In this document: one piece after another, positions 1 to 64,000 of the stretch | Layout: each line of letters begins with the position of its first letter | Numbering within the stretch: the first letter of the stretch is position 1 | Notes under the pieces: generated by a model | The model's database searches: none | What the model saw: the letters and a program-made list of their open reading frames with translations, nothing else | Told to the model about the DNA's origin: nothing | Translations under genes and position numbers: made by a program | Assembly: GCF_000317045.1 (NCBI RefSeq) | Contig: NC_019703.1 | Span: 3,604,934 to 3,668,933, forward strand | Source of the DNA: Geitlerinema sp. PCC 7407 | GTDB lineage: Bacteria > Cyanobacteriota > Cyanobacteriia > PCC-7407 | DNA: 64,000 nt | Reading direction: 5' to 3'

Positions 1-139
1 CCGACGTGTGGCGCAGAAAGAGCGTGCACAGGCCCTGCTGAATCCCTGATTCAGCCACAACGGCCTCAATTTTTGAGGTGATTTTGACCAGAGACTGGCC
101 GCTCGTGGACAGTCGAAGGCGCTGCTGATACTGTTTCAT
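1..139 (-). CDS. YjbQ/UPF0047 family protein (5' part only)
   Basis: Minus-strand gene starting at an ATG at 139 and running off the left edge; 46 codons are visible. The translation begins MKQYQQRLRLSTSGQSL and reaches an LFLRHTS motif, the conserved N-terminal pattern of the UPF0047/YjbQ family, whose members include proteins with weak thiamin-phosphate synthase activity; the physiological role is unsettled. It starts 13 bp after the stop of the acidic hypothetical gene at 153-515, so the two are probably co-transcribed. Only the first third is present, so the active-site histidines cannot be checked. Confidence 0.7.
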   Translation of the reverse strand, partial: MKQYQQRLRLSTSGQSLVKITSKIEAVVAESGIQQGLCTLFLRHTS

Positions 140-152
140 CCAAAATCTTTGC

Positions 153-515
153 TTAGGAATCGGCGCGATCGCCCTCACGGGCTGTCGGCTCTGGGTCGGC
201 GACCGCCGCAGAGGTTTCTGGGTCTGGGGCTGATTGGGGGGCAGATTCACTAGAGGCGATCGCCTCCGAGCCAGCGTCCTCCGCAGCCACTCCCTCCGCT
301 TCAGAGAGATTTTCTGCCAACTCCTCTGAAGCTTCCGGCGCTTCCGGCTCCAGCGTCTCGGCTTCTTGCTCCAGCCACGGCGAATCAAAGTGGTTCCACG
401 GCAGAATCGGATTATTGGGCAGATTCTTGGTCAGAACCGTAATATTCGCAGGGTCAGGCTCTGGCAAGCGCAACTCCTGGGTGGAATCAGACGAGTTTAG
501 GTCATGAGATCTCAT
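153..515 (-). CDS. Hypothetical acidic protein
   Basis: A 120-residue protein not recognised as a named family. The N-terminal half has a fairly hydrophobic, probably conserved stretch around NNPILPWNHFDSPWLEQE (residues 34-51). The C-terminal 60 residues are a low-complexity run rich in Glu, Ala, Ser and Pro, likely disordered. There is no signal peptide or membrane segment. The start codon lies within a 14-bp perfect palindrome (CATGAGATCTCATG, 503-516). It lies just upstream of the yjbQ-like gene on the same strand, which suggests one transcript. Real coding is supported by the position and the ordered N-terminal block; function unknown. Confidence 0.6.
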   Translation of the reverse strand: MRSHDLNSSDSTQELRLPEPDPANITVLTKNLPNNPILPWNHFDSPWLEQEAETLEPEAPEASEELAENLSEAEGVAAEDAGSEAIASSESAPQSAPDPETSAAVADPEPTAREGDRADS

Positions 516-593
516 GCATTCAGCCTGCCCGAGACAGTTCTTGGCGGGTGGGCGCTTCCTGATGCACCCTGGCCGCTCGTAGCCCCGCAGGCG

Positions 594-1112
594 CTACAGA
601 ACGAAATAAGCGGCCAGAATGTGCAGCAAAATAACGACCGCAATCCCCCAAGTCGTATAGGCAGCATAGGCCAGGGACTGGGAAACATCATCAAGCCTCT
701 GCTTGTTCGTATTATAGGTCTCCGCCAAATTGACCAGCATCTGTAGCTGGTAGTCCTGGGGGGAGAGGCGGAGGTACTTTTCCAGCAGGCGGCGATCCTC
801 CAAGTTGGGGCTTACGGCCACTTGGCGCGGCAAAAAGGCGTTGATTAGCAGCGTAAAACTAATCGAAAATCCGACCGTTTCTGCCACGCTAAACAGACTC
901 GGCTCGAAGACCAGTCGGGAAATGGTCAGGCTGGTCAGCAGGGCGCCGTTGGCCACGAACAGAATATTGAGCTTGGTGGTCAGGCTGTGCCCCTGATCCT
1001 TTTGTTCGGCCAGGACAAGGCGCACATCCTGGGCTGCCAGTTCGAGGGTGGTCAGGGAAAGTGCTTGAGAATCAGGCTCCGAGGCATCTGGAAGCGGATG
1101 AGGAGAGGTCAT
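594..1112 (-). CDS. Small membrane protein with hairpin plus C-terminal helix
   Basis: A 172-residue protein. An N-terminal soluble segment with a helix (about 20-45) is followed by a close pair of hydrophobic helices (about 48-65 and 75-95), a roughly 45-residue charged helical region, and a last membrane helix at the C-terminus (about 150-172). This helix-hairpin-helix-TM plan resembles small two-to-three-TM effector-type domains (SLATT, PycTM), but no nucleotide cyclase or other defence gene is adjacent, so that is only a resemblance of topology. It is divergent from folC, with a 211-bp intergenic region. No catalytic motif is visible. Confidence 0.6.
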   Translation of the reverse strand: MTSPHPLPDASEPDSQALSLTTLELAAQDVRLVLAEQKDQGHSLTTKLNILFVANGALLTSLTISRLVFEPSLFSVAETVGFSISFTLLINAFLPRQVAVSPNLEDRRLLEKYLRLSPQDYQLQMLVNLAETYNTNKQRLDDVSQSLAYAAYTTWGIAVVILLHILAAYFVL

Positions 1113-1323
1113 AGATCACCAAGGAAGGGGCGGGGGGGGAACCGTGGTGAGCCCTTGCCCAAGGCGCTCATCCGCAGAGTTGAGACAGCTTGGGAAGAAT
1201 GGCGGCTCAAGGGAGGACGCATTCAGGAGAAAATGACGGGGAGGCTGTTTTAGCGAGGCCACGAACCTGCTTCTTGCCCTCGTCTGGACCTGCTTTCTTA
1301 TTTATCGTCTAGATTTCGTCGCT

Positions 1324-2640
1324 GTGGTTGCACCGTCTTCTGAGCAAACTCTTTCGGCCATCGAGTCGCTGTTACAAAGCTTTGAACGGTTTGGGGTAGA
1401 CCTGGGGCTCGATCGCATTGTGCGGCTGCTCGAGCGCCTGGGCAATCCCCATCACCGAGTGCCCATTGTGCACGTGGCGGGCACCAATGGTAAGGGTTCG
1501 GTGTGCGCCTATGTGTCCTCGGTCCTGGGGGCTGCGGGGTATCGGGTCGGGCGCTATACGTCGCCCCACTTGGTGCACTGGTGCGAGCGAATTTGTCTAG
1601 ATGGTCAGGCGATCGCCCCGGAGGCGCTCTACGACGCGCTGTGCCAGGTGCAGGCGGCCATCGATCCAGCGAGCCCGACGCCGACGCAGTTTGAAGTGAT
1701 TACGGCGGCGGCCTGGCTATTTTTTGCCGAGCAGGCTGTGGATGTGGCGGTGATCGAGGTGGGGCTGGGAGGCCGCCTGGACGCCACGAATGTGTGCGAT
1801 CGCCCTCTCGTTAGCATTATTACACCGCTGAGCCTGGAGCACTGGCAGCGCCTAGGCCCCACCCTCAGCCACATTGCCTTCGAGAAGGCGGGCATTCTCA
1901 AGGCGGGGTGTCCAGGGGTGATCTCGCCCCAGGTGCCCGAGGCCCAGGCAGTCATCGAGGCCCAGGCCACCAAGGTCGGCGCGCCCTTGACCTGGGTGAC
2001 ACCGGCAGAGGCGATCGCGCCGGGTCGGGCTCGGCTGGGCGACCTGGAATATCCGCTGGCCCTGGCGGGCGATATGCAGCTCACCAACTCGGCCTTGGCG
2101 ATCGCCGCCATCGAGCAGCTGCGTCAGCAGGGCTGGCAGATTTCGGCAGAGGCCCTGCAAAGAGGCATGGCGGCCACGCGCTGGCCCGGGCGCTTGCAGT
2201 GGATCCGGTGGCAGGGCCAGTCCCTGCTGATCGACGGTGCCCACAACGGGGCAGCGGCCCACGCCCTGCGCCACTACGTCGAGAGCCTGCCCCCGGTGCG
2301 CCAGGGCCGCCCCGTGACCTGGGTGATGGGGATGCTGTCGACCAAGGATCACAGCGAGATTTTTCGGGCGCTGCTGCGACCGGGCGATCGTCTGTATCTG
2401 GTGCCGGTGCCGGACCACAGCAGCGCCGACGTCGTGGACTTGGCGATTTTGGCCCAGGGCATCTGTCCGGCGATCGCCCACTGCCAGACCTTCACGGGCC
2501 TGATTGACGGCCTCACCGCCGCCACCAGCCACCGAGAAAGGCCCGACGATTTGCAGGTTTTGTGCGGTTCGCTCTATCTGATCGGCCACTTCCTGGGCGA
2601 GCACGCCGCCGACATTGCGGATCTCACGCCCCCCGCCTAG
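1324..2640 (+). CDS. folC: Folylpolyglutamate synthase / dihydrofolate synthase
   Basis: A 438-residue Mur-ligase-family enzyme that adds glutamate to dihydropteroate and/or to folates (ATP-dependent, cytoplasmic). The P-loop GTNGKGS is at residues 53-59, preceded by the typical HVAGTN entry. The loop GLGGRLDATNV (about 148-158) and a C-terminal domain containing IDGAHN (about 303-308) are family hallmarks. Length is normal. The start is GTG at 1324; no upstream ATG fits the N-terminus better. A strong hairpin terminator follows 10 bp after the stop. It is convergent with the sugar-binding lipoprotein gene. Confidence 0.93.
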   Translation: MVAPSSEQTLSAIESLLQSFERFGVDLGLDRIVRLLERLGNPHHRVPIVHVAGTNGKGSVCAYVSSVLGAAGYRVGRYTSPHLVHWCERICLDGQAIAPEALYDALCQVQAAIDPASPTPTQFEVITAAAWLFFAEQAVDVAVIEVGLGGRLDATNVCDRPLVSIITPLSLEHWQRLGPTLSHIAFEKAGILKAGCPGVISPQVPEAQAVIEAQATKVGAPLTWVTPAEAIAPGRARLGDLEYPLALAGDMQLTNSALAIAAIEQLRQQGWQISAEALQRGMAATRWPGRLQWIRWQGQSLLIDGAHNGAAAHALRHYVESLPPVRQGRPVTWVMGMLSTKDHSEIFRALLRPGDRLYLVPVPDHSSADVVDLAILAQGICPAIAHCQTFTGLIDGLTAATSHRERPDDLQVLCGSLYLIGHFLGEHAADIADLTPPA

Positions 2641-2647
2641 ATCCGCC

Positions 2648-2677
2648 AAAAGCCCCGAGCGTCGGCTCGGGGCTTTT
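2648..2677. terminator. Bidirectional terminator between folC and binding-protein gene
   Basis: A 10-bp perfect GC-rich stem (AGCCCCGAGC at 2651-2660 with GCTCGGGGCT at 2665-2674, loop GTCG). It is flanked by AAA on the left and TTTT on the right, so it can terminate both the plus-strand folC transcript and the minus-strand binding-protein transcript. Confidence 0.85.
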
Positions 2678-2709
2678 GAAATTTCCCAGTTGGGGGATTG
2701 AGGGTCAGG

Positions 2710-4011
2710 CTAGGTGCCCACCGTGGCAGCCTGAGCGTCCCACTCTTTGGCGGCATCGGCGATCGCCTGATCCACCGACTTTTGCTTCAGCATCGCCGAC
2801 TGCAAGTTGCTGTACACGATCTTTTGCAGCTGCTTCATCCCTTTCATCGTCGGGATTAGAACTTCTGCGTCCTTGAGCTGGCTAGCGCTGACGATGCGGG
2901 CTTTCTCGACGGACGAGGCGTTGTCCGGAGCCGTCTTGAAATACGCGTCGTTCAGAGCGCCCTGGGTAGACGGCAGCACGTTAGCCGCCTTGGCAAAGCT
3001 GAGCTGGTGTTGGTCATTGGTCACAAAGAGGGCAAACTTCAGCGCTGCCTCCGGCTGGTCCGTGTCGCGCGGAATCACCAGGTTCATCACCGCCACATTT
3101 TTCTTGCCGGTCTCCCCGCTGATCTGGGGTGCGGAGGCGGAAACCTGGGCAATAGAAGGCGCATTCTTGGCGATCGCCCCCAAGAACTCCGCTCCGGACG
3201 CCAAGACCGCCGTCTCGCCCGACTGGTACAGCTCGATCGCCCGGCGATGGCCCTGGGTCAGCACTTCCTTGGGCAGCAGCCCCTGCTGATAGAGGTCCAC
3301 CCAGTACTGGAAGGCCTGCTTGCCTTCGGGCGTATTAAAGGCGGCCTTGCCCTGGTCATCGACGAGCCGCACGCCCATCTGGACCAGAGACTCCAGCACT
3401 TCCCCCGAGTCCTCGGGCACAAAGGTGATGAAGAAAGCGTATTTGCCGGTTTTCTCCCGGACTTGCTTGGCGACATTGGCCAGCTCGGCGTAGGTCGCGG
3501 GCGGCTGCTCGATGCCTGCCTGCTTCAGAAGATCGGTGTTGTAAATGGTCACCCGGGTCGTCAGGTACCAGGGAATCGCGAAGCTTTTATTGTCGAGGGT
3601 GCTGGCCTGCCAAATCTTGGGCAAATACAGATCTCGATCGGCCTGGGACATTTTGTCATCGAGAATCATCCAGGCATTTTGGCCCGCCAGCTGGGACGCA
3701 AAGTTGGGATTGAGATTCACGACGTCTGGGGCCGTCTTGGCGGACACTGCCGTCAGGATTTTGCTCTCCATCGAGGCCCAAGGGACGTCAACCCACTTCA
3801 CCTGGATGCCGGGGTTCTGGCTCTCAAATTCGGCAATCAGCTGATTGAAGTAGTCTTCGTAGCCAGCCTTGAGCTGCATGGTCCAGAACTCGACCGTCTG
3901 GGTGCCGCCTGCTGCTTGGGACGTGGGTCGTGGACTACTGCAGCTGACGATCCAGCTCAGGAGCAACCCCACCAGGGCAAAAATGCCAAACCGTTTCCAG
4001 CCTCTCATCAC
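2710..4011 (-). CDS. Sugar ABC transporter substrate-binding lipoprotein
   Basis: A 433-residue family-1 extracellular solute-binding protein. It has a type II signal peptide with lipobox IVSC and lipidated Cys24, followed by a Ser/Pro linker. The mature part shows the usual pattern of maltose/glucosylglycerol/trehalose-type binding proteins: EFWTM near 41-45, an ITVKWVDVPW-like lobe-I strand, APDVVNLN, and a C-terminal helix. No permease or ATPase gene is nearby, so it is an orphan component. Its start lies only about 52 bp downstream of the tnpB stop on the same strand, so its own promoter region has been displaced or replaced by the mobile element. The substrate cannot be fixed from sequence. 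Confidence 0.88.
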   Translation of the reverse strand: MMRGWKRFGIFALVGLLLSWIVSCSSPRPTSQAAGGTQTVEFWTMQLKAGYEDYFNQLIAEFESQNPGIQVKWVDVPWASMESKILTAVSAKTAPDVVNLNPNFASQLAGQNAWMILDDKMSQADRDLYLPKIWQASTLDNKSFAIPWYLTTRVTIYNTDLLKQAGIEQPPATYAELANVAKQVREKTGKYAFFITFVPEDSGEVLESLVQMGVRLVDDQGKAAFNTPEGKQAFQYWVDLYQQGLLPKEVLTQGHRRAIELYQSGETAVLASGAEFLGAIAKNAPSIAQVSASAPQISGETGKKNVAVMNLVIPRDTDQPEAALKFALFVTNDQHQLSFAKAANVLPSTQGALNDAYFKTAPDNASSVEKARIVSASQLKDAEVLIPTMKGMKQLQKIVYSNLQSAMLKQKSVDQAIADAAKEWDAQAATVGT

Positions 4012-4039
4012 AATCCTATTCTTTGCTTGCGAAGGTTCG

Positions 4040-4150
4040 TGACATACTCCCGACGCCGACCGCTTAGGCGGTACGGCGTGGGCTTCTCCTCCGGGTTGCC
4101 CCAGATTCGCGTTTTATAGTGAGGCGAATGCCCAACCCCACTTTTTTGAT
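4040..4150 (-). ncRNA. Candidate omega RNA (TnpB guide RNA) at the right end
   Basis: In TnpB systems the guide RNA scaffold overlaps the 3' end of tnpB and runs through the right-end hairpin into flanking DNA. Here the minus strand has the end hairpin (ACCGC/GCGGT stem with outer GCCG/CGGC) immediately after the tnpB stop at 4064, followed by GTCGGGAGTATGTCAC. The guide would then be flank sequence beginning about GAACCTTCGC, just upstream of the binding-protein gene. The 5' limit is not visible from sequence; this is an inference from the family. Confidence 0.4.
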
Positions 4151-5344
4151 AAGTATCCCAGAGTTAACATCACGCGGCATGGACGCACCACAATGAGGGC
4201 ATTCATGCCAGCGGTCAGACAACTCTTTCGGTACTCGGTTCAGACAATTTGCACAATGCTGGGACGTGCCAGCGGGGTTGACTTTCACGACCAGCCGCCC
4301 AGCTTTTGCAGCTTTGTACGGAAGGATTTCGTTCAGGAACCCAGCTATCCCAGCATCAGCAAAACTTTTATTCAGCCCAGACTTGGCCGATTGACCGTTG
4401 GGCAGGAACGTTCCGTCCTCCCCCTGTTTCGGCTTATTGCGTCGGGACATATTGGAAATTTTCAGATCTTCAACCAAAATGACATCGGCCTTGTCGATTA
4501 GCTCTTGAGCCGTTTCAAAGTGCCACTGCTTACGCTGCCTCGCAATGCGTTGATGCAATTTAGCGATACGCTCATTCAGCTTACGGCGTGACTTAGAACC
4601 TTTCCCCCTGGCATCTCGCTTAGCCTGGAGCTTAACTAATTTGTCTTCAGATTGGCGGTAAAACTTGGGGGGCTGTTTCGTGGTGCCATCCGAGCAAGCG
4701 ATGAAGTATTCCAGTCCAGCATCTACACCGATACTGTTTGCCTCAGTCGGCTCAACCTCAACCACTGGCTGCTCTGGCACAGACTTGTCTTCGAGGGTTA
4801 GGGTGACATACCAACCATCTGCTTTCTTCGTTACCAGGGCTCGCTTAATCACAAATCCTTCTGGCACAGGCCGATGTTGAATGAACTTAACTTCACCTAG
4901 TTTTGGCAGTGTGACTTGATTGCCCTGGATGCAATCTGGCTTGACCCGCTGGTAGGCAAAGGTGCGATAGCGATTCTTCCCCTTAAATCTAGGCTTACCG
5001 CTCCGTTTGCCGTTCTTGTCGCCTTTGATGAACCGAGCAAATGCGAGGTCTACCCGCTTCACCATGTCCTGCAAGACATCAGCATGAATGTCGGAGTACC
5101 ATTCCCGCTCCTGCTTAAGCGAGACCAGGGAGCGTTTTTGACTGTAGTATTCGGGCTTTTTTCTGGGTTCGGCGATACTGCACACCAAAGGGCAGGCGTT
5201 AACAGGACACCGATTCATCTCCCACCAGTCAAAGCGATCTGCCAGCAGGTAGTTGTGTTGACAGCGCAACATATCGAGCCACTTATCCATGCGACATCGT
5301 TGCTCGTAGGTCGGCAATAGCTTGTACTGGTAGGCTAATTTCAC
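4064..5344 (-). CDS. tnpB: TnpB, RNA-guided nuclease of an IS200/IS605 element
   Basis: A 426-residue OrfB/TnpB. The start is taken as GTG at 5344, giving the usual N-terminus VKLAYQYKLLPTYEQ; upstream in-frame codons would run into the divergent RHH gene. The RuvC triad looks intact: Asp208 in VDAG, Glu292 in VEDLKISNM and Asp392 in PRDVN. The zinc ribbon has Cys364, Cys367, Cys382 and Cys385. An additional Cys-rich segment (about 46-55) is present near the N-terminus. The protein is full length, so nuclease activity is expected. It is divergent from the RHH gene across 37 bp and is followed by the binding-protein gene on the same strand. Confidence 0.92.
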   Translation of the reverse strand: MKLAYQYKLLPTYEQRCRMDKWLDMLRCQHNYLLADRFDWWEMNRCPVNACPLVCSIAEPRKKPEYYSQKRSLVSLKQEREWYSDIHADVLQDMVKRVDLAFARFIKGDKNGKRSGKPRFKGKNRYRTFAYQRVKPDCIQGNQVTLPKLGEVKFIQHRPVPEGFVIKRALVTKKADGWYVTLTLEDKSVPEQPVVEVEPTEANSIGVDAGLEYFIACSDGTTKQPPKFYRQSEDKLVKLQAKRDARGKGSKSRRKLNERIAKLHQRIARQRKQWHFETAQELIDKADVILVEDLKISNMSRRNKPKQGEDGTFLPNGQSAKSGLNKSFADAGIAGFLNEILPYKAAKAGRLVVKVNPAGTSQHCANCLNRVPKELSDRWHECPHCGASMPRDVNSGILIKKVGLGIRLTIKRESGATRRRSPRRTA

Positions 5345-5381
5345 GCCACAATTGTAGTAAATATAAATGCAATTGCTACCC

Positions 5382-5579
5382 ATGAAACAAATAAGCCTTA
5401 GAATATCGGATGTTGAAAAGCAGCACTTAGACCGATATTGCAAACTCACGGAGCGCAATCAAACCGACGTTTTGCGCCAATACATTAGAAGTCTGGGCGT
5501 CGATGGGGCGTTGAACCCCATCGACGCCCCCGCTATTCCTCCCGACACCGACCCTTCGGGTACAGTGCGGGGCTCCTAG
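5382..5579 (+). CDS. Small ribbon-helix-helix protein divergent from tnpB
   Basis: A 65-residue protein beginning MKQISLRISDVEKQHLD. The pattern of a short basic beta strand (KQISLRIS) followed by two helices (DVEKQHLDRYCKL and QTDVLRQYIRSLG) is that of a CopG/MetJ ribbon-helix-helix DNA-binding domain. The last 20 or so residues are encoded by the end-hairpin region of the element and look like read-out of the terminal repeats. Only 37 bp separate its start from the tnpB start, so it could bind the shared control region and repress itself and tnpB. That role is inferred. Confidence 0.72.
   Translation: MKQISLRISDVEKQHLDRYCKLTERNQTDVLRQYIRSLGVDGALNPIDAPAIPPDTDPSGTVRGS
5495..5529. repeat. 14-bp perfect inverted repeat inside the RHH gene
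   Basis: GGGCGTCGATGGGG (5495-5508) and CCCCATCGACGCCC (5516-5529) with a 7-base spacer. It lies within the C-terminal codons of the RHH gene, just inside the left end hairpin of the element. It has no following T-run on either strand, so it is not a standard terminator. Confidence 0.85.
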
Positions 5580-5698
5580 CGGTTAAGCTGACTTGCGCCG
5601 GTTGTGACCGGTTCCAGGGTCCAGCTCCAAGGCCCAAAGGCTTTCTTGGAGCTGGAGGAGTTTAGGCTGCCGGAGCGGCCTTTTGGGGGCGATCGCCC

Positions 5699-6118
5699 TT
5701 AGTGGACGATCGTGACGGACTTGATCTTGTCGCCGGGCCGAATCGCGTTGACCACATCCATGTCGTCAGTCTTACCGAAAACCGTGTGGACGCCGTCTAG
5801 GTGAGCCTGGGGCGAGTGGCAAATGAAGAACTGGCTGCCGCCGGTGTCGCGACCCGCGTGGGCCATGGACAGAGAGCCTGCAACGTGCTTGTTGGAGTTG
5901 ATTTCGCACTTGATGGTGTAGCCGGGGCCGCCGCGACCGTCGCCGTTGGGGCAGCCGCCCTGGATCACAAAGTTGGGGATGACGCGGTGGAAGTTTAGGC
6001 CGTCGTAGAAGCCTTTTTCTGACAGATCGACAAAGTTTTTGACGGTGTTGGGGGCGTCCTGGTCAAACAGCTCCAGGTTGATGGTGCCCTTATCCGTTTC
6101 CATAATGGCGCGGGTCAT
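5699..6118 (-). CDS. Cyclophilin-type peptidyl-prolyl cis-trans isomerase
   Basis: A 139-residue single-domain cyclophilin with no signal peptide, so cytoplasmic. The start is the ATG at 6118 ([11 protein letters not shown]) because a GAGGAG Shine-Dalgarno lies 6 bases upstream; a longer reading would need a poor upstream start. Family motifs are present: [14 protein letters not shown] (about 48-61) with the catalytic Arg, the GGSQFFI segment, and [11 protein letters not shown]. The segment that normally carries the cyclosporin-contact Trp reads [10 protein letters not shown], without Trp, as in many bacterial forms. It is transcribed toward tnpB and stands alone. Confidence 0.92.
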
Positions 6119-6225
6119 GGTGTCTCCTCGGTGTGATGGGTTGGCGGCCAAAAATCTCTGAGCGGCCAACCTTGCCAATTAGAAATGTTTACAGCTTACA
6201 GAGCTTTCGGCAAAGTCCAGCGGTT

Positions 6226-7461
6226 TTAGGCGTCGGATGGGTGAACGGTGATGGCGGCAGCGGCGGTGCGGGCGCGATCGCGCGCTTCCTCGGGGGTCTC
6301 GCCGAGGGCGACGGCGACGCCCATGCGGCGGTTCTTGTGGCAGCGGGGCTTGCCGAACAGACGCAGCTTGGTGGTGGGGACGGCCAGAGCAGCCGAGATC
6401 CCTTCAAAGCGGGGCGCTTCGCCTTTTTCGGTGGCCAGGATGACGGCGGAGGCGCCGGGGCGAATCAGCTCGATGGTGCCGATGGGCAAACCGGCGATCG
6501 CCCGCACATGGAGCTCAAACTCTGACATATTCTGACTAATCAGGGTCACCATGCCCGTGTCGTGGGGGCGAGGGCTGACTTCGCTGAAGTACACGATGGC
6601 GTCTCCGTCCGGCTGATTTTGGATGAACAGCTCCACGCCAAAGATGCCCCAGCCCCCGAGGGCTTCCGTGATTTTGGCGGCGATCGCCTCGGACTGGCGG
6701 AGCGCCTCCGGCGACAGCGGGCAGGGCTGCCAAGACTCTCGGTAATCTCCGTCGACTTGAATGTGACCAATGGGCGGACAAAAATGGGTGCCTTCTCGCG
6801 ATCGCACCGTCAGCAGCGTGATCTCCGTATCAAACTCAACAAAGCCTTCCACAATCACCCGCTGGCCCAGGCCTCGCGCCCCCGAGCGAGCATACTCCCA
6901 CGCCGGGCCGATTTCGGCCTCCGATCGCACCAGGCTTTGCCCCTTGCCCGAGGAGCTCATCACCGGCTTCACCACGCAGGGCAGCCCCAGATGGGCGATC
7001 GCCTCCCGGTACTCCGCCTCCGTACTGGCAAAGCGATAGGGCGACGTTTTGAGACCGAGCTCCTCGGCGGCTAGGCGGCGAATGCCCTCGCGATTCATGG
7101 TCAGGCGCGTGGCCTTGGCCGTCGGCACCACGGCCCAGCCTTCTGCTTCGAGCTCCACGAGCATGTCGGTGGCGATCGCCTCCACCTCCGGCACGATCAG
7201 ATCCGGCCGCACCCGCTCCACCAGCGATCGCAGGGCCGCCGGGTCCTGCATATTCAGCACCTCAGCCCGGTGGGCCACCTGCATCGCCGGCGCATTTTCG
7301 TAGACATCCGCCGCCACCACCTCCAGGCCCAGACGCATCGCCTCGATCGCCACCTCGCGGCCCAGCTCTCCCGACCCCAGCAGCAGCAGCCTCAGCGCAT
7401 TGGTCGCCAGAGGCGTTCCCCAGCCCAGCCGCTCCGTCAAGCCCGATTGCCCAGAATTCAT
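6226..7461 (-). CDS. purT: Formate-dependent GAR transformylase
   Basis: An ATP-grasp enzyme of 411 residues. It makes formylglycinamide ribonucleotide from GAR, formate and ATP, the folate-independent third step of purine synthesis. The N-terminal domain has [12 protein letters not shown]. The ATP-grasp core has [16 protein letters not shown] and an E[12 protein letters not shown] segment, the PurT signature. The start is taken at ATG 7461 ([13 protein letters not shown]); in-frame codons further upstream lack a clear ribosome site. Length matches the family. It is on the same strand as the cyclophilin gene with about 107 bp between them. Confidence 0.93.
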
Positions 7462-8010
7462 ACGCAGGAAACCACCTGTATATTCACAACAGTCCCCAAG
7501 CAGGACCAGACCCAAGACATTATCAGAACTCCCCGTCCGCTTCTACAGCAGCAGCCCAGAGCTTTCTCTCGGTAAATTTTCTATTTTTTTGAAACCTATA
7601 CCCAATTTCAACAATTGTGTGTAAGATTCTGCTGAATCCTTAGGACTCAAGGCAGCAAGAGGGGTACATCCCTTCAACGACAACCCAAGACTCAGTCTCT
7701 ATCCTTAGGGCCAGCTCCCTTCCAAGTGCTCCAGCCTTGGTGTTTTGCAGTGGCCGCTTTAGCTTGGACGTTGCTGCCCAAGGCGATAGTAACTTCTATA
7801 AAATTTCGCGGCGATCGCAACAGCAAATCCCTGCCATCTGAAGGGAATTAAAGAGCTGAATGCACGCATTTTTTTAAGGTTGGTATCTTTTGCCCCAGAG
7901 TGGCGATTCTGAACTAAATTGGGTAGCATCACAAGCATCAATCACGTCCACCGGGATCTTGTCAATCCAAAAACCTCAGTTTTTTATTCTCAAAACGAGC
8001 GGATGCAGCC
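7462..8010. other. Intergenic region between purT and pilM
   Basis: A 549-bp divergent region with AT-rich patches around 7560-7640 and 7850-7990. No convincing gene or RNA was found. It presumably contains the purT and pil operon promoters. Confidence 0.5.
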
Positions 8011-9114
8011 GTGGTTAACTCACTCAAAAATTTATTCTCCAAATCAAACAAAGGGATTGGCATCGAGCTGACGCCCGAGCGAATCAACATCGCACGGCTC
8101 CGCAAGCAAGGTCAGGGCTACAAGCTCGTTACCCTGACCTCCGTCGAAATGCCCGAGGGCGTTTTTCAGGAAGGACAAATCATCAACGCACCTGCGATCG
8201 CCGAGCTGCTCCAGAGCACCCTCGAAGAGAACAAAATCAAGGTGAGGAACGCAGCCACGGCGGTCCCTGGCCGAGAAGCCGTCACCCGCATCATCCCCGT
8301 CCCCGCAGAGCTAGACGATCGCGAACTGCGCGAGATGATTCTCAACCAGGAGGCCGGACTCTATCTCCCTTTTCCCCGCGAAGAAGCCGACGTTGACTAC
8401 CAAAAACTTGGCTTCTTTGTGGATGAAGACGGCATCGAGAAAGTGCGCGTCCTGCTCGTCGCCACCCGCAAAGAAGTCACCGATATCTATCTCAATACCT
8501 TCCAAGAAGCTGGAATTCAGGTGGATGTGCTCGAAATCAGCAGTTTTTCGCTGATTCGGACCATTCGTGAGCAGCTTCGGCAGTTTGCGCCCCAAGAGGC
8601 CGTCGCCATCGTTGATATCGAGTTTGAAAATACAGAAATTTCCATTGTTGTAGACGGGGTGCCGCAGTTTTCGCGCACCGTTCCCATCGGAACCTACCAG
8701 ATTCAGAGCGCCCTCAGCCGCGCCATGAACCTGCCGCCTTCTCGAAACACTGAGCTGCTTCAGGGGATGACGATTCCTGTCAATCCCATGGACAGCGTGG
8801 GCGGCAAAACAGCCGCTGGAAATCCCGGCACCGCGGCCATGCTGCGGGTTCTGGGCGAGCTAGCGGATGAGCTCCGGCGATCGATTGATTTTTATTTGAA
8901 CCAGGACGAAAACTTGGAGGTGGCTCAGCTGCTGCTAGCGGGGCCTGGCGGTGGCATTGGGCAGATTGATGAGTTCTTTACGCAGCGTCTCAGCTTGCCG
9001 GCAAGTCAAATTGATCCGGTGGATGCGCTGTCTTTGGAGTACGAGGGGGAGCTAACCCCTATGCAACGCCCAGGGCTAGGAGTGGTGCTGGGATTGGGAC
9101 TAAGGGAGGTCTGA
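8011..9114 (+). CDS. pilM: Type IV pilus assembly protein PilM
   Basis: A 367-residue actin-like ATPase-fold protein of the inner-membrane alignment complex, which links PilN/PilO to the cytoplasmic pilus motor. The N-terminus (GIGIELTPERINIARLRK) is the phosphate-1-like strand-turn of the SHS2/FtsA-like fold, and AIVDIEFENTEISIV (about 200-214) is the second. PVPAELDDRELREMI is typical of PilM. The start is GTG at 8011. The gene is the first of a compact operon (pilN follows after 7 bp) needed for twitching motility and DNA uptake. Confidence 0.93.
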   Translation: MVNSLKNLFSKSNKGIGIELTPERINIARLRKQGQGYKLVTLTSVEMPEGVFQEGQIINAPAIAELLQSTLEENKIKVRNAATAVPGREAVTRIIPVPAELDDRELREMILNQEAGLYLPFPREEADVDYQKLGFFVDEDGIEKVRVLLVATRKEVTDIYLNTFQEAGIQVDVLEISSFSLIRTIREQLRQFAPQEAVAIVDIEFENTEISIVVDGVPQFSRTVPIGTYQIQSALSRAMNLPPSRNTELLQGMTIPVNPMDSVGGKTAAGNPGTAAMLRVLGELADELRRSIDFYLNQDENLEVAQLLLAGPGGGIGQIDEFFTQRLSLPASQIDPVDALSLEYEGELTPMQRPGLGVVLGLGLREV

Positions 9115-9121
9115 TTCATCC

Positions 9122-9874
9122 ATGTACGGTTTAGACATTAACTTTTTGAATGACCGGCCAGAGTATCGGCCGGAGTCCAGTGCCCGCCCAGCCACGAAAG
9201 TGAGTCTCGGTCAGGGCAGCACGCCGTTGATTTTGGGGGCGATCGCCGGACTCCTGCTTCCAGGCATGGTCTTTGCTCTCCAGATGTTTCTGCAAGGCGA
9301 AAACACTCGCCTAAACGAAGAGAGCGCTCAGCTCGATGCCAGACTGGCCCAGATCCAGCAGCAAATCCAGCAGGTAGAGGCCGTTCAGGCACAAGCCCAG
9401 CAGGTAGCGGCAGAAGCAGACGCTTTTGCGCGAGTTTTCCAGGATATCAAGCCAGTTTCGGCGCTGCTCCAGGATATTCGCGATCGCACGCCTGCCGGGG
9501 TTCAGGTCCAAACCATTCAGAAGAGCGGCACCGGCGAGGAAGCCAAGATTACAATCTCGGGCTACGGGCGCTCGTTCAACGACGTCAACGACTTCTTGCT
9601 CCTGCTTCAGCAATCGCCATTCCTCGATAGCGACGGCGTTCTGCTAAACTCTGGCAACCTGCAAGACAATCCAACCCAAGTTGAGATTGGTCAAGGCAAC
9701 CAGAATGCCAGCGCTCCTGGCATCACGGTCAAGCTCCCCCAAGTCGTGGGATACCAGATCGAAGCAAAACCCACCGCCAAGCCGGCCAATGAGATTCTGC
9801 GCGAACTCGAGCGCAAGGGAGCTGTGGGCTTAGTGACCCGCATCCGGACGCTGCAACAAAAAGGAGTCATCTAG
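9122..9874 (+). CDS. pilN: Type IV pilus assembly protein PilN
   Basis: A 250-residue single-pass inner-membrane protein. The short N-terminal cytoplasmic tail DINFLNDRPEYRP is the conserved PilM-binding motif (INLLP-like). One membrane helix (about 36-58, PLILGAIAGLLLPGMVF) precedes a Gln-rich coiled coil (60-105) and a periplasmic ferredoxin-like domain (PAGVQVQTIQKSG onward). It follows pilM by 7 bp and is followed by pilO after 2 bp, so translation is probably coupled. Confidence 0.92.
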   Translation: MYGLDINFLNDRPEYRPESSARPATKVSLGQGSTPLILGAIAGLLLPGMVFALQMFLQGENTRLNEESAQLDARLAQIQQQIQQVEAVQAQAQQVAAEADAFARVFQDIKPVSALLQDIRDRTPAGVQVQTIQKSGTGEEAKITISGYGRSFNDVNDFLLLLQQSPFLDSDGVLLNSGNLQDNPTQVEIGQGNQNASAPGITVKLPQVVGYQIEAKPTAKPANEILRELERKGAVGLVTRIRTLQQKGVI

Positions 9875-9876
9875 AC

Positions 9877-10617
9877 ATGACGGTTAGTGGAGATTTCATA
9901 CCCGAAGAGAATTTAGAAGGCGGTGGGAGTAATCCCGTCGTCTTTGGCATGGAAATCACGCCTAATGTGGGGGGTGTTCTCCTAGCGGTTTTGGGAGTTG
10001 GCGCAGCGGCCTATCTGTTTTTCAACCTTGTTCAACCCGCCTGGCAGGAGTATCAGCAGCTCAAAGCCAGCGTTGAAGAAAAGGAAATTCAGGTCGAGCA
10101 GCAGCAGGCCAATATCAAAAAAATCGAGGACGCCAACGCAGCTCTCGCCCAGGCTCAACAAGAAAAAGCCAGCGTGATGGCCATGTTTGGCGATGACTCG
10201 GCGATCGACACTTTGGCCCTAGACATCAATCGCCAAGTGGAGGCCAGCCGTGCAACCCTCAAAAACTTCTCGCCTGAGAGTGGGGGTAGCAAGGTGGTCA
10301 CAGACCCTAGCTTTGGGGAAGGAGTCCAGGGCAAGCTCAAGGCTCTCAACGTGAACTTGCAGATGGAAGGCAGCTTTAACCAGCTCCAGTCCGTCATGCG
10401 AAACATTGAGCGGCTGCAGCCGGTGATTTTGACGCCTGAGTTTACGGCTCAGGTTGATCCAGCGACCCAGAAAATCGTTTTGAATTCTCAGGGTCGGGTC
10501 ATCAGCCAGCCGGAGCCCAAGCTCAACACCACTTTGAACCTAAAGGTGTTGACGCCTCTGTCTCAGGAGGAGCTGGCTGAGCAAGCGGCAGCAGCGCAGC
10601 CCGCGCCTGCCCAGTAG
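9877..10617 (+). CDS. pilO: Type IV pilus assembly protein PilO
   Basis: A 246-residue inner-membrane protein that pairs with PilN. It has a cytoplasmic tail, one membrane helix (about 31-50), a long coiled coil (residues 55-105, with repeated Glu/Gln/Lys), and a periplasmic domain ending near residue 225, then an Ala/Gln/Pro tail. Codons and spacing fit the operon. A 113-bp gap with two HIP1 sites separates it from pilQ. Confidence 0.92.
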   Translation: MTVSGDFIPEENLEGGGSNPVVFGMEITPNVGGVLLAVLGVGAAAYLFFNLVQPAWQEYQQLKASVEEKEIQVEQQQANIKKIEDANAALAQAQQEKASVMAMFGDDSAIDTLALDINRQVEASRATLKNFSPESGGSKVVTDPSFGEGVQGKLKALNVNLQMEGSFNQLQSVMRNIERLQPVILTPEFTAQVDPATQKIVLNSQGRVISQPEPKLNTTLNLKVLTPLSQEELAEQAAAAQPAPAQ

Positions 10618-10730
10618 ATGCCTAAACTCGCGATCGCCCCTTGCAGGCGATCGCTTGTTGAGTGCAGGGCACTCTAGGGCACTTTGATAACGAGTGATTG
10701 AGTTCTGTTGATACAAGGGAGGAGTGAATT

Positions 10731-13154
10731 GTGAAGCTGCATCCCGTCTTTGGCGGATCGCTTATCGGTACAGCAGCGATTGTAGTTGCTGCGGCACAGC
10801 CCGTTTTGGCTGCGCCCACCCAGATTACAGGGGTCAAGCTGACCCCCAGCAACACTGGCGTAGAGGTTGCCCTAGAAACTCAAAGCGGCGATCGCCCCCA
10901 GGTTTTCACCGTTAGTCGCGGTAACACCTGGGTCGCCGACATGATCAATACCCAACTTCGGATTCCCGAAGGAACCACATTCCGGCGCGACAACCCCGCC
11001 GCAGGAATCGCCTACGTCGAGATCGTTCCTCTCGACACCAACAGTGTTCGCGTTGTGGTCGCTGGCGAGAATGGAACTCCAGCCGGACAAATTACCCGGC
11101 GCGACCCTCAAGGCTACACCTTTAGCGTCGCCCAATCAGGCGGCGACACCACAACCGCCCAGGCGCCACCCGAGCCAGCACCCAGCAGCGTAGAAGTCCC
11201 CGTGGCACCCGGCCCAGCAGCCCCCGGAATTCCCGATCCCGCCGCTGGACTGCCCACCGCTCCAGCCGCCAGTCTGCCGCCCAACAGCGTTGCTCCTCCC
11301 TTCTTGCCGCGAGCTGTCGCCCCCCCAGTCGGCGACATCGCCGTCTCCAACATCAACGTCAGCCCCAACGCCATTGACCTCGGCACCGCTGAGCGAGTCC
11401 CGCGCCTTTTGCTACGCGACGCTCCCGCTCGTGATGTGCTGTCTCTCTTGGCCCGCGTCGCCGGGATGAACGTTGCCTTTGCAGATGGCGGCGCTCCCGC
11501 AGCTGACGGCGCAGCACCAGCCGCTGCAGCTGGCGACGGAGGACCCACCGTCTCCCTCGACGTCGAAAACGAATCCGTCCAAGACGTCTTTAACTATGTC
11601 CTGCGGCTCACGGGCCTCGAGGCCAACCGGGTCGGACGCACCATCTTTGTGGGCACCAGCCTACCGCCGGGTGCTCGGGGCCTCGTCATGCGGACGCTGC
11701 GGCTCAATCAGCTCAAGGCCAGCATGCCCGAGAGCCAGACCGTCAGCACCCTGACCAGCAACACCACCATCGGCGGCAGCCAAGCTGGCAGCAGCAGCAC
11801 CAGCCAAATCACGCGTACCGTCACCCAGCAGCGCAGCGTTCCGGTCAAAGGCGCTCTGCAAATTCTGGAAGACTACGGCGCCAACAATGCAGAAGGAGCG
11901 GCTTACAGCATCCTGCGCGGGTTGCAGGTTACAGCCGACGGCCGCACAAATTCCATTACCCTGCTAGGCCCTCCAGACCTGATTGAAGTTGCCACCGCCC
12001 ACTTGACCCAGCTCGATGTTCGCAATCGTCAAGTCGCCGTCAACGTGAAAATCGTTGAAGTAGACCTCCTAAACGACGACAACATCGGCGCAAGCTTTTC
12101 CTTTGGCATCGGCGACAGCTTCTTCGGCGTGGACCAAGGCTCTCTGACCGCAGGCTACGGCGACTTCCGCCCCCCCAGCTCAGCCGAAGCGCGCAATAGC
12201 CTGACCGGACGACCCACGATCCAAAACCCCTTTGAGGACGCAACCACCTTCATCGATCCCAACACGGGCATCACCGTCGATGCGGGTGAAGGCTTCCGGG
12301 TGATTGACCAAGGGGCAGTGACCTCCAGCAGCCCACGCCAAACGACCTTCTTTGGCCGGACCGCTCCTCGGGATGACCCATTTACGGCTGGTATTACTGA
12401 TATTGAGCGCGGGTCTTTTGATCAAACCAACATTACCCGCGACGCCCAAGGCAATATTACCGGCGCAACTTTCCAGCCTGGAACGATTCCGACAGCCGAG
12501 GCGGGCCTGCCTTCGCTCTTTACCTATCCACGGGATTTCTTGATTCAGCTGCGGGCGCAGGTCCTGTCAGATAACGCCAAGATCCTGACGGACCCGACGC
12601 TGATTGTGCAGGAGGGAAGCCAGGCCCAGGTGAACCTGACGCAGGAAGTGTTCACGGGGAACCGGCGAGAAATCACGTTCCCGGATCAAGGACCGCCGAT
12701 TGAGACGATTGTGACGGAGGTCGGTGAGGCCGGCGTCATCCTGAATGTGGCGGTGGATCAGATCGACGACAACGGCTTTATTACGATGTCGGTGGCACCG
12801 GAGGTCAGCTCGCCTGGGGCTTCGGTGTCGGACTCTGATGGCAACTTGGTGCGTCAGCTGATCAACCGCCGCCGCCTGGAGACGGGTAATGTCCGTCTGC
12901 GGGATGGCCAAACGCTGATCTTGACGGGAATTATCCAGGAGCAGGACCGCAGTACGGTAACGAAGGTGCCGATTTTGGGCGATTTGCCGATTATTGGTTC
13001 GCTGTTCCGCCAGCGTCGGAGCCAGAAGGACCGCAGTGAGGTGGTGGTGCTGGTGACACCTCAGATCATTGATGATTCTTCGCGGGCAACGTTTGGCTAC
13101 ACGTATACGCCTGGCCCGGAGGCCCGAGATATTCTGCGTCGTGGGTCTCGCTAG
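10731..13154 (+). CDS. pilQ: Type IV pilus secretin PilQ
   Basis: An 807-residue outer-membrane secretin through which the pilus exits. The order is: signal peptide (1-28, ending AAPTQ), AMIN domain (about 30-125) that binds peptidoglycan, a Pro/Ala-rich linker (about 138-200), a secretin N0/STN-like domain (about 215-315), further N domains, and the C-terminal secretin domain with the VPILGDLPIIGSLF signature near residue 745. Start GTG at 10731 with a GGGAGGAG ribosome site. The sequence between the last N domain and the secretin core (about 455-620) is long and may be lineage-specific. A terminator follows. Confidence 0.94.
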   Translation: MKLHPVFGGSLIGTAAIVVAAAQPVLAAPTQITGVKLTPSNTGVEVALETQSGDRPQVFTVSRGNTWVADMINTQLRIPEGTTFRRDNPAAGIAYVEIVPLDTNSVRVVVAGENGTPAGQITRRDPQGYTFSVAQSGGDTTTAQAPPEPAPSSVEVPVAPGPAAPGIPDPAAGLPTAPAASLPPNSVAPPFLPRAVAPPVGDIAVSNINVSPNAIDLGTAERVPRLLLRDAPARDVLSLLARVAGMNVAFADGGAPAADGAAPAAAAGDGGPTVSLDVENESVQDVFNYVLRLTGLEANRVGRTIFVGTSLPPGARGLVMRTLRLNQLKASMPESQTVSTLTSNTTIGGSQAGSSSTSQITRTVTQQRSVPVKGALQILEDYGANNAEGAAYSILRGLQVTADGRTNSITLLGPPDLIEVATAHLTQLDVRNRQVAVNVKIVEVDLLNDDNIGASFSFGIGDSFFGVDQGSLTAGYGDFRPPSSAEARNSLTGRPTIQNPFEDATTFIDPNTGITVDAGEGFRVIDQGAVTSSSPRQTTFFGRTAPRDDPFTAGITDIERGSFDQTNITRDAQGNITGATFQPGTIPTAEAGLPSLFTYPRDFLIQLRAQVLSDNAKILTDPTLIVQEGSQAQVNLTQEVFTGNRREITFPDQGPPIETIVTEVGEAGVILNVAVDQIDDNGFITMSVAPEVSSPGASVSDSDGNLVRQLINRRRLETGNVRLRDGQTLILTGIIQEQDRSTVTKVPILGDLPIIGSLFRQRRSQKDRSEVVVLVTPQIIDDSSRATFGYTYTPGPEARDILRRGSR

Positions 13155-13221
13155 ACTCACAAATCGCAAATTGGACTAACTATTGAGAAAGGTTTGCCCT
13201 ACCTGAATATCAACAGTTCTG

Positions 13222-13251
13222 CCCCTTTTCTTCACAGAAGAGGGGTTTTTT
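13222..13251 (+). terminator. pilQ operon terminator
   Basis: A 10-bp stem (CCCCTTTTCT at 13222-13231 with AGAAGAGGGG at 13236-13245, one G-U pair, loop TCAC) followed by TTTTTT. A standard intrinsic terminator on the plus strand. Confidence 0.88.
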
Positions 13252-13424
13252 GTGGGGGACATCTTCCCTCAGGAGGTAGATAGACCTAAAAAAGTCCTGA
13301 GATCTACATATCTTAAAGGTTTCATCGATCCAGATTGGGCGAGGAACCCTTAGAATAAGGCATTGAAAATTCGAGTTTTCGGGAGTTTCAGCGATCGCTG
13401 ATTGTTCCAGACTCGATGGGTCTC

Positions 13425-13442
13425 AAGTCTCAAGTGAGACTT
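13425..13442. promoter_or_regulatory. 18-bp palindrome upstream of hup
   Basis: AAGTCTCA-AG-TGAGACTT, a perfect 8-2-8 palindrome ending 37 bp before the hup ATG. It could be an operator or a hairpin in the leader; no T-run follows. Its function is not known. Confidence 0.5.
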
Positions 13443-13479
13443 AGGCTTTTCAAGATCTAGCTGTGATCAGGAGGTTTAC

Positions 13480-13761
13480 ATGAATAAAGGCGAACTGATT
13501 GATGAAGTAGCCGAGAAGGCAAGCGTCACTAAGAAGCAAGCCGATGCAGTTATTACGGCGGCTCTAGAGGCGATCGTTGAGGCGGTCTCGAAAGGGGACA
13601 AGGTAACGCTAGTGGGTTTTGGGTCGTTTGAGCGTCGCGAGCGCAAGGCGCGCGAGGGGCGCAATCCCAAGACGGGTGACAAGATGGATATCCCCGCAAC
13701 CCAGGTTCCTGCTTTTTCTGCGGGCAAGCTGTTCAAGGAAAAGGTCGCACCCGACAACTAG
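13480..13761 (+). CDS. hup: DNA-binding protein HU
   Basis: A 93-residue histone-like protein. It has the HU N-terminal helices MNKGELIDEVAEKASVTK and the core VTLVGFGSFERRERKAREG. The DNA-inserting arm includes GRNPKTGDKMDIPAT with the conserved Pro, and the end is PAFSAGKLFKEKV. A strong ribosome site (AGGAGG) sits 8 bases before the ATG, as expected for an abundant protein. A homodimer compacts and bends the chromosome. Confidence 0.97.
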   Translation: MNKGELIDEVAEKASVTKKQADAVITAALEAIVEAVSKGDKVTLVGFGSFERRERKAREGRNPKTGDKMDIPATQVPAFSAGKLFKEKVAPDN

Positions 13762-13787
13762 TGACTTCTTCAAAGTGAGGCCAAGAT

Positions 13788-14891
13788 TTGATTCGGCCTG
13801 TACATGGGGGGAACTTAGTCTGGGCCGCTCTGCTGGCAGGCTGTTCCCCTTCTTTAATTCTCGATTTTTCGGCGAGTATCAATCCGCTGGGGCCGCCTGC
13901 TTCGGCGATCGCAGCGATTCAGGGCGCTTTGGGCAGCCTGAGTGCCTACCCTGACCCAGCCTACGGCACGCTTCGAGAGGCGCTGGGTCGGTGGCATAGC
14001 CTACCGGCAAACTGGATTTTGCCGGGGAATGGGGCAGCGGAGCTGCTGACGCTGGCGGGGCGAGCCCTAGCGAGTTTGGAGAGCGTGGTGATGCTCACGC
14101 CAGCTTTTGGAGACTATGGTCGGGCACTGGCGGCGTTTGGTCGAGAGGCGATCGCCCTTCCCCTGGATCTCGCCAGCTTTGCTCAGCTCAGCACAACGGA
14201 TTTTTCCCATTGGGTCCAAACCCAGCTGGCGCGCACGATTGAGAGTTGCGTTGGCTCGGCTGGCGCCTTGATTAATAACCCCCATAACCCCACGGGCTGT
14301 CTGCTGCGGCGCGAGGATTTGCTGCCCCTGCTCGATCGCTGTGAGCTGGTGGTGATCGATGAGGCCTTTATGGACTTTCTGGGGGCGGATCCGCCGGAGA
14401 GCCTGATTTCGCTGGTGCAGGCCCACGAAAATCTGGTCATCGTGCGATCGCTCACCAAGTTTTTTAGCTTGCCGGGGCTGCGTCTGGGCTACGCCATCGG
14501 CCATCCCGATCGCCTCACCCAGTGGCAAAAGTGGCGCGATCCGTGGCCGGTCAACACGCTGGCCGCTGCGGCCGCAGAAGCCGCCCTCCAGGACACAGCT
14601 TTTCAGCAGCAGACCTGGGACTGGCTGCCCCCAGCGCGGCAGCAGCTCACAGCAGGCATGGCGGTGCTGCCTGGGCTGACCGTTTATCCGGGCAGCGCTA
14701 ATTTTTTGCTGGTCAAAACCGAAGCATCGGCGACCGCGCTACAGAAAGCTTTGCTGCAAAAGCACCGAGTCTTAGTTCGAGATTGCGTGAGTTTTCCGGA
14801 GCTGGGCGATCGCGCCTTTCGGGTCGCCGTGCGCACCTCCGAGGAAAATCAGCGCCTCCTGGAGAGCCTAGCCGACTGTCTGCTACCCTAG
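13788..14891 (+). CDS. CobD-like PLP-dependent threonine-phosphate decarboxylase
   Basis: A 367-residue fold-type I PLP enzyme. The N-terminus RPVHGGNL carries the HGG motif typical of L-threonine-O-3-phosphate decarboxylase (makes aminopropanol phosphate for cobalamin) rather than HisC. Other motifs are DFSASINPLG, NGAAELL, NNPHNPTG (about 163-170), the Asp/Ala/Phe binding segment VVIDEAFMDF, and the PLP lysine in RSLTKFFSLPGLRLGY (about 219-234). The start is TTG at 13788 with a GTGAGG ribosome site; the only later options would cut the HGG motif. It could still act as a histidinol-phosphate aminotransferase-like enzyme. Confidence 0.82.
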   Translation: MIRPVHGGNLVWAALLAGCSPSLILDFSASINPLGPPASAIAAIQGALGSLSAYPDPAYGTLREALGRWHSLPANWILPGNGAAELLTLAGRALASLESVVMLTPAFGDYGRALAAFGREAIALPLDLASFAQLSTTDFSHWVQTQLARTIESCVGSAGALINNPHNPTGCLLRREDLLPLLDRCELVVIDEAFMDFLGADPPESLISLVQAHENLVIVRSLTKFFSLPGLRLGYAIGHPDRLTQWQKWRDPWPVNTLAAAAAEAALQDTAFQQQTWDWLPPARQQLTAGMAVLPGLTVYPGSANFLLVKTEASATALQKALLQKHRVLVRDCVSFPELGDRAFRVAVRTSEENQRLLESLADCLLP

Positions 14892-14941
14892 AGCATCAGC
14901 GCGATCGCGCTATGTCCACCTCTTTGTTTTAGACTCCTGCT

Positions 14942-15415
14942 ATGGCGCTCCAGCCCGGCGATCTTGCGCCCGATTTTGCTCTATCCGATGCCGACGGTCG
15001 CGTCGTTCGCCTTAGCGATCTGCGTGGTCAGCGCGTCGTTCTCTACTTTTATCCCCGCGACAACACTCCCGGGTGCATCAAAGAAGCCTGCGGCTTTCGC
15101 GATCGCCACGCCGAATTTGTGGCAGCCAACGCCGTCGTTCTCGGCGTCAGTATGGACGACGCCAAGTCTCACACCAAATTCATAACCAAGCAGCAGCTGC
15201 CCTTTGCGCTGCTGTGCGACACCGACGCCGCCGTCGCCACGGCCTACGAAAGCTATGGCCTGAAAAAGTTCATGGGCAAAGAGTACATGGGCATCTTCCG
15301 CAATACCTTTGTCATCGGGCCAGACGGACGCATCGAGCAGATTTATCGCAAGGTCAAGCCTGAGCCCCACGCCCAGGAAGTCCTAGCCAGCCTCGCAGCA
15401 TCCGAGACGCCCTGA
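14942..15415 (+). CDS. bcp: Peroxiredoxin of the BCP/PrxQ type
   Basis: A 157-residue thiol peroxidase that reduces peroxides with electrons from thioredoxin. The peroxidatic Cys45 (NTPGCIKEAC) and the resolving Cys50, five residues later, mark the atypical 2-Cys PrxQ class. The catalytic Arg is in the conserved FRNTFVIGPDG region. Length is normal and there is no signal peptide. It lies 50 bp after the CobD-like gene on the same strand. Confidence 0.93.
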   Translation: MALQPGDLAPDFALSDADGRVVRLSDLRGQRVVLYFYPRDNTPGCIKEACGFRDRHAEFVAANAVVLGVSMDDAKSHTKFITKQQLPFALLCDTDAAVATAYESYGLKKFMGKEYMGIFRNTFVIGPDGRIEQIYRKVKPEPHAQEVLASLAASETP

Positions 15416-15514
15416 AACGGGAAACGATCGAACAACGCCCCCTGATTCTCGGGCCTGCCAAAGTTGCGACAGTACATTTGGTAGCCGTTGTGAAAGGCAG
15501 GCGTATCTGAGATC

Positions 15515-16015
15515 TTGATTGCCAAATTCTGTTCTCAAGTGGTGGCTATCGTGCAAGCATTGCAACAGATGCGCCGGTTTGTTCAGACAGTGCTCGGCAT
15601 TCTCTTCCGGCATCCAGTCACGGGCATCAGCATCATTCCACGGCTGCCAGACGGCCAGATCGTCATGATCCAGCGGCGAGACAATGGCCTGTGGGCCTTG
15701 CCGGGCGGCTTTGTGGACTGGGGTGAGAGCATCCCCACCACGGTGCGGCGGGAGCTGCTGGAGGAAACGGGTCTGGAGCTAGTCGAGATTCAGCGGCTAG
15801 TCGGGGTATACTCTTCGCCCGATCGCGACCCGCGCATTCACTCGATCTGTGTGGTAGTTGAGGCATCGGTTCGGGGGACGATCCGGCCTCAAGACACCCT
15901 GGAGGTGGGCAAGGTTCGGGCGTTCCAGCCCGATAATCTGCCGCCGCCGCCGCTGTCCCACGACAGCGAGCAACATCTGCAAGATTATTTCGCGGGCAGG
16001 ACGGTGCTCGATTAG
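15515..16015 (+). CDS. Nudix hydrolase
   Basis: A Nudix pyrophosphohydrolase of up to 166 residues. The full Nudix box is visible (GG...E...REL-EETGLEL, residues about 69-92 of the longest reading), with the catalytic RELLEETG. The upstream IFRHPVTG-like segment and the QRRDNGLWALPGG entry are usual for cyanobacterial members. The substrate is unknown. The start is uncertain: TTG 15515, GTG 15539, GTG 15551 and ATG 15569 are all in frame and none has a clear ribosome site. Confidence 0.85.
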   Translation: MIAKFCSQVVAIVQALQQMRRFVQTVLGILFRHPVTGISIIPRLPDGQIVMIQRRDNGLWALPGGFVDWGESIPTTVRRELLEETGLELVEIQRLVGVYSSPDRDPRIHSICVVVEASVRGTIRPQDTLEVGKVRAFQPDNLPPPPLSHDSEQHLQDYFAGRTVLD

Positions 16016-16419
16016 GGCCGTCTCGATTAGGACCATCCTGTGCTAGCAGCCGCTCAAGTCTTCAGAACGCTTCGGGCGCTTTCGGGAGCTCGCAGGGGTC
16101 TGCAAGCGTGCGGCGGCGAACTGGGCTGAAAGGGGCGATCGCCTTCCGGGATTTGGCGAATTTTCCCCAGAATTCAGTTCTGAGAGGAGCGCGGTGATGG
16201 TCTTTGGTAGAGTGGTTCAGAGCACCCTTTGCCGCAGAGCGTAGGAGTCCCAACGCTTGGTTTGGGAGTGCCGCCTGTAGGGTTTGATTGCGTCTAGGAC
16301 TACTCCCCGCCCGCTATGTTCTCGTTTTGTTCTGTACTGTTTATTTCTGATGTCCCAGCGAGTCTTATGCCGAGACTCCAGGGCGCGATCGCCCCGGCTC
16401 GCTTGGCAGGACTGGCCCA
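16016..16419. other. Intergenic region between Nudix and hydrolase genes
   Basis: A 404-bp region with no gene or RNA that I can support. A stretch around 16200-16290 looks superficially tRNA-like but does not fold into a cloverleaf. Confidence 0.4.
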
Positions 16420-17235
16420 ATGACGCTACCGGTTCGCAACGCCCGCATCAAGCTTTCCCAGGGACAACTGTTTTGGCGTGAGGTTGGCCAAGGAACGGCC
16501 CTGGTCTTTTTGCACGGCAGCTGGCAAGACAGTAGCCAGTGGCTGCCGCTGATCGAAGTTTTGGGAAGCAACCATCACTGTTTTTGCCCCGACCTGCTGG
16601 GCTTTGGCGACTCCGAGTATCCCGAGGTCAATTACTCCATCGCCCTCGAAACGGAGTGTCTGGCCGAGTTTCTCGAGACGCTGCGGCTGCGCGAGGTCTT
16701 TTTGGTGGGCGATGGGCTGGGCGGCTGGGTCGCAGCAAACTACGCTCTGCGCCACCCTGAGCAGGTGCGAGGGCTGATTTTGGCGACGCCAGAAGGCATC
16801 GACCTGGAAGGGATGGGCGGTCGCTGGCGCTGGGAGCGCTGGCTCACCGGCAAGCCGCCGGTCGCGCTGTGGATCCTGCAAGCGCTGCGGCCCCTGAGCC
16901 GCTGGCTGGGCTGGAGCGATCGCATCGAAGGACTGCTCCAAAAGCGGCGGCAGCTGCGAGAATTTCCGACGGCCTGTCGGCTCCTGTTTGGGCGGCGCAG
17001 CGCCGAAATTCGGGCTGAGCAGCTCCAGGAGCGGCTGGAGTTTTTGCCGGTGCCGATGCTGGTCCTGCAAACGGAGCAGACGGCGGTGGCTGCGGCCCTG
17101 TGTCAGGGCTACGCCCAGCGATCGCCCCAGGGCAAGCTGCACGTGCTGGAAACGCCCAACGCTTTGACGGACGCGCCGGAGACGCTGGCCCAGCAGATTC
17201 GCGAGTTTGTGGCGGACTGTCTACGCTCTGCCTAG
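16420..17235 (+). CDS. Alpha/beta-hydrolase-fold protein lacking the catalytic triad
   Basis: A 271-residue protein with the alpha/beta-hydrolase fold: the oxyanion segment LVFLHGSWQDS (about 28-38), the DLLGFGDS loop (58-65), and a nucleophile elbow at residues 97-102. The elbow reads GDGLGG, so Gly99 stands where the nucleophile Ser or Asp should be. The C-terminal region that should hold the catalytic His reads LETPNALTDAPETL, without His. Acid residue placement is also unclear. It is therefore probably a binding or scaffold protein, or has a different chemistry. It overlaps coaX by 15 bp at the 3' ends (convergent). Confidence 0.8.
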   Translation: MTLPVRNARIKLSQGQLFWREVGQGTALVFLHGSWQDSSQWLPLIEVLGSNHHCFCPDLLGFGDSEYPEVNYSIALETECLAEFLETLRLREVFLVGDGLGGWVAANYALRHPEQVRGLILATPEGIDLEGMGGRWRWERWLTGKPPVALWILQALRPLSRWLGWSDRIEGLLQKRRQLREFPTACRLLFGRRSAEIRAEQLQERLEFLPVPMLVLQTEQTAVAAALCQGYAQRSPQGKLHVLETPNALTDAPETLAQQIREFVADCLRSA

Positions 17236-18051
17236 AACGGCGGCGGCCATTCCCCAAAAAATCCACTGGGGGTCATAGTGCAGGCGATCGCCCAGTGCTG
17301 GATCGGTCGCTTTGAGATAGCGATGGAGCGCAGCCCCGTCGCCGCCGGTGAGGGCCAGGGCGCTGGTGGGGTAGCGCTGGAGCCAGTCGCCCACAAAGTC
17401 CCGCACTCCCGCCACCACCGTGTAGACAATGCCGCTCTGAATGGCGGCCGCTGTCTGGGTCGCCCAGCGCGGCGGCAGCGCGTCTGGCAGCAGGGTGTGG
17501 GGCAGGGCCGCGGTTTGGTGGGCCAAACTGCGAAACTGGAGCCCCAGTCCAGGCAAAATCGCGCCCCCCGTCAGATGGCGATCGCCGTCTGCGCCGGTCA
17601 GGGTCAGGGCCGTTCCTGCGTCGATGACCAGCGCCGGAAACCCCAGGCGATCGCCCACGCCCACGAGGGCCAAGGCCCGATCAATGCCGAGAGTCGGGTA
17701 GCAGCCTTGCAGCAGCAGATCATTCAGGGTGATGGCGGCATATTCGGGGTAGTGACGCCACAGGTCCATTTGGGCGGGCACCACCGAAGCCGCCCGCAGG
17801 GGCAGTCCCGGCGGCAGCGCTAGGCCCTGGGGCAAAAAGTCTGGGGGAATTTGGCCAGCTGCCAAGATAGGAGCGATTGCTCCTAAGGAGGCCAGATCGC
17901 CATGGGGTGTATCCCAAGTGCGCTGGAGAGCGCTAGCCTGAAAGAGCGCCCAGTGCAAACGAGAATTGCCCATCATCAGCGCGAGCCACGCGCAGACATC
18001 CGGGCGATCGCTGTTGGCTAAATTTCCATTAGCATTAGCTCTGCTTAACAT
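17221..18051 (-). CDS. coaX: Type III pantothenate kinase
   Basis: A 276-residue ASKHA-fold kinase making 4'-phosphopantothenate, the first step of CoA synthesis. Motifs are the N-terminal LALMMGNSRLHW (about 23-34), VIDAGTALTLT (about 142-152), and GGAILPGL (about 161-168). The first motif usually reads DxGNT/S; here Met replaces the Asp, as may be common in cyanobacterial forms. Its 3' end overlaps the pseudo-hydrolase gene by 15 bp. It is divergent from flv3 with 106 bp between. Confidence 0.87.
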   Translation of the reverse strand: MLSRANANGNLANSDRPDVCAWLALMMGNSRLHWALFQASALQRTWDTPHGDLASLGAIAPILAAGQIPPDFLPQGLALPPGLPLRAASVVPAQMDLWRHYPEYAAITLNDLLLQGCYPTLGIDRALALVGVGDRLGFPALVIDAGTALTLTGADGDRHLTGGAILPGLGLQFRSLAHQTAALPHTLLPDALPPRWATQTAAAIQSGIVYTVVAGVRDFVGDWLQRYPTSALALTGGDGAALHRYLKATDPALGDRLHYDPQWIFWGMAAAVLGRA

Positions 18052-18087
18052 AAATATAATCTATCTCAATAGGTATTCTTACCAGTT

Positions 18088-18093
18088 TATAAT
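18088..18093 (+). promoter_or_regulatory. Possible -10 box of flv3
   Basis: A perfect TATAAT in a local AT-rich patch, 65 bp before the flv3 ATG. No good -35 hexamer lies at the standard spacing, which suggests an activated promoter if real. Confidence 0.3.
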
Positions 18094-18157
18094 GGGTGAT
18101 AGAAATCTTTACGCAATTCTCAGCGAAGCGTAGGCGTCAAACAATAGGAGGCAAGGC

Positions 18158-19885
18158 ATGGTGGCACTGACCGACGCGACTCAGCGTCGCCTGACGATCC
18201 AGGTGGCTGATATTGCTCCCCAGACCCGGACGATTCGGTCCCTGGACTGGGACCGCGATCGCTTCGACATTGAGTTTGGCCTCCAGAACGGCACCACCTA
18301 CAACTCCTATCTGATCGAGAGCGACAAGGTCGCCCTGATCGACACCTCCCACGCCAAGTTTCGCGAGCTGTACCTCGAGACTCTCCAGGGGCTGATTGAC
18401 CCGGCCAAGATTGACTACTTGGTGATCAGCCACACCGAGCCGGACCACAGCGGCCTGGTGCGAGACGTGCTGGAGCTGGCCCCCAACGCCACCGTCGTCG
18501 GCTCCAAGGTGGCCATTCAGTTCCTCGAAGATTTGGTCCACCGCCCCTTTGAGCGGCAGATCGTCAAAAACGGCGATCGCATCGATTTGGGCCAGGGCCA
18601 CGAGCTGGAATTTGTGATCGCGCCCAATCTCCACTGGCCGGACACCGCCTTCACCTACGACCACGGCACCCAGACCCTCTTCACCTGCGATGCCTTTGGT
18701 CTGCACTATTGCAGCGAGGCGACCTTTGACGAAGATCTGGCCAGCATCGAGCCGGACTATCGCTTTTACTATGAGTGCCTGATGGCGCCCAATGCCCGCT
18801 CGGTCCTCTCGGCCCTCAAGCGGATGGACCCCCTCGGCCCGATCCAGACCATCGCCAACGGCCACGGCCCCATCCTGCACCACAACGTCGAGGAGCTGGT
18901 GGGTCGCTATCGCACCTGGAGCCAGGCCAAGGCGAAAGCCGAAACGCAGGTGGCGGTGTTCTATGTGTCGGACTACGGCTACAGCGATCGCCTTACCCAG
19001 GCGATCGCCCGCGGCATCACCAAAACCGATGTCGCCGTAGAAATGATGGATCTCAAGTCAGCAGACCCCCAGGAAGTCCAAGAGCTGGTGGGCCGCTCGG
19101 CTGGCTTGGTGATCAGCCTGCCCCCCGTTGCCAGCGCCCAAACCCAGACGTCGCAGGCCTCTTTGAGCACCATTTTGGCGGCGGCTCACAGCAAGCAGTC
19201 CTTTGGCCTGGTGGAGTCCTACGGCGGCGACGATGAGCCCATCGATCCGCTGGTCAACCAGCTGCGCGACCTGGGCCTCACCGAGGCATTTCCGGCCATC
19301 CGGATCAAGGAAACGCCCCAGGAGTCGATTTATCAGCGCTGCGAAGAGTCCGGGACCGACTTGGGCCAGTTCCTCAACCGCGATCGCAGCATTCAGCAGA
19401 TGAAGTCGCTGGATGCCGACCTCGACAAGGCCCTCGGACGCCTCAGCGGCGGTCTCTACATCATCACCGCGCGCAAGGGCGGCCTGAGCAGCGCCATGCT
19501 GGCCTCTTGGGTTTCCCAGGCGAGCTTCAAGCCTTTGGGCTTCACGATCGCTGTAGCCAAGGACCGAGCCATCGAGTCGCTGATGCAGGTGGGCGATCGC
19601 TTTGTGCTGAACGTCCTGGAGGAGGGCAAGCACCTGGGCCTGATGAAGCATTTCCTCAAGCGGTTCCCGCCGGGGGCCGATCGCTTTGCGGGCGTGAAGA
19701 CCCAAACCGCTGACAATGGCTCGCCTATTTTGACCGATGCCCTGGCCTATCTGGAGTGTGAAGTCGCCAGCCGAATGGAGTGCAGCGACCACTGGCTGGT
19801 CTACAGCACGGTGCAGGCAGGCCGGGTTTCCAACCCGGAGGGCGTGACGGCAATTCACCACCGCAAAGTGGGCAACCACTACTAG
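18158..19885 (+). CDS. flv3: Flavodiiron protein Flv3-type
   Basis: A 575-residue class C flavodiiron protein: metallo-beta-lactamase-like domain (about 30-255), flavodoxin domain (about 262-400), and flavin-reductase domain (about 430-575). With Flv1 it reduces O2 to water with electrons from the acceptor side of PSI, protecting under fluctuating light. The diiron ligands look complete: His92, Glu94 and Asp96 in SHTEPDHSG, His in NLHWPD, Asp in TCDAFGLH, and His in NGHGPI. This marks the catalytic Flv3 partner. A ribosome site (AGGAGG) precedes ATG 18158. A terminator follows before flv1. Confidence 0.92.
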   Translation: MVALTDATQRRLTIQVADIAPQTRTIRSLDWDRDRFDIEFGLQNGTTYNSYLIESDKVALIDTSHAKFRELYLETLQGLIDPAKIDYLVISHTEPDHSGLVRDVLELAPNATVVGSKVAIQFLEDLVHRPFERQIVKNGDRIDLGQGHELEFVIAPNLHWPDTAFTYDHGTQTLFTCDAFGLHYCSEATFDEDLASIEPDYRFYYECLMAPNARSVLSALKRMDPLGPIQTIANGHGPILHHNVEELVGRYRTWSQAKAKAETQVAVFYVSDYGYSDRLTQAIARGITKTDVAVEMMDLKSADPQEVQELVGRSAGLVISLPPVASAQTQTSQASLSTILAAAHSKQSFGLVESYGGDDEPIDPLVNQLRDLGLTEAFPAIRIKETPQESIYQRCEESGTDLGQFLNRDRSIQQMKSLDADLDKALGRLSGGLYIITARKGGLSSAMLASWVSQASFKPLGFTIAVAKDRAIESLMQVGDRFVLNVLEEGKHLGLMKHFLKRFPPGADRFAGVKTQTADNGSPILTDALAYLECEVASRMECSDHWLVYSTVQAGRVSNPEGVTAIHHRKVGNHY

Positions 19886-19984
19886 TTCTGCCCAGGCCCA
19901 AGGGCGGTGATTTCTAGAGGCGATCGCCCGGTTATTCGAAGCGATCGCCTGCCTCCGCCCGACGGCAAGCTTTATTGCTCCTAG

Positions 19985-20012
19985 ACTTTCGGCTCTGAAG
20001 CCGAAAGTTTCC
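19985..20012 (+). terminator. Hairpin between flv3 and flv1
   Basis: A 10-bp perfect stem (ACTTTCGGCT at 19985-19994 with AGCCGAAAGT at 19999-20008, loop CTGA) followed by a short T-rich stretch. It lies only 38 bp before the flv1 start, so it may lower read-through from flv3 into flv1. Confidence 0.65.
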
Positions 20013-20046
20013 TTTATCTCAGCTCAGCGATTTTTTTGGTGCGCCC

Positions 20047-21771
20047 ATGGTTCTCTCTGCTTCCCAGACTCGCCAACGCGACGTTCAGGTTTTCCCCATC
20101 GCCACGGACACCTTTGCCCTGCGATCGCGCAGCTGGAGTCGCCTCCGCTTTGAGATTGAGTACGCTCGCGAGCGCGGCACCACCGCCAATGCTTACTTGA
20201 TTCAGGGCGATCGCCTGGCCCTGATTGACCCGCCCGGCGAAACCTTCACCGACACCTTCTTGAGCGTCCTAGAGCAGCGCCTCGACCTGAAAACGCTGAG
20301 CTACATCGTGCTGGGCCACAGCAACCCCAATCGCGTCGCCACCCTCAAGGCCCTGATCGAAAAGGCCCCCCAGGCAACCATTGTCTGCTCCAACCCCGGG
20401 GCGATCGCCCTGCGCAATAGCTTCCCCGACTGCCCCAGTCCCCTGATGGTGGTCAAGGGCGAAGAAACCCTCGATCTCGGCCAAGGGCACGTTCTCCAGT
20501 TTATTCCGGTGCCCACGCCGCGCTGGCCCGATGGCCTGTGCACCTACGACCCCAAAACTGAGGTCCTCTTCAGCCACAAGTTCTTTGGGGCTCACCTGTG
20601 CAGCGACCAGGTCTTTGACGAAGGCTGGAGCATCTTTGTCGACGATCGCCGCTACTACTACGACTGCTTGATGGCGCCCAATGCGCGCCAGGTTCTCAAC
20701 GATCTCGATCGCCTCAGCGAGCTCTCGATTCGCTTTTATGCCCCTGTCCACGGGCCCATGGTCCGCGACGGCCTCACAGAGCTGACCCACGCTTACCGCC
20801 AGTGGAGCCAGCAGCAGAGCACCCAGGACATTCACGTCGCTCTCCTGTACGCCTCGGCCTACGGCAACACCGCTACCCTCGCCCAGGCGATCGCCCGCGG
20901 CCTGACCAAGGCAGGCGTCAGCGTCGAGTCCATCAACTGCGAATTTGCCGAACCCGCCGAAATTCAGGCCGCCATCGAGAAGAGCGCTGGATTTATCATC
21001 GGCTCTCCCACCCTCGGCGGCCACGCTCCCACCCCCGTCCAGACCGCCCTGGGCATCATCCTCTCCACCGCCAACAAGAGCCAGCTAGCCGGTGCCTTTG
21101 GCTCCTTTGGCTGGAGCGGCGAGGCCATTGACCTGCTAGAAAACAAGCTCAAGGACGCGGGATTTAGCTTCGGCTTTGAGCCGATCCGGGTGAAGTTCAA
21201 GCCAGACGAGAAAACCCTCAAATTCTGCGAAGAAGCGGGCACAGACTTTGCCCAAGCGCTGAAAAAAGCCAAGAAAGTCAAAGCCCCCCGCCAGCCTGCC
21301 AGCAACGTCGAGCAGGCGGTCGGGCGCATCGTCGGCTCTCTGTCTATCGTCACCGCTCAGCAAGGCGAGGTCAGCAGCGCCATGCTTGCCTCCTGGGTCT
21401 CCCAGGCGACCTTCAACCCGCCGGGCCTGACGGTCGCCGTCGCCAAGGAGCGCGCCATCGAAGCGCTGATCTACCCAGGCACGCGGTTTGTGCTGAATGT
21501 CTTGGCTGAAGGCCAGCATTTGGGCCTGATGAAGCATTTTCTCAAGCCTTTTAGCCCCGGAGAAAATCGCTTTGAGGGAGTGGAGACAGACACTGCCAGC
21601 AACGGCGCTCCCATTCTCAAGGACGCCCTAGCTTACCTGGAGTGCTCGGTCCAGAGCCGCCTGGAGTGCGGTGATCACTGGGTGGTCTACGCCAAGGTCG
21701 ACGCGGGCCAGGTCTTCGACGCCAATGGCAAAACGGCGGTTCACCAGCGCAAGAGCGGGACTCACTACTAA
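20047..21771 (+). CDS. flv1: Flavodiiron protein Flv1-type
   Basis: A 574-residue flavodiiron protein with the same three domains as its neighbour. Its metal site is degenerate: HxExD is replaced by His91-x-Asn93-x-Asn95-Arg96, the next His by Arg (PTPRWPD), and the Asp by Lys (FSHKFFG), although the last HGP motif remains. Known Flv1 proteins have this pattern and work as the heterodimer partner of Flv3. Tandem placement after flv3 fits that pairing. Flavodoxin domain about 262-405, flavin-reductase domain about 430-574. Confidence 0.9.
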   Translation: MVLSASQTRQRDVQVFPIATDTFALRSRSWSRLRFEIEYARERGTTANAYLIQGDRLALIDPPGETFTDTFLSVLEQRLDLKTLSYIVLGHSNPNRVATLKALIEKAPQATIVCSNPGAIALRNSFPDCPSPLMVVKGEETLDLGQGHVLQFIPVPTPRWPDGLCTYDPKTEVLFSHKFFGAHLCSDQVFDEGWSIFVDDRRYYYDCLMAPNARQVLNDLDRLSELSIRFYAPVHGPMVRDGLTELTHAYRQWSQQQSTQDIHVALLYASAYGNTATLAQAIARGLTKAGVSVESINCEFAEPAEIQAAIEKSAGFIIGSPTLGGHAPTPVQTALGIILSTANKSQLAGAFGSFGWSGEAIDLLENKLKDAGFSFGFEPIRVKFKPDEKTLKFCEEAGTDFAQALKKAKKVKAPRQPASNVEQAVGRIVGSLSIVTAQQGEVSSAMLASWVSQATFNPPGLTVAVAKERAIEALIYPGTRFVLNVLAEGQHLGLMKHFLKPFSPGENRFEGVETDTASNGAPILKDALAYLECSVQSRLECGDHWVVYAKVDAGQVFDANGKTAVHQRKSGTHY

Positions 21772-21803
21772 GACTTCTGAGGCCGCGCTGGCTCGCTCAG
21801 GCT

Positions 21804-22724
21804 TTAGCCAGCGCGGGCGGTCCGGGCCGACTGGGGCGGGCGATCGCTCTCTAGATAGACCGTCACGTCCACCGGCCCGTAGGCGCTGCGCAGCGCCTGC
21901 TCGATACGCTCCAAAATCAAGCGAGTCGCCCCGGCATACTCGGGGTGAATCACCGCGTGCAGCTCGATCCAGACCTGGCGGCCCACCACGCCCCGCGAAC
22001 GAATGCGGTAGCAGTGGATCACGCCCTGGACCGGGCGGAGGGTTTGGGCGATCGCCTCGGGCGCGATCGCCACGTGGCGGACCAGCAGCGGCAACTGCCA
22101 GCGCAAGATTTGCCAGTAGCTCAAGATGGCGCTGATCACAAAGGCGATCGCCAAGAAACCATCCAGCCAGTGCCAGCCTCGCCAAATTCCCATCAGCCCC
22201 AGCAGCACTGTCCCCCCCGGCCAAGCCGCCTGGATCGAAAAGCTGGCATTGTGCTGGAGCGCTTCGTCTTGGAGCACCGTCGCCTGATAGCGCTCAAAGA
22301 AGCCGGAGCACAGGCCCACAACCCAAACCACCACCATGAGCTGAATCAGCGGCGAGTTGATGGTGGGCACCGGCAAAAAGGTCGTCCCGCGCTGGAGGGC
22401 CATGAGCTGCTGCACGCCCAGGCCCGCGAGATTGAAGCCCCCAAACCCCAGAACTGCCGCCATCACCAGCACGAGAGTACTTTCGCGCAGGCCGTGGCCG
22501 TGGACGCTGCGCTCCGTGCGATCGCCCTGTGCCGCGATCGCCAGCAGCGTGAGGATCGTGCCAAACGCCCCCAGCAGGCTGTGCAGGGACTCCGCCAGCA
22601 AGCTCAGCGACTGGGCCGCCCAGCCGATCCACACCTTAATCACAAACATCAAAATCGTCAGCCAAAGGGTCGCCAACAATACTCGTTGACTCGCGCGGCG
22701 ACGGCTCTTTGACTCAAGCATCAC
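21804..22724 (-). CDS. CDF-like membrane protein with missing metal ligands
   Basis: A 306-residue protein with the cation-diffusion-facilitator plan: about five to six membrane helices (20-230) and a C-terminal cytoplasmic ferredoxin-like domain (about 225-295). The two HxxxD metal motifs are altered. In the first, AESLHSLLG, Gly replaces Asp; in the second, LQHNASF, Phe replaces Asp. The usual zinc or manganese site is therefore incomplete. It may transport something else, or have another role. It is convergent with flv1 (32 bp between stops). Confidence 0.8.
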   Translation of the reverse strand: MMLESKSRRRASQRVLLATLWLTILMFVIKVWIGWAAQSLSLLAESLHSLLGAFGTILTLLAIAAQGDRTERSVHGHGLRESTLVLVMAAVLGFGGFNLAGLGVQQLMALQRGTTFLPVPTINSPLIQLMVVVWVVGLCSGFFERYQATVLQDEALQHNASFSIQAAWPGGTVLLGLMGIWRGWHWLDGFLAIAFVISAILSYWQILRWQLPLLVRHVAIAPEAIAQTLRPVQGVIHCYRIRSRGVVGRQVWIELHAVIHPEYAGATRLILERIEQALRSAYGPVDVTVYLESDRPPQSARTARAG

Positions 22725-23420
22725 TTAGACAAGTTGCCACAGAAATTCACCACTCATTTGGTCTGAGCCTGCACCGTCGGCCCGCTAGGCCCCTGCGCAG
22801 ACGTTTGTACGAGCACAAGGAATCAAACCCTCAGAAATGCGCCGGACACGCTTGGGGCGCCCTCATCCCAGGGAACCGCCCCGCAGATTCGCCGCCCGCA
22901 GTCGTTCACGCTACAGCCGTTCCCACGGCTTCGCCTGGGGACGCACCTTTATCAGATCGGATACGAGATACGGCTCACGCTTCTAGGGGGATGCCCTGCA
23001 ATGCGCCAAAAATCACGTTGAGTTTAGGCTGGAATCTACGGGTAATGTCAACTAGTTCTAGCGTCTCGAAACACTAACGCTGTCAGGCGATCGCGTCTTT
23101 TCGTTCTGCCACGCTTACCAGTACCGTCGACTGAGCCAGCATCTCAGCGAATTCATAGCACCTCATGGCCACAGCCTACGGACTTTAGCACCGATCGGGG
23201 AACACATCAGACTTTGATTGCCACACGCAGGGGCGATCGCAGGCTCGCCATCTGGGCTGTTACGCTCATATTGCCGAGGGCTTTTCATTCCCTCTTAAAT
23301 TACGTCGGGCCGTCCCCCCTCAGAGTGAGGGCTCACGCCCCTCGCTGAGGGCGATCGCCCCTGTCCGCGAGCCCGCATCCCGATACTTCTATCCCCTCGC
23401 CGTTTCCTCCATCCACTCCC
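22725..23420. other. Long intergenic region
   Basis: A 696-bp region between the CDF-like gene and the HAD gene (divergent). Short open frames exist but none resembles a known protein or has a good ribosome site. No RNA motif recognised. Confidence 0.4.
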
Positions 23421-24245
23421 ATGGCCCAAACTGACATTCAGCTCCTGCTGCTCGACATCGACGGCACCATCGCCGGCCAATCCAACACCATTCGCGAACC
23501 GGTGCTCAAAGCCATCCAGGCAGCCCAGGCCAAAGGGGTCCAAGTTGGCATCGCCACCGGGCGCATGTACCAATCTGCCTTGCGCTTCTATGAGGCCGTT
23601 GGCTCTGTCCTGCCCCTTGCCGCCTACCAGGGAGCTTGGATTCAGGACCCCCGCACCAGCACCGTCCACCATCATCTGCCCGTCAGCTGCGCGATCGCCG
23701 GTCAGCTGCTCGATCACTTCGAGGAGCCACCTCTACGAGACGCCCTCTCCGTCCACTTCTACATCAACGATCAGCTCTACGTCCGTGAGCTCACCCCAGA
23801 AACGCGACTCTACGCCGAGCGCTCCCAGATCACGCCCGTCGTCGTCGGGGACCTGCGCACCGTCTTTCCCCAGCAGCCCACCAAAATCCTGGCCCTGAGC
23901 AAAGACACCGAGATGATCGGGACGCTCCTGGGCGGCCTCCAGCAGCGCTATACGCCCGCTGAGCTCTACCTCACCTCCTCAGTTGCCAGCTTCTTTGAGG
24001 CCACACACCCCACCGCCAACAAAGGCACCGCAGCCGCCTTCATCGCCGAAAAGCTCCTGGGGCTCTCAGCCGAGCAGGTGATGACGGTCGGGGACAACTT
24101 CAATGATGTGGAAATGCTGCAATATGCGGGGATTGGCGTCGCAATGGGCGATGCGCCAGAGGCGGTCAAGGCCTGCGCCGACTGGGTTGCACCCAGCGTT
24201 GAAGCGGACGGCGTCGTGGCGGCGATCGAAGAATTTATTTTGTAG
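23421..24245 (+). CDS. Cof-type HAD-superfamily phosphatase
   Basis: A 274-residue class IIB HAD hydrolase. Motif I is LLLDIDGTI (9-17) with both Asp residues, motif II is IATGRM, the Lys of motif III is in HPTANKGTA, and motif IV is MTVGDNFNDVEML (about 224-236). The cap domain lies between motifs II and III. Such enzymes hydrolyse sugar phosphates or flavin mononucleotides; the substrate cannot be told. Start ATG 23421. Convergent with the DALR gene. Confidence 0.9.
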   Translation: MAQTDIQLLLLDIDGTIAGQSNTIREPVLKAIQAAQAKGVQVGIATGRMYQSALRFYEAVGSVLPLAAYQGAWIQDPRTSTVHHHLPVSCAIAGQLLDHFEEPPLRDALSVHFYINDQLYVRELTPETRLYAERSQITPVVVGDLRTVFPQQPTKILALSKDTEMIGTLLGGLQQRYTPAELYLTSSVASFFEATHPTANKGTAAAFIAEKLLGLSAEQVMTVGDNFNDVEMLQYAGIGVAMGDAPEAVKACADWVAPSVEADGVVAAIEEFIL

Positions 24246-24274
24246 GGCGCGAAAATCTGAAATTTAAAATCAGA

Positions 24275-24315
24275 AAGGGCACCGACGACTGGCCGTGTTT
24301 CGTCTCGGTGCCCTT
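24275..24315. terminator. Hairpin between convergent HAD and DALR genes
   Basis: An 11-bp perfect stem (AAGGGCACCGA at 24275-24285 with TCGGTGCCCTT at 24305-24315) with a long loop. On the minus strand it is followed by TCTGATTTT, so it is more convincing as the terminator of the DALR gene. Confidence 0.6.
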
Positions 24316-24414
24316 ACTGGTTCGCTCCTCACACTGATAGAACTATAGCGGAAGCACTCGGGAATTGTCACCCCCTAGAAAGTAAATTTTGCTCAACGCC
24401 GCCGCAGTCCAGGG

Positions 24415-25293
24415 TCAGAGGGAGTCGGGAGCCACGCTAGCAAGGGGCATTTCGAGCAGGTAGCGCAGGATCTGCTGGGTCAGCCAGACCAAACCCAGTC
24501 GGGCCTCTGCGATCGCCCGCTGATCGTGCCGGACTGCCTCAACGATTCGCACCGCTCCATAAAAGGCCAGAAAAGCCTCAGAGAGGGCGATCGCCGCCTG
24601 GGTGAGATCTCGGGCGCGCTTCCACTCGGCCAGGGCGAGGCGATCGCTCAGGTGGACCAGGTGCCACACCAGGGCCCGCTCCGCCGGATGCTGCAAGACA
24701 ACCTGGGCATCCCAAAGCGCGATCGCCCCCCGGGACTCCGCCAGCCACTCTAGGCCCAGATCGGCCCCCAGGCGCAGCAATGAGCAGCAGCGCGCATGGC
24801 TGTACTGCAACCTGAACAAGTCATGTTTGCTCAAGGCATCACTCCAACTCGCCGCTCGTCCGGACAAAAAAACACTTTCTGGAGGCTCCAGCGGGAACTT
24901 ATTAGCCCATTGCTGCGTCTGCGAGTGAAACCAAGCGATAACTCCCTGAGGTTTTACTCGAAAATACAGCCAAGTCTCATTGACAAGAAAAATCTCAATT
25001 TCTTGCCAGATCCAGGTGCTCCCAGCTTCTGGGATTTTTTCGAGTCTGCTAGTATTTGACTCCTGTAATAACGACTGAATTCGAGAGGCGATATCAGGAA
25101 TCGGTTGATCCAAAAACCGAGCCTGCTGAAGGGCGATCGCGGAGCTATATTTGATCTCCGCTGTATCCTCAACTTGTTTTAAGCCACGCCCCAGAATCGA
25201 CTCATCGGTAGCGCCGAGAGCCCCCAGCGTTAGATTCAGTTTTTCGAGAGAAATTTTGAGCTGCTCTAGAATCAAGCTTTTGAGCGAAAACAC
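24415..25293 (-). CDS. Stand-alone DALR (ArgRS-like) anticodon-binding protein
   Basis: A 292-residue protein. The C-terminal part (about 165-292) has the DALR pattern of arginyl-tRNA synthetase, including LQYSHARCCSLLRLG (about 162-176), helices rich in Leu/Ala, and a final LPMASV-like end (LEMPLASVAPDS). The N-terminal 100 residues (LILEQLKISLEKLNLTL and the DIASRIQ region) recall the tRNA-binding N-terminal domain of ArgRS. There is no HIGH or KMSKS motif and no catalytic core. It may bind tRNA or assist another protein; its function is unknown. Confidence 0.75.
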   Translation of the reverse strand: MFSLKSLILEQLKISLEKLNLTLGALGATDESILGRGLKQVEDTAEIKYSSAIALQQARFLDQPIPDIASRIQSLLQESNTSRLEKIPEAGSTWIWQEIEIFLVNETWLYFRVKPQGVIAWFHSQTQQWANKFPLEPPESVFLSGRAASWSDALSKHDLFRLQYSHARCCSLLRLGADLGLEWLAESRGAIALWDAQVVLQHPAERALVWHLVHLSDRLALAEWKRARDLTQAAIALSEAFLAFYGAVRIVEAVRHDQRAIAEARLGLVWLTQQILRYLLEMPLASVAPDSL

Positions 25294-25645
25294 ATCAGTA
25301 ATCGTTGTGGTCTAAATTGTTCATCCAAATAACTCAAATCCATCTTTTGATAGTGGTACTCTCTCCGTAGCCAGATTCATATTAATGGCTACATGTATCC
25401 CTTCAGAAATCACGCAGTTAAATTCTGCATCGGGACCCTGTTTGGATCATCAATTCTCCCTAGTTGTTAGCTAAGATGGCTGTAAAGATCACCACACAGA
25501 CGATTCGCTGATTGATCAGCCGCTCTGTGACCTGAGGGTTTGAGGGGTTCACAGACAAGTCACGATTGGAGCGTCGCAATCACCAAATCCTTTGGGACAT
25601 TCAACGACGTACATTGAACATCTGATAAAGCTTCCTTGAGATCTT
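25294..25645. other. AT-rich divergent control region
   Basis: A 352-bp region between the DALR gene (minus) and the Crp-type gene (plus), AT-rich at 25300-25480. No gene; promoters for both are expected here. Confidence 0.4.
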
Positions 25646-26338
25646 ATGCATTCTGTACCCTCTCCTATAGAGGCATCTCGCCCCTTCTTGACTTGGCAAC
25701 GCATCCTTGACTGGTCCCAGGAGCACTATCGCTGTCGAACGTTCAGTAAGGATGAGCGAATTCCTGCCCGTCCAGGTCTTTTGTACTTGGTTCAGCGGGG
25801 CTCGGTGAGGCTGGTGAGCACGGCCCAGGTCAGCGCAAGCCAAAACAGCTCGGTGTCCCGTTTGCCCCACATCAGTCCTGAGGAAGCCTTTCTGGGCTTT
25901 GTGGGAGCAGGCCAGCCTTTTGAGATTGTGGCTCAGTCGCCTTTCACCCTCCAGAGCTATGCCCACGTTGATCAGACGGTGGTGCTGTGGATGTACTGGC
26001 ACGATCTCGACAATTGGCCGCATTTTCGCCGGGAAGTGCTCGATGCTTTTCGCTACCAGCACCAGCGGAAGCTGCTGTGGCTCAGCACGCTGGGACAGCG
26101 GCGCACGATCGATCGCCTTTTGGGCTTTTTGACGCTGCTGATTGAGGAGTACGGAGAGCCTTGTGAGACGGGCTATTGCCTGCCGTGGTCGCTGACCCAT
26201 GCCCAGATTGGGAGCGCGATCGGCTCGACGCGGGTGACGGTGACGCGTCTGATGGGCAAGCTCAAGCAGCGGGGCTTGATTCGCATTCAGGACGACAATC
26301 TGATTTGTCTGCCAGCGGATTCGGTGCCGCGGCGCTAG
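25646..26338 (+). CDS. Crp/Fnr-family transcription regulator
   Basis: A 230-residue regulator. The N-terminal part (about 20-125) is a cupin-like effector domain with a GLLYLVQRGSVRLV core. A dimerisation helix follows, then a winged helix-turn-helix (about 180-225) with LTHAQIGSAIGSTRVTVTR as recognition region. The cAMP-binding motif FGExxL-[L/I]-x7-RxA is absent, so it does not look like a cAMP receptor. The ligand and targets are unknown. A strong terminator follows. Confidence 0.87.
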   Translation: MHSVPSPIEASRPFLTWQRILDWSQEHYRCRTFSKDERIPARPGLLYLVQRGSVRLVSTAQVSASQNSSVSRLPHISPEEAFLGFVGAGQPFEIVAQSPFTLQSYAHVDQTVVLWMYWHDLDNWPHFRREVLDAFRYQHQRKLLWLSTLGQRRTIDRLLGFLTLLIEEYGEPCETGYCLPWSLTHAQIGSAIGSTRVTVTRLMGKLKQRGLIRIQDDNLICLPADSVPRR

Positions 26339-26394
26339 TAGTCTCTCGCCGCTGATCGAGCACCCGATGCTGGCGGCTCTGTTTTAAAGAGTTT

Positions 26395-26429
26395 AAAAAG
26401 CCACTGATTTTCAAACAGTGGCTTTTTTT
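26395..26429. terminator. Terminator between Crp-type gene and kinase gene
   Basis: Stem AGCCACTG (26399-26406) with CAGTGGCT (26416-26423), extended by an A-run on the left and TTTTTTT on the right. It can serve both convergent genes. Confidence 0.87.
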
Positions 26430-26439
26430 GTGAACTGCT

Positions 26440-27912
26440 CTAGGGACGACTGAGACGCCGCCGCAGTAGGCGGATCAGGCTGTAGAACAAGATGACGATG
26501 GCGGCAACGGCGATCGCAGAACAAGCGGCGATCGCCAGCAGCCAGATCACGCTCTGCTGCAAGTCAGCCGGTATGCCGCGGCCCAGCAGCCAAGGCAGCC
26601 CCGCGACCAAGCCGAAGGTCAGCAGGGCCACTACCATCAGCCAGATTCCCCGCAGCAGCCGGAGGATCTGGGCGATCGCCAGGATGCCGACTATCCCGCC
26701 AAAAATTCCGGCACTCAGGCCAGAAGGGCCCAGCGTGCTGAGCAGCGCTGAAGCAACCAAGGCCCCCTCGAAGCCCAGAAACCCCGCATGAAACAGCAGC
26801 GCTTGGGCATCGGTTTTCGTTGTTTTGGGCGCTTTGGCCGGGGGTGAGGGCTTGGCAGCGGTCTGAGGGGCGGGCGGCGGGGCGATCGCCCCTGACGTTG
26901 CCGACGCCTGGACGGGAGGAACCGGCGGCGAAGTCGCCGGGCTAGCCGGAGCGGGCGCTCCCAGCGGACCTCGCAAGGCCACCGCCACCTCATGCACAGA
27001 CTGGAAGCGGTCCTTGGGCACGGGCAGCAGCATTCGGTCTAGGACATCGGCAAAGAGCGGACTTACTGAGGCGTAGGACCGCCATTTCCAGGTGTTGTTG
27101 AAGGCATCGTAGAGCTCTTGGGGCTCACGCCCCGTCAGCAGCGTAACGCAGGTCACCGCCAGGGCGTAGAGATCCGTCGAGGGGTATACCTGGCCACCCG
27201 CAACTTGCTCGGGCGGCGCGAAACCCACCGAATAGATTCCCGTAGAGCGCTGGGGCGTGCCGCCCGCTGTCTTGGTGACCTGCTTGACCGCCCCAAAGTC
27301 CAGCAGATACAGCAGGCCATTGCGGTGGCGCATGATATTAGATAGCTTGATGTCCCGGTGAATAATGTGGTGCTCGTGAACGAATTTGAGCACTTTCAGC
27401 ATACTGATCAGGACTTCCAAGGTTTCTTTTTCTGAAAAAGGTCCCCGGGCAGCCAGCTCTTCTTCCATGGTCTGGCCGTCGATAAATTCTTGGACCAGGT
27501 AAAAGAATTCTGCGTTGCCGGAGGGACCACCGGGCACCACCAGCGGGAAAAAGGCGAACAGGTCTGGAATTTGGGGGTGGGCATTGCCGAGCTGCTCGAG
27601 GGCTTCTGCTTCTCGCTCAAAGAGGGACTGGGCGATCGCCCATTGGTCGGGCGACAGATCCACCGACGGCTGAAACTGCTTGACCACGCAAGGCCGCAGA
27701 CTCGGCGTATAGCGATCGATCGCCCCATAGGCCGCCCCAAATCCCCCGCGCCCCAGCAGTTTTTGCGGCAAATAGCGCCCCAGCAGCAGCAGCGGCATCC
27801 CACAAGCTGTGCAGTACTTTTGCGGGACTGTCTTTAGGGTCGTAGCATCATCGAGGTCTGGGCATAGGTTTCGGGGCCGAGGGCACCCAGGCCGGGTGCA
27901 GTAAAGCTCCAT
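26440..27912 (-). CDS. Ser/Thr protein kinase with N-terminal Cys motif and membrane tail
   Basis: A 490-residue kinase. The N-terminus has a four-to-five-Cys cluster (CTRPGC, then C17, then YCTACG), like the zinc-ribbon-type motif of SpkB-class cyanobacterial kinases. The kinase domain (about 45-315) has the Gly loop GRGGFGAAYG, the Lys in VVKQF, the catalytic HRDIKLSN, and DFGAVK. A Pro/Ala/Ser-rich linker (about 318-370) leads to a C-terminal region with about four membrane helices (372-485). The Cys motif may sense redox or metal. The targets are unknown. Confidence 0.9.
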   Translation of the reverse strand: MELYCTRPGCPRPRNLCPDLDDATTLKTVPQKYCTACGMPLLLLGRYLPQKLLGRGGFGAAYGAIDRYTPSLRPCVVKQFQPSVDLSPDQWAIAQSLFEREAEALEQLGNAHPQIPDLFAFFPLVVPGGPSGNAEFFYLVQEFIDGQTMEEELAARGPFSEKETLEVLISMLKVLKFVHEHHIIHRDIKLSNIMRHRNGLLYLLDFGAVKQVTKTAGGTPQRSTGIYSVGFAPPEQVAGGQVYPSTDLYALAVTCVTLLTGREPQELYDAFNNTWKWRSYASVSPLFADVLDRMLLPVPKDRFQSVHEVAVALRGPLGAPAPASPATSPPVPPVQASATSGAIAPPPAPQTAAKPSPPAKAPKTTKTDAQALLFHAGFLGFEGALVASALLSTLGPSGLSAGIFGGIVGILAIAQILRLLRGIWLMVVALLTFGLVAGLPWLLGRGIPADLQQSVIWLLAIAACSAIAVAAIVILFYSLIRLLRRRLSRP

Positions 27913-28008
27913 AGCGTCCCTTGCAGTGCTGTTTTAGCAACATGTTCGGCGATCGCCCCGCGGTCAATCACCCCATCGACTTCTAATCGGCAAGCATTGA
28001 GTGGTTGG

Positions 28009-29076
28009 CTAATGATCTGCTTCGAGCTGCACGCCAAAGCTCTGCTTCGCCGCCGTCATTTTGGTCGCCGCAGCGCCCCCATGATTCGGCGCAGATATCG
28101 CCTCTACCGTAGCAGCTTCTGCCCCTGCCTCATCAGCCCCCTCCGCCGAAGCTTGATGAGTCGCAAACAGCGGCAAAATCTCCTGGCTAAAGGCCTCAGC
28201 TGCCTTTGAGCGATAGCGGTTGGGATTGTAGATCACCGACAGCATCCGCTTGACGACCACCTCCTCTACCTTCGCTCGGTACAGCACCCCCATTTGCAGC
28301 TCTCGCTCGATAGCCGAAATCGAAACAAACGCAGCGCCCAGGCCAGACTGCACAGCATTCTTGATCGCCTCAATCGAATTGAGCTCCATTTCGATCTTGA
28401 GGCGGCGGGTCTCAATGCCGCAGCGGGTCAGCACTTGGTCGATCACCTTGCGAATCGTCGATTGAGAATCGAGGGCAATGAACTGAAGTTTATAGAGATC
28501 CTCTTTATGAATTGTTTCTACATTCGCGAGAGGATGGAAGACCGGTAAGATAAGTGCTAGTTCGTCTTCAGCGTAGGGAATAATTTCTAAAGAATCTTGG
28601 AGTTCCGTCGGCACTTCCCCACCAATAATGGCCAGATCGATTTGTCCGTTGGCGACACTCCAGGAGGTGCGTCGGGTCGAGTGAACGTGGAGCTGAACCG
28701 AAACATCAGGGTAGCGCTGCCGAAACAGGCCGATCATGCGTGGCAGCAAGTACGTTCCGGTCGTCTGACTGGCTCCTACAATTAACGTGCCCCCTTGAAG
28801 GTTTTGGAGATCTTCGATGGCGCGACAGGTTTCTTGGCACAGGGTGAGGATTTTTTCCCCATAGCTGAGCAGCAGATGTCCGGCTTCGGTCAGTTGTGCT
28901 CGTCGCCCACCGCGGTCAAATAGCGGCACGTCTAGCTGTCGCTCTAGGTTCTGGACTTGGAGACTCACAGCTGGCTGGGAGACATACAAGCTGTCGGCAG
29001 CGCGCTTGAAGCTCCCTTCGCTCGCGATCGCCTTAAGGATTCGTAATTGATCTAAGGTAAACGGAAGATCGGACAT
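28009..29076 (-). CDS. rbcR: LysR-family regulator RbcR (Ycf30-like)
   Basis: A 355-residue LysR-type regulator. The start ATG at 29076 gives [20 protein letters not shown], the usual N-terminus of RbcR. The winged helix is at about 5-62, with the recognition segment [16 protein letters not shown]; the effector domain runs from about 92 to 300. RbcR controls RuBisCO and other carbon-fixation genes in cyanobacteria and algae. A roughly 45-residue Ala/Glu-rich C-terminal tail is unusual in length and probably disordered. It is divergent from the roadblock-like gene (209 bp between) and lies just upstream of the ferredoxin group and the ndh genes. Confidence 0.87.
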
Positions 29077-29285
29077 AATTGCTAAACCTGAAAGGAGAAA
29101 AAAGCCAAACGGCAGCAAGCAATGTGATGGAAAGTTTGATAGATAGAGACTTTATATGGCGGGAGCTAAGCACTTTGGTGAACTTTGGAAAACAGGGCGC
29201 TCGACTCGGGGGCAATGGGTGCGCTCAACCTGGGCTGTCTCATAAACTGCGCTGCAATTTATCAATTTAACGTTTAGAACAGCTT

Positions 29286-30149
29286 ATGAAGCGGGAGGTC
29301 GTCCAGGATTTTCTGAATTTACCAGGAATTGCAGGCGTTGCCCTAATGGATGGGCGATCGCGGCCTTACTTTTGCGGCGTTGACCAGACCCTGAACTTCC
29401 AGCAAAAAGAAGCGCTTGCCCAGGGAATCCGACAGGTTGTGGATACAACGCCAGCGGGGTTTGAGTCTTTTGAGTTTCAGTTCACTGGCCATCAAGTCTA
29501 TATCTACAAGTTAGACCAAGGGATCATCCTCTTGGTTCTCACTCGCGACGGGTTGGTCTATCGAGACTATCTTCAGGCGATCGCCAAGCTCAAGACCGCC
29601 CTCCAAGAAGACGTCAGTACTGCGATCGCGACTTTCCGGCTCCTAGCAGGCAACATTTCGCTCACCGGCCAAAACTACTGGAAACAGCGTAGTGATAGTC
29701 CCAGCGACATTCCGCTCAGCCCATCTGCCATTCCCACCAACTTTTCCAACGGCACCAAGCCCCCCGCACCTGAGCCATCCTCCCCAGAACCGACCGAAAA
29801 TGCCAATAACACTATTCTGCTCAAAGAGTTTTTGATTGCCCTCAATCACCTCAGCCAATTCACCACCCAGTATCTGGGAACCGCAGTCATCGTGAACTAC
29901 TGGAAAGCGAGCCAGCCCGCCGCCGCATGGGCCGGCCACTTCCAGATCGATCGTACTGGCCAGATTAGCTTTGTTGGCCCCGATTCCCAGCGCCTCAGCC
30001 AGCCGACCTCTCCGGAAGAATTTCAGTGGCTGCGGGAATGGGTCAAGGCCTTTATTGAGCGGTGCTCTCGGGTGATTCGTGACTTTCCGGCTTTGATCGA
30101 GCAGACGGGCCTGACGGATTCAGAGCGACAGCTTTTGCTGGGGCACTAG
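29286..30149 (+). CDS. Protein with roadblock-like N-terminal domain
   Basis: A 287-residue protein. Residues 1-100 have the roadblock/LC7-like pattern: a helix (VVQDFLNLPG), a strand pair IAGVALMDGRSRPYF, a helix, and the strands QVYIYKLDQGIILLVLT. A Ser/Pro-rich linker (about 140-175) precedes a C-terminal alpha/beta region (180-287). No enzyme motif is visible. It begins a plus-strand group with a ferredoxin and a phycobiliprotein-like protein, which places it with PSII-assembly type genes; it may correspond to one of the unnamed members of the slr0144-slr0152 set. That link is inferred from context. Confidence 0.7.
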   Translation: MKREVVQDFLNLPGIAGVALMDGRSRPYFCGVDQTLNFQQKEALAQGIRQVVDTTPAGFESFEFQFTGHQVYIYKLDQGIILLVLTRDGLVYRDYLQAIAKLKTALQEDVSTAIATFRLLAGNISLTGQNYWKQRSDSPSDIPLSPSAIPTNFSNGTKPPAPEPSSPEPTENANNTILLKEFLIALNHLSQFTTQYLGTAVIVNYWKASQPAAAWAGHFQIDRTGQISFVGPDSQRLSQPTSPEEFQWLREWVKAFIERCSRVIRDFPALIEQTGLTDSERQLLLGH

Positions 30150-30215
30150 GAGAGCGGGCTGGTAACGTTAAATTCTGTTTAGCTGATCGTTCTTTTCTAT
30201 TAGTTGCTGATAGCC

Positions 30216-30698
30216 ATGGTCAAAATTGTTAAGTTAGAGCCCATCGGACAAGAGACAGAAGTCGAGACCAATGGCAATTTGCTGTCGGTTTTGCTCTCTG
30301 AGGATCTAGATGTTTTGAAAGAATGTGGCGGGCGCGGGATGTGCGCAACGTGCCACGTTTACATCAAAACCGGGATGGAGTGCCTGTCTCCGATGAATCG
30401 CCGGGAGCAGCGCACGCTAGAAATCATTACTTCCTGCAAAGCCAACTCGCGTCTTGCCTGTCAGTCTCGGATTTTGGGCAATGGGGTTGTGGTGGAGCTG
30501 CCTCCGGGTATGTACGTGCGATCGCTCCAGGATATCGAGGCGCTGATTGGTCGGCGAGCTGAGCAAAATCTGCTGCACCCGGTGACTGGTCAGACGCTGG
30601 TGGAGGCGGGCAAGCTGATTACGCGCTCGGTCCTCAAGCAGCTCGAAAACACCAGCTTCAAGGTTGGCGAGTATTTCTCTCAAACGAGCGACTCTTAG
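30216..30698 (+). CDS. 2Fe-2S ferredoxin (slr0148-like)
   Basis: A 160-residue protein with start ATG 30216 (MVKIVKLEPIGQ). The ferredoxin domain has Cys in the spacing C-x5-C-x2-C (ECGGRGMCATC) and a fourth Cys about 35 residues later (RLACQ), the adrenodoxin/bacterial type rather than the photosynthetic C-x4 type. A C-terminal extension of about 55 residues follows. In Synechocystis an equivalent long ferredoxin is encoded in the PSII-assembly operon (slr0148). It lies 66 bp after the roadblock-like gene. Confidence 0.87.
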   Translation: MVKIVKLEPIGQETEVETNGNLLSVLLSEDLDVLKECGGRGMCATCHVYIKTGMECLSPMNRREQRTLEIITSCKANSRLACQSRILGNGVVVELPPGMYVRSLQDIEALIGRRAEQNLLHPVTGQTLVEAGKLITRSVLKQLENTSFKVGEYFSQTSDS

Positions 30699-30855
30699 GG
30701 TCTCGGCATATCGTTCCTTCTTTTCAGCAGATTGGCCGAACTTTCATTGCGACCTTCGGTTCAATATGAATATCTGTAAAGATCAGTTAAGGGTTGGCGA
30801 TGACAACCCGGGGGAATTTTCAGGCTAGGGCTTTGTGCCTAGGAGATGTATTGGC

Positions 30856-31335
30856 ATGTTGAGTCAAATGGAACGACTCCGTCAAGAAGTGGACGGGCGC
30901 TACGCTAGCGATGAAGAACTGAAGTTTTTTGAGGAGTATATCCAGACTTTCCCGCAACGGCTGAGCGCCTATCGGCGGATTCAGATGACGGAGGCAATTC
31001 TGATTCAGCAGGTGCAGCGCAAGCTGCGATCGCAGGATCCTCGCCTTCTCCGCAGCGGTCAGCAAGATGTCTCCGGCAAGTGGAAACGCGACACGCTGCG
31101 AGTGCTCCGATACTCAGCCCTGGCCATGCTGATCAACGACCCAGAGCTTTTGCAGGAGAGCCTGCTGTTTTGGATGCAGACCGTCATGCGCGCCTTTGGG
31201 GCGCAGCGCAGCTGTGATGTCACCTACCGCCTGATGCAGGAGGTTGCCCAGCAGCACTTGCCCCGCACAGAAGCCGCGCTCTTCTGCCCGATCCTGGAGC
31301 TCAACCGCAGCGTCCTGGGCGACGAAGCCGCCTAG
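30856..31335 (+). CDS. Phycobiliprotein-like globin without bilin cysteine (paralog A)
   Basis: A 159-residue protein from ATG 30856, which has an AGGAG ribosome site; an upstream TTG is less likely. The pattern of the phycobilisome family is visible: GRYASDEELKFFEEYI at the start, a GKWKRDTLRVLRYSALAMLIND core, and VTYRLMQEVA near the end. In phycobiliproteins the core has a Cys that binds bilin eight residues before LRY; here that position is Trp, so no chromophore is expected. Similar proteins (slr0146) are in the PSII-assembly operon. It is probably an assembly or scaffold factor. Confidence 0.8.
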   Translation: MLSQMERLRQEVDGRYASDEELKFFEEYIQTFPQRLSAYRRIQMTEAILIQQVQRKLRSQDPRLLRSGQQDVSGKWKRDTLRVLRYSALAMLINDPELLQESLLFWMQTVMRAFGAQRSCDVTYRLMQEVAQQHLPRTEAALFCPILELNRSVLGDEAA

Positions 31336-31365
31336 CCCCGTTTGGGCGATCGCGCGCCAAACAGC

Positions 31366-31394
31366 CTAAAGGCAGGCTCTGAGCCTGCCTTTAG
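31366..31394. terminator. Terminator after phycobiliprotein-like gene
   Basis: A 13-bp perfect stem, CTAAAGGCAGGCT (31366-31378) with AGCCTGCCTTTAG (31382-31394) and a 3-base loop. It lies between convergent genes. Confidence 0.75.
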
Positions 31395-31430
31395 CAACTG
31401 ATTCATCAGGACGCTGATCAAACAAACGAG

Positions 31431-31460
31431 GCATCAGGGGAGCGATCGCCCCCCTGATGC
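31431..31460 (-). terminator. Terminator after ndhD
   Basis: GCATCAGGGG (31431-31440) and CCCCTGATGC (31451-31460) form a 10-bp stem 8 bp after the ndhD stop. On the minus strand it is followed by CTCGTTTGTTTG, moderately T-rich. Confidence 0.65.
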
Positions 31461-31468
31461 CTACGCCT

Positions 31469-33058
31469 CTACCGCAGCAGCGGCGCAGACTGGGCCTGCA
31501 TGGCCACCGCGGGCAGCGCTGCTGTCGCCTCTTTCTCAACCAGCGTCGGCACCGAAGCCCGCAGGCGAGAGGTCAGCTGGGTGGTCGTGGCGTCATACAT
31601 CTGGGTCAGCACCTTCGGATACAGGCCAATCCCGATGATGGGCACCAGCAGCGAAGCAATGATAAACACCTCGCGCGGCTCCGCATCCACCAGCACCTCG
31701 TGGGAGGTCAGCTCCTTGTTTTCGGGGCCGTAGAAGATCTCCCGCAGCATCGACAGCAGGTAGACCGGCGTCAAAATCACGCCCACCGCCGCCAAGAAAA
31801 CAATGAAGACCTTAAACACTGTGCTGTAGGCGTCGCTGGTAGCAAAGCCCACAAACACCATCAGCTCAGCCACAAAGCCGCTCATACCTGGCAGCGCCAG
31901 AGAAGCCAGCGAGCACGCCGTAAACATCGAGAAGATTCGCGGCATCTTCTGGCCTACGCCGCCCATCTCATCCAGCATCAGGGTATGGGTGCGATCGTAG
32001 GTTGCCCCCACCAAGAAGAAGAGGCTGGCCCCAATCAGACCGTGGGACACCATTTGCAGCAGAGCGCCGCTCAGGCCGAGGTTGGTGTAGGACCCTAGAC
32101 CAATCAGCACAAAGCCCATGTGGGAAATCGACGAGTAGGCGATCTTGCGCTTGAGGTTGCGCTGGGCAAAGGACGTCAGCGCCGCATAGACGATGTTCAC
32201 CACCCCCAGCACCACCAGGATCGGCGCAAAATAGGCGTGGGCATCTGGCAGCATCCCGGCATTCATCCGGAAGAGCGCGTAGCCACCCATTTTCAGCAGA
32301 ATGCCTGCCAGCAGCATGTGCACAGGGGCCGTCGCCTCACCGTGGGCATCCGGCAACCAAGTGTGGAGGGGGAAAATCGGCAGCTTGACCGCATAGGCGA
32401 TCAGGAAGCCGCCGTAGGCCAAAAGCTGGAAGGTCAGGGCATAGTCCTTGAGAGCCAGCGATCGCATATCGAAGGTCACCGTATCCCCCGAAAACGCCAT
32501 CGCCAGGGACACTACCAAAATAAAGAGCGATCCGCCCGCCGTGTACAAAATGAACTTCGTTGCCGCGTAAAGGCGCTTCTTGCCGCCCCAAATCGACAGC
32601 AGCAGGTAAACCGGAATCAGCTCCAGCTCCCATACCAGGAAGAACAGCAGCATATCCTGGACCGCAAAGACGGCGATTTGGCCGCCGTACATTGCCAGCA
32701 TCAGGAAATAGAAGAGCTTGGGCTTGAGGGTGACCGGCCACGACGCCAAAATTGCCAGCGTGCTGATAAACCCCGTCAGCAAAATCAGGGGCATCGACAA
32801 GCCATCGGCTCCCACCGACCAGTTCAGGTCGATCTGAGGCACCCAAGCATAGCTTTCAAACAACTGCAGCTCAGAGCTAGAAAAGTCGTATTGGCTATAG
32901 AAGGCATAAATAAGAAGGACAAAATCAATCAGGCCGACAATCAAGGCGTACCAGCGGACTGTCCGACCATCTTTGTCCGGGATGATCGGAATCAGCAGTG
33001 AAGCGACCACTGGCAACAGAATAATGGTTGTCAGCCAAGGAAAAGTGGCAGTATCCAT
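31469..33058 (-). CDS. ndhD: NDH-1 subunit NdhD (chain 4)
   Basis: A 529-residue antiporter-like subunit of the ferredoxin-driven NDH-1 complex in the thylakoid membrane; it forms one proton channel. About 14 membrane helices are apparent. Motifs include the conserved Glu in [11 protein letters not shown] and Lys/His in [18 protein letters not shown]. The start is ATG 33058 ([10 protein letters not shown]); a longer reading would use a non-ATG codon. The form fits the respiratory/cyclic NDH-1L type (NdhD1/2) rather than the CO2-uptake NdhD3/D4. It lies 66 bp downstream of ndhF. Confidence 0.93.
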
Positions 33059-33124
33059 GTCCAATCGAAGTGCAATTAGGACAGACAAACGGGGAGGGGC
33101 GCCCTAAAGACGCCCCCCGGCAGT

Positions 33125-35200
33125 CTAGGCGATTCCCGAGAAGATCACGAGGCCTAGGACTGCAACAAACACAATCAGGGCGTAGAACTGGGCGCGACCG
33201 TTTTCGAAGTATTTCAGGCCTTCGCCGGTCACCAGGGTGACGAAGCCCGCAAGGTTGACCAAGCCATCTACGACTTTGGAGTCAACTTCTAGGACCTGAC
33301 GGGCCAAGCGACGGCTGCCTTTGACAAAGAGAACGTCGTTGATCTCATCGAGGTACCACTTGTTGCGGGAGAGGTTGTAGAGGGGCTTGATTTTGTTGGC
33401 GATCGCGCCAGGATCGATCTTGCCGCGCAGATACATCAGCGACGCCAGAGTAATCCCAATCAGCGCAATGCCCACCGAGTTGCCTGCCATGATCAGGAAC
33501 TCAGTCCAGTTCACCGCCTCAGCCTCCGCGACATGGGCGATCGCCTCCGTCGGCGGATGCACAAACGCCTCAAAGTAATTGCCAAAGGGCGTTCCCAAAA
33601 GGCCAATCAGCATCGACGGCACCGCCAGCACCACCAGCGGCAGCGTCATCGTCCAGGGAGACTCATGGGGAGAATCACTGTGGTGATGATCCTGATCGCC
33701 GTGCTCCGCCTCATGCTCCGCCATCAGCTCCTGGGGATTCATCGCCCCCGGCCCAAAAGCATAGCCCTTGGCCTGAGCATTCTCCGCCAGCAGAGACTTG
33801 CGCAGTGACGTCTGCAGCCCCCGGAAGCCACCTTCAAAGGTCATGAAGTACATGCGGAACATGTAGAAAGCCGTGATCCCAGCCGTCAGCCAGCCCACAA
33901 GCCAAAGACCCGGATGAACCTCAAAGGCCGAGCTCAAAATCTCATCCTTTGACCAGAACCCCGCAAAGGGCGGAATTCCCGAAATCGCCAGCGTCCCAAT
34001 CAAAAAGGTCGTCGCCGTCACCGGCATATACTTGCGCAATCCGCCCATCAGGCGCATGTCCTGCGCCAGCACCGGATTGTGGCCGACCACAGCTTCCATC
34101 CCGTGGATCACCGACCCCGAGCCCAAGAAGAGCATCGCCTTGAAATAGGCATGGGTCATCAGGTGAAACAGACCCGCACTGTAGGCCCCAGCCCCCATGG
34201 CCATCATCATGTAGCCGAGCTGGGACATCGTCGAGTAGGCGAGCCCTTTCTTGATGTCGTTTTGCGTGATGGCGATCGACGCCCCCAGAAACGCCGTAAA
34301 CGCTCCCGTCCAGGCAATCACCGTCATCGCAGTTTGGAAACCCTCGATGACCGGGAACATACGGGCCACCAGGAAAATCCCGGCCGCCACCATGGTTGCA
34401 GCGTGGATGAGGGCCGAAATGGGAGTCGGACCTTCCATGGCGTCGGGCAGCCAGACATGAAGGGGAAACTGGGCCGACTTCGCCACGGGTCCCAAAAACA
34501 CCAGCAGCACGAAGAGGGTCGCCAAACCCGCACTCAGAGAACCGGAGCTCACCAGTTCCTGAAGACGCTCACCGATAACGGGGAAGTCAAAACTACCCGT
34601 CGCCCAGTAGAGCGCCAGAATGCCGAGCAGAAGACCAAAGTCCCCTACGCGGTTGGTCACAAATGCCTTTTGGCAAGCATCTGCCGCCGCCTTGCGGTCG
34701 TACCAAAAACCAATGAGCAGGTACGAACACATCCCCACCAGTTCCCAGAAGATGTAGATCTGCACCAGGTTTGGACTGACGACCAGACCGAGCATGGAGG
34801 AACTGAATAGGCTCAAGTACGCATAGAAGCGCACGTAGCTGGGATCGTGAGCCATGTAGCCGTCGGTGTAGATCATCACCAAAAAAGCGACGGTGGTCAC
34901 GATCACCAGCATGACGGCTGACAGGTGATCGATGGCATAGCCCATGGTGAGCTGGAAGTCACCCGCTGCGGCCCACTCGATCATGCGATCGTAGGGAGCG
35001 TGGCCCTGTACTTGACTCCACAGCAAACCAAAGGACATGAACATTGCAGCGCCAATCAAGGACACTACAAGTCCAGCGCTGGCTTGACGCAGACGGTTAG
35101 TCGCCTCATTGAAGGAGATCAGGCCTATCCCGAGCAGCGTGGCCCCAACCAATGGCAGGACGGGAATCAGCCAGGCGTACTGATATAACAGTTCCATCAC
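33125..35200 (-). CDS. ndhF: NDH-1 subunit NdhF (chain 5)
   Basis: A 691-residue antiporter-like subunit with about 15-16 membrane helices and the long lateral helix near the C-terminus. Motifs include YIFWELVGMCSYLLIGFW, with the Glu, and the FPLHVWLPDAMEGPTP segment. A His/Asp-rich loop (about residues 498-515, HGDQDHHHSDSPHES) lies between late helices. With ndhD it forms a two-gene operon for the NDH-1L complex in respiration and cyclic electron flow around PSI. The promoter should lie in the 535-bp region upstream. Confidence 0.94.
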   Translation of the reverse strand: MMELLYQYAWLIPVLPLVGATLLGIGLISFNEATNRLRQASAGLVVSLIGAAMFMSFGLLWSQVQGHAPYDRMIEWAAAGDFQLTMGYAIDHLSAVMLVIVTTVAFLVMIYTDGYMAHDPSYVRFYAYLSLFSSSMLGLVVSPNLVQIYIFWELVGMCSYLLIGFWYDRKAAADACQKAFVTNRVGDFGLLLGILALYWATGSFDFPVIGERLQELVSSGSLSAGLATLFVLLVFLGPVAKSAQFPLHVWLPDAMEGPTPISALIHAATMVAAGIFLVARMFPVIEGFQTAMTVIAWTGAFTAFLGASIAITQNDIKKGLAYSTMSQLGYMMMAMGAGAYSAGLFHLMTHAYFKAMLFLGSGSVIHGMEAVVGHNPVLAQDMRLMGGLRKYMPVTATTFLIGTLAISGIPPFAGFWSKDEILSSAFEVHPGLWLVGWLTAGITAFYMFRMYFMTFEGGFRGLQTSLRKSLLAENAQAKGYAFGPGAMNPQELMAEHEAEHGDQDHHHSDSPHESPWTMTLPLVVLAVPSMLIGLLGTPFGNYFEAFVHPPTEAIAHVAEAEAVNWTEFLIMAGNSVGIALIGITLASLMYLRGKIDPGAIANKIKPLYNLSRNKWYLDEINDVLFVKGSRRLARQVLEVDSKVVDGLVNLAGFVTLVTGEGLKYFENGRAQFYALIVFVAVLGLVIFSGIA

Positions 35201-35735
35201 GCGTGCCTACATTTAGAGTTCTTCAAATTTTGGGCAAAATCGTTAACCATTGTGGCACATAGCCCTTGGAGATTGCTCTTCTGACGGGGCGATCCTGAAA
35301 TGTCAGGAATGCCGAGCATTTTTGAGCTTCAAATCTTAGGCTGAGCTAGCGAAAGTCCTTTTCTTTCGATAGTCTAGCGGCATCAATCAGACAGTGAGTG
35401 TTTACTCGCGCTTTTTTTAAGTATCGAAACATATCTCTATTTTGAACAGAAATCGAAGCAGTTGAAAGGCTGCTAGGCTCTCTTTGCTTTGAGACCGTTC
35501 GTGCTATCTGCCAGGGTGAAGAGAATTGGCAGACACCGGAGGTTTCCAGGGAGGGCTTGGGTTGCGGCGAGCGATCGGCTCCCGCGAAAGCCCTAGGGGA
35601 TAGTGTAGGGGGTTTTGGGGATCGCTAGCTTCTTGAAAAAGACTCAAATAGAGATCTTTGAGGCGCAAAAGACACAAAAAGGGCGATCGCCTTTCCGGAG
35701 AGGCGATCGCCCTTGAGAGCTGGCTCTGCTCTGGC
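35201..35735. other. ndhF upstream region
   Basis: A 535-bp region that carries the ndhF promoter side (35201-35480, AT-rich) and the terminator of the upstream thioredoxin operon (35675-35714). No gene found. Confidence 0.5.
35675..35714 (-). terminator. Strong terminator of the thioredoxin-ended operon
   Basis: A 14-bp perfect stem containing a HIP1 site in each arm (AAGGGCGATCGCCT at 35679-35692 and AGGCGATCGCCCTT at 35701-35714, loop of 8). On the minus strand it is followed by TTT TTG, completing an intrinsic terminator 21 bp after the thioredoxin stop. Confidence 0.88.
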
Positions 35736-36080
35736 CTAGGCAGAAATGCGTTCTGTCATCAGGTTTTCAAGCAATCGACGCAGGTCATCCCGACCCTTGA
35801 AGCCATCTAGGCGGTGGCTCACTCGGCCATTCTCAAAGAACAACAGGGTGGGCAAATTGGTTAGACGATAGGTGTTCGCAAGTTTCAGATTTTCGTCGGC
35901 ATTGATCCCGATCAGCTTAACTTGACCGGCCCACTCAGCCTGAAAAGCCAGCAAAAGCGGATCGATGAACCGACACAGACCACACCAAGGCGCCCAAAAA
36001 TGGACTAGCACGGGAACCGGAGAGGCTAATACTTCTTGCTTAAAATCTTTTTCGCTAATAGAAGACACTGAAAACACCAT
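35736..36080 (-). CDS. Thioredoxin with CGLC active site
   Basis: A 114-residue thioredoxin. The active site WCGLC (Cys33, Cys36) differs from the usual WCGPC by Leu for Pro. The cis-proline loop NLPTLLFF and the following FENGRVSHRLDGF strand are normal. The Leu should shift redox potential or partner range; a cyanobacterial TrxC group is known with such changes. It is the last gene of a likely seven-gene minus-strand transcript (start 42 bp after nnrU) that includes PSII-assembly genes. Confidence 0.9.
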   Translation of the reverse strand: MVFSVSSISEKDFKQEVLASPVPVLVHFWAPWCGLCRFIDPLLLAFQAEWAGQVKLIGINADENLKLANTYRLTNLPTLLFFENGRVSHRLDGFKGRDDLRRLLENLMTERISA

Positions 36081-36122
36081 GATCCCTCAGATTTTATTAT
36101 TCAGTATCTGGTTGGGATCATG

Positions 36123-36833
36123 CTACCAGGGGACGTAGCTTGTCACCTGAACCATCCACGGATGGGCCCACCAGATCAAGCCGACGAAGGCAATCACCCC
36201 CAGATAGGCGGGGCGTAGAAACTCCTTTAATTCTAGGGTTTGACGGCCTTGCCAGATGGCGAGGAACGGAATCACCGAGGTGCGAGCTTTGGCCGCGTCG
36301 AAGGCTTCGCCGTAGCGCGCTTTGAGGCGGCGATCGCCGTGCCAGACGCTAAACAAATGATGCAAGATCAGGCCCGTCGAGGTGACCACCATAAAGGAGG
36401 TGCCCAACCACAGCGTATGGGCCACACACCAGATGATCTGGCCGACCATTTGCGGATGACGGGTGATGCGGATAATGCCGGTCTCGTAGAGACGCACCTG
36501 GGGCTTTTCGATCGCGGCGATCTCGAGCAGATTGAAGGTCGCCGGATAGAGAAAGAAGAAAGACAGAAAAGACAGACTCCAGATGACAGCCGGAATCCAC
36601 GGCAAGCCTTGGAGGTTCCAGAGCTGCAGGCCGTCATAGCGATGGTTGAAGAAATAGATAATCAGCGTCAGGGCCAGGGGAAGGCTCACCAAGGCAAAGA
36701 GAATTCGGTAAAGGCGAGGACCAATGCGCTGCTCCCCCCAGGGACGGAGGGCTGCTAGGCCGCTATGGGCGATCGCAAACCCCACTAAAAGGCCAAATAT
36801 CACAAAGTGGCTGGGAGTGAGCCAGTCAAGCAT
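36123..36833 (-). CDS. NnrU / Z-ISO family membrane protein
   Basis: A 236-residue membrane protein with about six to seven helices. The conserved segment GIIRITRHPQMVGQIIW (about 118-134) contains the His shared by NnrU proteins and plant 15-cis-zeta-carotene isomerase (Z-ISO), where it is a haem ligand. Another conserved His pair lies at IAHSGL and GLILHHLFSVWHG. In a cyanobacterium a carotenoid-isomerase role is plausible. It follows the kinase gene by 24 bp and precedes the thioredoxin gene by 42 bp. Confidence 0.82.
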   Translation of the reverse strand: MLDWLTPSHFVIFGLLVGFAIAHSGLAALRPWGEQRIGPRLYRILFALVSLPLALTLIIYFFNHRYDGLQLWNLQGLPWIPAVIWSLSFLSFFFLYPATFNLLEIAAIEKPQVRLYETGIIRITRHPQMVGQIIWCVAHTLWLGTSFMVVTSTGLILHHLFSVWHGDRRLKARYGEAFDAAKARTSVIPFLAIWQGRQTLELKEFLRPAYLGVIAFVGLIWWAHPWMVQVTSYVPW

Positions 36834-36857
36834 GACACCGAAGTTCCGTGGAAAGGG

Positions 36858-38717
36858 TTAGAAGAGTAGGTCGATCTCTAATTGTCGCAGATCGACGGTG
36901 TACAGCATACTCTGAGAGCCCTCGACGGTGGCAAGCATCAGGCCAGCGGGGTGAATGGGGGCGATCGCCGTTGGATTTGGCGGTCCAGCAATCCAGCCCA
37001 CCTCACGCCCCACCTCATCCAGCAGCAAAATCTCCCCGGCCCGGCTCACCAAAATGTAGCCCCACGTCATCGCCGCCATGAAAGCCGGCACCCAGGGAGT
37101 GGACAAACGCAAAATGCGAAAGGGCTTGAGGTCGAGAATCACCAAAGACTGGGGCTGGTTTTGCTCCGTTGCCATCAGGCGGTAGGGCTTGGGTGTGAGG
37201 ACCAGGCGATCGATCAAGAGGGGCGTCGACAAGGTGCCCAGATGCTGGCCGCGGCGACTAAAGCCTTCAAAGGTAGTCCCCACAGGGCGATCGCCCTCTC
37301 GCTTGGTGGCCATCGCAATGCCGTGATGACGATCGACCGCCAGTAGCTGCTGGGGCGATCGCTTGAGGGCCAGATGATGGCGGTGATTGAGCTTGGGGCC
37401 GTCGTAGATCGTCAGGTCCGCTGCGCTCTGGTCGGGGCGGGGGCTGGCCATTGCCAACCAGCGACCCTGGGCTTCCCAGGCCGTCAGGGCCTTGGGCTCT
37501 AGCCACACCCGCCGGTTCACGGTCCAGCCTTGAGCCGGATCGCGGCTGATGCTGTAGGCCGCCTGCTGGGTCAAGGCCAAAATGCCTTGTTCCTGGGGCG
37601 CGATCGCCTCCACCACCTCCGGCACATTGATTTGCTGCGTCCGGCCTCCCGCCTCAGACCAGATGCCCTGGGGAAACTGCTGGACCGAGAGCATCGGCCC
37701 CGTAGCCCAGTAAATGCGCTCCCCAATGGGCGTTGCTGGCCCGGACGGCACCAGGCGGGGCTGGTCTACCACAATCTGCTGGACTGGCAGCCACTGCACC
37801 TGCTCCTGAGCCGCCTGGAAGGGCTGGAGCGATCGCGCCGGCTGGGGCCGAAACAAATTTCCAGGATCTTCTAGATCCATCAGGCCATCGGCGATCGCCG
37901 CTGCCTGGAGCGCCTGGGACATCTCCAGCGCCGACGGAAAGCGCCGTCCGGGAAGCTTTTGGAGCGATCGCCGCACCACCGCCGCAATTTCTGTCGGCAT
38001 CTCCGGCGGAATCACCAGCGACTGATTGAGATGGGCCGACATTAAATCCGACGGCGGCCCCGAAAACGGACGCCGTCCCAGCAGCAGCTCAAACAGCAGC
38101 ACCCCCACCGCATAGAGATCCGACGCCGGAGAATACTGGCCATAGAAGCGCTCTGGGGCCATGTAGGCAGGCGATCCCGTATTGTTCGAGCCCTCCAGGG
38201 TCGCGATTTCTTGGCTCAGCCGCGCGATCCCAAAATCCGTAATCTGGGCCAGCCAGCCCGTCGGCGTCACCCGCAGCAGAACATTCTCAGGCTTGATGTC
38301 ACAGTGGACAATGCCCTGAGCGTGGGCGTGGGCCAGACCCGCCAGCACATCCAGCACCAGACGCACCACGTGGACCGGTTGCAGCGATCGCTCCTCCTGC
38401 ATCAGATCCCGCAGCGTCCCGCCCTCGCAATAGTCCATCACCAGGTAGCGCCGAGTCTGCACATGCTCCAGCGCCTGACACGTCACAATATTCGTGTGGC
38501 GCAGGCTCAGCAGAAACCGCAGCTCTCGCAAGAACTTGTGAGTCGGGAAACGCCGGCGATCGAGCTCTTTGAGCGCCACCAGGCGCCCCGTCTTGCGGTG
38601 GATCGCACAATACACCCGGCCAAACTGACCTTGGCCGACGAGTCCCAGCAGCCGGTACTTCGAGCGCTTCAGATCTTGAGTGCCGCCATGGGACACCACC
38701 GCTACGCTTGGGCACAC
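36858..38717 (-). CDS. spkG: Ser/Thr protein kinase, SpkG-like
   Basis: A 619-residue protein. The kinase domain (about 20-280) has the Gly loop GQGQFGRVY, the Lys in VALKEL, the catalytic HCDIKPEN, and DFGIA, with APE at YMAPERF. The C-terminal half (about 340-619) is rich in beta strands with repeated W/G patterns, suggesting a beta-propeller-like domain; no membrane helix is evident. The gene order after two V4R genes matches the slr0144-slr0152 operon, which ends with spkG. It starts with GTG at 38717, overlapping the V4R stop by 16 bp, so translation is probably coupled. An internal ATG is not better placed. Confidence 0.82.
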   Translation of the reverse strand: MCPSVAVVSHGGTQDLKRSKYRLLGLVGQGQFGRVYCAIHRKTGRLVALKELDRRRFPTHKFLRELRFLLSLRHTNIVTCQALEHVQTRRYLVMDYCEGGTLRDLMQEERSLQPVHVVRLVLDVLAGLAHAHAQGIVHCDIKPENVLLRVTPTGWLAQITDFGIARLSQEIATLEGSNNTGSPAYMAPERFYGQYSPASDLYAVGVLLFELLLGRRPFSGPPSDLMSAHLNQSLVIPPEMPTEIAAVVRRSLQKLPGRRFPSALEMSQALQAAAIADGLMDLEDPGNLFRPQPARSLQPFQAAQEQVQWLPVQQIVVDQPRLVPSGPATPIGERIYWATGPMLSVQQFPQGIWSEAGGRTQQINVPEVVEAIAPQEQGILALTQQAAYSISRDPAQGWTVNRRVWLEPKALTAWEAQGRWLAMASPRPDQSAADLTIYDGPKLNHRHHLALKRSPQQLLAVDRHHGIAMATKREGDRPVGTTFEGFSRRGQHLGTLSTPLLIDRLVLTPKPYRLMATEQNQPQSLVILDLKPFRILRLSTPWVPAFMAAMTWGYILVSRAGEILLLDEVGREVGWIAGPPNPTAIAPIHPAGLMLATVEGSQSMLYTVDLRQLEIDLLF

Positions 38718-39364
38718 AGGCTTTGCATGATCACGGCATGATCTTGCTTTTGCTCCACCAGCGCCTCCGCTGGCCGCACCCGCGGCTCTAGCCCCAGCAC
38801 AAAGCGATTGCAGTCAGCGCCCTGGGACTCACAGGTCGTTTGCACACAGTGAAGCTCGCGCCCCGTCAGCTGACTAAAGAAGGTGCTCAGCACCCCCGCC
38901 TCCAGGTAGCAAACCGGGTGGGGGCTGTCGAGCGCATGGCGCGCAAAGGGAGAATTCCAGATCTGGATCACCAAAAATCCATTCTTTTGGTAGCTCTGAT
39001 CCAGGTCGATCTTGCCCCAGCCGTGGGTCACCCAGCACTGCTGCAACGACTGCAAAAACTCGATCATCGGCATATCCGCAACTGCCTGGTTGTAGTAGCT
39101 CGAGAGCTCCTCGCAAAAGCGACTGTAGAAGCTCTTGCCCCACCAGCGGCCACAGTTGAACAGCACAAGACGCGAGGCCATCCCGGTTTCGCGATCGAGG
39201 CCCGCATAGATCGCCCTAACAAGAGTCTCTGGCATCGCCAGCAGGCGATCGCCCCGGCGGTTTTCGAGGAGGCCGAGCTCTAGATCGCTGCGAACATAGG
39301 CATCCGCCGCAAAGTAATTGCCAGGAATTCGATTATCAACAAGGAGATCGGCGACAGAAATCAT
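38702..39364 (-). CDS. V4R-domain protein (slr0147-like)
   Basis: A 220-residue protein with a 4-vinyl-reductase (V4R) domain in the C-terminal two thirds. The characteristic small-molecule-binding end is seen: PVCYLEAGVLSTFFSQL followed by CVQTTCESQGADCNRF (Cys pattern, about 173-188). V4R domains bind tetrapyrrole-like or hydrocarbon ligands or metal. The position is fourth in the PSII-assembly gene order, equivalent to slr0147. It begins 27 bp after the phycobiliprotein-like gene and overlaps the kinase gene. Confidence 0.85.
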   Translation of the reverse strand: MISVADLLVDNRIPGNYFAADAYVRSDLELGLLENRRGDRLLAMPETLVRAIYAGLDRETGMASRLVLFNCGRWWGKSFYSRFCEELSSYYNQAVADMPMIEFLQSLQQCWVTHGWGKIDLDQSYQKNGFLVIQIWNSPFARHALDSPHPVCYLEAGVLSTFFSQLTGRELHCVQTTCESQGADCNRFVLGLEPRVRPAEALVEQKQDHAVIMQSLCAQA

Positions 39365-39391
39365 AGGACAATTTCAGTAAGATAGGGCAGC

Positions 39392-39853
39392 TCAGGACTG
39401 AGCCAGTAAATCTTGGACCACTTTGATGAGCGGCTGAATGAGCGCTGCCTGTTGCGGCGGCAGACGCTGATCGAGCTGCTGGCTCAGTTGGCGATAGAGA
39501 GATGTATCAATGGCGTGGGTATCGTAGACCTTGCTGGTCTGATCGAGCCATCCGCGAACGCGATCTTGGAGAAAAGATTCGTCGTTGAGCAGCATGGCCA
39601 TCGCGCAGTAGCGCAGGGCCAGCAAGCCGTTTTTGATGCTGCGCTCGAGTTTGTCGACGGGCACTTGGGGAAATTCGCGCTGGAGCTGATCAGCAATGGG
39701 CTGCATGATCTGGATTTCGTGATCGCGCAGGGTGCGGTAGACATCCAGGCGGCTGGGCACAGAGTCCACGTACTGACTGAGGACATTCAGCTCTTCCGGC
39801 ATCAGATAGCGACTTTCGGCGTCTTCAAAGAGCGCTTCAATTTGCTTGTGCAT
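39392..39853 (-). CDS. Phycobiliprotein-like globin without bilin cysteine (paralog B, slr0146-like)
   Basis: A 153-residue protein of the phycobilisome globin family. It shows ESRYLMPEELNVLSQYV at the start, the core SIKNGLLALRYCAMAMLLND (about 73-92), and a final helix pair. At the chromophore-Cys position (eight residues before LRY) there is Ser, so it should not carry bilin. It is third in the order of the slr0144-slr0152 operon of Synechocystis and likely helps PSII assembly. It is distantly related to the protein at 30856-31335. Confidence 0.83.
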   Translation of the reverse strand: MHKQIEALFEDAESRYLMPEELNVLSQYVDSVPSRLDVYRTLRDHEIQIMQPIADQLQREFPQVPVDKLERSIKNGLLALRYCAMAMLLNDESFLQDRVRGWLDQTSKVYDTHAIDTSLYRQLSQQLDQRLPPQQAALIQPLIKVVQDLLAQS

Positions 39854-39909
39854 AACAACCTGGGCAGTTAGATGAGAAAACGACGGTGATCGAGAATCCC
39901 AACCTCACC

Positions 39910-40221
39910 CTAGAAGAGGCTGGAAAAGTCTTCTAGGGTGAGGTTGCTGGCGGGAGAGCTGTCGTCGAAGCTGATATCTGCGATCGCCGATGGGGGGGCG
40001 ATCGCGCCTCCATCCCACGGAATCGCGCCGAGGAACTGGCTCACGGGCAGGGACAGATCCAGCGACGTCACGGCCCCGTGGCGCACGGCTTGCTTGATGT
40101 CTTGGATCTGCTGGGACTGATTGTCCCAGTTGATGCCCTGGAAGAATTCCTGGACCGAGGCGGTTAGCCACGCTTCGGTGCGCGGAGTGCCTCCGTTTTT
40201 TGTTGCTAGCGTCCCAACCAT
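39910..40221 (-). CDS. Small PSII-operon protein (slr0145 position)
   Basis: A 103-residue protein with no known domain. The N-terminal part TEAWLTASVQEFFQGINWDN (about 15-34) may form an amphipathic helix. The C-terminus has an acidic, hydrophobic block NLTLEDFSSLF. It sits between the two V4R-group genes, starting 2 bp after the first V4R stop, exactly where slr0145 lies in Synechocystis. Role unknown; an assembly-factor role is inferred from place. Confidence 0.72.
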   Translation of the reverse strand: MVGTLATKNGGTPRTEAWLTASVQEFFQGINWDNQSQQIQDIKQAVRHGAVTSLDLSLPVSQFLGAIPWDGGAIAPPSAIADISFDDSSPASNLTLEDFSSLF

Positions 40222-40223
40222 AT

Positions 40224-40901
40224 CTACCCCAGCCGGTCTCCGGCGCGTAACCGTTTTTCGATGTCGCGGGCGGTGGCGCCTTCATTGAGCCAGAAGTTGG
40301 CTGCGTCGATGCGATCTTGCCCGCCGAGCAAGAATTTGCAGTAGGTTTCTCCCATGGAGTAGCACTGGATCTCGATGCAGCTGAGCTGCTTTTTGATCAG
40401 CTCTGTGAAGAATCCAGCGAAGAGACCGGCATAGATGTAGCACACGGGTTTGCCAACATCGCCGAGGGTGCGGGCAACGGCGGAGTCAAACAGGTTGATG
40501 AACATAAATCCCTGTTTGCGATCGCCCATATCGACTTCCCAGCGCCCCCAGCCCTGGGAGGTAAAGGGCCACCACCAGGTCTCTAGGAGAAACATCAAGT
40601 TGGTTTGACGAATGCTGCGATCGAACTCTTGCTCAAACCACTTGGCGAAGAAAAAGGCGTCCCGCTGGCCCCACTCGCAGCCAATGGTGTACATGATGGC
40701 CGCCGAGGCATCGCCGACTTCTTCTTCGAGCCCCTCGACTAGACCAATGATGAAGTCCTCACTGGTGAGCACGTTCTGGCTGTTGTTCCAGTCTGTGAGG
40801 GTGCCGTGCTCCAGGTCAAAGTGAAAGAAATCCCGAAATCCGTAGTGGTTGTGCTTTTTGGGGTATTTCCGCTGGGGGGTAGATTGATTTGCAATCACCA
40901 T
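40224..40901 (-). CDS. V4R-domain protein (slr0144-like)
   Basis: A 225-residue protein with a V4R domain. The C-terminal ligand-binding part shows PVCYIYAGLFAGFFTEL and IQCYSMGETYCKFLLGG (about 179-195) with two Cys in the typical spacing. The N-terminal region has a conserved HYGFRDFFHFD segment. It is first in the operon equivalent to slr0144-slr0152, which is needed for efficient PSII assembly. The promoter should lie in the region from 40902 to 41455. Confidence 0.87.
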   Translation of the reverse strand: MVIANQSTPQRKYPKKHNHYGFRDFFHFDLEHGTLTDWNNSQNVLTSEDFIIGLVEGLEEEVGDASAAIMYTIGCEWGQRDAFFFAKWFEQEFDRSIRQTNLMFLLETWWWPFTSQGWGRWEVDMGDRKQGFMFINLFDSAVARTLGDVGKPVCYIYAGLFAGFFTELIKKQLSCIEIQCYSMGETYCKFLLGGQDRIDAANFWLNEGATARDIEKRLRAGDRLG

Positions 40902-41455
40902 GATGGGCGTCTCAACCGATGGGGTGTTGGAGAGAGGACTGAGCAGTCGAGGAATCGCGATCGCGGTGACCCGCTCTAGCCACTGCCGGGGTGCGAATCA
41001 CCCCCGAGACCCTGGACAGAACCGGACCGGAGCTAACCGCTACTCTCCCCGAAAAATCGCTGTAAACCTGATGCCTAGGGCTGTGGGCAATCCAAGCCGC
41101 TTTGCGTCCTTATTCTAATCAGGAGGGCCTTGGGCCATTGAACAGTTGTTACCAATGTTTAGCTTGGTGAAGTCCTGTCCTCGGGGCACTTGGCGTCTCT
41201 ATGCTTCATAGTTCCCCGGCGATCGCGAATCTAACGCAGAGACGCAGGAAACCCAGAACGCAAGATGCTCTTCGCAGCGGCGATCGCCCACTATCTAATA
41301 TCAGTATTACGAGATACCCAAAACTTTTAGGCCCAAGCGAACATAGAGCTACCTGGCACCGCTCAAGACTCCTTTAGCGCCCCATCGCTGCTTTCGCCCC
41401 GCCACGATCCAGCCGTGGAGACTTCTACGGCCTCTCTTCACTCCCCAAACTCACC
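40902..41455. other. Divergent intergenic region upstream of the PSII-assembly block
   Basis: A 554-bp region. A small hairpin, CGGGGTG/CACCCC, lies at 40987-41005. No gene seen; it should contain the promoter for the minus-strand block and for the HdrB-like gene. Confidence 0.4.
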
Positions 41456-42355
41456 ATGGCTGCACTGAAATACGCCTACTTTCCCGGCTGCGTCGCCCAA
41501 GGCGCCTGCCGAGAGCTCTACCAGTCGACCCAGGCCATCACCCAGGCCCTCGGCATCGAGCTCCTAGAGCTCAAAAAAGCCTCTTGCTGCGGCTCAGGCA
41601 CCTTCAAAGAGGACTCGCAGTTTTTGGAAGACACCGTCAATGCCCGCAATATTGCGCTGGCCGAGGAGTTGCGCCTGCCGCTGCTGACCCACTGCAGCAC
41701 CTGCCAGGGGGTGCTCGGCCACGTGGACGAGCGCCTCAAAGAGCTCCAGGTTTCTGATCCGGGCTACGTGGAGCGGGTCAACGGCATGCTGAAACAAGAA
41801 GGCTGCTCGCCCTACCAGGGCAGCACCGAAGTGCGGCATCTGCTGTGGGCGCTGGTGGGCGACTACGGACTCGACAAGCTGCGATCGCGCGTCATGAAGC
41901 CCCTCAAAGGCCTCAAATGCGCCGCCTTCTACGGCTGCTATCTCCTGCGGGCCCAAAAACATCTGCCCTTCGATGATCCCTACGCGCCGGAGTCTCTAGA
42001 AAATCTGTTTCGGGCCTTGGGGGCAGAGCCGGTCTACTACCGAGGGCGCACCCAGTGCTGCGGCTGGCCGCTGTCGAGCTACGCCACAGACCAGGCCTTC
42101 AAGATGGCGGGCAATCACCTCCAAGAAGCGATCGCAGCAGGAGCCCACTGCATCGTCACCCCCTGTCCACTGTGCCACCTCAACCTCGATTCTCGTCAGC
42201 CCGAGGTCGCCGCCGTCCTCGGCAAATCCCTTGGACTCCCCATTTTGCATCTGCCGCAGCTGATCGGCTTGGCCCTCGGCATTTCTCCCCAGGTCTTGGG
42301 TCTGTCGCGCCACATCGTCTCGACCCATCCCGTACTCAAAACTTTGGGACACTAG
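41456..42355 (+). CDS. HdrB-like protein with two CCG domains
   Basis: A 299-residue protein of the heterodisulfide reductase subunit B family. It has two cysteine-rich CCG domains: the first with GC12, CC45-46G and C81xxC84; the second with YGCYLL, QCCGWP and CPLCH. In HdrB these bind non-cubane 4Fe-4S clusters that cleave disulfides. The partner in cyanobacteria is not known; related proteins also occur with succinate dehydrogenase-like enzymes. Start ATG 41456. No hdrA or hdrC is adjacent. Confidence 0.88.
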   Translation: MAALKYAYFPGCVAQGACRELYQSTQAITQALGIELLELKKASCCGSGTFKEDSQFLEDTVNARNIALAEELRLPLLTHCSTCQGVLGHVDERLKELQVSDPGYVERVNGMLKQEGCSPYQGSTEVRHLLWALVGDYGLDKLRSRVMKPLKGLKCAAFYGCYLLRAQKHLPFDDPYAPESLENLFRALGAEPVYYRGRTQCCGWPLSSYATDQAFKMAGNHLQEAIAAGAHCIVTPCPLCHLNLDSRQPEVAAVLGKSLGLPILHLPQLIGLALGISPQVLGLSRHIVSTHPVLKTLGH

Positions 42356-43552
42356 GGCGCTGGTCAAAGGCTGTCCAGCGCGATCGCCCTCATCCCCCCT
42401 CCCAACATAGAAGCCCCACAGGTGGCACAAAAAGTCCGCACAGATGGGGCTAGAGACGCAGTTAGGAGGTATCTTCTTGACATCCCACGTTATCGGCAGA
42501 GTTTCTAAATGGCCAGTACTTTTAATAAGTTCTTAACGATACTCCCGAAGCCGGTTTACGCTGGGCACAAATTTTTCATAGCAGGCTTTTAAGGCGCGCT
42601 GCTTGGGCTCAACATTCCGATTAACGCAAGTTTTCAGCGTATATTTACGGAGTTGAGCAGCACAGAGGTATCGAAACGTTTTCCCAACGTGAGCAGAGCG
42701 CCCTAAAACAACAGCGCCATTCCTTCAAGCAAAAGCGCAGATTGAACGCGATCGCCCTCAAACCCCGCCCAAAAGCAAGACTTTGATCGCAGTCCGGGAA
42801 AATCTTGTGATAAATAAGAGTTTAGCCAACTCGTCGGAAGCCTCAGACCATCACTATATTCAGGCTGGCGCAGGGCCGATCGGCGGTCGATCCAAGGGCT
42901 TCAACATCCCTGCGATCGACAGACGGCGCATGGGTTCTCTTCTTGCAGCGTCTTGGCCACTGACCGTACTTACAACGCTCTAACATGTGCTACTTTTTTC
43001 GTCCAGACAACCTGATCTTGACTTAAGCCGCGCCAGAACCCTGATTGAGAGATACTGTTACCCCCGCACGGGTTCATCGACCGAAGCTCATCGCAGCTCA
43101 TACAGTGAACCTTGACAATCTGGAATACGGGGTTCCGTTCAGCAGCAGAACGATGCATCGTCGCCTCTGTGGACGGGTAAAATTCCAGCAGTATCTCGGA
43201 GTTGAACATCTTTTGGATGCTTCCGGCGCGGAGGGACAGCCCGTGTCGTCAATAAAGCTCAGGAAACGCCCGATGGGATACCAGGGGTCACTGAGAAGCC
43301 CGCACATACCCGTGTGAGACTCTGTCAATCCCCTCCCAATGTTGCACCCCTTTCACAGTAGCTTTGGAGCGTTGTTTCGGCTCTGGCCCAACGACCCTCC
43401 AAACCTTTATGGGACTGTTATCGGCCTCAGGAGGCACGTACTTGGGTGCTATCAGAGGCTTCATGCACGTCCTTGCTGAGCTTACTGACCACCCCAACTG
43501 CGTAGATATCCTGCACCATGCCCATTCTTCTCACCCTCCGCCGAAGTCTCGT
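42356..43552. other. 1.2-kb region without a supported gene
   Basis: A long spacer upstream of the DUF2294 gene. Around 42489-42553 it has patches like degraded IS200/IS605 ends (TTCTTGACATCCCACG and ATACTCCCGAAGCCG). From about 42960 to 43550 there are no HIP1 sites, and no frame gives a recognisable protein despite several 70-90 codon open frames on both strands. It may be a decayed mobile element or foreign insert. Confidence 0.45.
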
Positions 43553-43948
43553 ATGAACAATTCCCTCCCTACGCGTGGGCAACTCGAACGAAATCTTTCT
43601 CAAAAAATTCAGGCTTTTTACCGCACAGAATTGGGTCATCAACCGAGCAAAGTGACTTGTCGCATCTTTGACGACAAAGTTGTTCTGATTCTCGAAGACT
43701 CAATTACGCCGCCAGAGCAGCTGCTCGCTGACAAAGGACGGGAGGCGATCGCTGAGCAGGTCCGCGCAGATCTCAATGCAGTCTTGGGCCCCCAGCTCAA
43801 AAGCATCATCGAAGAAATCATGGGTGAGCAAGTTGTTGATTTGCTCACAGATGCCAGGATCGATACCGGCCGCACAGGCACGATCGCCATTTTGAAACAA
43901 GCCCCAGCCGTGCGCAGCTCACGGGCCGAGACTCGCAGTGAGGCTTAG
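43553..43948 (+). CDS. DUF2294 (Na-translocating-decarboxylase-like regulatory) family protein
   Basis: A 131-residue protein with the DUF2294 pattern: a long N-terminal helix (GQLERNLSQKIQAFYRTELGH), a strand VTCRIFDDKVVLILEDSITPPEQLL, and a helical end. The family is common in cyanobacteria and other bacteria, but has no assigned function. The start is ATG 43553 because an upstream reading in the same frame looks non-coding. The stop overlaps the first arm of a palindrome series. Confidence 0.8.
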   Translation: MNNSLPTRGQLERNLSQKIQAFYRTELGHQPSKVTCRIFDDKVVLILEDSITPPEQLLADKGREAIAEQVRADLNAVLGPQLKSIIEEIMGEQVVDLLTDARIDTGRTGTIAILKQAPAVRSSRAETRSEA

Positions 43949-43983
43949 CTTAGGTTGAATCAACCTAAGCTCAAGTTGAGCTT
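43947..43983. repeat. Overlapping palindromes between convergent genes
   Basis: AGCTTAGGTTGA-A-TCAACCTAAGCT (43947-43971) is a perfect 12-bp inverted repeat. AAGCTCAA-G-TTGAGCTT (43967-43983) is an 8-bp one sharing bases with it. They begin inside the DUF2294 stop codon. They may end transcription of both convergent genes or form alternative structures. Confidence 0.7.
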
Positions 43984-44034
43984 AATTCAAGCTGAATCAA
44001 GGCGATATTTAGGCGATCGCCAAGGTCATTTCAG

Positions 44035-44466
44035 CTAGCGATTTGAGACCTGATGGAGGCGCAAATGTCGGCGCACCGTCAGGTCTAAATCTTCTAATAA
44101 ATAGGGCTTACTCAAGTAATCATCACACCCGAGCTGAATCAGCTTTTCGCGATCGTCTGGACTCGCCAAAGCTGTTACCGCAATAATGGGAATCTTGGCC
44201 GTCTTAGGATGTTTTTTCAGAATATCGAGCAGCGCTTCCCCATCTAGCACTGGCATGACAATATCCAGCAAGATCAGGCTGGGCGGGTAGCGATCGATCA
44301 GCGCCAAAGCCGTTTCTCCATCCGCAGCGCTAATCACTCGGTAGCCAAACAGCTCTAAAGCGCAGGAAGCTAGGATCAGGTTGTCCTCATCATCATCTAC
44401 CGAAAGAATGAGAGGCTGACTAAAATCTTGCTCCCAAGCTTCATCATTCGGTAAGTCCAAGTACAT
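44035..44466 (-). CDS. Single-domain response regulator
   Basis: A 143-residue receiver-only protein. The acidic pocket is in SVDDDEDNL (about 22-30), the phospho-acceptor is Asp68 (LLDIVMP), Thr98 is in AVTAL, and Lys120 is in YLSKPY. All key residues are present, so it can be phosphorylated. It has no output domain, so it acts by protein contact. No histidine kinase gene is adjacent; the partner is unknown. Confidence 0.92.
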   Translation of the reverse strand: MYLDLPNDEAWEQDFSQPLILSVDDDEDNLILASCALELFGYRVISAADGETALALIDRYPPSLILLDIVMPVLDGEALLDILKKHPKTAKIPIIAVTALASPDDREKLIQLGCDDYLSKPYLLEDLDLTVRRHLRLHQVSNR

Positions 44467-44775
44467 TACCTTGTCCCTATCAGAAGTTTTCGCGGGGCAC
44501 TACGGTTAAAAGCGCTCAATGAGGCACTCCCGAAGCGGCTCGATGGCGCTCATCTGGGGACTGGCTCGCTGTTAACTACAGCTCAACAAGCACGTTCACT
44601 CACAATGACATAGGCGGATATGAAGATTATGTCATCCGCTTTGCAAAACAGGGTTAAAACTTTAAAAAAATCAGTATGTTCCCATGAATTCTAATTGTGT
44701 TGTGCAGTAGAAGCTGATGCGTATGCATCGGTTTGTACATCAATTTTCAAGCACCTTCGGTCTGAAGATTAAACT
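44467..44775. other. Region between CpcT-like gene and response regulator
   Basis: A 309-bp AT-rich spacer that should hold the response-regulator promoter. Nothing else seen. Confidence 0.4.
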
Positions 44776-45978
44776 TTATCGCTGACGCAATCGATAGATT
44801 ATCCCCTGGTATGGCCTTTGAGGGTCCAAATTGCCACTATTTGGCCCTTCTTCGGAGTTAGTTGGTTGCTCTAGGATCTCCAGAGTGTCTTCGGTCAGGG
44901 AGATCCGGAGGGTGTCCGGTAGAGGGCTGGTTGTTTCGGGGTCGAGAGCGCACGGGTTGGTGCGGCGGCCAACAAACGCATCTCCTTCACGCACAAAGTT
45001 GTAAAGACACACCGAAAAGACGTCGGGGCTGATCGCAGCCAGGGAGGGACGCTGCGGCCCTTGGCAACTCACTGCGGCAGCGGGTTGGGGCGGATAGAGC
45101 AGGGCCTGGAGGGAGCCGGTCTGGGTGCGCTGGAACCAGGCAAAGCGCTGGAACTGGAGGCGATCGCCTTCGCGTTTTTCGAGGAACAGCAGGGGCGAGG
45201 AGAGGGAGGAAATGCCGTCTGGGCGAACAACGCAGCCTTCGTAGGTGGCTTCTGGCTGTCCCTGCGCCACAAAGGCCCCATGCAGTCGGCGGGCGATCGC
45301 GTCTACCTCTGCATCGCGACTAGCTGGGTCGAGACGCCGGAACTGGTAGGACTCGTCTTGAGCCCCCCAGACCTGCTGACCCGCCGCGTCAAAGCCGCGA
45401 TCCCAGGTTTCCATGCGATCGGCTTCGAGGACAATCTGGTTGGTGACGCGGGTCGCCCCTCGGAAGTTTGAGGGGCATCCCTCCGGAGGCGTCGCCCCCA
45501 CAAAGCGATCGCCCGCAGGCTTGAGATAGACCTGGCACAGCGGCGAACCGAGGTCAGCGAGGCGCACCTGGCGCTGGGCGAGGGGCTTTTGGCAGAGACC
45601 GACCCAGGGGGCCAGTTCGGGGGGCTTCCAGGCCGTCGACTCGACCGACTGGCTGGCGGGGTACGGGGCAATGCGCAAAAATCGCTGGCGATAGGGCTGC
45701 TCAGGGTTGAGGGCGATCGCCTGCTCCTGATAGAGAAACGAGACTCCCGGCGCGGGCGCGGCATCAGTGACGGTCACCGGACAGGTCACCATGCGCACAT
45801 CCGCCACGCGGCGACTGGTCAGGGCCTGATGGACCGTGCTGAGGGTGCCAACCAGACGATCTGCGACCTCTGTGGCCTGCTCCTCGAGGGGCGCTGCTTG
45901 GGCGATGCTCGGCGGCGCGATCGCCCCCATCTGAAGGGCGATCGCCATCCCCAGGGCACCAATGTTGGGTCTTCCCAT
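44776..45978 (-). CDS. Exported CpcT/CpeT-like protein with C-terminal extension
   Basis: A 400-residue protein. Residues 1-28 look like a signal peptide (MGRPNIGALGMAIALQMGAI then APPSIAQA). Residues about 35-220 match the CpcT/CpeT phycobiliprotein lyase family: IALNPEQPYRQRFLRI, the GC-containing TPPEGCPSNFRGA, and WDRGFDAAGQQVWGA. About 180 further residues have a weakly similar second half with paired Cys (EGCVVRPD, VSCQG, VFSVCLYNF, RRTNPCAL). Known CpcT proteins act on phycocyanin in the cytoplasm, so export would be surprising. It starts 13 bp after the uvrC stop, probably in one transcript. Confidence 0.8.
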   Translation of the reverse strand: MGRPNIGALGMAIALQMGAIAPPSIAQAAPLEEQATEVADRLVGTLSTVHQALTSRRVADVRMVTCPVTVTDAAPAPGVSFLYQEQAIALNPEQPYRQRFLRIAPYPASQSVESTAWKPPELAPWVGLCQKPLAQRQVRLADLGSPLCQVYLKPAGDRFVGATPPEGCPSNFRGATRVTNQIVLEADRMETWDRGFDAAGQQVWGAQDESYQFRRLDPASRDAEVDAIARRLHGAFVAQGQPEATYEGCVVRPDGISSLSSPLLFLEKREGDRLQFQRFAWFQRTQTGSLQALLYPPQPAAAVSCQGPQRPSLAAISPDVFSVCLYNFVREGDAFVGRRTNPCALDPETTSPLPDTLRISLTEDTLEILEQPTNSEEGPNSGNLDPQRPYQGIIYRLRQR

Positions 45979-45991
45979 GGCCCTTCCTCCA

Positions 45992-47902
45992 CTAATCTTG
46001 GGCCGATTCTACCTCGTCAGCTGCCGGGTGGAAGTAGTCATAGATCTGCTGGGCCAGCCGTGGCCCGATTCCTGGGACCGTTGCTAGCTGAGCTGGCGTC
46101 GCCAGACGGATATAGTCAATGGAGCGAAAGGTCGAGAGGAGCTGCTTTTGGCGATGGTGGCCGAGGCCCGGAATGTCGTCGAGGCGCGATCGCCGCATGC
46201 GATCGCTGCGCTGCTGGCGGTGAAAGCTGACCGCAAAGCGGTGCGCCTCATCCCGCAACCGCCGCAACAGCTGTACTCCCGGCTGCTCCGCCTCCGTCAC
46301 CAGGGGCAGCGACTCCCCCGGCAAAAACACTTCCTCGCGCTGCTTGGCCAGGCTGACCACCCGCAGCTCTTCCAAGACATTGAGCTCTCGCAACACCGCC
46401 ACCACTGCCGACAGCTGCCCCTTGCCGCCGTCAATCATGATCAGATCCGGCCAGTCCGGATTGCCAATGCGCTGCAAAGCAGGGTTCTGGGCGTAGCGGC
46501 GAAAGCGGCGGCCAATCACCTCCGCCATACTGGCGAAGTCGTCGGAGTGGCCCGATCGCACCGTCGGATTTTTGATTTTGTAGTGGCGATAGTGCTGCTT
46601 GGCGGGCAGGCCGTCCACGAACACCACCTGGGAGGCCACCGCGTCCGAGCCCTGGACGTGGGAAATGTCGTAGCCCTCGATGCGGTGGGGCAGATCGGGC
46701 AGATCCAGGATTTCTGCCAGGTCCTGCATTGCTTGATTATTGCGCTCCGCAAAGCGCTGATTGCGCGCCAGCTCGTAGCCCGCGTTGCGCTCGACCATTT
46801 CGATTAGGTCGGCCTTGCCTTGGCGCTGGGGCACCCCGATCGACACCCGCCGCCCCCGCTGCTCGCTCAGAAACTCCGCCAGCATGTCCCCTTCGGGCAG
46901 CTCGTGCTGGACTAGGAGCTCCGTCGGAATCTCCACCGGGTCGACGGTCTGATAGTGCTCCTCCAGCACCCGCTGCAAAATTGCCCCCGGCGTCCCAGAC
47001 TGGGCGTCGGCCACGAAGCCCAACCGGCCCACCAGGCGACCGGCCCGCACCTGAAAGAGCTGGACGCAGGCGTGCTGATCGTCCGCCATCAGGGCGATCG
47101 CATCTCGAGAAATCGTGTCGTCCGGCAGAGCGACCTTTTGCTCAGCGCCCAGGGACTGCAGCGCCTGAATCTGATCTCGCCGCCGGGCCGCCAGCTCAAA
47201 GTTGAGCGTCTCAGCGGCCTGCTCCATCTGCCCCTGGAGAATCTCCACCAGCTCCCGAGTGCGCCCCTGGAAGATCATGGCCACTTTTTGCACCGTCTTG
47301 CGGTACTCCTCGGGCGAGACCAGAGCCTGACACACCCCGGGACAGCGGCCAATGTCGTAGTTCAGGCAGGGGCGGTCTTTGAACAAGGGCTGGGGCCGCT
47401 GGCGCAGGGGAAAAATGCGCTTGACCAGGTGCAGCGTGCTGCGCAGCAGATGGGTGTCGACGTAGGGGCCATAAAAGCGATCGCGGACACCCCGAAGCGA
47501 TCGCCGCCGGGTAATGAAAATCCGCGGATAGTCCTCCGACCACGTGATGCAGAGATAGGGATACTTTTTGTCATCCTTGAGCAGCACATTGAAGTGGGGC
47601 TGGTGCTGCTTGATCAAGTTAGCCTCAAGGGCCAGGGCTTCCGCCTCGGTATCCGTGACAATGAACTCAATTTCGGCAATCTGGCGCACCATCAGGGCGA
47701 TGCGGGGATTATGATTCTCGAGATCGCGAAAGTAAGAGCGGACGCGCGATCGCAGCTTTTTAGACTTGCCGATGTAGAGAATGCGGTCTTCGCCGTCGCG
47801 CATGAAGTACACCCCCGGCTCTGGGGGAATCTCCTGCAGACGGGCCTCGAGGCGCGCAGGATCTTTGAGTAGCGGGCAGTTTGGGGCAGCTTGGGTCACA
47901 GC
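45992..47902 (-). CDS. uvrC: Excinuclease ABC subunit C
   Basis: A nucleotide-excision-repair endonuclease of about 636 residues. Order: GIY-YIG nuclease domain with GVYFMRD and [10 protein letters not shown] near the N-terminus, the Cys-rich [13 protein letters not shown], the UVR (UvrB-binding) motif, an RNase H-like C-terminal nuclease ([22 protein letters not shown]), and tandem helix-hairpin-helix motifs at the end ([18 protein letters not shown]). The start is uncertain: GTG 47902 fits the family length best; GTG 47938 and TTG 48031 are in frame. It is followed closely by the CpcT-like gene. Confidence 0.92.
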
Positions 47903-48035
47903 AGGTACAGGCGCGATCGCCAGCGATCGCCACACAACAGGAACAGGCAGATCCTCCCCATCGCAGCGCGATGGCTGGTGCCACCCTTCCCATCTTAAAA
48001 AACTTTGTGGCGGGCGATCGCCCTTCGGCAAACCA

Positions 48036-48063
48036 AAGGGACGCCCCTTGCGAAGCGTCCCTT
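48036..48063 (-). terminator. Hairpin after prs
   Basis: AAGGGACGC (48036-48044) and GCGTCCCTT (48055-48063) form a 9-bp stem 29 bp after the prs stop. On the minus strand only three T follow before a mixed stretch, so it may be a weak terminator. Confidence 0.6.
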
Positions 48064-48092
48064 AGATCAATCAACTGTCCGTGGCGTCAGCT

Positions 48093-49112
48093 CTAGCGGA
48101 ACATGCTGCTCACCGAGCTATCCTCGTGGATGCGCCAGATCGTTTCGCCCAACAGATTGGCCACCGACAAAATCGTCAATTGCTTGAAGCGCTTATCTTC
48201 CGGGACCGGCGTCGTATTGGTGATGATGACCTCTTCAAACAGGCCCTCCTCCGAGAGGCGCTCCGTCGCCGGCGGCGAAAACACCGCGTGGGTCGCGCAG
48301 GCGTACACCTTGCTGGCCCCTTCTCGGCGCAGCAGGCGCGCACCCTCACAGATCGTCCCAGCCGTGTCGATCATGTCATCAACCATGATCGCCGTCTTGC
48401 CCTCGACGTCCCCGATCACATTCATCACCTCAGCCACGTTGTGGGCCTGGCGGCGCTTATCAATGATGGCCAAGGGAGCGTCGTTGAGCTTCTTGGCAAA
48501 GGCGCGGGCACGAGCCACACCGCCCACGTCCGGCGACACCACCACCACATCAGAGAGCTGCTTGGTCGCCAAATAATCCAAGATCACCGGCGAGCCGTAC
48601 ACGTGATCAAACGGAATATCAAAATAGCCCTGGATCTGAGCCGAGTGCAGGTCCATTGCCAAGATTCGGCTAGCCCCCGCCTGGGTAATCAGGTTGGCAA
48701 CCAGCTTGGCCGTGATGGACTCCCGCCCCGCCGTCTTGCGATCGGCTCGAGCGTAACCATAGTATGGAATCACTGCGGTGATCTGCCGCGCCGAGGCTCG
48801 GCGGCAGGCATCAATCATGATCAGCAGCTCCATGAGGTTGTCATTCACCGGGAAGCAGGTCGGCTGGATGAGATAGACGTCACAACCTCGAATCGATTCC
48901 TGAATTTGAACGTAGAGTTCGCCGTCAGCAAACCGCTTGCGAACCATCGGTCCTAGGTCCATGCCTAGATAGCGGGCCACTTCCTGAGCAAGAACAGTGT
49001 TGGCAGAACCACAAAACAGCCTGAGGCGATTATTTTCGGTAACCGTTGTCAGAGCAGGCTGAGGCGTCAAAGTTGCAGAGCGGATCACAACAAACCCTCG
49101 AAGCGCATTCAT
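48093..49112 (-). CDS. prs: Ribose-phosphate pyrophosphokinase
   Basis: A 339-residue enzyme that makes PRPP from ribose 5-phosphate and ATP for nucleotide, His, Trp and NAD synthesis. Motifs include RLRLFCGSANTVLAQEVARY at the N-terminal fold, the metal/ATP segment MDLHSAQIQGYF (about 180-191), and the PRPP loop VDDMIDTAGTI (about 271-281). Length is slightly above average because of about 25 extra N-terminal residues. Start ATG 49112. Confidence 0.95.
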   Translation of the reverse strand: MNALRGFVVIRSATLTPQPALTTVTENNRLRLFCGSANTVLAQEVARYLGMDLGPMVRKRFADGELYVQIQESIRGCDVYLIQPTCFPVNDNLMELLIMIDACRRASARQITAVIPYYGYARADRKTAGRESITAKLVANLITQAGASRILAMDLHSAQIQGYFDIPFDHVYGSPVILDYLATKQLSDVVVVSPDVGGVARARAFAKKLNDAPLAIIDKRRQAHNVAEVMNVIGDVEGKTAIMVDDMIDTAGTICEGARLLRREGASKVYACATHAVFSPPATERLSEEGLFEEVIITNTTPVPEDKRFKQLTILSVANLLGETIWRIHEDSSVSSMFR

Positions 49113-49561
49113 GGAAATATTATCACTACTAACTTGGAAACATCCCCTAGAGTTTTTACGAGTTTTATTTGTTATCTTTCGACAACAAGCCTAGGAACGT
49201 CAGCCAAGAGACCGATGTGTTTCCGGAGATTTTTTCAAGGGAGAATAAGCCCCTTATTCAAGGCTTCGGCAGGGGCTTAGGAGAAGATATAACTATTAGG
49301 AGAAAATCACTAATGCGATGACGCCGTAAAGCAGACACCTAGTGATTTACGACATTTTTCAGTCGGAAGTTTCTCGCAATTTTCGTTAATAAGTATAATT
49401 TCTGATTGAAGATTGCGATCGCGCCGATAGCTCTTTGCTGCTGATTGGAGCGAAGAATTTTAGGAGAGCTGAGGTCAATTTTTGGGTCCGGCCTTGTCCA
49501 CTTTGAACAGGGACAAACTACTCCTTTCTAGAGCTAAAAATACACGTTTGGGTTGCCAACA
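49113..49561. other. Divergent prs/yqeY control region with two hairpins
   Basis: A 449-bp AT-rich region. Two perfect inverted repeats lie in series: TAAGCCCCT (49246-49254) with AGGGGCTTA (49271-49279), and AAATCACTA (49304-49312) with TAGTGATTT (49340-49348). No gene found. They may form a structured leader or separate the two promoters. Confidence 0.5.
49394..49399 (+). promoter_or_regulatory. Possible -10 box for yqeY
   Basis: A perfect TATAAT 162 bp before the yqeY start, in an AT-rich patch. The -35 position at 17-bp spacing (TTCTCG) is weak. Confidence 0.3.
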
Positions 49562-50020
49562 ATGACTTTGAAAGATCGAATTAGTGAAGATATTAAGACG
49601 GCAATGAAGGCGAAAGATAAAGTTCGCCTAGAAACAGTCCGCAGTATCAAGAAGTTGATTCTTGAGAGAGAAACTATCGTTCGTCCTCAAGGGCAGGAGT
49701 CTCTCACCGAAGAGCAAGAGATGGAGGTCCTGACTCAGCTAGCGAAGCAGCGACGCGATGCAATCGAGCAGTATCGTCAAGCGGGTCGCGACGACTTGGC
49801 CGCTACTGAGCAGCAGGAGTTAGCCATTATTGAAGAATACCTCCCCCAGCAGCTTTCTGACGAGGAAATCCGCGAGGCGATCGCGGCGATTATTGCAGAG
49901 GTCGGGGCCACATCGGTCAAGGATCTGGGCAAAGTCATGGGTCCAGCGATGCAACGACTCAAAGGACGTGCTGACGGAAAAACGGTACAGCGCTTTACGC
50001 AAGAGGCCCTCAAGGGCTAG
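49562..50020 (+). CDS. yqeY: GatB/YqeY-domain protein
   Basis: A 152-residue helical protein related to the tail domain of GatB in the Glu-tRNA amidotransferase. The opening MTLKDRISEDIKTAMKAKDK and the motif ETVRSIKKLI are typical; the second half has EEYLPQQLSDEEI and a conserved GKVMGPAMQRLKGRADGK end. It may bind tRNA; its role is not settled. Start ATG 49562; a TTG nine bases upstream is less likely. Confidence 0.9.
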   Translation: MTLKDRISEDIKTAMKAKDKVRLETVRSIKKLILERETIVRPQGQESLTEEQEMEVLTQLAKQRRDAIEQYRQAGRDDLAATEQQELAIIEEYLPQQLSDEEIREAIAAIIAEVGATSVKDLGKVMGPAMQRLKGRADGKTVQRFTQEALKG

Positions 50021-50307
50021 TGGTATCAGTCGGCCAAAACCCGCTTACCTTTATTTTGGCGATTTTGGCTTGGGTTGCCCACCTAGATCCTTGGGAAGGC
50101 AATATCTTGCCTCAATGGCCAGAATTTGAGGGCGATCGCGCCTGCAAGGGGGCTTTCCTCGCGCTAAGTTTTGGTGGGAAAGCCCCGGCCATTTCTGGCG
50201 ATGCAGTAATGTTGGGAATCGGGGGCATTTCGATTGAAGCCTGCTTTTAGGGCGATCGCTCGGCCCTTCGTTTTGCTCATTGTGCTCATCTTTCGCTGAT
50301 TGCTCCT

Positions 50308-52299
50308 ATGCAACCGCCGCTGCCGCCCGGAACGATCCTGCAAAATCGCTATCGACTGCTTCAGGTGCTTGGCCAAGGAGGGTTTGGCCGGACCTACCTA
50401 GCAGAGGATCAAGGCCGCTTTAATGAGCGCTGCGCGCTCAAGGAATTCATGCCGCCCCAGGCGGGCTACGCCCTGGAGAAAGCCAAGGAGCTTTTTCAGC
50501 GGGAGGCGGCGATCTTGTACCAAATTCAGCATCCCCAGGTGCCGCAGTTTCGGGCCACCTTTGAGCAGGATCAGCGGCTGTTTTTGGTGCAAGACTATGT
50601 GGAGGGCAAGACCTACCGGGACTGCCTCGAGGAGCGGCGGGCTCAGGGACAGCGCTTTTCGGAAGGAGAGATCGAGCAGCTCCTGCGGCAGCTGCTGCCG
50701 GTGCTGGCCCACATTCACAGCAAGGGCATCATTCACCGAGACATCGCGCCAGACAATATTATTTTGCGGGAGGGCGATCGCCTGCCGGTGCTGATCGACT
50801 TTGGCGTGGTGAAGGAAGCGGTCACGCGGATGCAGTCGCCCGACACCCAGCACCAAGCGACCACCGTCGGCAAGGCAGGCTTCGCTCCCAGCGAGCAGCT
50901 CCAGACGGGGCAAGCCTATCCCAGCAGCGATCTCTACGCGCTGGCCGTTACGGCGGTGGTTCTGCTGACGGGGCGCGACGCGGGCGAGCTCTACAACGAT
51001 CGCATGTTGACCTGGGACTGGCAGAACTACGCCCCGGAAGTCAGTCCTCGCCTGGCCCAAGTGCTCAACCGAATGCTGAGCCACAAACCGGACGATCGCT
51101 ATCAGTCGGTGCGGGAGGTGGTCGAGGCGCTGCAATCGGCACAAGCAGCGGGATCGCCGCCGCCAGTCGCCTCTGCGCCCCAGCAGTACCCACCGCCGGC
51201 CTCAGCGTCCACTTCTACAGCCGCCCCAACGCCAGCACCGCCGCCTCCCCCAACCCAAGTTTCGAGTCTGCCGACCCAGGCGATCGGTCGTCCCCTAGAG
51301 AGCGAAACCCAGATCACCCGAGGCGCTCGGCGTTCTCGGAGCGGAGCACCGGTGATTCAGGAGAGCTCGTTTTGGGATGATCCCCTGGCGGTGACGGCCG
51401 TTGGCACGGGCTTGGTCTTGCTGACGGGCTTCGGGTCTTGGGCCGCAGTGAGCTTTTTGATGGGCCAGCCCAGCCCGACTCCCTCGCCCACAACGCCCCA
51501 GGTTTCGGTGACGCCCCTCAGCCCCAGCTCGACCCCAGCAAGCCCCACGACGTCACCCAGCCCGTCTACGCCAGTCCTTTACAGCAAGCGCTTGACCCTC
51601 AAACCGTCAGAAACCGTGACCGAGAGCGACAGCCTGCGAGCCAATGAGACTGTTGACTACATTGTTGAGGGGGAACAGGGCCAGACGCTGAATGCCTACT
51701 TGTCGGGGGAGGGGGTGCTGATGAGCGTTTTGGGCCCCAACCGTCAGCTGGTGGGCGATCGCTCCGATCGCGTGTCTCTCTGGCAGGGTGAATTGCCCTT
51801 TACGGGCGAGTACACCCTGCGGCTGCGCACGGTCCAGGGACTTGCCGAAAGCGACTATCAGCTGGAGGTGTCCCTCGAAAGTCCCCCGCCCTCGCCTAGC
51901 CCCAGTTCGCCAACTCCCAGTTCGCCGCCCCCGACTTCGCCGCCGCCAACCTCCCCGTCGAGCTCCCCCGAGCCGATTTACAGTGAAGAAGTCCTCGATC
52001 TGTTTGGGACTGGGGAAACCCTGAACTTGACTGGGCGCACCACTCCGCAGCGGATTCAGCGCTACCGAATTGAGGGGCCACCCGGCAAAATCCTGGATGT
52101 GCGGGTCGCTTCTGGCCCGGTTTCTCTGACCATTCGCTATCCCGATGGCACAGTGGTCGAAGACGCCGCTGGACTTCTGGAGTGGAGCGCCGAGGTCCTC
52201 TCCAGCGGGGGATATCTGGTGGACGTTCAGGCAGACGAGGCGACTGACTTTAGACTGGAGGTTAGCCTTGCAGCCCCTGAGTCCCCGCCTAGTCCGTAG
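50308..52299 (+). CDS. Membrane Ser/Thr protein kinase with two C-terminal beta modules
   Basis: A 663-residue kinase. The kinase domain (about 14-275) has the Gly loop GQGGFGRTY, Lys45 (CALKEF), and the catalytic Asp145 in HRDIAPDN, where Ala replaces the usual Lys. DFGVVKE and the activation loop are intact. A Pro/Ser/Thr-rich linker (280-355) leads to one membrane helix (about 370-392). Outside are two similar modules (about 425-530 and 555-660) resembling bacterial pre-peptidase C-terminal (PPC) domains, each ending LEVSL, joined by Pro/Ser repeats. It could sense an extracytoplasmic signal. Confidence 0.9.
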   Translation: MQPPLPPGTILQNRYRLLQVLGQGGFGRTYLAEDQGRFNERCALKEFMPPQAGYALEKAKELFQREAAILYQIQHPQVPQFRATFEQDQRLFLVQDYVEGKTYRDCLEERRAQGQRFSEGEIEQLLRQLLPVLAHIHSKGIIHRDIAPDNIILREGDRLPVLIDFGVVKEAVTRMQSPDTQHQATTVGKAGFAPSEQLQTGQAYPSSDLYALAVTAVVLLTGRDAGELYNDRMLTWDWQNYAPEVSPRLAQVLNRMLSHKPDDRYQSVREVVEALQSAQAAGSPPPVASAPQQYPPPASASTSTAAPTPAPPPPPTQVSSLPTQAIGRPLESETQITRGARRSRSGAPVIQESSFWDDPLAVTAVGTGLVLLTGFGSWAAVSFLMGQPSPTPSPTTPQVSVTPLSPSSTPASPTTSPSPSTPVLYSKRLTLKPSETVTESDSLRANETVDYIVEGEQGQTLNAYLSGEGVLMSVLGPNRQLVGDRSDRVSLWQGELPFTGEYTLRLRTVQGLAESDYQLEVSLESPPPSPSPSSPTPSSPPPTSPPPTSPSSSPEPIYSEEVLDLFGTGETLNLTGRTTPQRIQRYRIEGPPGKILDVRVASGPVSLTIRYPDGTVVEDAAGLLEWSAEVLSSGGYLVDVQADEATDFRLEVSLAAPESPPSP

Positions 52300-52382
52300 G
52301 TCGGGACGATATGTCGTCCTGGATATTGGCTTGGCGCTGAGCTGAGTCGCTGGCTGTTTTGTTTTTCCGTTCAGGCATAACT

Positions 52383-53066
52383 TTGAGCGCACTTCTAATT
52401 TCGGGCACCGATACTGGTGCGGGCAAAACGATTTTGACGACGGCCCTGGCTGCTTACTGGCAGCACTATTTCCCGGCCGAGCGATTGGGGATTCTCAAGC
52501 CGCTCCAGTCGGGAGAAGGCGATCGCGAATGGTACAACGAGCTGTTTGGGCTGGACTTAGCAGAGGTCAATCCTTTGCACTTTGAGGCGCCGCTGGCACC
52601 GCCGCTGGCCGCCGCCAAAGAAGGCGCTGAGATCAAGCTCGAAAAAGCCTGGGCAGCCTTTGAGGCGCTCCAGCAGAGCCGAGACTGGGTCCTAGTGGAA
52701 GGGGTGGGCGGCCTCGGTTCGCCGATCACTTGGGAAACGACGGTGGCGGATCTGGCGTGGGACTGGCGGCTGCCGACGGTGCTGGTGGTGCCGGTGCGGC
52801 TAGGGGCGATCGCCCAAGCAGTGGCCAACGTTGCCTTGGCGCGCCAGAATCGCCTGCACCTCAAGGGCATCGTCTTGAACTGCCCGACCCCCTGCTCCAA
52901 GGAGGAAATCGCCAACTGGGCGCCTGCGAAAATGATTCGATCGCTGACGGGGATTCCGGTTTTGGGCTGTCTGCCCTTCCTGGCCGATCCGAAGGACCGA
53001 GAGAAGCTGGTGCAGAGCGCCGCCGCCCTGGATCTCGAGCGACTGCTGCCAATGCTGCCAGCCTAG
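52383..53066 (+). CDS. bioD: Dethiobiotin synthetase
   Basis: A 227-residue ATP-dependent enzyme that closes the ureido ring of dethiobiotin. The P-loop ISGTDTGAGKT begins six residues from the N-terminus; VEGVGGLGSPI (about 111-121) and LVVPVRLGAIA are the other family motifs. There is no ATG start: TTG 52383 gives the usual length; TTG 52359 would add eight residues. No other bio genes are nearby. Confidence 0.9.
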   Translation: MSALLISGTDTGAGKTILTTALAAYWQHYFPAERLGILKPLQSGEGDREWYNELFGLDLAEVNPLHFEAPLAPPLAAAKEGAEIKLEKAWAAFEALQQSRDWVLVEGVGGLGSPITWETTVADLAWDWRLPTVLVVPVRLGAIAQAVANVALARQNRLHLKGIVLNCPTPCSKEEIANWAPAKMIRSLTGIPVLGCLPFLADPKDREKLVQSAAALDLERLLPMLPA

Positions 53067-53222
53067 GCGCAACGGCATGCGAGCCGCAGAAGGGCGTGCT
53101 AAGTTAACCGATAAATTCAGGTTTTTTCTGGGTCACGTCTTGGAACACTGCGGTGTTCTGGGACTAGAGCCGCTTATCCCCACCGTCTGCGATCGCTGCC
53201 CCCGGTATCTGGATCTTTCTCC

Positions 53223-54434
53223 ATGGTTGCCACCACCGCCGAAGCCAAATCCTTTCACCCCGCCGCTATCCGGCCTGAAATTCAGGCCCTCCAAGACTCC
53301 CTTGTCCAGTGGCGGCGCCACTTGCACCAGCGTCCTGAGCTGGGATTTCGCGAAGTCCAAACTGCGGCCTTTGTGGTCAGCAAGCTCCAAGAATGGGGAA
53401 TTGCTCACCAAAGCGGCATTGCGCAAACCGGCGTTGTAGCGGTGATCGAGGGCGATCGCCCGGGTCCGGTGCTCGGCATCCGGGCAGACATGGATGCCCT
53501 ACCGATCCAAGAAGCCAACGAGGTGCCCTACCGATCCCAGCACGACGGGGTCATGCACGCCTGCGGCCATGATGGCCACACCGCGATCGCCCTCGGCCTC
53601 GCCCACTATCTGACCCATCACCGCGATCGCTTTCAGGGCACCGTCAAGCTGATCTTTCAACCCGCCGAAGAAGGCCCCGGAGGCGCCAAGCCCATGATCG
53701 AGGCAGGCGCCCTCCAAAATCCCAGCCTCGACGCCATCATCGGCCTGCACATCTGGAATAACCTGCCCCTGGGCACCGTCGGCGTGCGCAGCGGTCCGCT
53801 GATGGCCGCCGTTGAGCTCTTTCGCTGCACCATCCTCGGCAAAGGCGGCCATGGCGCTCTGCCCCACCAAACCGTCGACTCCATCGTGGTTAGCGCCCAG
53901 ATCGTCAACGCCCTGCAAACCATCGTCGCGCGCAACGTCAACCCCATCGAGTCCGCCGTGGTCACCGTGGGCGAGTTCCACGCCGGCACCGCCATGAACG
54001 TCATCGCCGACACCGCCCGCCTCAGCGGCACCGTGCGCTACTTCAGCCCCCAGTACGACGGCTTCTTCAAGGACCGCATCGAGCAAACTGTCGCCGGCAT
54101 CTGCCAAGGCTTTGGCGCCCAGTACGACCTCGACTACTGGAAGCTCTATCCCCCCGTGGTCAACGACCCGGCGATCGCCGACCTCGTGCGCTCTGTGGCC
54201 AGCGCCGTCGTCGAAACCCCTGCTGGCATCGTGCCCGAATGCCAAACCATGGGGGGCGAAGACATGTCCTTTTTCCTGCAAGAAGTCCCCGGCTGCTACT
54301 TCTTTCTCGGCTCCGCCAACCTCAGCCAAAACCTCGCCTACCCCCACCATCATCCCCGGTTTGACTTTGACGAGACCGTGCTGGGCGTCGGCGTTGAAAT
54401 CTTTGCGCGCTGCGTTGAGGCCTTTTGTCGCTGA
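53223..54434 (+). CDS. M20-family amidohydrolase
   Basis: A 403-residue metallopeptidase-family enzyme, similar to hippurate/IAA-amino-acid hydrolases and N-acyl-amino-acid amidohydrolases. Metal-binding segments are HACGHDGHTA (about 111-120) and the catalytic pair in FQPAEEGPGGAKPM (about 144-157); a dimerisation domain (GKGGHGALPHQTVD) lies in the middle, and GGEDMSFF is near the end. The substrate is not known. No signal peptide. It is followed after 13 bp by the VOC gene. Confidence 0.92.
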   Translation: MVATTAEAKSFHPAAIRPEIQALQDSLVQWRRHLHQRPELGFREVQTAAFVVSKLQEWGIAHQSGIAQTGVVAVIEGDRPGPVLGIRADMDALPIQEANEVPYRSQHDGVMHACGHDGHTAIALGLAHYLTHHRDRFQGTVKLIFQPAEEGPGGAKPMIEAGALQNPSLDAIIGLHIWNNLPLGTVGVRSGPLMAAVELFRCTILGKGGHGALPHQTVDSIVVSAQIVNALQTIVARNVNPIESAVVTVGEFHAGTAMNVIADTARLSGTVRYFSPQYDGFFKDRIEQTVAGICQGFGAQYDLDYWKLYPPVVNDPAIADLVRSVASAVVETPAGIVPECQTMGGEDMSFFLQEVPGCYFFLGSANLSQNLAYPHHHPRFDFDETVLGVGVEIFARCVEAFCR

Positions 54435-54447
54435 GGAGAGCATCCCC

Positions 54448-54921
54448 ATGGAGAACACCGCGCCGACCCTAGTCCCTGGCCTGCTGCGCCGGGTTCACCA
54501 CATCGCCTTTAATGTCAAAGACCTGCAAGCCTCCCGCCAGTTCTACGGAAATCTTCTGGGGCTGCGGGAGCTCCAGGCCGACGAAGTGCCCAGCACCCTG
54601 GCCGAGCTTTTCGCGGCAGGAAAAGTCGCTAACTTCGTCACCCCAGATGGGACGATCATCGACCTGTTTTGGAAGCCGGACCTCGAGCCGCCCCACCCAG
54701 ACCCCGGCCAGGCTTTCACGCGCACGAGCCACCTAGCCTTTGACATCGCGCCGGAGCACTTTGATCAGGCCGTCGCTGTCTTGCGGCAAAACGCGATCGC
54801 CTTTGATCACGGGCCTGTCATCCGGCCCACGGGCCGCGGCGTCTATTTTTATGACCCCGACGGCTTCATCGTCGAAATTCGCTGCGATCCCCTAGAGAAC
54901 CCCAGCAGCAAACCTGCCTAA
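54448..54921 (+). CDS. VOC/glyoxalase-superfamily protein
   Basis: A 157-residue VOC-fold protein with two beta-alpha-beta-beta-beta units. Metal-ligand candidates are His in RRVHHIAFNV (first strand), Asp/Glu in TIIDLF, His in RTSHLAFDI, and Glu in FIVEIRC. The pattern fits glyoxalase/dioxygenase-like or fosfomycin-resistance-like enzymes; the substrate is unknown. Start ATG 54448 with a GAGGAG ribosome site, 13 bp after the amidohydrolase stop, so likely one operon. Confidence 0.88.
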   Translation: MENTAPTLVPGLLRRVHHIAFNVKDLQASRQFYGNLLGLRELQADEVPSTLAELFAAGKVANFVTPDGTIIDLFWKPDLEPPHPDPGQAFTRTSHLAFDIAPEHFDQAVAVLRQNAIAFDHGPVIRPTGRGVYFYDPDGFIVEIRCDPLENPSSKPA

Positions 54922-55136
54922 AAGCGATCGCCCCCATTGGGACCACAGGATTCTCTGCCGGGGCGATCGCGCTTTCAGATAAGATGATAAGAATGTGTAA
55001 AGCCATGCAAACTACCAAGGCATCTTTAAGAGCCTTGCAAGGTTGCTTGCGTCTAGGCTAGCTTATCTTGTCTGACCCTCAACCGGTCTGAGCCTAGATC
55101 ACCTGATTGCAGATGCCGCACCAACGAGGAAGCGTT

Positions 55137-55388
55137 ATGAGCCAAGAAGATATTTTTAGCCGCGTTCAAAAAATCGTTGCCGACCAGCTGAGCGTAGAGG
55201 CTAGCGAAGTCAAGCCCGAGTCTCACTTCGCCAACGATCTGGGAGCTGATTCTCTCGACACCGTAGAACTCGTCATGGCGCTTGAGGAAGAGTTCGACAT
55301 CGAAATCCCCGACGAAGCCGCCGAAGGCATCGCCACTGTTCAAGCTGCCGTTGACTACATCAGCGAAAAATCAGCGGCTTCTGCCTAA
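55137..55388 (+). CDS. acpP: Acyl carrier protein
   Basis: An 83-residue carrier for fatty-acid synthesis. Ser39 in [13 protein letters not shown] takes the 4'-phosphopantetheine. The acidic helix [16 protein letters not shown] is the partner-binding surface. Start ATG 55137 with GAGGA upstream; longer upstream in-frame reading has no such site. It is followed by fabF after 59 bp, the common cyanobacterial order. Confidence 0.96.
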
Positions 55389-55447
55389 GCTGCTCTCTGC
55401 CCCAACGTTCTGCGTTTTGGGTTAAGAAGCCCGAAAAATTAGAGATC

Positions 55448-56701
55448 ATGACAAATTCAGAGTCAAAAAAGCGCGTTGTTGTTACTGGGCTCGGTGCAAT
55501 CACGCCCATTGGTAAGACCCTCTCGGAATACTGGGATGGTCTTTGCAGTGGGCGCAATGGCATTGGGCCAATCACTCTATTTGATCCGTCCCGTCATGCC
55601 TGCCGCATTGCCGGCGAAGTCAAAGGGTTTGACCCACACGAGTACATGGACCGCAAAGAGGCCAAGCGCATGGATCGCTTTGCCCAGTTTGGGGTCGCTG
55701 CCAGTAAACAGGCAATCGAAGACGCGCAATTTGTCATTAACGACCTCAACGCGGAACAGGTGGGCATCATCATCGGTACCGGTGTGGGTGGCATCAAGGT
55801 CCTAGAAGACCAGCAAGAGATCTACCTCAGCAAAGGTCCCGATCGCTGTAGCCCCTTCATGGTGCCGATGATGATTGCCAACATGGCAGCGGGCTTGACC
55901 GCGATTCATGTCGGCGCCAAAGGACCCAACTCCTGCGCAGTGACGGCTTGTGCTGCTGGCTCGAATGCCATTGGCGACGCTTTTCGCATGGTCCAGGGAG
56001 GCTATGCCCAGGCCATGATTTGCGGTGGAACCGAGGCAGCGATTACGCCCCTCGCCGTGGCAGGCTTTGCGTCCGCACGAGCCCTGTCGACGCGCAATGA
56101 CGACCCAGAGCACGCTTGCCGGCCTTTTGACAAAGACCGAGACGGCTTCGTGATGGGAGAGGGTGCAGGAATTTTGCTGCTGGAAGAGCTAGAGCATGCC
56201 TTGAGCCGGGGCGCCAAGATTTATGCCGAGATGGTGGGCTATGGCATGACCTGTGATGCCTACCACATCACTTCGCCGGTGCCCGGCGGTAGCGGCGCGG
56301 CTCGAGCGATCGAGCTCGCCCTCAAGGATGCAGGCCTACAGCCGGAGCAAGTGGACTACGTCAATGCTCACGGCACCAGCACGCCAGCCAACGACTCTAC
56401 GGAAACCGCAGCCATCAAGAAGGCTATGGGCGATCACGCCTACAAGCTAGCCGTGAGCTCGACGAAGTCGATGACAGGACACCTGTTGGGAGGGTCTGGC
56501 GGCATTGAGGCGGTGGCAACGGTCATGGCGATCGCCAACGATCGCGTTCCTCCCACCATCAACCTTGCCGATCCCGATCCGGCCTGCGACCTCGACTATG
56601 TCGCTCACCAAAGCCGCGCCCAAACCGTGAATGTGGCCCTGTCCAATTCCTTTGGATTTGGCGGCCATAACGTCACCCTCGCCTTCAAAAAATATCAGTG
56701 A
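55448..56701 (+). CDS. fabF: 3-oxoacyl-[acyl-carrier-protein] synthase II
   Basis: A 417-residue thiolase-fold condensing enzyme that elongates fatty acids. The catalytic Cys168 is in TACAAGSNAIG; the two His residues are in NAHGTST (about 310) and TGHLLGG (about 345). Length and motifs are standard. Co-transcribed with acpP by spacing. Confidence 0.96.
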   Translation: MTNSESKKRVVVTGLGAITPIGKTLSEYWDGLCSGRNGIGPITLFDPSRHACRIAGEVKGFDPHEYMDRKEAKRMDRFAQFGVAASKQAIEDAQFVINDLNAEQVGIIIGTGVGGIKVLEDQQEIYLSKGPDRCSPFMVPMMIANMAAGLTAIHVGAKGPNSCAVTACAAGSNAIGDAFRMVQGGYAQAMICGGTEAAITPLAVAGFASARALSTRNDDPEHACRPFDKDRDGFVMGEGAGILLLEELEHALSRGAKIYAEMVGYGMTCDAYHITSPVPGGSGAARAIELALKDAGLQPEQVDYVNAHGTSTPANDSTETAAIKKAMGDHAYKLAVSSTKSMTGHLLGGSGGIEAVATVMAIANDRVPPTINLADPDPACDLDYVAHQSRAQTVNVALSNSFGFGGHNVTLAFKKYQ

Positions 56702-56920
56702 CCTTAAAAAGCCGACGGTTGATGCTGCTATAAAAGGCTCAATCCGGCCTGGGGTTAGGGCGTCACAGAGCTGCACCTAGCCCCCTTTTGTTTGCTTGCC
56801 CGTCGATCCGGCTAATGGGATGATGGGAACTGTATGCGTACTGGGAGCCTTGAGCGCACCTAGGGACGCTGCCTACATCCGAGAATCCAGTGCCAACCCT
56901 GTAGTTCAGTAGAAGAGATC

Positions 56921-58927
56921 ATGGCTGTCGCAACCCAATCCCTCGACGAACTCTGTATTAATGCAATTCGCTTTCTGGCCATTGATGCCGTAGAGAAAGC
57001 AAAGTCTGGCCACCCGGGGTTGCCCATGGGCGCAGCACCGATGGCTTTCGTGCTGTGGGATCGCTTCATGCGGTTCAATCCCAAGAACCCAACCTGGTTC
57101 AACCGCGATCGCTTTGTGCTGTCTGCGGGTCATGGCTGCATGCTGCAGTACGCCCTGCTGCACTTAACCGGTTACGACAGCGTCACGCTAGACGACATCA
57201 AGAGCTTCCGCCAGTGGGGCTCGCGCACCCCGGGTCACCCCGAGAACTTCGAGACCCTGGGCGTTGAAGTGACCACCGGCCCCCTCGGCCAAGGCATCGC
57301 CAACGCTGTGGGTCTGGCCATGGCAGAAGCTCACCTGGCTGCGCGCTTCAACAAGCCCGACAGCACCATCGTCGATCACTACACCTACGTGATCCTGGGT
57401 GACGGCTGCAACATGGAGGGTATCTCGGGTGAGGCTTGCTCCTTGGCCGGTCACCTCGGCCTCGGCAAATTGATCGCCCTCTACGACGACAACCACATCT
57501 CCATCGACGGCTCCACCGACGTCGCCTTCACCGAAGACGTTTCCAAGCGCTTTGAGGCCTACGGTTGGCACGTGCTGCACGTCGAGAACGGCAACACCGA
57601 CCTCGCCGCAATCCAAAAGGCGATCGAAGAAGCGAAGGCCGTCACCGACAAGCCTTCGATGATCAAGGTCACCACCACCATTGGCTATGGCTCCCCCAAC
57701 AAGGCCGACACGGCTGGGGTTCACGGCGCAGCGCTGGGCGGCGACGAAGTCAAGGCAACCCGTGAGAACCTGGGCTGGAACTATGAGCCCTTCAGCATCC
57801 CTGACGATGTTCTGGGCCACTTCCGCAAGGCAGTTGAGCGGGGCGCAAGCAATGAAGCTGAGTGGCAAGAGGCTCTGGCTGCTTACCGGACGAAGTATCC
57901 CGAAGAAGCCAAGGTTTTCGATCGCATCCTGACGGGCGAGCTGCCCGAGGGCTGGGACAAGACCCTGCCCACCTACACCAGCCAAGACAAAGGCGTTGCC
58001 ACTCGGAAGCACTCCGAAATCACGCTGAACGCTTTGGCTCCGACCCTCACCGAGCTGCTGGGCGGCTCTGCTGACCTGACCCACTCCAACCTGACGGAGC
58101 TGAAGGTGAGCGGCGACTTCCAGAAGGGCGCCTACGAAAACCGCAACATCCACTTTGGGGTGCGCGAGCACGCCATGGGTGCTATCTGCAACGGCCTTGC
58201 CCTGCACACTCCGGGTCTGATCCCCTACTGCGCAACCTTCCTGGTCTTCGCAGACTACATGCGGGCAGCGATTCGTCTGTCGGCGCTCTCCCAAGTGGGC
58301 GTCATCTATGTGATGACCCACGACTCCATCGGTCTGGGCGAAGACGGTCCTACCCACCAACCGGTTGAAACCGTTGCGTCTCTGCGCGTCATCCCCAACC
58401 TGCTGGTGATGCGTCCTGCGGACGGCAACGAGACCTCTGCGGCTTACAAAGTAGCTGTGGAAAACCGGAAGCGGCCGACCCTGCTGGCCCTCTCTCGCCA
58501 GAACCTGCCCAACTACGATGAGACCTCCTTCGAGGGTGTCGCGAAGGGCGCTTACATCATCTCTGACAGCGAGGGAACCCCGGACATCATTTTGATCGGT
58601 ACGGGTAGCGAGCTGCAGCTGTGCGTGGAGGCAGCTAAGCAGCTGCGCGGCGAAGGCAAGAAGGTGCGCGTTGTCTCGATGCCTTGCTGTGAGCTGTTTA
58701 ACGAGCAGAGCGCTGAGTACAAAGAGTCTGTGCTGCCCAAAGCCGTGACCAAGCGCGTGGCTGTGGAAGCTGGCTCGACCTTCGGCTGGTGCCGCTATAC
58801 GGGTAGCGAAGGCGCTGTGATCGGGATTGATCACTTCGGTGCCTCTGCGCCCGGTAATGTGTGCCTTGAGAAGTTTGGCTTCACGGTCGAGAACGTCCTG
58901 GCAACCGCCAAGCAAGTTCTGGGCTAG
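56921..58927 (+). CDS. tktA: Transketolase
   Basis: A 668-residue thiamin-diphosphate enzyme of the Calvin cycle and pentose phosphate pathway that moves two-carbon ketol units. It shows [13 protein letters not shown] (about 29-41), the ThDP motif [13 protein letters not shown] (about 155-167), the central pyrimidine-domain Glu region [11 protein letters not shown], and [15 protein letters not shown]. Codon use is strongly biased, as in highly expressed genes. A strong terminator follows. Confidence 0.96.
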
Positions 58928-59275
58928 GGCGCTGATTTCTTGACGCGTCCCGAGTAATACTCGCGCATAAAACGCCACGACCTCGCGGTCGTGGCGTTTT
59001 TGTTGGCGATCGCGAGCCCCAACCCAAGGCAAGGTAAAGTTTCTCGACGAGGTCCAGCGTCGGGGAAAAAGTGTGGCAAGTTAAAGATGAGGGCTCTTGG
59101 TGTTGGATCGAAAACGCATCGGCCTGCTGGACTTGGAACTTTAAGCATGAGAGGCGGCGGCCCAAACATTCCGCGCGGGAATGGGGCGATCGCGCCTCTC
59201 ACTCAGATTCAGGCGAAGGGCGATCGGTGCCTGTGATCGGCGATCGCGGCGTTTGTACTGGGAGGAAGCAATACT
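58928..59275. other. Region between tktA and the small conserved gene
   Basis: A 348-bp region with the tktA terminator at its left end and several HIP1 sites around 59180-59245. Short open frames overlap it but none looks genuine. Confidence 0.45.
58969..59001 (+). terminator. tktA terminator
   Basis: A 14-bp perfect stem, AAAACGCCACGACC (58969-58982) with GGTCGTGGCGTTTT (58987-59000), loop TCGC, ending in a T-run. A classical intrinsic terminator. Confidence 0.92.
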
Positions 59276-59518
59276 ATGTTTTTGCAGCACAAGCCGACCA
59301 AAAATCTGGTCGAGGTTTTAAGCTTGCCAGATCTGTGGGACCCTTGCCAAACCACGATTTTGGGCCAGTTTCACGCTGGCGAAGAACTCCAAGACCCCGC
59401 TGTTTTCATCAAAGCTGAACTGATGTTTCCATCGGGTGAGGCCCTGCCGATCTGCTGGAAAGATCCGCACTATCGCGAGCGGAACATTCCCCTAGGGGCG
59501 ATCGCCGCCGTTGGCTGA
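59276..59518 (+). CDS. Small conserved cyanobacterial protein
   Basis: An 80-residue protein beginning MFLQHKPTKNLVEVLSLPDL. Motifs such as DLWDPC, FHAGEELQDP and FIKAELMFPSGEALP look strongly constrained, and I believe similar short proteins are widespread in cyanobacteria, without known function. It has a GGAGG ribosome site 10 bases before the ATG. No signal peptide or membrane helix. Confidence 0.8.
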   Translation: MFLQHKPTKNLVEVLSLPDLWDPCQTTILGQFHAGEELQDPAVFIKAELMFPSGEALPICWKDPHYRERNIPLGAIAAVG

Positions 59519-59584
59519 TCCTCCCGAGAGCGCCTCGATCGAGCGGTGGGTGCCGCCGTGAGTGCCCAGTTGAGTCTGTCCCGG

Positions 59585-59637
59585 GTTCAGTTGAAGCGAG
59601 GGGCTCCCCACCAGGGAGCTCCTTGCTTCAACTGAAC
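59585..59637. repeat. 53-base near-perfect palindrome
   Basis: Arms of 24 bases (59585-59608 and 59614-59637) with only two imperfect positions: an outer block GTTCAGTTGAAGC with GCTTCAACTGAAC and an inner GGGGCTCCC with GGGAGCTCC-type pairing. It lies between the small conserved gene and the IS605 right end, about 65 bp outside the element. A T-rich stretch follows 8-9 bases after the right arm on the plus strand. It may be a terminator or cruciform-forming element. Confidence 0.75.
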
Positions 59638-59704
59638 CTCTGATTTTTCACCGTCTTACCATAGGCACCAAAACCTTCTGGGCACAGCCTATACCTTTAT
59701 GAAC

Positions 59705-59800
59705 TACCCCAGCCTAAGAGGCCTGAGGTTTCTGTCGCTTCTTCGCCCCAAGTTGCCGCATACTTCCGCACGCGGTAGAGCTTGACGACTCTGCGACTGA
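59705..59800 (-). ncRNA. Candidate omega RNA of the IS605 element
   Basis: By analogy with other TnpB systems the guide RNA scaffold should cover the tnpB 3' end and the right-end hairpin (59707-59728), which overlaps the tnpB stop codon; the guide would be flank DNA beyond about 59700 on the minus strand. Inferred from family; no transcript evidence. Confidence 0.35.
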
Positions 59801-60952
59801 AGAGGCAAGTTCCTTACCCCTTGCCCAAGCCAGATTGACTTGGGCGGCATTAACATCTCGGTCCTCAACATGATTGCAGTGAGGATTGGCGCAAACATGC
59901 ACCCGGTCAGACAAGGTCTTGGGGGTCAGTTCCCAGCACTTTACGCAGCGCTGAGAGGGCTTTAGCTGCTGAGTGGGAGACTCGACATAGAATCCCCCGG
60001 CTTCAGCCAGCTTGTAGTCCAGGAACTGACCAATCATGCCAAAACCCACGGACAAAATAGAGCGGTTAAGCCCTGCTTTTTGACGGGTCTTGGACTTGCC
60101 CTTGCGGGTCATGTTTTTGACGTTCAGTTTTTCACCGGCCACTAGGCTATTACGGCTCACTATGTGGCTGGTGACTTGGTGAATCCAGTTCTCGCGCTGT
60201 CGGGCAACTTTGCGCTGTAGCTTCGAGACTTTTTGACGCTCACGCGTCCATCGGCGAGAAGCTTTGATCCGCTTCGTTCGGTTGGGAGCGCGCTTGCGTC
60301 TGAGTTTCTTCGAGGCTTGCTTGACCTGGATGTCCCCTTGCCGGATGAACTCAGGTTTGCTGATCTGCTCACCCGTGGATAGGGTGATGGCTTCTTTGCA
60401 CCCCAGATCAATGCCAACAGAACCTTCTCCTGTAGACCGGGCTGGCTCACACTGCACGGTGATGGAGGCATACCATTTGCCGTGTCGCCAGAAGATCGTG
60501 CAGGTGGTGGGTTTGCCCCAGGTCCGAGCTTGTCCCCGCATCTTCAGGCTGCCAAGGTTGCTCAGGTTGAGAGAACCATGCAATCCACTAGTTTCGGCTT
60601 TCCAGCCGGACTTGCAGGGATAGGTCCAGCCTGCATAGCGGCGGGACGCTTTGAATCGGGGATATCCACCCAGTTTCTTGAAGAATCTCTGAAAGGCAAA
60701 GTCGACTCGCTTGAGGGTGGCTTGGAGAGCATGGGAGCCTAGCTCTTTGTACTCTGGCCACACTTCTTTGAAGGCGGGTAGGCTGTTTTGCTGCTCAAAG
60801 TAGTCAACGGCGTGGTTGAACTTCTGATACTGGGTTTTGCGGTTGGCTAACGCGGCGTTGTACAGCCCACAGTGCAGTTTCCGCCAGTAGTGGAGTTTGG
60901 ACTCCTGCTGACGGGTGGGATAAAGCCGGTAGGTGATACGACGTGTTAGCAT
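59714..60952 (-). CDS. tnpB: TnpB, RNA-guided nuclease of the IS605 element
   Basis: A 412-residue TnpB. The RuvC-like triad is complete: Asp182 (GIDLGC), Glu274 (AGEKLNVKNM) and Asp366 (DRDVNAA). The zinc ribbon is Cys336, Cys339, Cys354 and Cys359. The N-terminal MLTRRITYRLYPTRQQ is usual. It differs clearly from the tnpB at 4064-5344, so the two elements are of different lineages. It is divergent from tnpA, with 28 bp between starts. Confidence 0.94.
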   Translation of the reverse strand: MLTRRITYRLYPTRQQESKLHYWRKLHCGLYNAALANRKTQYQKFNHAVDYFEQQNSLPAFKEVWPEYKELGSHALQATLKRVDFAFQRFFKKLGGYPRFKASRRYAGWTYPCKSGWKAETSGLHGSLNLSNLGSLKMRGQARTWGKPTTCTIFWRHGKWYASITVQCEPARSTGEGSVGIDLGCKEAITLSTGEQISKPEFIRQGDIQVKQASKKLRRKRAPNRTKRIKASRRWTRERQKVSKLQRKVARQRENWIHQVTSHIVSRNSLVAGEKLNVKNMTRKGKSKTRQKAGLNRSILSVGFGMIGQFLDYKLAEAGGFYVESPTQQLKPSQRCVKCWELTPKTLSDRVHVCANPHCNHVEDRDVNAAQVNLAWARGKELASSVAESSSSTACGSMRQLGAKKRQKPQAS

Positions 60953-60980
60953 TCTCTCAGCATAGCTTGCCTATAGGTTG

Positions 60981-61391
60981 ATGCAACCCAGTCGCAGAAA
61001 AGGATCTCACTCTGTTTTTTCTATTTACCTACACCTTGTTTTTGTGACCAAATACCGGCAAAAGGTGATTGATGACTCAATGCTGCAAACAATGACTGAG
61101 GTGTTTCAGCGAGTTTGTGTTGCTAACAAGAGCAAGGTGATTGAGGTTAATGGGGAGCCTGACCATGTCCATCTTTTGCTTGACTTGCATCCAGATAACA
61201 ACATTTCTCAGTTGGTTGCGAGCCTGAAGGGGGCGTCTAGTCGTATTGTCAGAAAACAGCACTCAGAGAGGCTAGCAAGTTCTTACACAAAGCCTGTTTT
61301 TTGGTCGAGTTCTTACTATGTTTCTTCTGCGGGGGGCGCGCCGTTGGAGCGAATCAAGCAGTACATTGATGAGCAACCGGGGGTTAATTGA
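60981..61391 (+). CDS. tnpA: TnpA, Y1 HUH transposase (IS200/IS605)
   Basis: A 136-residue single-strand DNA transposase. The HUH motif is in PDHVHLL (His at 62 and 64 of the ATG-started protein) and the nucleophile Tyr is in IKQYIDEQ near the C-terminus. The conserved core KPVFWSSSYYVSS and the start SIYLHLVFVTKYR are present. Start ATG 60981; a TTG one codon upstream is less likely. All catalytic parts appear intact. Confidence 0.94.
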   Translation: MQPSRRKGSHSVFSIYLHLVFVTKYRQKVIDDSMLQTMTEVFQRVCVANKSKVIEVNGEPDHVHLLLDLHPDNNISQLVASLKGASSRIVRKQHSERLASSYTKPVFWSSSYYVSSAGGAPLERIKQYIDEQPGVN

Positions 61392-61461
61392 CTGTTTCCG
61401 CTTTGCTCCAACAGTCGCGCTATCCTTCCCCACCCTTAAGAGGGTTGGGGACTGTCGCAGT

Positions 61462-62526
61462 TTAGTTCACAACGAAATAGCTGTTAACGAGGTCGTGCTC
61501 TAGTTGGTGGGCCTCCATTGCCGTAAACCCAGCATCCCGCAGCATCGCCATAGCAAGTTCATGGCCCCACAGGGTACCGAGGCCCATACCACCCGCCGAC
61601 AGCGACACAGACATGCAGTGCATACACGAGATGGTGTACAGAAAAGGTGCGATCGCGTGATCTAGGTTGCCCTGGACGTGACTAGACCCACGAATCTCCT
61701 GCATCAGGTATGTCCCTGTAGGACGCAAAGCTCGATAGATATTTTGCAGCACAGCATCTGGATGGGCCTGGTCATGGATCGCATCGAAGGTGCAAATGAA
61801 GTCATATTGCTCTATCTCTCCTAGAAGGGCTGCATCTTGCACCTGAAACTCCAAATTTGTCAGGCCTAGACGCTCCGCCTCCGCCCGGGCAGCAGCGATC
61901 GTGTCTTGAGAAAAGTCATAGCCCCGAAAACGGCTTTGGGGGAAATGTCGCGCCAGCTTCATCAGCGCATAGCCATGGCCACAGCCAAGATCCAGCACAT
62001 CAATTCCTCGCTCCAAATCCGCTCTCAGCCCTGGCACCAAAGGCAAAATCTGATCTTCTAGCGCTGCTACCACCGTTTGGCCACTATCCTCCGCCATGAT
62101 TTGGTGGAAGCGGCCATAGGAGCTGTAGGGCACACCGCCCCCGCGATAAAAGCAATCAATGATTTGGTCTTCCACCGTCGCCAGCAGCGGAATAAACTGG
62201 GCCGTCACTGCCAAATTGTTGGGACTGGCAGAGCGCGTCAGACAGGCGGAGTGCTCTGGCGGGAGATAGTAGGTTTTGGCCAAGGCATCGTACTCCACAA
62301 TTTGCCCCGTTACCATGGCCCCTAGCCACTCACGGACGTAGCGCTCATTGAGCCCGGCCGCAGAGGCAATGTGTGCGCTAGTCGACGGAGAAAGCTCAGC
62401 GAGGGTATCAAACAAACCTGTGCGATGGCCAATCGATATCATCAGCGCCAGGGCACCACTGTTGAGAATGCCCACCATCTGCTCAGCAAACGCTTCGGAC
62501 TTGGCAAGATTCAACACGGAGGTCAT
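61462..62526 (-). CDS. SAM-dependent methyltransferase with N-terminal winged helix
   Basis: A 354-residue class I methyltransferase. The N-terminal 100 residues form a winged-helix dimerisation-type domain (GLFDTLAELSPSTSAHIA, NERYVREWLGAMV). The SAM-binding motif I is IDVLDLGCGHGYALMKLA (about 174-191), with FRGYDFSQ as motif II and FICTFDAIHD as post-motif. It resembles Rv2258c-like and small-molecule methyltransferases. Its last codons lie at the IS605 left end, so the C-terminus may have been altered by insertion. It is divergent from the TetR gene, which probably controls it. Confidence 0.88.
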   Translation of the reverse strand: MTSVLNLAKSEAFAEQMVGILNSGALALMISIGHRTGLFDTLAELSPSTSAHIASAAGLNERYVREWLGAMVTGQIVEYDALAKTYYLPPEHSACLTRSASPNNLAVTAQFIPLLATVEDQIIDCFYRGGGVPYSSYGRFHQIMAEDSGQTVVAALEDQILPLVPGLRADLERGIDVLDLGCGHGYALMKLARHFPQSRFRGYDFSQDTIAAARAEAERLGLTNLEFQVQDAALLGEIEQYDFICTFDAIHDQAHPDAVLQNIYRALRPTGTYLMQEIRGSSHVQGNLDHAIAPFLYTISCMHCMSVSLSAGGMGLGTLWGHELAMAMLRDAGFTAMEAHQLEHDLVNSYFVVN

Positions 62527-62848
62527 GTTCTTGTACCAACTGGTTTGTTTTTAGTCCTACCGAAACTCTCCCAAAAATTCCAGAGTATTGCTGTGCTTTT
62601 TGACCTGACAAAATTAACAAGGCGGCTTTCTATTGGTCCAATTCTTTGAAAAATCGGTCTTTTAGTGGCCAGTTAAGAATTGAAACACTTGATTTAAAGA
62701 CGCTTGATCCAAATCGCTTAGATTGCGTTAAGGCTCATTCAGAATTTCAGATGTCTGCGCTTTAGCCCAGAAAAACAGACTATCTAGTCTGTAAAATAGG
62801 AAGTCCCTCTCTCCGGGCAAGTCCCAGACGGTCACAATTTCCTCAAAC
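62527..62848. other. Divergent methyltransferase/tetR control region
   Basis: A 322-bp AT-rich region with an operator-like palindrome near the tetR side. No gene. Confidence 0.6.
62775..62792. promoter_or_regulatory. TetR-type operator
   Basis: ACAGACTA-TC-TAGTCTGT, a perfect 8-2-8 palindrome 56 bp before the tetR ATG. Size, symmetry and place are those of TetR-family operators, and a TAAAAT that could be a -10 box overlaps its right end. Autoregulation of tetR is expected; control of the methyltransferase gene 248 bp away is possible. Confidence 0.72.
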
Positions 62849-63463
62849 ATGTCAAAAAACGGTCAAGCAACGCGACAGCGAATTTTGGATGCGGCGGAAA
62901 CGCTGGTCCTACAGCACAGCCTAGCGGGCACTTCCATTGATATGGTGCTAGCCCAGGCAGGCATCACAAAGGGGGCTTTTTTCTATCATTTCAAGAGTAA
63001 GTCAGCGCTGGCCGAAGCTTTGGTTGAGCGCTATTTGGCCCAAGAGACGCTGATGTTGCAAGAGCTGGTGCAGCGGGCTGAGCGCTTGAGTCGCGATCCG
63101 CTCCAGCAAGTGTTGATATTTTTGGGGCTGTTTCAAGAGGTGCTGGAGCAGGCCGACACTCAGGCAGGCTGCTTGGTGGCGTCCTATGTGTACCAGATGG
63201 CTGACTTGAGCGAAGAAATTCGGGCGATCGCCGCTCAAGGCTTTGCAGATTGGCGTCAGGACTTGAGTCAGCGCTTTGAAACTATCATGGCCCAGTATCC
63301 TCCGCGCTATCCGGTAACGGCGACGGACCTCGCCAATGGTTTTCTGGTGGTAGTCGAGGGGTCTTTGGTGCTGTTGCGGGTACTCCAAGAAGCTCAGCAC
63401 CCCAGTCAGCAACTCGCCCACTATCGCAATTATCTGGAGCTGCTGTTTTTGCCCGATCGCTAG
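62849..63463 (+). CDS. TetR-family transcription regulator
   Basis: A 204-residue regulator. The N-terminal helix-turn-helix is at about 8-52 (RQRILDAAETLVLQHS, GTSIDMVLAQAGITKGAFFYHF). The C-terminal ligand and dimer domain carries the CLVASYVYQMADLSEEI segment seen in the TetR_C subfamily of AcrR-like repressors. Start ATG 62849. The divergent methyltransferase gene and the palindrome suggest a repressor/target pair. Confidence 0.92.
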   Translation: MSKNGQATRQRILDAAETLVLQHSLAGTSIDMVLAQAGITKGAFFYHFKSKSALAEALVERYLAQETLMLQELVQRAERLSRDPLQQVLIFLGLFQEVLEQADTQAGCLVASYVYQMADLSEEIRAIAAQGFADWRQDLSQRFETIMAQYPPRYPVTATDLANGFLVVVEGSLVLLRVLQEAQHPSQQLAHYRNYLELLFLPDR

Positions 63464-63510
63464 GGATTGGGACAGGCGATCGCCCCTCTGCCTCCCAGGC
63501 CGATCGCCGC

Positions 63511-63539
63511 AAAGGCAGCCCCTTTGCGAGGCTGCCTTT
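63511..63539. terminator. Terminator between tetR and porin gene
   Basis: AAAGGCAGCC (63511-63520) and GGCTGCCTTT (63530-63539), a 10-bp perfect stem with a 9-base loop. It serves the convergent genes on both strands. Confidence 0.75.
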
Positions 63540-63565
63540 AGCCAAGGATCCCCCAGTGAAGGAAT

Positions 63566-64000
63566 CTAGAAGTTGAAGGTGGTGCGCAGGGTGCCGATCA
63601 CCACGTCGTCGCGATCGCCCGTAAATTGGCCCGGGTCCGTCAGCCAGATCACACCCGGCGTCACGGAGATATTGTCATTGAGCTGGTAGCGATAGAAGCC
63701 CTCAACGTGCAGGGACGTTTTGTTATCAATGCCGATGCTGCTAAGACTTGGGCCGTTGTCATAGCCGCCCAAGTAGGGCTGAACCCCCACGACGATGCCG
63801 CCCAGATTGCCTTCTTTGCCCAGGTCGGGAAAGGCTAGGCCCAGGCCGTAGTACCAGACCTCACCGTCCCGGATGCCGGTGCCAAAGGGATCTTTGACGA
63901 TGCGGACATCGGTGTGGCCAAAGAAGCCATTCACCACGAACTTCGGGCTGAACTGGTAGGATGCCTGGACACCGTAGGAGTTGCTCACCGTCGGCGAGAG
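63566..64000 (-). CDS. Iron-uptake/OprB-type porin (C-terminal part)
   Basis: The C-terminal 144 codons of a minus-strand gene that starts beyond the right edge. Alternating beta-strand pattern ending in an aromatic residue (TLRTTFNF, final Phe) marks an outer-membrane beta barrel. Segments such as YGVQASYQFSPKFVVNGFFG, GVQPYLGG, FYRYQLNDNISVTPG and TDPGQFTGDRD are characteristic of the cyanobacterial Som/OprB porin family with an N-terminal SLH domain (which is outside the window). Confidence 0.87.
   Translation of the reverse strand, partial: LSPTVSNSYGVQASYQFSPKFVVNGFFGHTDVRIVKDPFGTGIRDGEVWYYGLGLAFPDLGKEGNLGGIVVGVQPYLGGYDNGPSLSSIGIDNKTSLHVEGFYRYQLNDNISVTPGVIWLTDPGQFTGDRDDVVIGTLRTTFNF

What the first reader, a model, noticed from the sequence alone, without database searches (positions are those of the whole stretch)
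35675..40901. PSII-assembly gene set extended by a Z-ISO/NnrU gene and a CGLC thioredoxin
Seven minus-strand genes with gaps of -16 to 56 bp: V4R, small protein, phycobiliprotein-like, V4R, SpkG-like kinase, NnrU/Z-ISO, thioredoxin, then a strong terminator. The first four and the kinase follow the order of slr0144-0147 and slr0152 in Synechocystis, where the operon supports PSII assembly. The added carotenoid-isomerase-like and redox proteins suggest a link of PSII assembly to pigment supply and thiol control.
Basis: partly seen in the sequence, partly recalled or inferred. Interest (0 to 1): 0.66.

Follow-up and report, generated by a model that had tools for sequence, protein, structure and literature searches.

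The report
Photosynthesis gene neighbourhood: pap, Z-ISO, TrxC
Seven genes in a row in this cyanobacterium join a photosystem-assembly gene set to a carotenoid isomerase and an odd thioredoxin; the join recurs in many other cyanobacteria as part of an old gene neighbourhood, but the idea that the thioredoxin exists to control the carotenoid enzyme is not supported, because lineages that lost that enzyme keep the thioredoxin in the same place.

Summary
Seven minus-strand genes (40901 to 35736; gaps -16 to +56 bp) are followed by a strong terminator: V4R, small protein, phycobiliprotein-like, V4R, SpkG-type kinase, NnrU-family (Z-ISO) and WCGLC thioredoxin (TrxC).

The last two are not a local addition. 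TrxC lies directly downstream of Z-ISO in 74 of 95 genomes holding both (26 families; adjacency published in 2018). The V4R block lies within 9 kb of Z-ISO in 22 of 124 genomes (7 families). The commonest full order is rbcR-like LysR | ferredoxin - phycobiliprotein-like - V4R block - kinase - Z-ISO - TrxC - ndhF - ndhD. The window holds the whole set, with the V4R-to-ndhD block inverted. Flanking genes do not travel with it.

Z-ISO tracks CrtQ almost perfectly across 145 genomes; every genome lacking both has CrtI instead. That also weakens 'thiol control of pigment supply': 12 such CrtI genomes keep TrxC, five of them between kinase and ndhF. The only Z-ISO cysteine is conserved with or without TrxC. 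Seven genomes have the V4R block on the opposite strand to Z-ISO-TrxC, so one operon is not general.

Best reading: old photosynthesis modules kept side by side, co-directional here; functional coupling unproven.

The parts
40224..40901 (-). V4R-domain protein A (slr0144-like)
   Evidence: Pfam V4R 6e-21; 74-91% identity in most relatives
39910..40221 (-). small protein (slr0145-like position), no family
   Evidence: ORF 2 bp after V4R-A; recurs at this place in relatives at 29-48% identity
39392..39853 (-). phycobiliprotein-like globin (slr0146-like; no CXRD bilin motif in the sequence)
   Evidence: Pfam Phycobilisome 1e-9; sequence
38702..39364 (-). V4R-domain protein B (slr0147-like)
   Evidence: Pfam V4R 1e-17
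36858..38717 (-). SpkG-type Ser/Thr kinase with conserved C-terminal half
   Evidence: Pkinase 6e-51; end-to-end 39% alignment with the kinase of a complete slr0144-0152-like operon
36123..36833 (-). Z-ISO (15-cis-zeta-carotene isomerase, NnrU family)
   Evidence: Pfam NnrU 8e-46; H23, H126, H139, H159, H224 invariant, C136 in 146/153; co-occurs with CrtQ
35736..36080 (-). TrxC, WCGLC thioredoxin-like protein
   Evidence: Thioredoxin 3e-23; grouped apart from canonical cyanobacterial thioredoxins
35679..35714 (-). intrinsic-terminator-like hairpin
   Evidence: 14-pair stem plus T run; z -3.4
33125..35200 (-). ndhF (NDH-1 subunit 5), conserved neighbour downstream
   Evidence: NCBIfam NF005626, 1233 bits
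31469..33088 (-). ndhD (NDH-1 subunit 4), conserved neighbour
   Evidence: NCBIfam NF002713, 998 bits
30835..31335 (+). second phycobiliprotein-like gene (slr0149-like)
   Evidence: Pfam Phycobilisome 1e-19
30204..30698 (+). 2Fe-2S ferredoxin (slr0148 / Fd5-like)
   Evidence: 64% identity to the ferredoxin of the complete operon in L354; Fer2
29286..30149 (+). conserved 287-aa protein without family, upstream of the ferredoxin in relatives too
28009..29118 (-). LysR regulator, probably RbcR/PacR; conserved left border
   Evidence: LysR domains; position in relatives; RbcR name inferred

Best explanation
The seven genes are two old photosynthesis modules standing head to tail and, in this genome, probably transcribed together. 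Module 1 is most of the pap (slr0144-0152) set: two V4R proteins, a small protein, a phycobiliprotein-like globin and the SpkG-type kinase; its ferredoxin and second globin lie nearby at 30.2-31.3 kb. Module 2 is Z-ISO followed by TrxC. Both belong to a wider conserved neighbourhood with an rbcR-like regulator on one side and ndhF-ndhD on the other. Proposed working: V4R/globin/ferredoxin proteins handle cofactors or intermediates while photosystems are built, with SpkG acting on the ferredoxin; Z-ISO isomerises tri-cis-zeta-carotene so that beta-carotene can be made without light; TrxC adjusts pigment and NDH-1 status through partners still unknown. Linkage lets supply of cofactors, photosystem building and NDH-1 be expressed together when light or carbon changes. 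Shown: gene identities, linkage and its borders, Z-ISO/CrtQ co-occurrence, persistence of TrxC without Z-ISO. Inferred: co-transcription here, and any functional coupling between the modules.
For: Neighbourhood maps in 124 Z-ISO genomes and 80 named loci: kinase directly upstream of Z-ISO (26-164 bp) in 16 genomes of 7 families; V4R block within 9 kb in 22; TrxC directly downstream in 74 of 95; ndhF downstream in 43; LysR divergent directly upstream of Z-ISO in 31 genomes that have no pap block there. Sharp borders. Z-ISO present with CrtQ in 123 genomes, both absent in 20, one mismatch each way. In five genomes with CrtI and no Z-ISO the order V4R - kinase - TrxC is kept, with ndhF next in four of them and beyond the contig end in the fifth. 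Literature: slr0144-0152 supports PSII (PMC9145668, PMC4853703); SpkG needed for Fd5 phosphorylation (PMC11863333); slr1599 is Z-ISO (PMC9505123); trxC deletion raises and overexpression lowers carotenoids (PMC6262485).
Against: No RNA data. Most genomes that have both the pap block and Z-ISO do not have them linked (54 apart, 24 linked). In seven genomes the blocks lie on opposite strands. Presence of Z-ISO and TrxC is only weakly associated (95 both, 29 Z-ISO only, 13 TrxC only, 8 neither). Linkage may be inherited history only.
Confidence: 0.6

Rival explanations
1. Linkage by history only: ancient gene order that has decayed unevenly, with no functional coupling between the pap-SpkG block and Z-ISO-TrxC.
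For: Block linked in only 24 of 78 genomes that have both; orientation varies; each module is lost independently.
Against: Neighbouring genes outside the block do not persist, while block genes do across several families; proximity is kept after inversion in family f24.
Confidence: 0.3
2. One reading: TrxC controls Z-ISO (and so PSII pigment supply) by thiol exchange within one operon.
For: Widespread Z-ISO - TrxC adjacency; carotenoid phenotype of trxC strains (PMC6262485); C136 is kept in 95 of 95 TrxC genomes and lost only in TrxC-less ones (7 of 29).
Against: TrxC kept in 12 CrtI genomes without Z-ISO; Z-ISO without TrxC in 29 genomes; after correction for kinship C136 and TrxC are not associated, and six of the seven losses carry a Cys three residues earlier; Z-ISO here has one Cys, in the middle of a predicted helix (127-143); TrxC is inactive in classical assays and deleting trxC raises carotenoids, opposite to loss of a needed activator (PMC6262485).
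Confidence: 0.12
3. TrxC's real partner is NDH-1: it tunes NdhF or NDH-1L, and Z-ISO is a bystander between TrxC and the regulator.
For: TrxC stays next to ndhF where Z-ISO is gone (L244, L245, L246, L248, L250); oxidised plastoquinone phenotype and the same proposal in PMC6262485.
Against: In more than 40 genomes TrxC follows Z-ISO without ndhF within 2.5 kb (some cut by contig ends); picocyanobacterium-like genomes have Z-ISO - ndhF without TrxC.
Confidence: 0.25

Closest known systems
pap / slr0144-slr0152 operon of Synechocystis (Wegener et al. 2008, as cited in PMC9145668 and PMC4853703)
   Same: V4R - small - PBP-like - V4R order and an SpkG-type kinase following
   Different: ferredoxin and second PBP-like gene are outside the row and on the other strand; the second small ferredoxin and a Slr0151-like TPR gene are not in the row; Z-ISO and TrxC follow the kinase
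trxC-nnrU pair of cyanobacteria (PMC6262485)
   Same: same two genes side by side, WCGLC active site
   Different: that paper links the pair to ndh genes in Nostocales; in the sections read nothing on the pap-SpkG block or on NnrU being Z-ISO
Z-ISO, Slr1599 (PMC9505123)
   Same: NnrU family, conserved His residues and Cys, co-occurs with the CrtP/CrtQ pathway
   Different: activity not tested here; the Slr1599 locus tag lies far from slr0144-0152, so unlinked there (inferred from numbering)
V4R/BBAG/Fe-S clusters descended from pre-PcyA clusters (PMC10151467)
   Same: two V4R, globin(s), 2Fe-2S protein
   Different: neither globin of the window has the CXRD bilin motif; SpkG, Z-ISO and TrxC linkage not described in the passages read

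Membership tests
Z-ISO (15-cis-zeta-carotene isomerase) | NnrU-family membrane protein with the His and Cys residues required or implicated in Slr1599/maize Z-ISO | tested here: met
   Pfam NnrU 8e-46; H23 and H139 invariant, C136 present; correspondence to Slr1599 H29/H145 is by motif, no plant sequence was aligned (PMC9505123)
Z-ISO (15-cis-zeta-carotene isomerase) | occurs with the poly-cis pathway (CrtP, CrtQ) | tested here: met
   own CrtQ 910 bits and CrtP 901 bits; 123 genomes with both Z-ISO and CrtQ, 20 with neither
Z-ISO (15-cis-zeta-carotene isomerase) | isomerase activity with heme b | not testable with these tools
   needs complementation of a delta-slr1599 strain
TrxC | thioredoxin fold with WCG[LVI]C active site | tested here: met
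   Pfam Thioredoxin; WCGLCR in the sequence
TrxC | falls outside the canonical WCGPC thioredoxins | tested here: met
   14 canonical thioredoxins form one group, support 97; short alignment, many open forks
TrxC | no insulin or FBPase activity | not testable with these tools
   biochemistry
pap (slr0144-0152) operon | V4R - small - PBP-like - V4R in this order, followed by an SpkG-type kinase | tested here: met
pap (slr0144-0152) operon | slr0148-0151 genes (ferredoxin, PBP-like, ferredoxin, TPR) between V4R-B and kinase | tested here: not met
   V4R-B and kinase overlap by 16 bp; ferredoxin and PBP-like found at 30.2-31.3 kb; only generic TPR matches for Slr0151-like
pap (slr0144-0152) operon | single transcript supporting PSII assembly | not testable with these tools
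   needs RNA and mutants
bilin-binding globin (BBAG) | CXRD bilin-attachment motif (present in some members only) | tested here: not met
   absent from both window globins by sequence; non-covalent binding not excluded

The most novel reading that the evidence does not exclude
The rbcR - pap - spkG - Z-ISO - trxC - ndhF - ndhD neighbourhood is a co-regulated photosynthesis-biogenesis unit in which the SpkG kinase and TrxC coordinate light-independent carotenoid supply, photosystem assembly and NDH-1, with TrxC acting on a partner other than Z-ISO.
Probability: 0.2. Interest if true: 0.7.

Novelty: new variant of a known kind. Interest (0 to 1): 0.45.

Why it matters
It ties three little-understood factors (V4R/pap proteins, SpkG, TrxC) to one conserved neighbourhood with a likely regulator of carbon fixation and NDH-1, and natural gene loss argues against one simple hypothesis (TrxC as dedicated Z-ISO reductase). 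Genomes that have CrtI in place of the CrtP/Z-ISO/CrtQ route but kept TrxC are a ready-made test bed for what TrxC does.

Tried and rejected
Rejected: NnrU in the denitrification sense (tracks CrtQ instead). Rejected: chance adjacency. Tested and not supported: loss of Z-ISO C136 following loss of TrxC; raw counts 0/95 vs 7/29, but only 3-4 independent contrasts and no significance. Rejected: that Z-ISO-adjacent thioredoxins with WCGPC are replacements by canonical Trx; they fall outside the canonical group. Uninformative: PDB fold search of the Z-ISO model gave no match under E 0.001, best partial likenesses to ICMT and sterol reductases among others. Direction of change (pap block inserted between LysR and Z-ISO, or excised) could not be decided; the Z-ISO tree is poorly resolved (12 changes between linked and apart). 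L354 could not be named, so correspondence to slr gene numbers rests on gene order and family, not on alignment with Synechocystis sequences.
Full report
OBSERVATION. The seven ORFs exist at the stated coordinates and strand, with gaps of 2, 56, 27, -16, 24 and 42 bp. Pfam confirms V4R, Phycobilisome, V4R, Pkinase, NnrU and Thioredoxin; the 103-aa protein has no family. A 14-pair hairpin with a T run ends the row at 35714-35679 (z -3.4). Neither of the last two gaps holds a terminator-like site, and promoter-like matches are no more than expected. The genome is a single 4.68 Mb contig with no other member of its family in the held set searched.

IDENTITIES. The kinase aligns over its whole length (18-616, 39%) with the kinase that ends a complete V4R - small - PBP - V4R - ferredoxin - PBP - ferredoxin - TPR - kinase row in L354, so it is SpkG-type, not just any Ser/Thr kinase. 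The NnrU protein keeps the His residues of Z-ISO in all 153 sequences aligned and Cys136 in 146. Across 145 genomes Z-ISO and CrtQ are both present in 123 and both absent in 20; the two mismatches are G006 (no CrtQ found) and G085 (no Z-ISO found, but its TrxC starts 200 bases from a contig end, so an upstream Z-ISO would be off the contig). All 20 genomes without both have a CrtI above the curated cut-off; seven Z-ISO genomes also have one. The thioredoxin has WCGLC and stands apart from 14 canonical thioredoxins.

NEIGHBOURHOOD. I fetched regions of up to 17-19 kb around Z-ISO in 123 other genomes, plus 80 named V4R loci, and mapped the genes. TrxC follows Z-ISO on the same strand within 700 bp in 74 of 95 genomes that have both, in 26 families. 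The V4R block is within 9 kb of Z-ISO in 22 genomes (15 co-directional, 7 on the opposite strand). The kinase is directly upstream of Z-ISO in 16 genomes of 7 families. In one genome (L174) kinase - Z-ISO - TrxC - ndhF - ndhD stays together while the V4R block stands 6 kb away on the other strand. The fullest order, as in L144, L152, L274 and L295, is LysR(-) | 287-aa protein - ferredoxin - PBP-like - V4R - small - PBP-like - V4R - kinase - Z-ISO - TrxC - ndhF - ndhD (+). In 31 genomes without the pap block at that place, LysR stands divergent directly upstream of Z-ISO, including all 13 picocyanobacterium-like genomes (f2), which lack TrxC and have Z-ISO - ndhF - ndhD. The window contains the full set between 28.0 and 40.9 kb, but V4R-to-ndhD is inverted relative to LysR and the ferredoxin/PBP pair. 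As a control, 39 window ORFs were searched in the same regions: those outside about 26-41 kb recur in 0-2 regions, rarely 6-9.

THE THIOL-CONTROL IDEA. Four results speak against TrxC being there for Z-ISO. (a) In family f11 (five genomes) Z-ISO, CrtP and CrtQ are absent and CrtI is present, yet V4R - kinase - TrxC stand in the usual order, followed by ndhF wherever the contig reaches that far; in all, 12 CrtI genomes outside f14 (presumed Gloeobacterales, an inference) keep TrxC. (b) 29 Z-ISO genomes lack TrxC (TrxC presence was judged by me E-values and adjacency, so borderline cases are possible). (c) The only Cys of this Z-ISO, C136, is present in 95 of 95 TrxC genomes and 22 of 29 others; the losses fall in two families, six of the seven with a Cys three residues earlier, and there is no association once kinship is allowed for. 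(d) An AlphaFold model (pLDDT 87, pTM 0.83) puts C136 and H139 in the middle of helix 127-143, which makes contact with a soluble thioredoxin unlikely (inference from secondary structure; no coordinates were measured). Published work adds that TrxC lacks classical activities and that its loss raises, not lowers, carotenoids (PMC6262485). The same paper already reported the trxC-nnrU adjacency and a link to ndhFM in Nostocales; a text search for nnrU with thioredoxin and cyanobacteria returned only that paper. The identity NnrU = Z-ISO came later (PMC9505123).

MECHANISM AND NOVELTY. The pap set supports PSII in Synechocystis (PMC9145668, PMC4853703), SpkG is needed for phosphorylation of ferredoxin 5 (PMC11863333), and the window keeps that ferredoxin's likely orthologue nearby. 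The LysR gene at the border is most likely RbcR/PacR, a regulator of carbon fixation and photosynthesis genes (PMC12052932); this name is inferred from family and position. I propose adjacent modules for cofactor supply, photosystem building and NDH-1 that profit from common regulation, with TrxC acting on a partner not yet known. Only the genomics is shown. The pieces and one adjacency are published; the joined neighbourhood, its sharp borders, and the persistence of TrxC after Z-ISO loss are what this analysis adds, as far as the library searched shows.

Noticed in passing
G010, G014, G044, G045, G058, G061, G069, G070, G080, G092, G100, G102, G133, G140: These genomes, outside the presumed Gloeobacterales (f14), lack Z-ISO, CrtQ and CrtP and have CrtI instead. 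Two CrtI forms occur: one intact over 1-495, one with an insert near profile position 67 that is shared with f14. A 2025 review states that CrtI is found only in Gloeobacter violaceus (PMC11857680). Matching contig lengths tie G014 to 'Leptolyngbyaceae cyanobacterium clean351' and G044 to 'Synechococcales cyanobacterium RM1_1_8'.
   Followed up: partly
window 29286-30149 (+): Conserved 287-aa protein without Pfam or NCBIfam match, between the LysR gene and the ferredoxin wherever found; sometimes in two copies (L244-L247, L170).
   Followed up: no
L121, L122, L123, L126, L127, L132, L186, L189, L243: Z-ISO-adjacent TrxC relatives with a canonical WCGPC active site, contrary to the published WCG[LVI]C rule; they fall outside the canonical thioredoxin group.
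   Followed up: partly
L133 (G094): Remnant of the pap block: only V4R-A and the small protein remain, 594 bp upstream of Z-ISO.
   Followed up: no
window 26440-27912 (-): A second Ser/Thr kinase with a 4-Cys prefix lies next to the LysR gene here and in many relatives.
   Followed up: no
G027, G036, G039, G053, G098, G117, G120: Genomes with both the CrtQ/Z-ISO route and a CrtI-family protein above cut-off.
   Followed up: no
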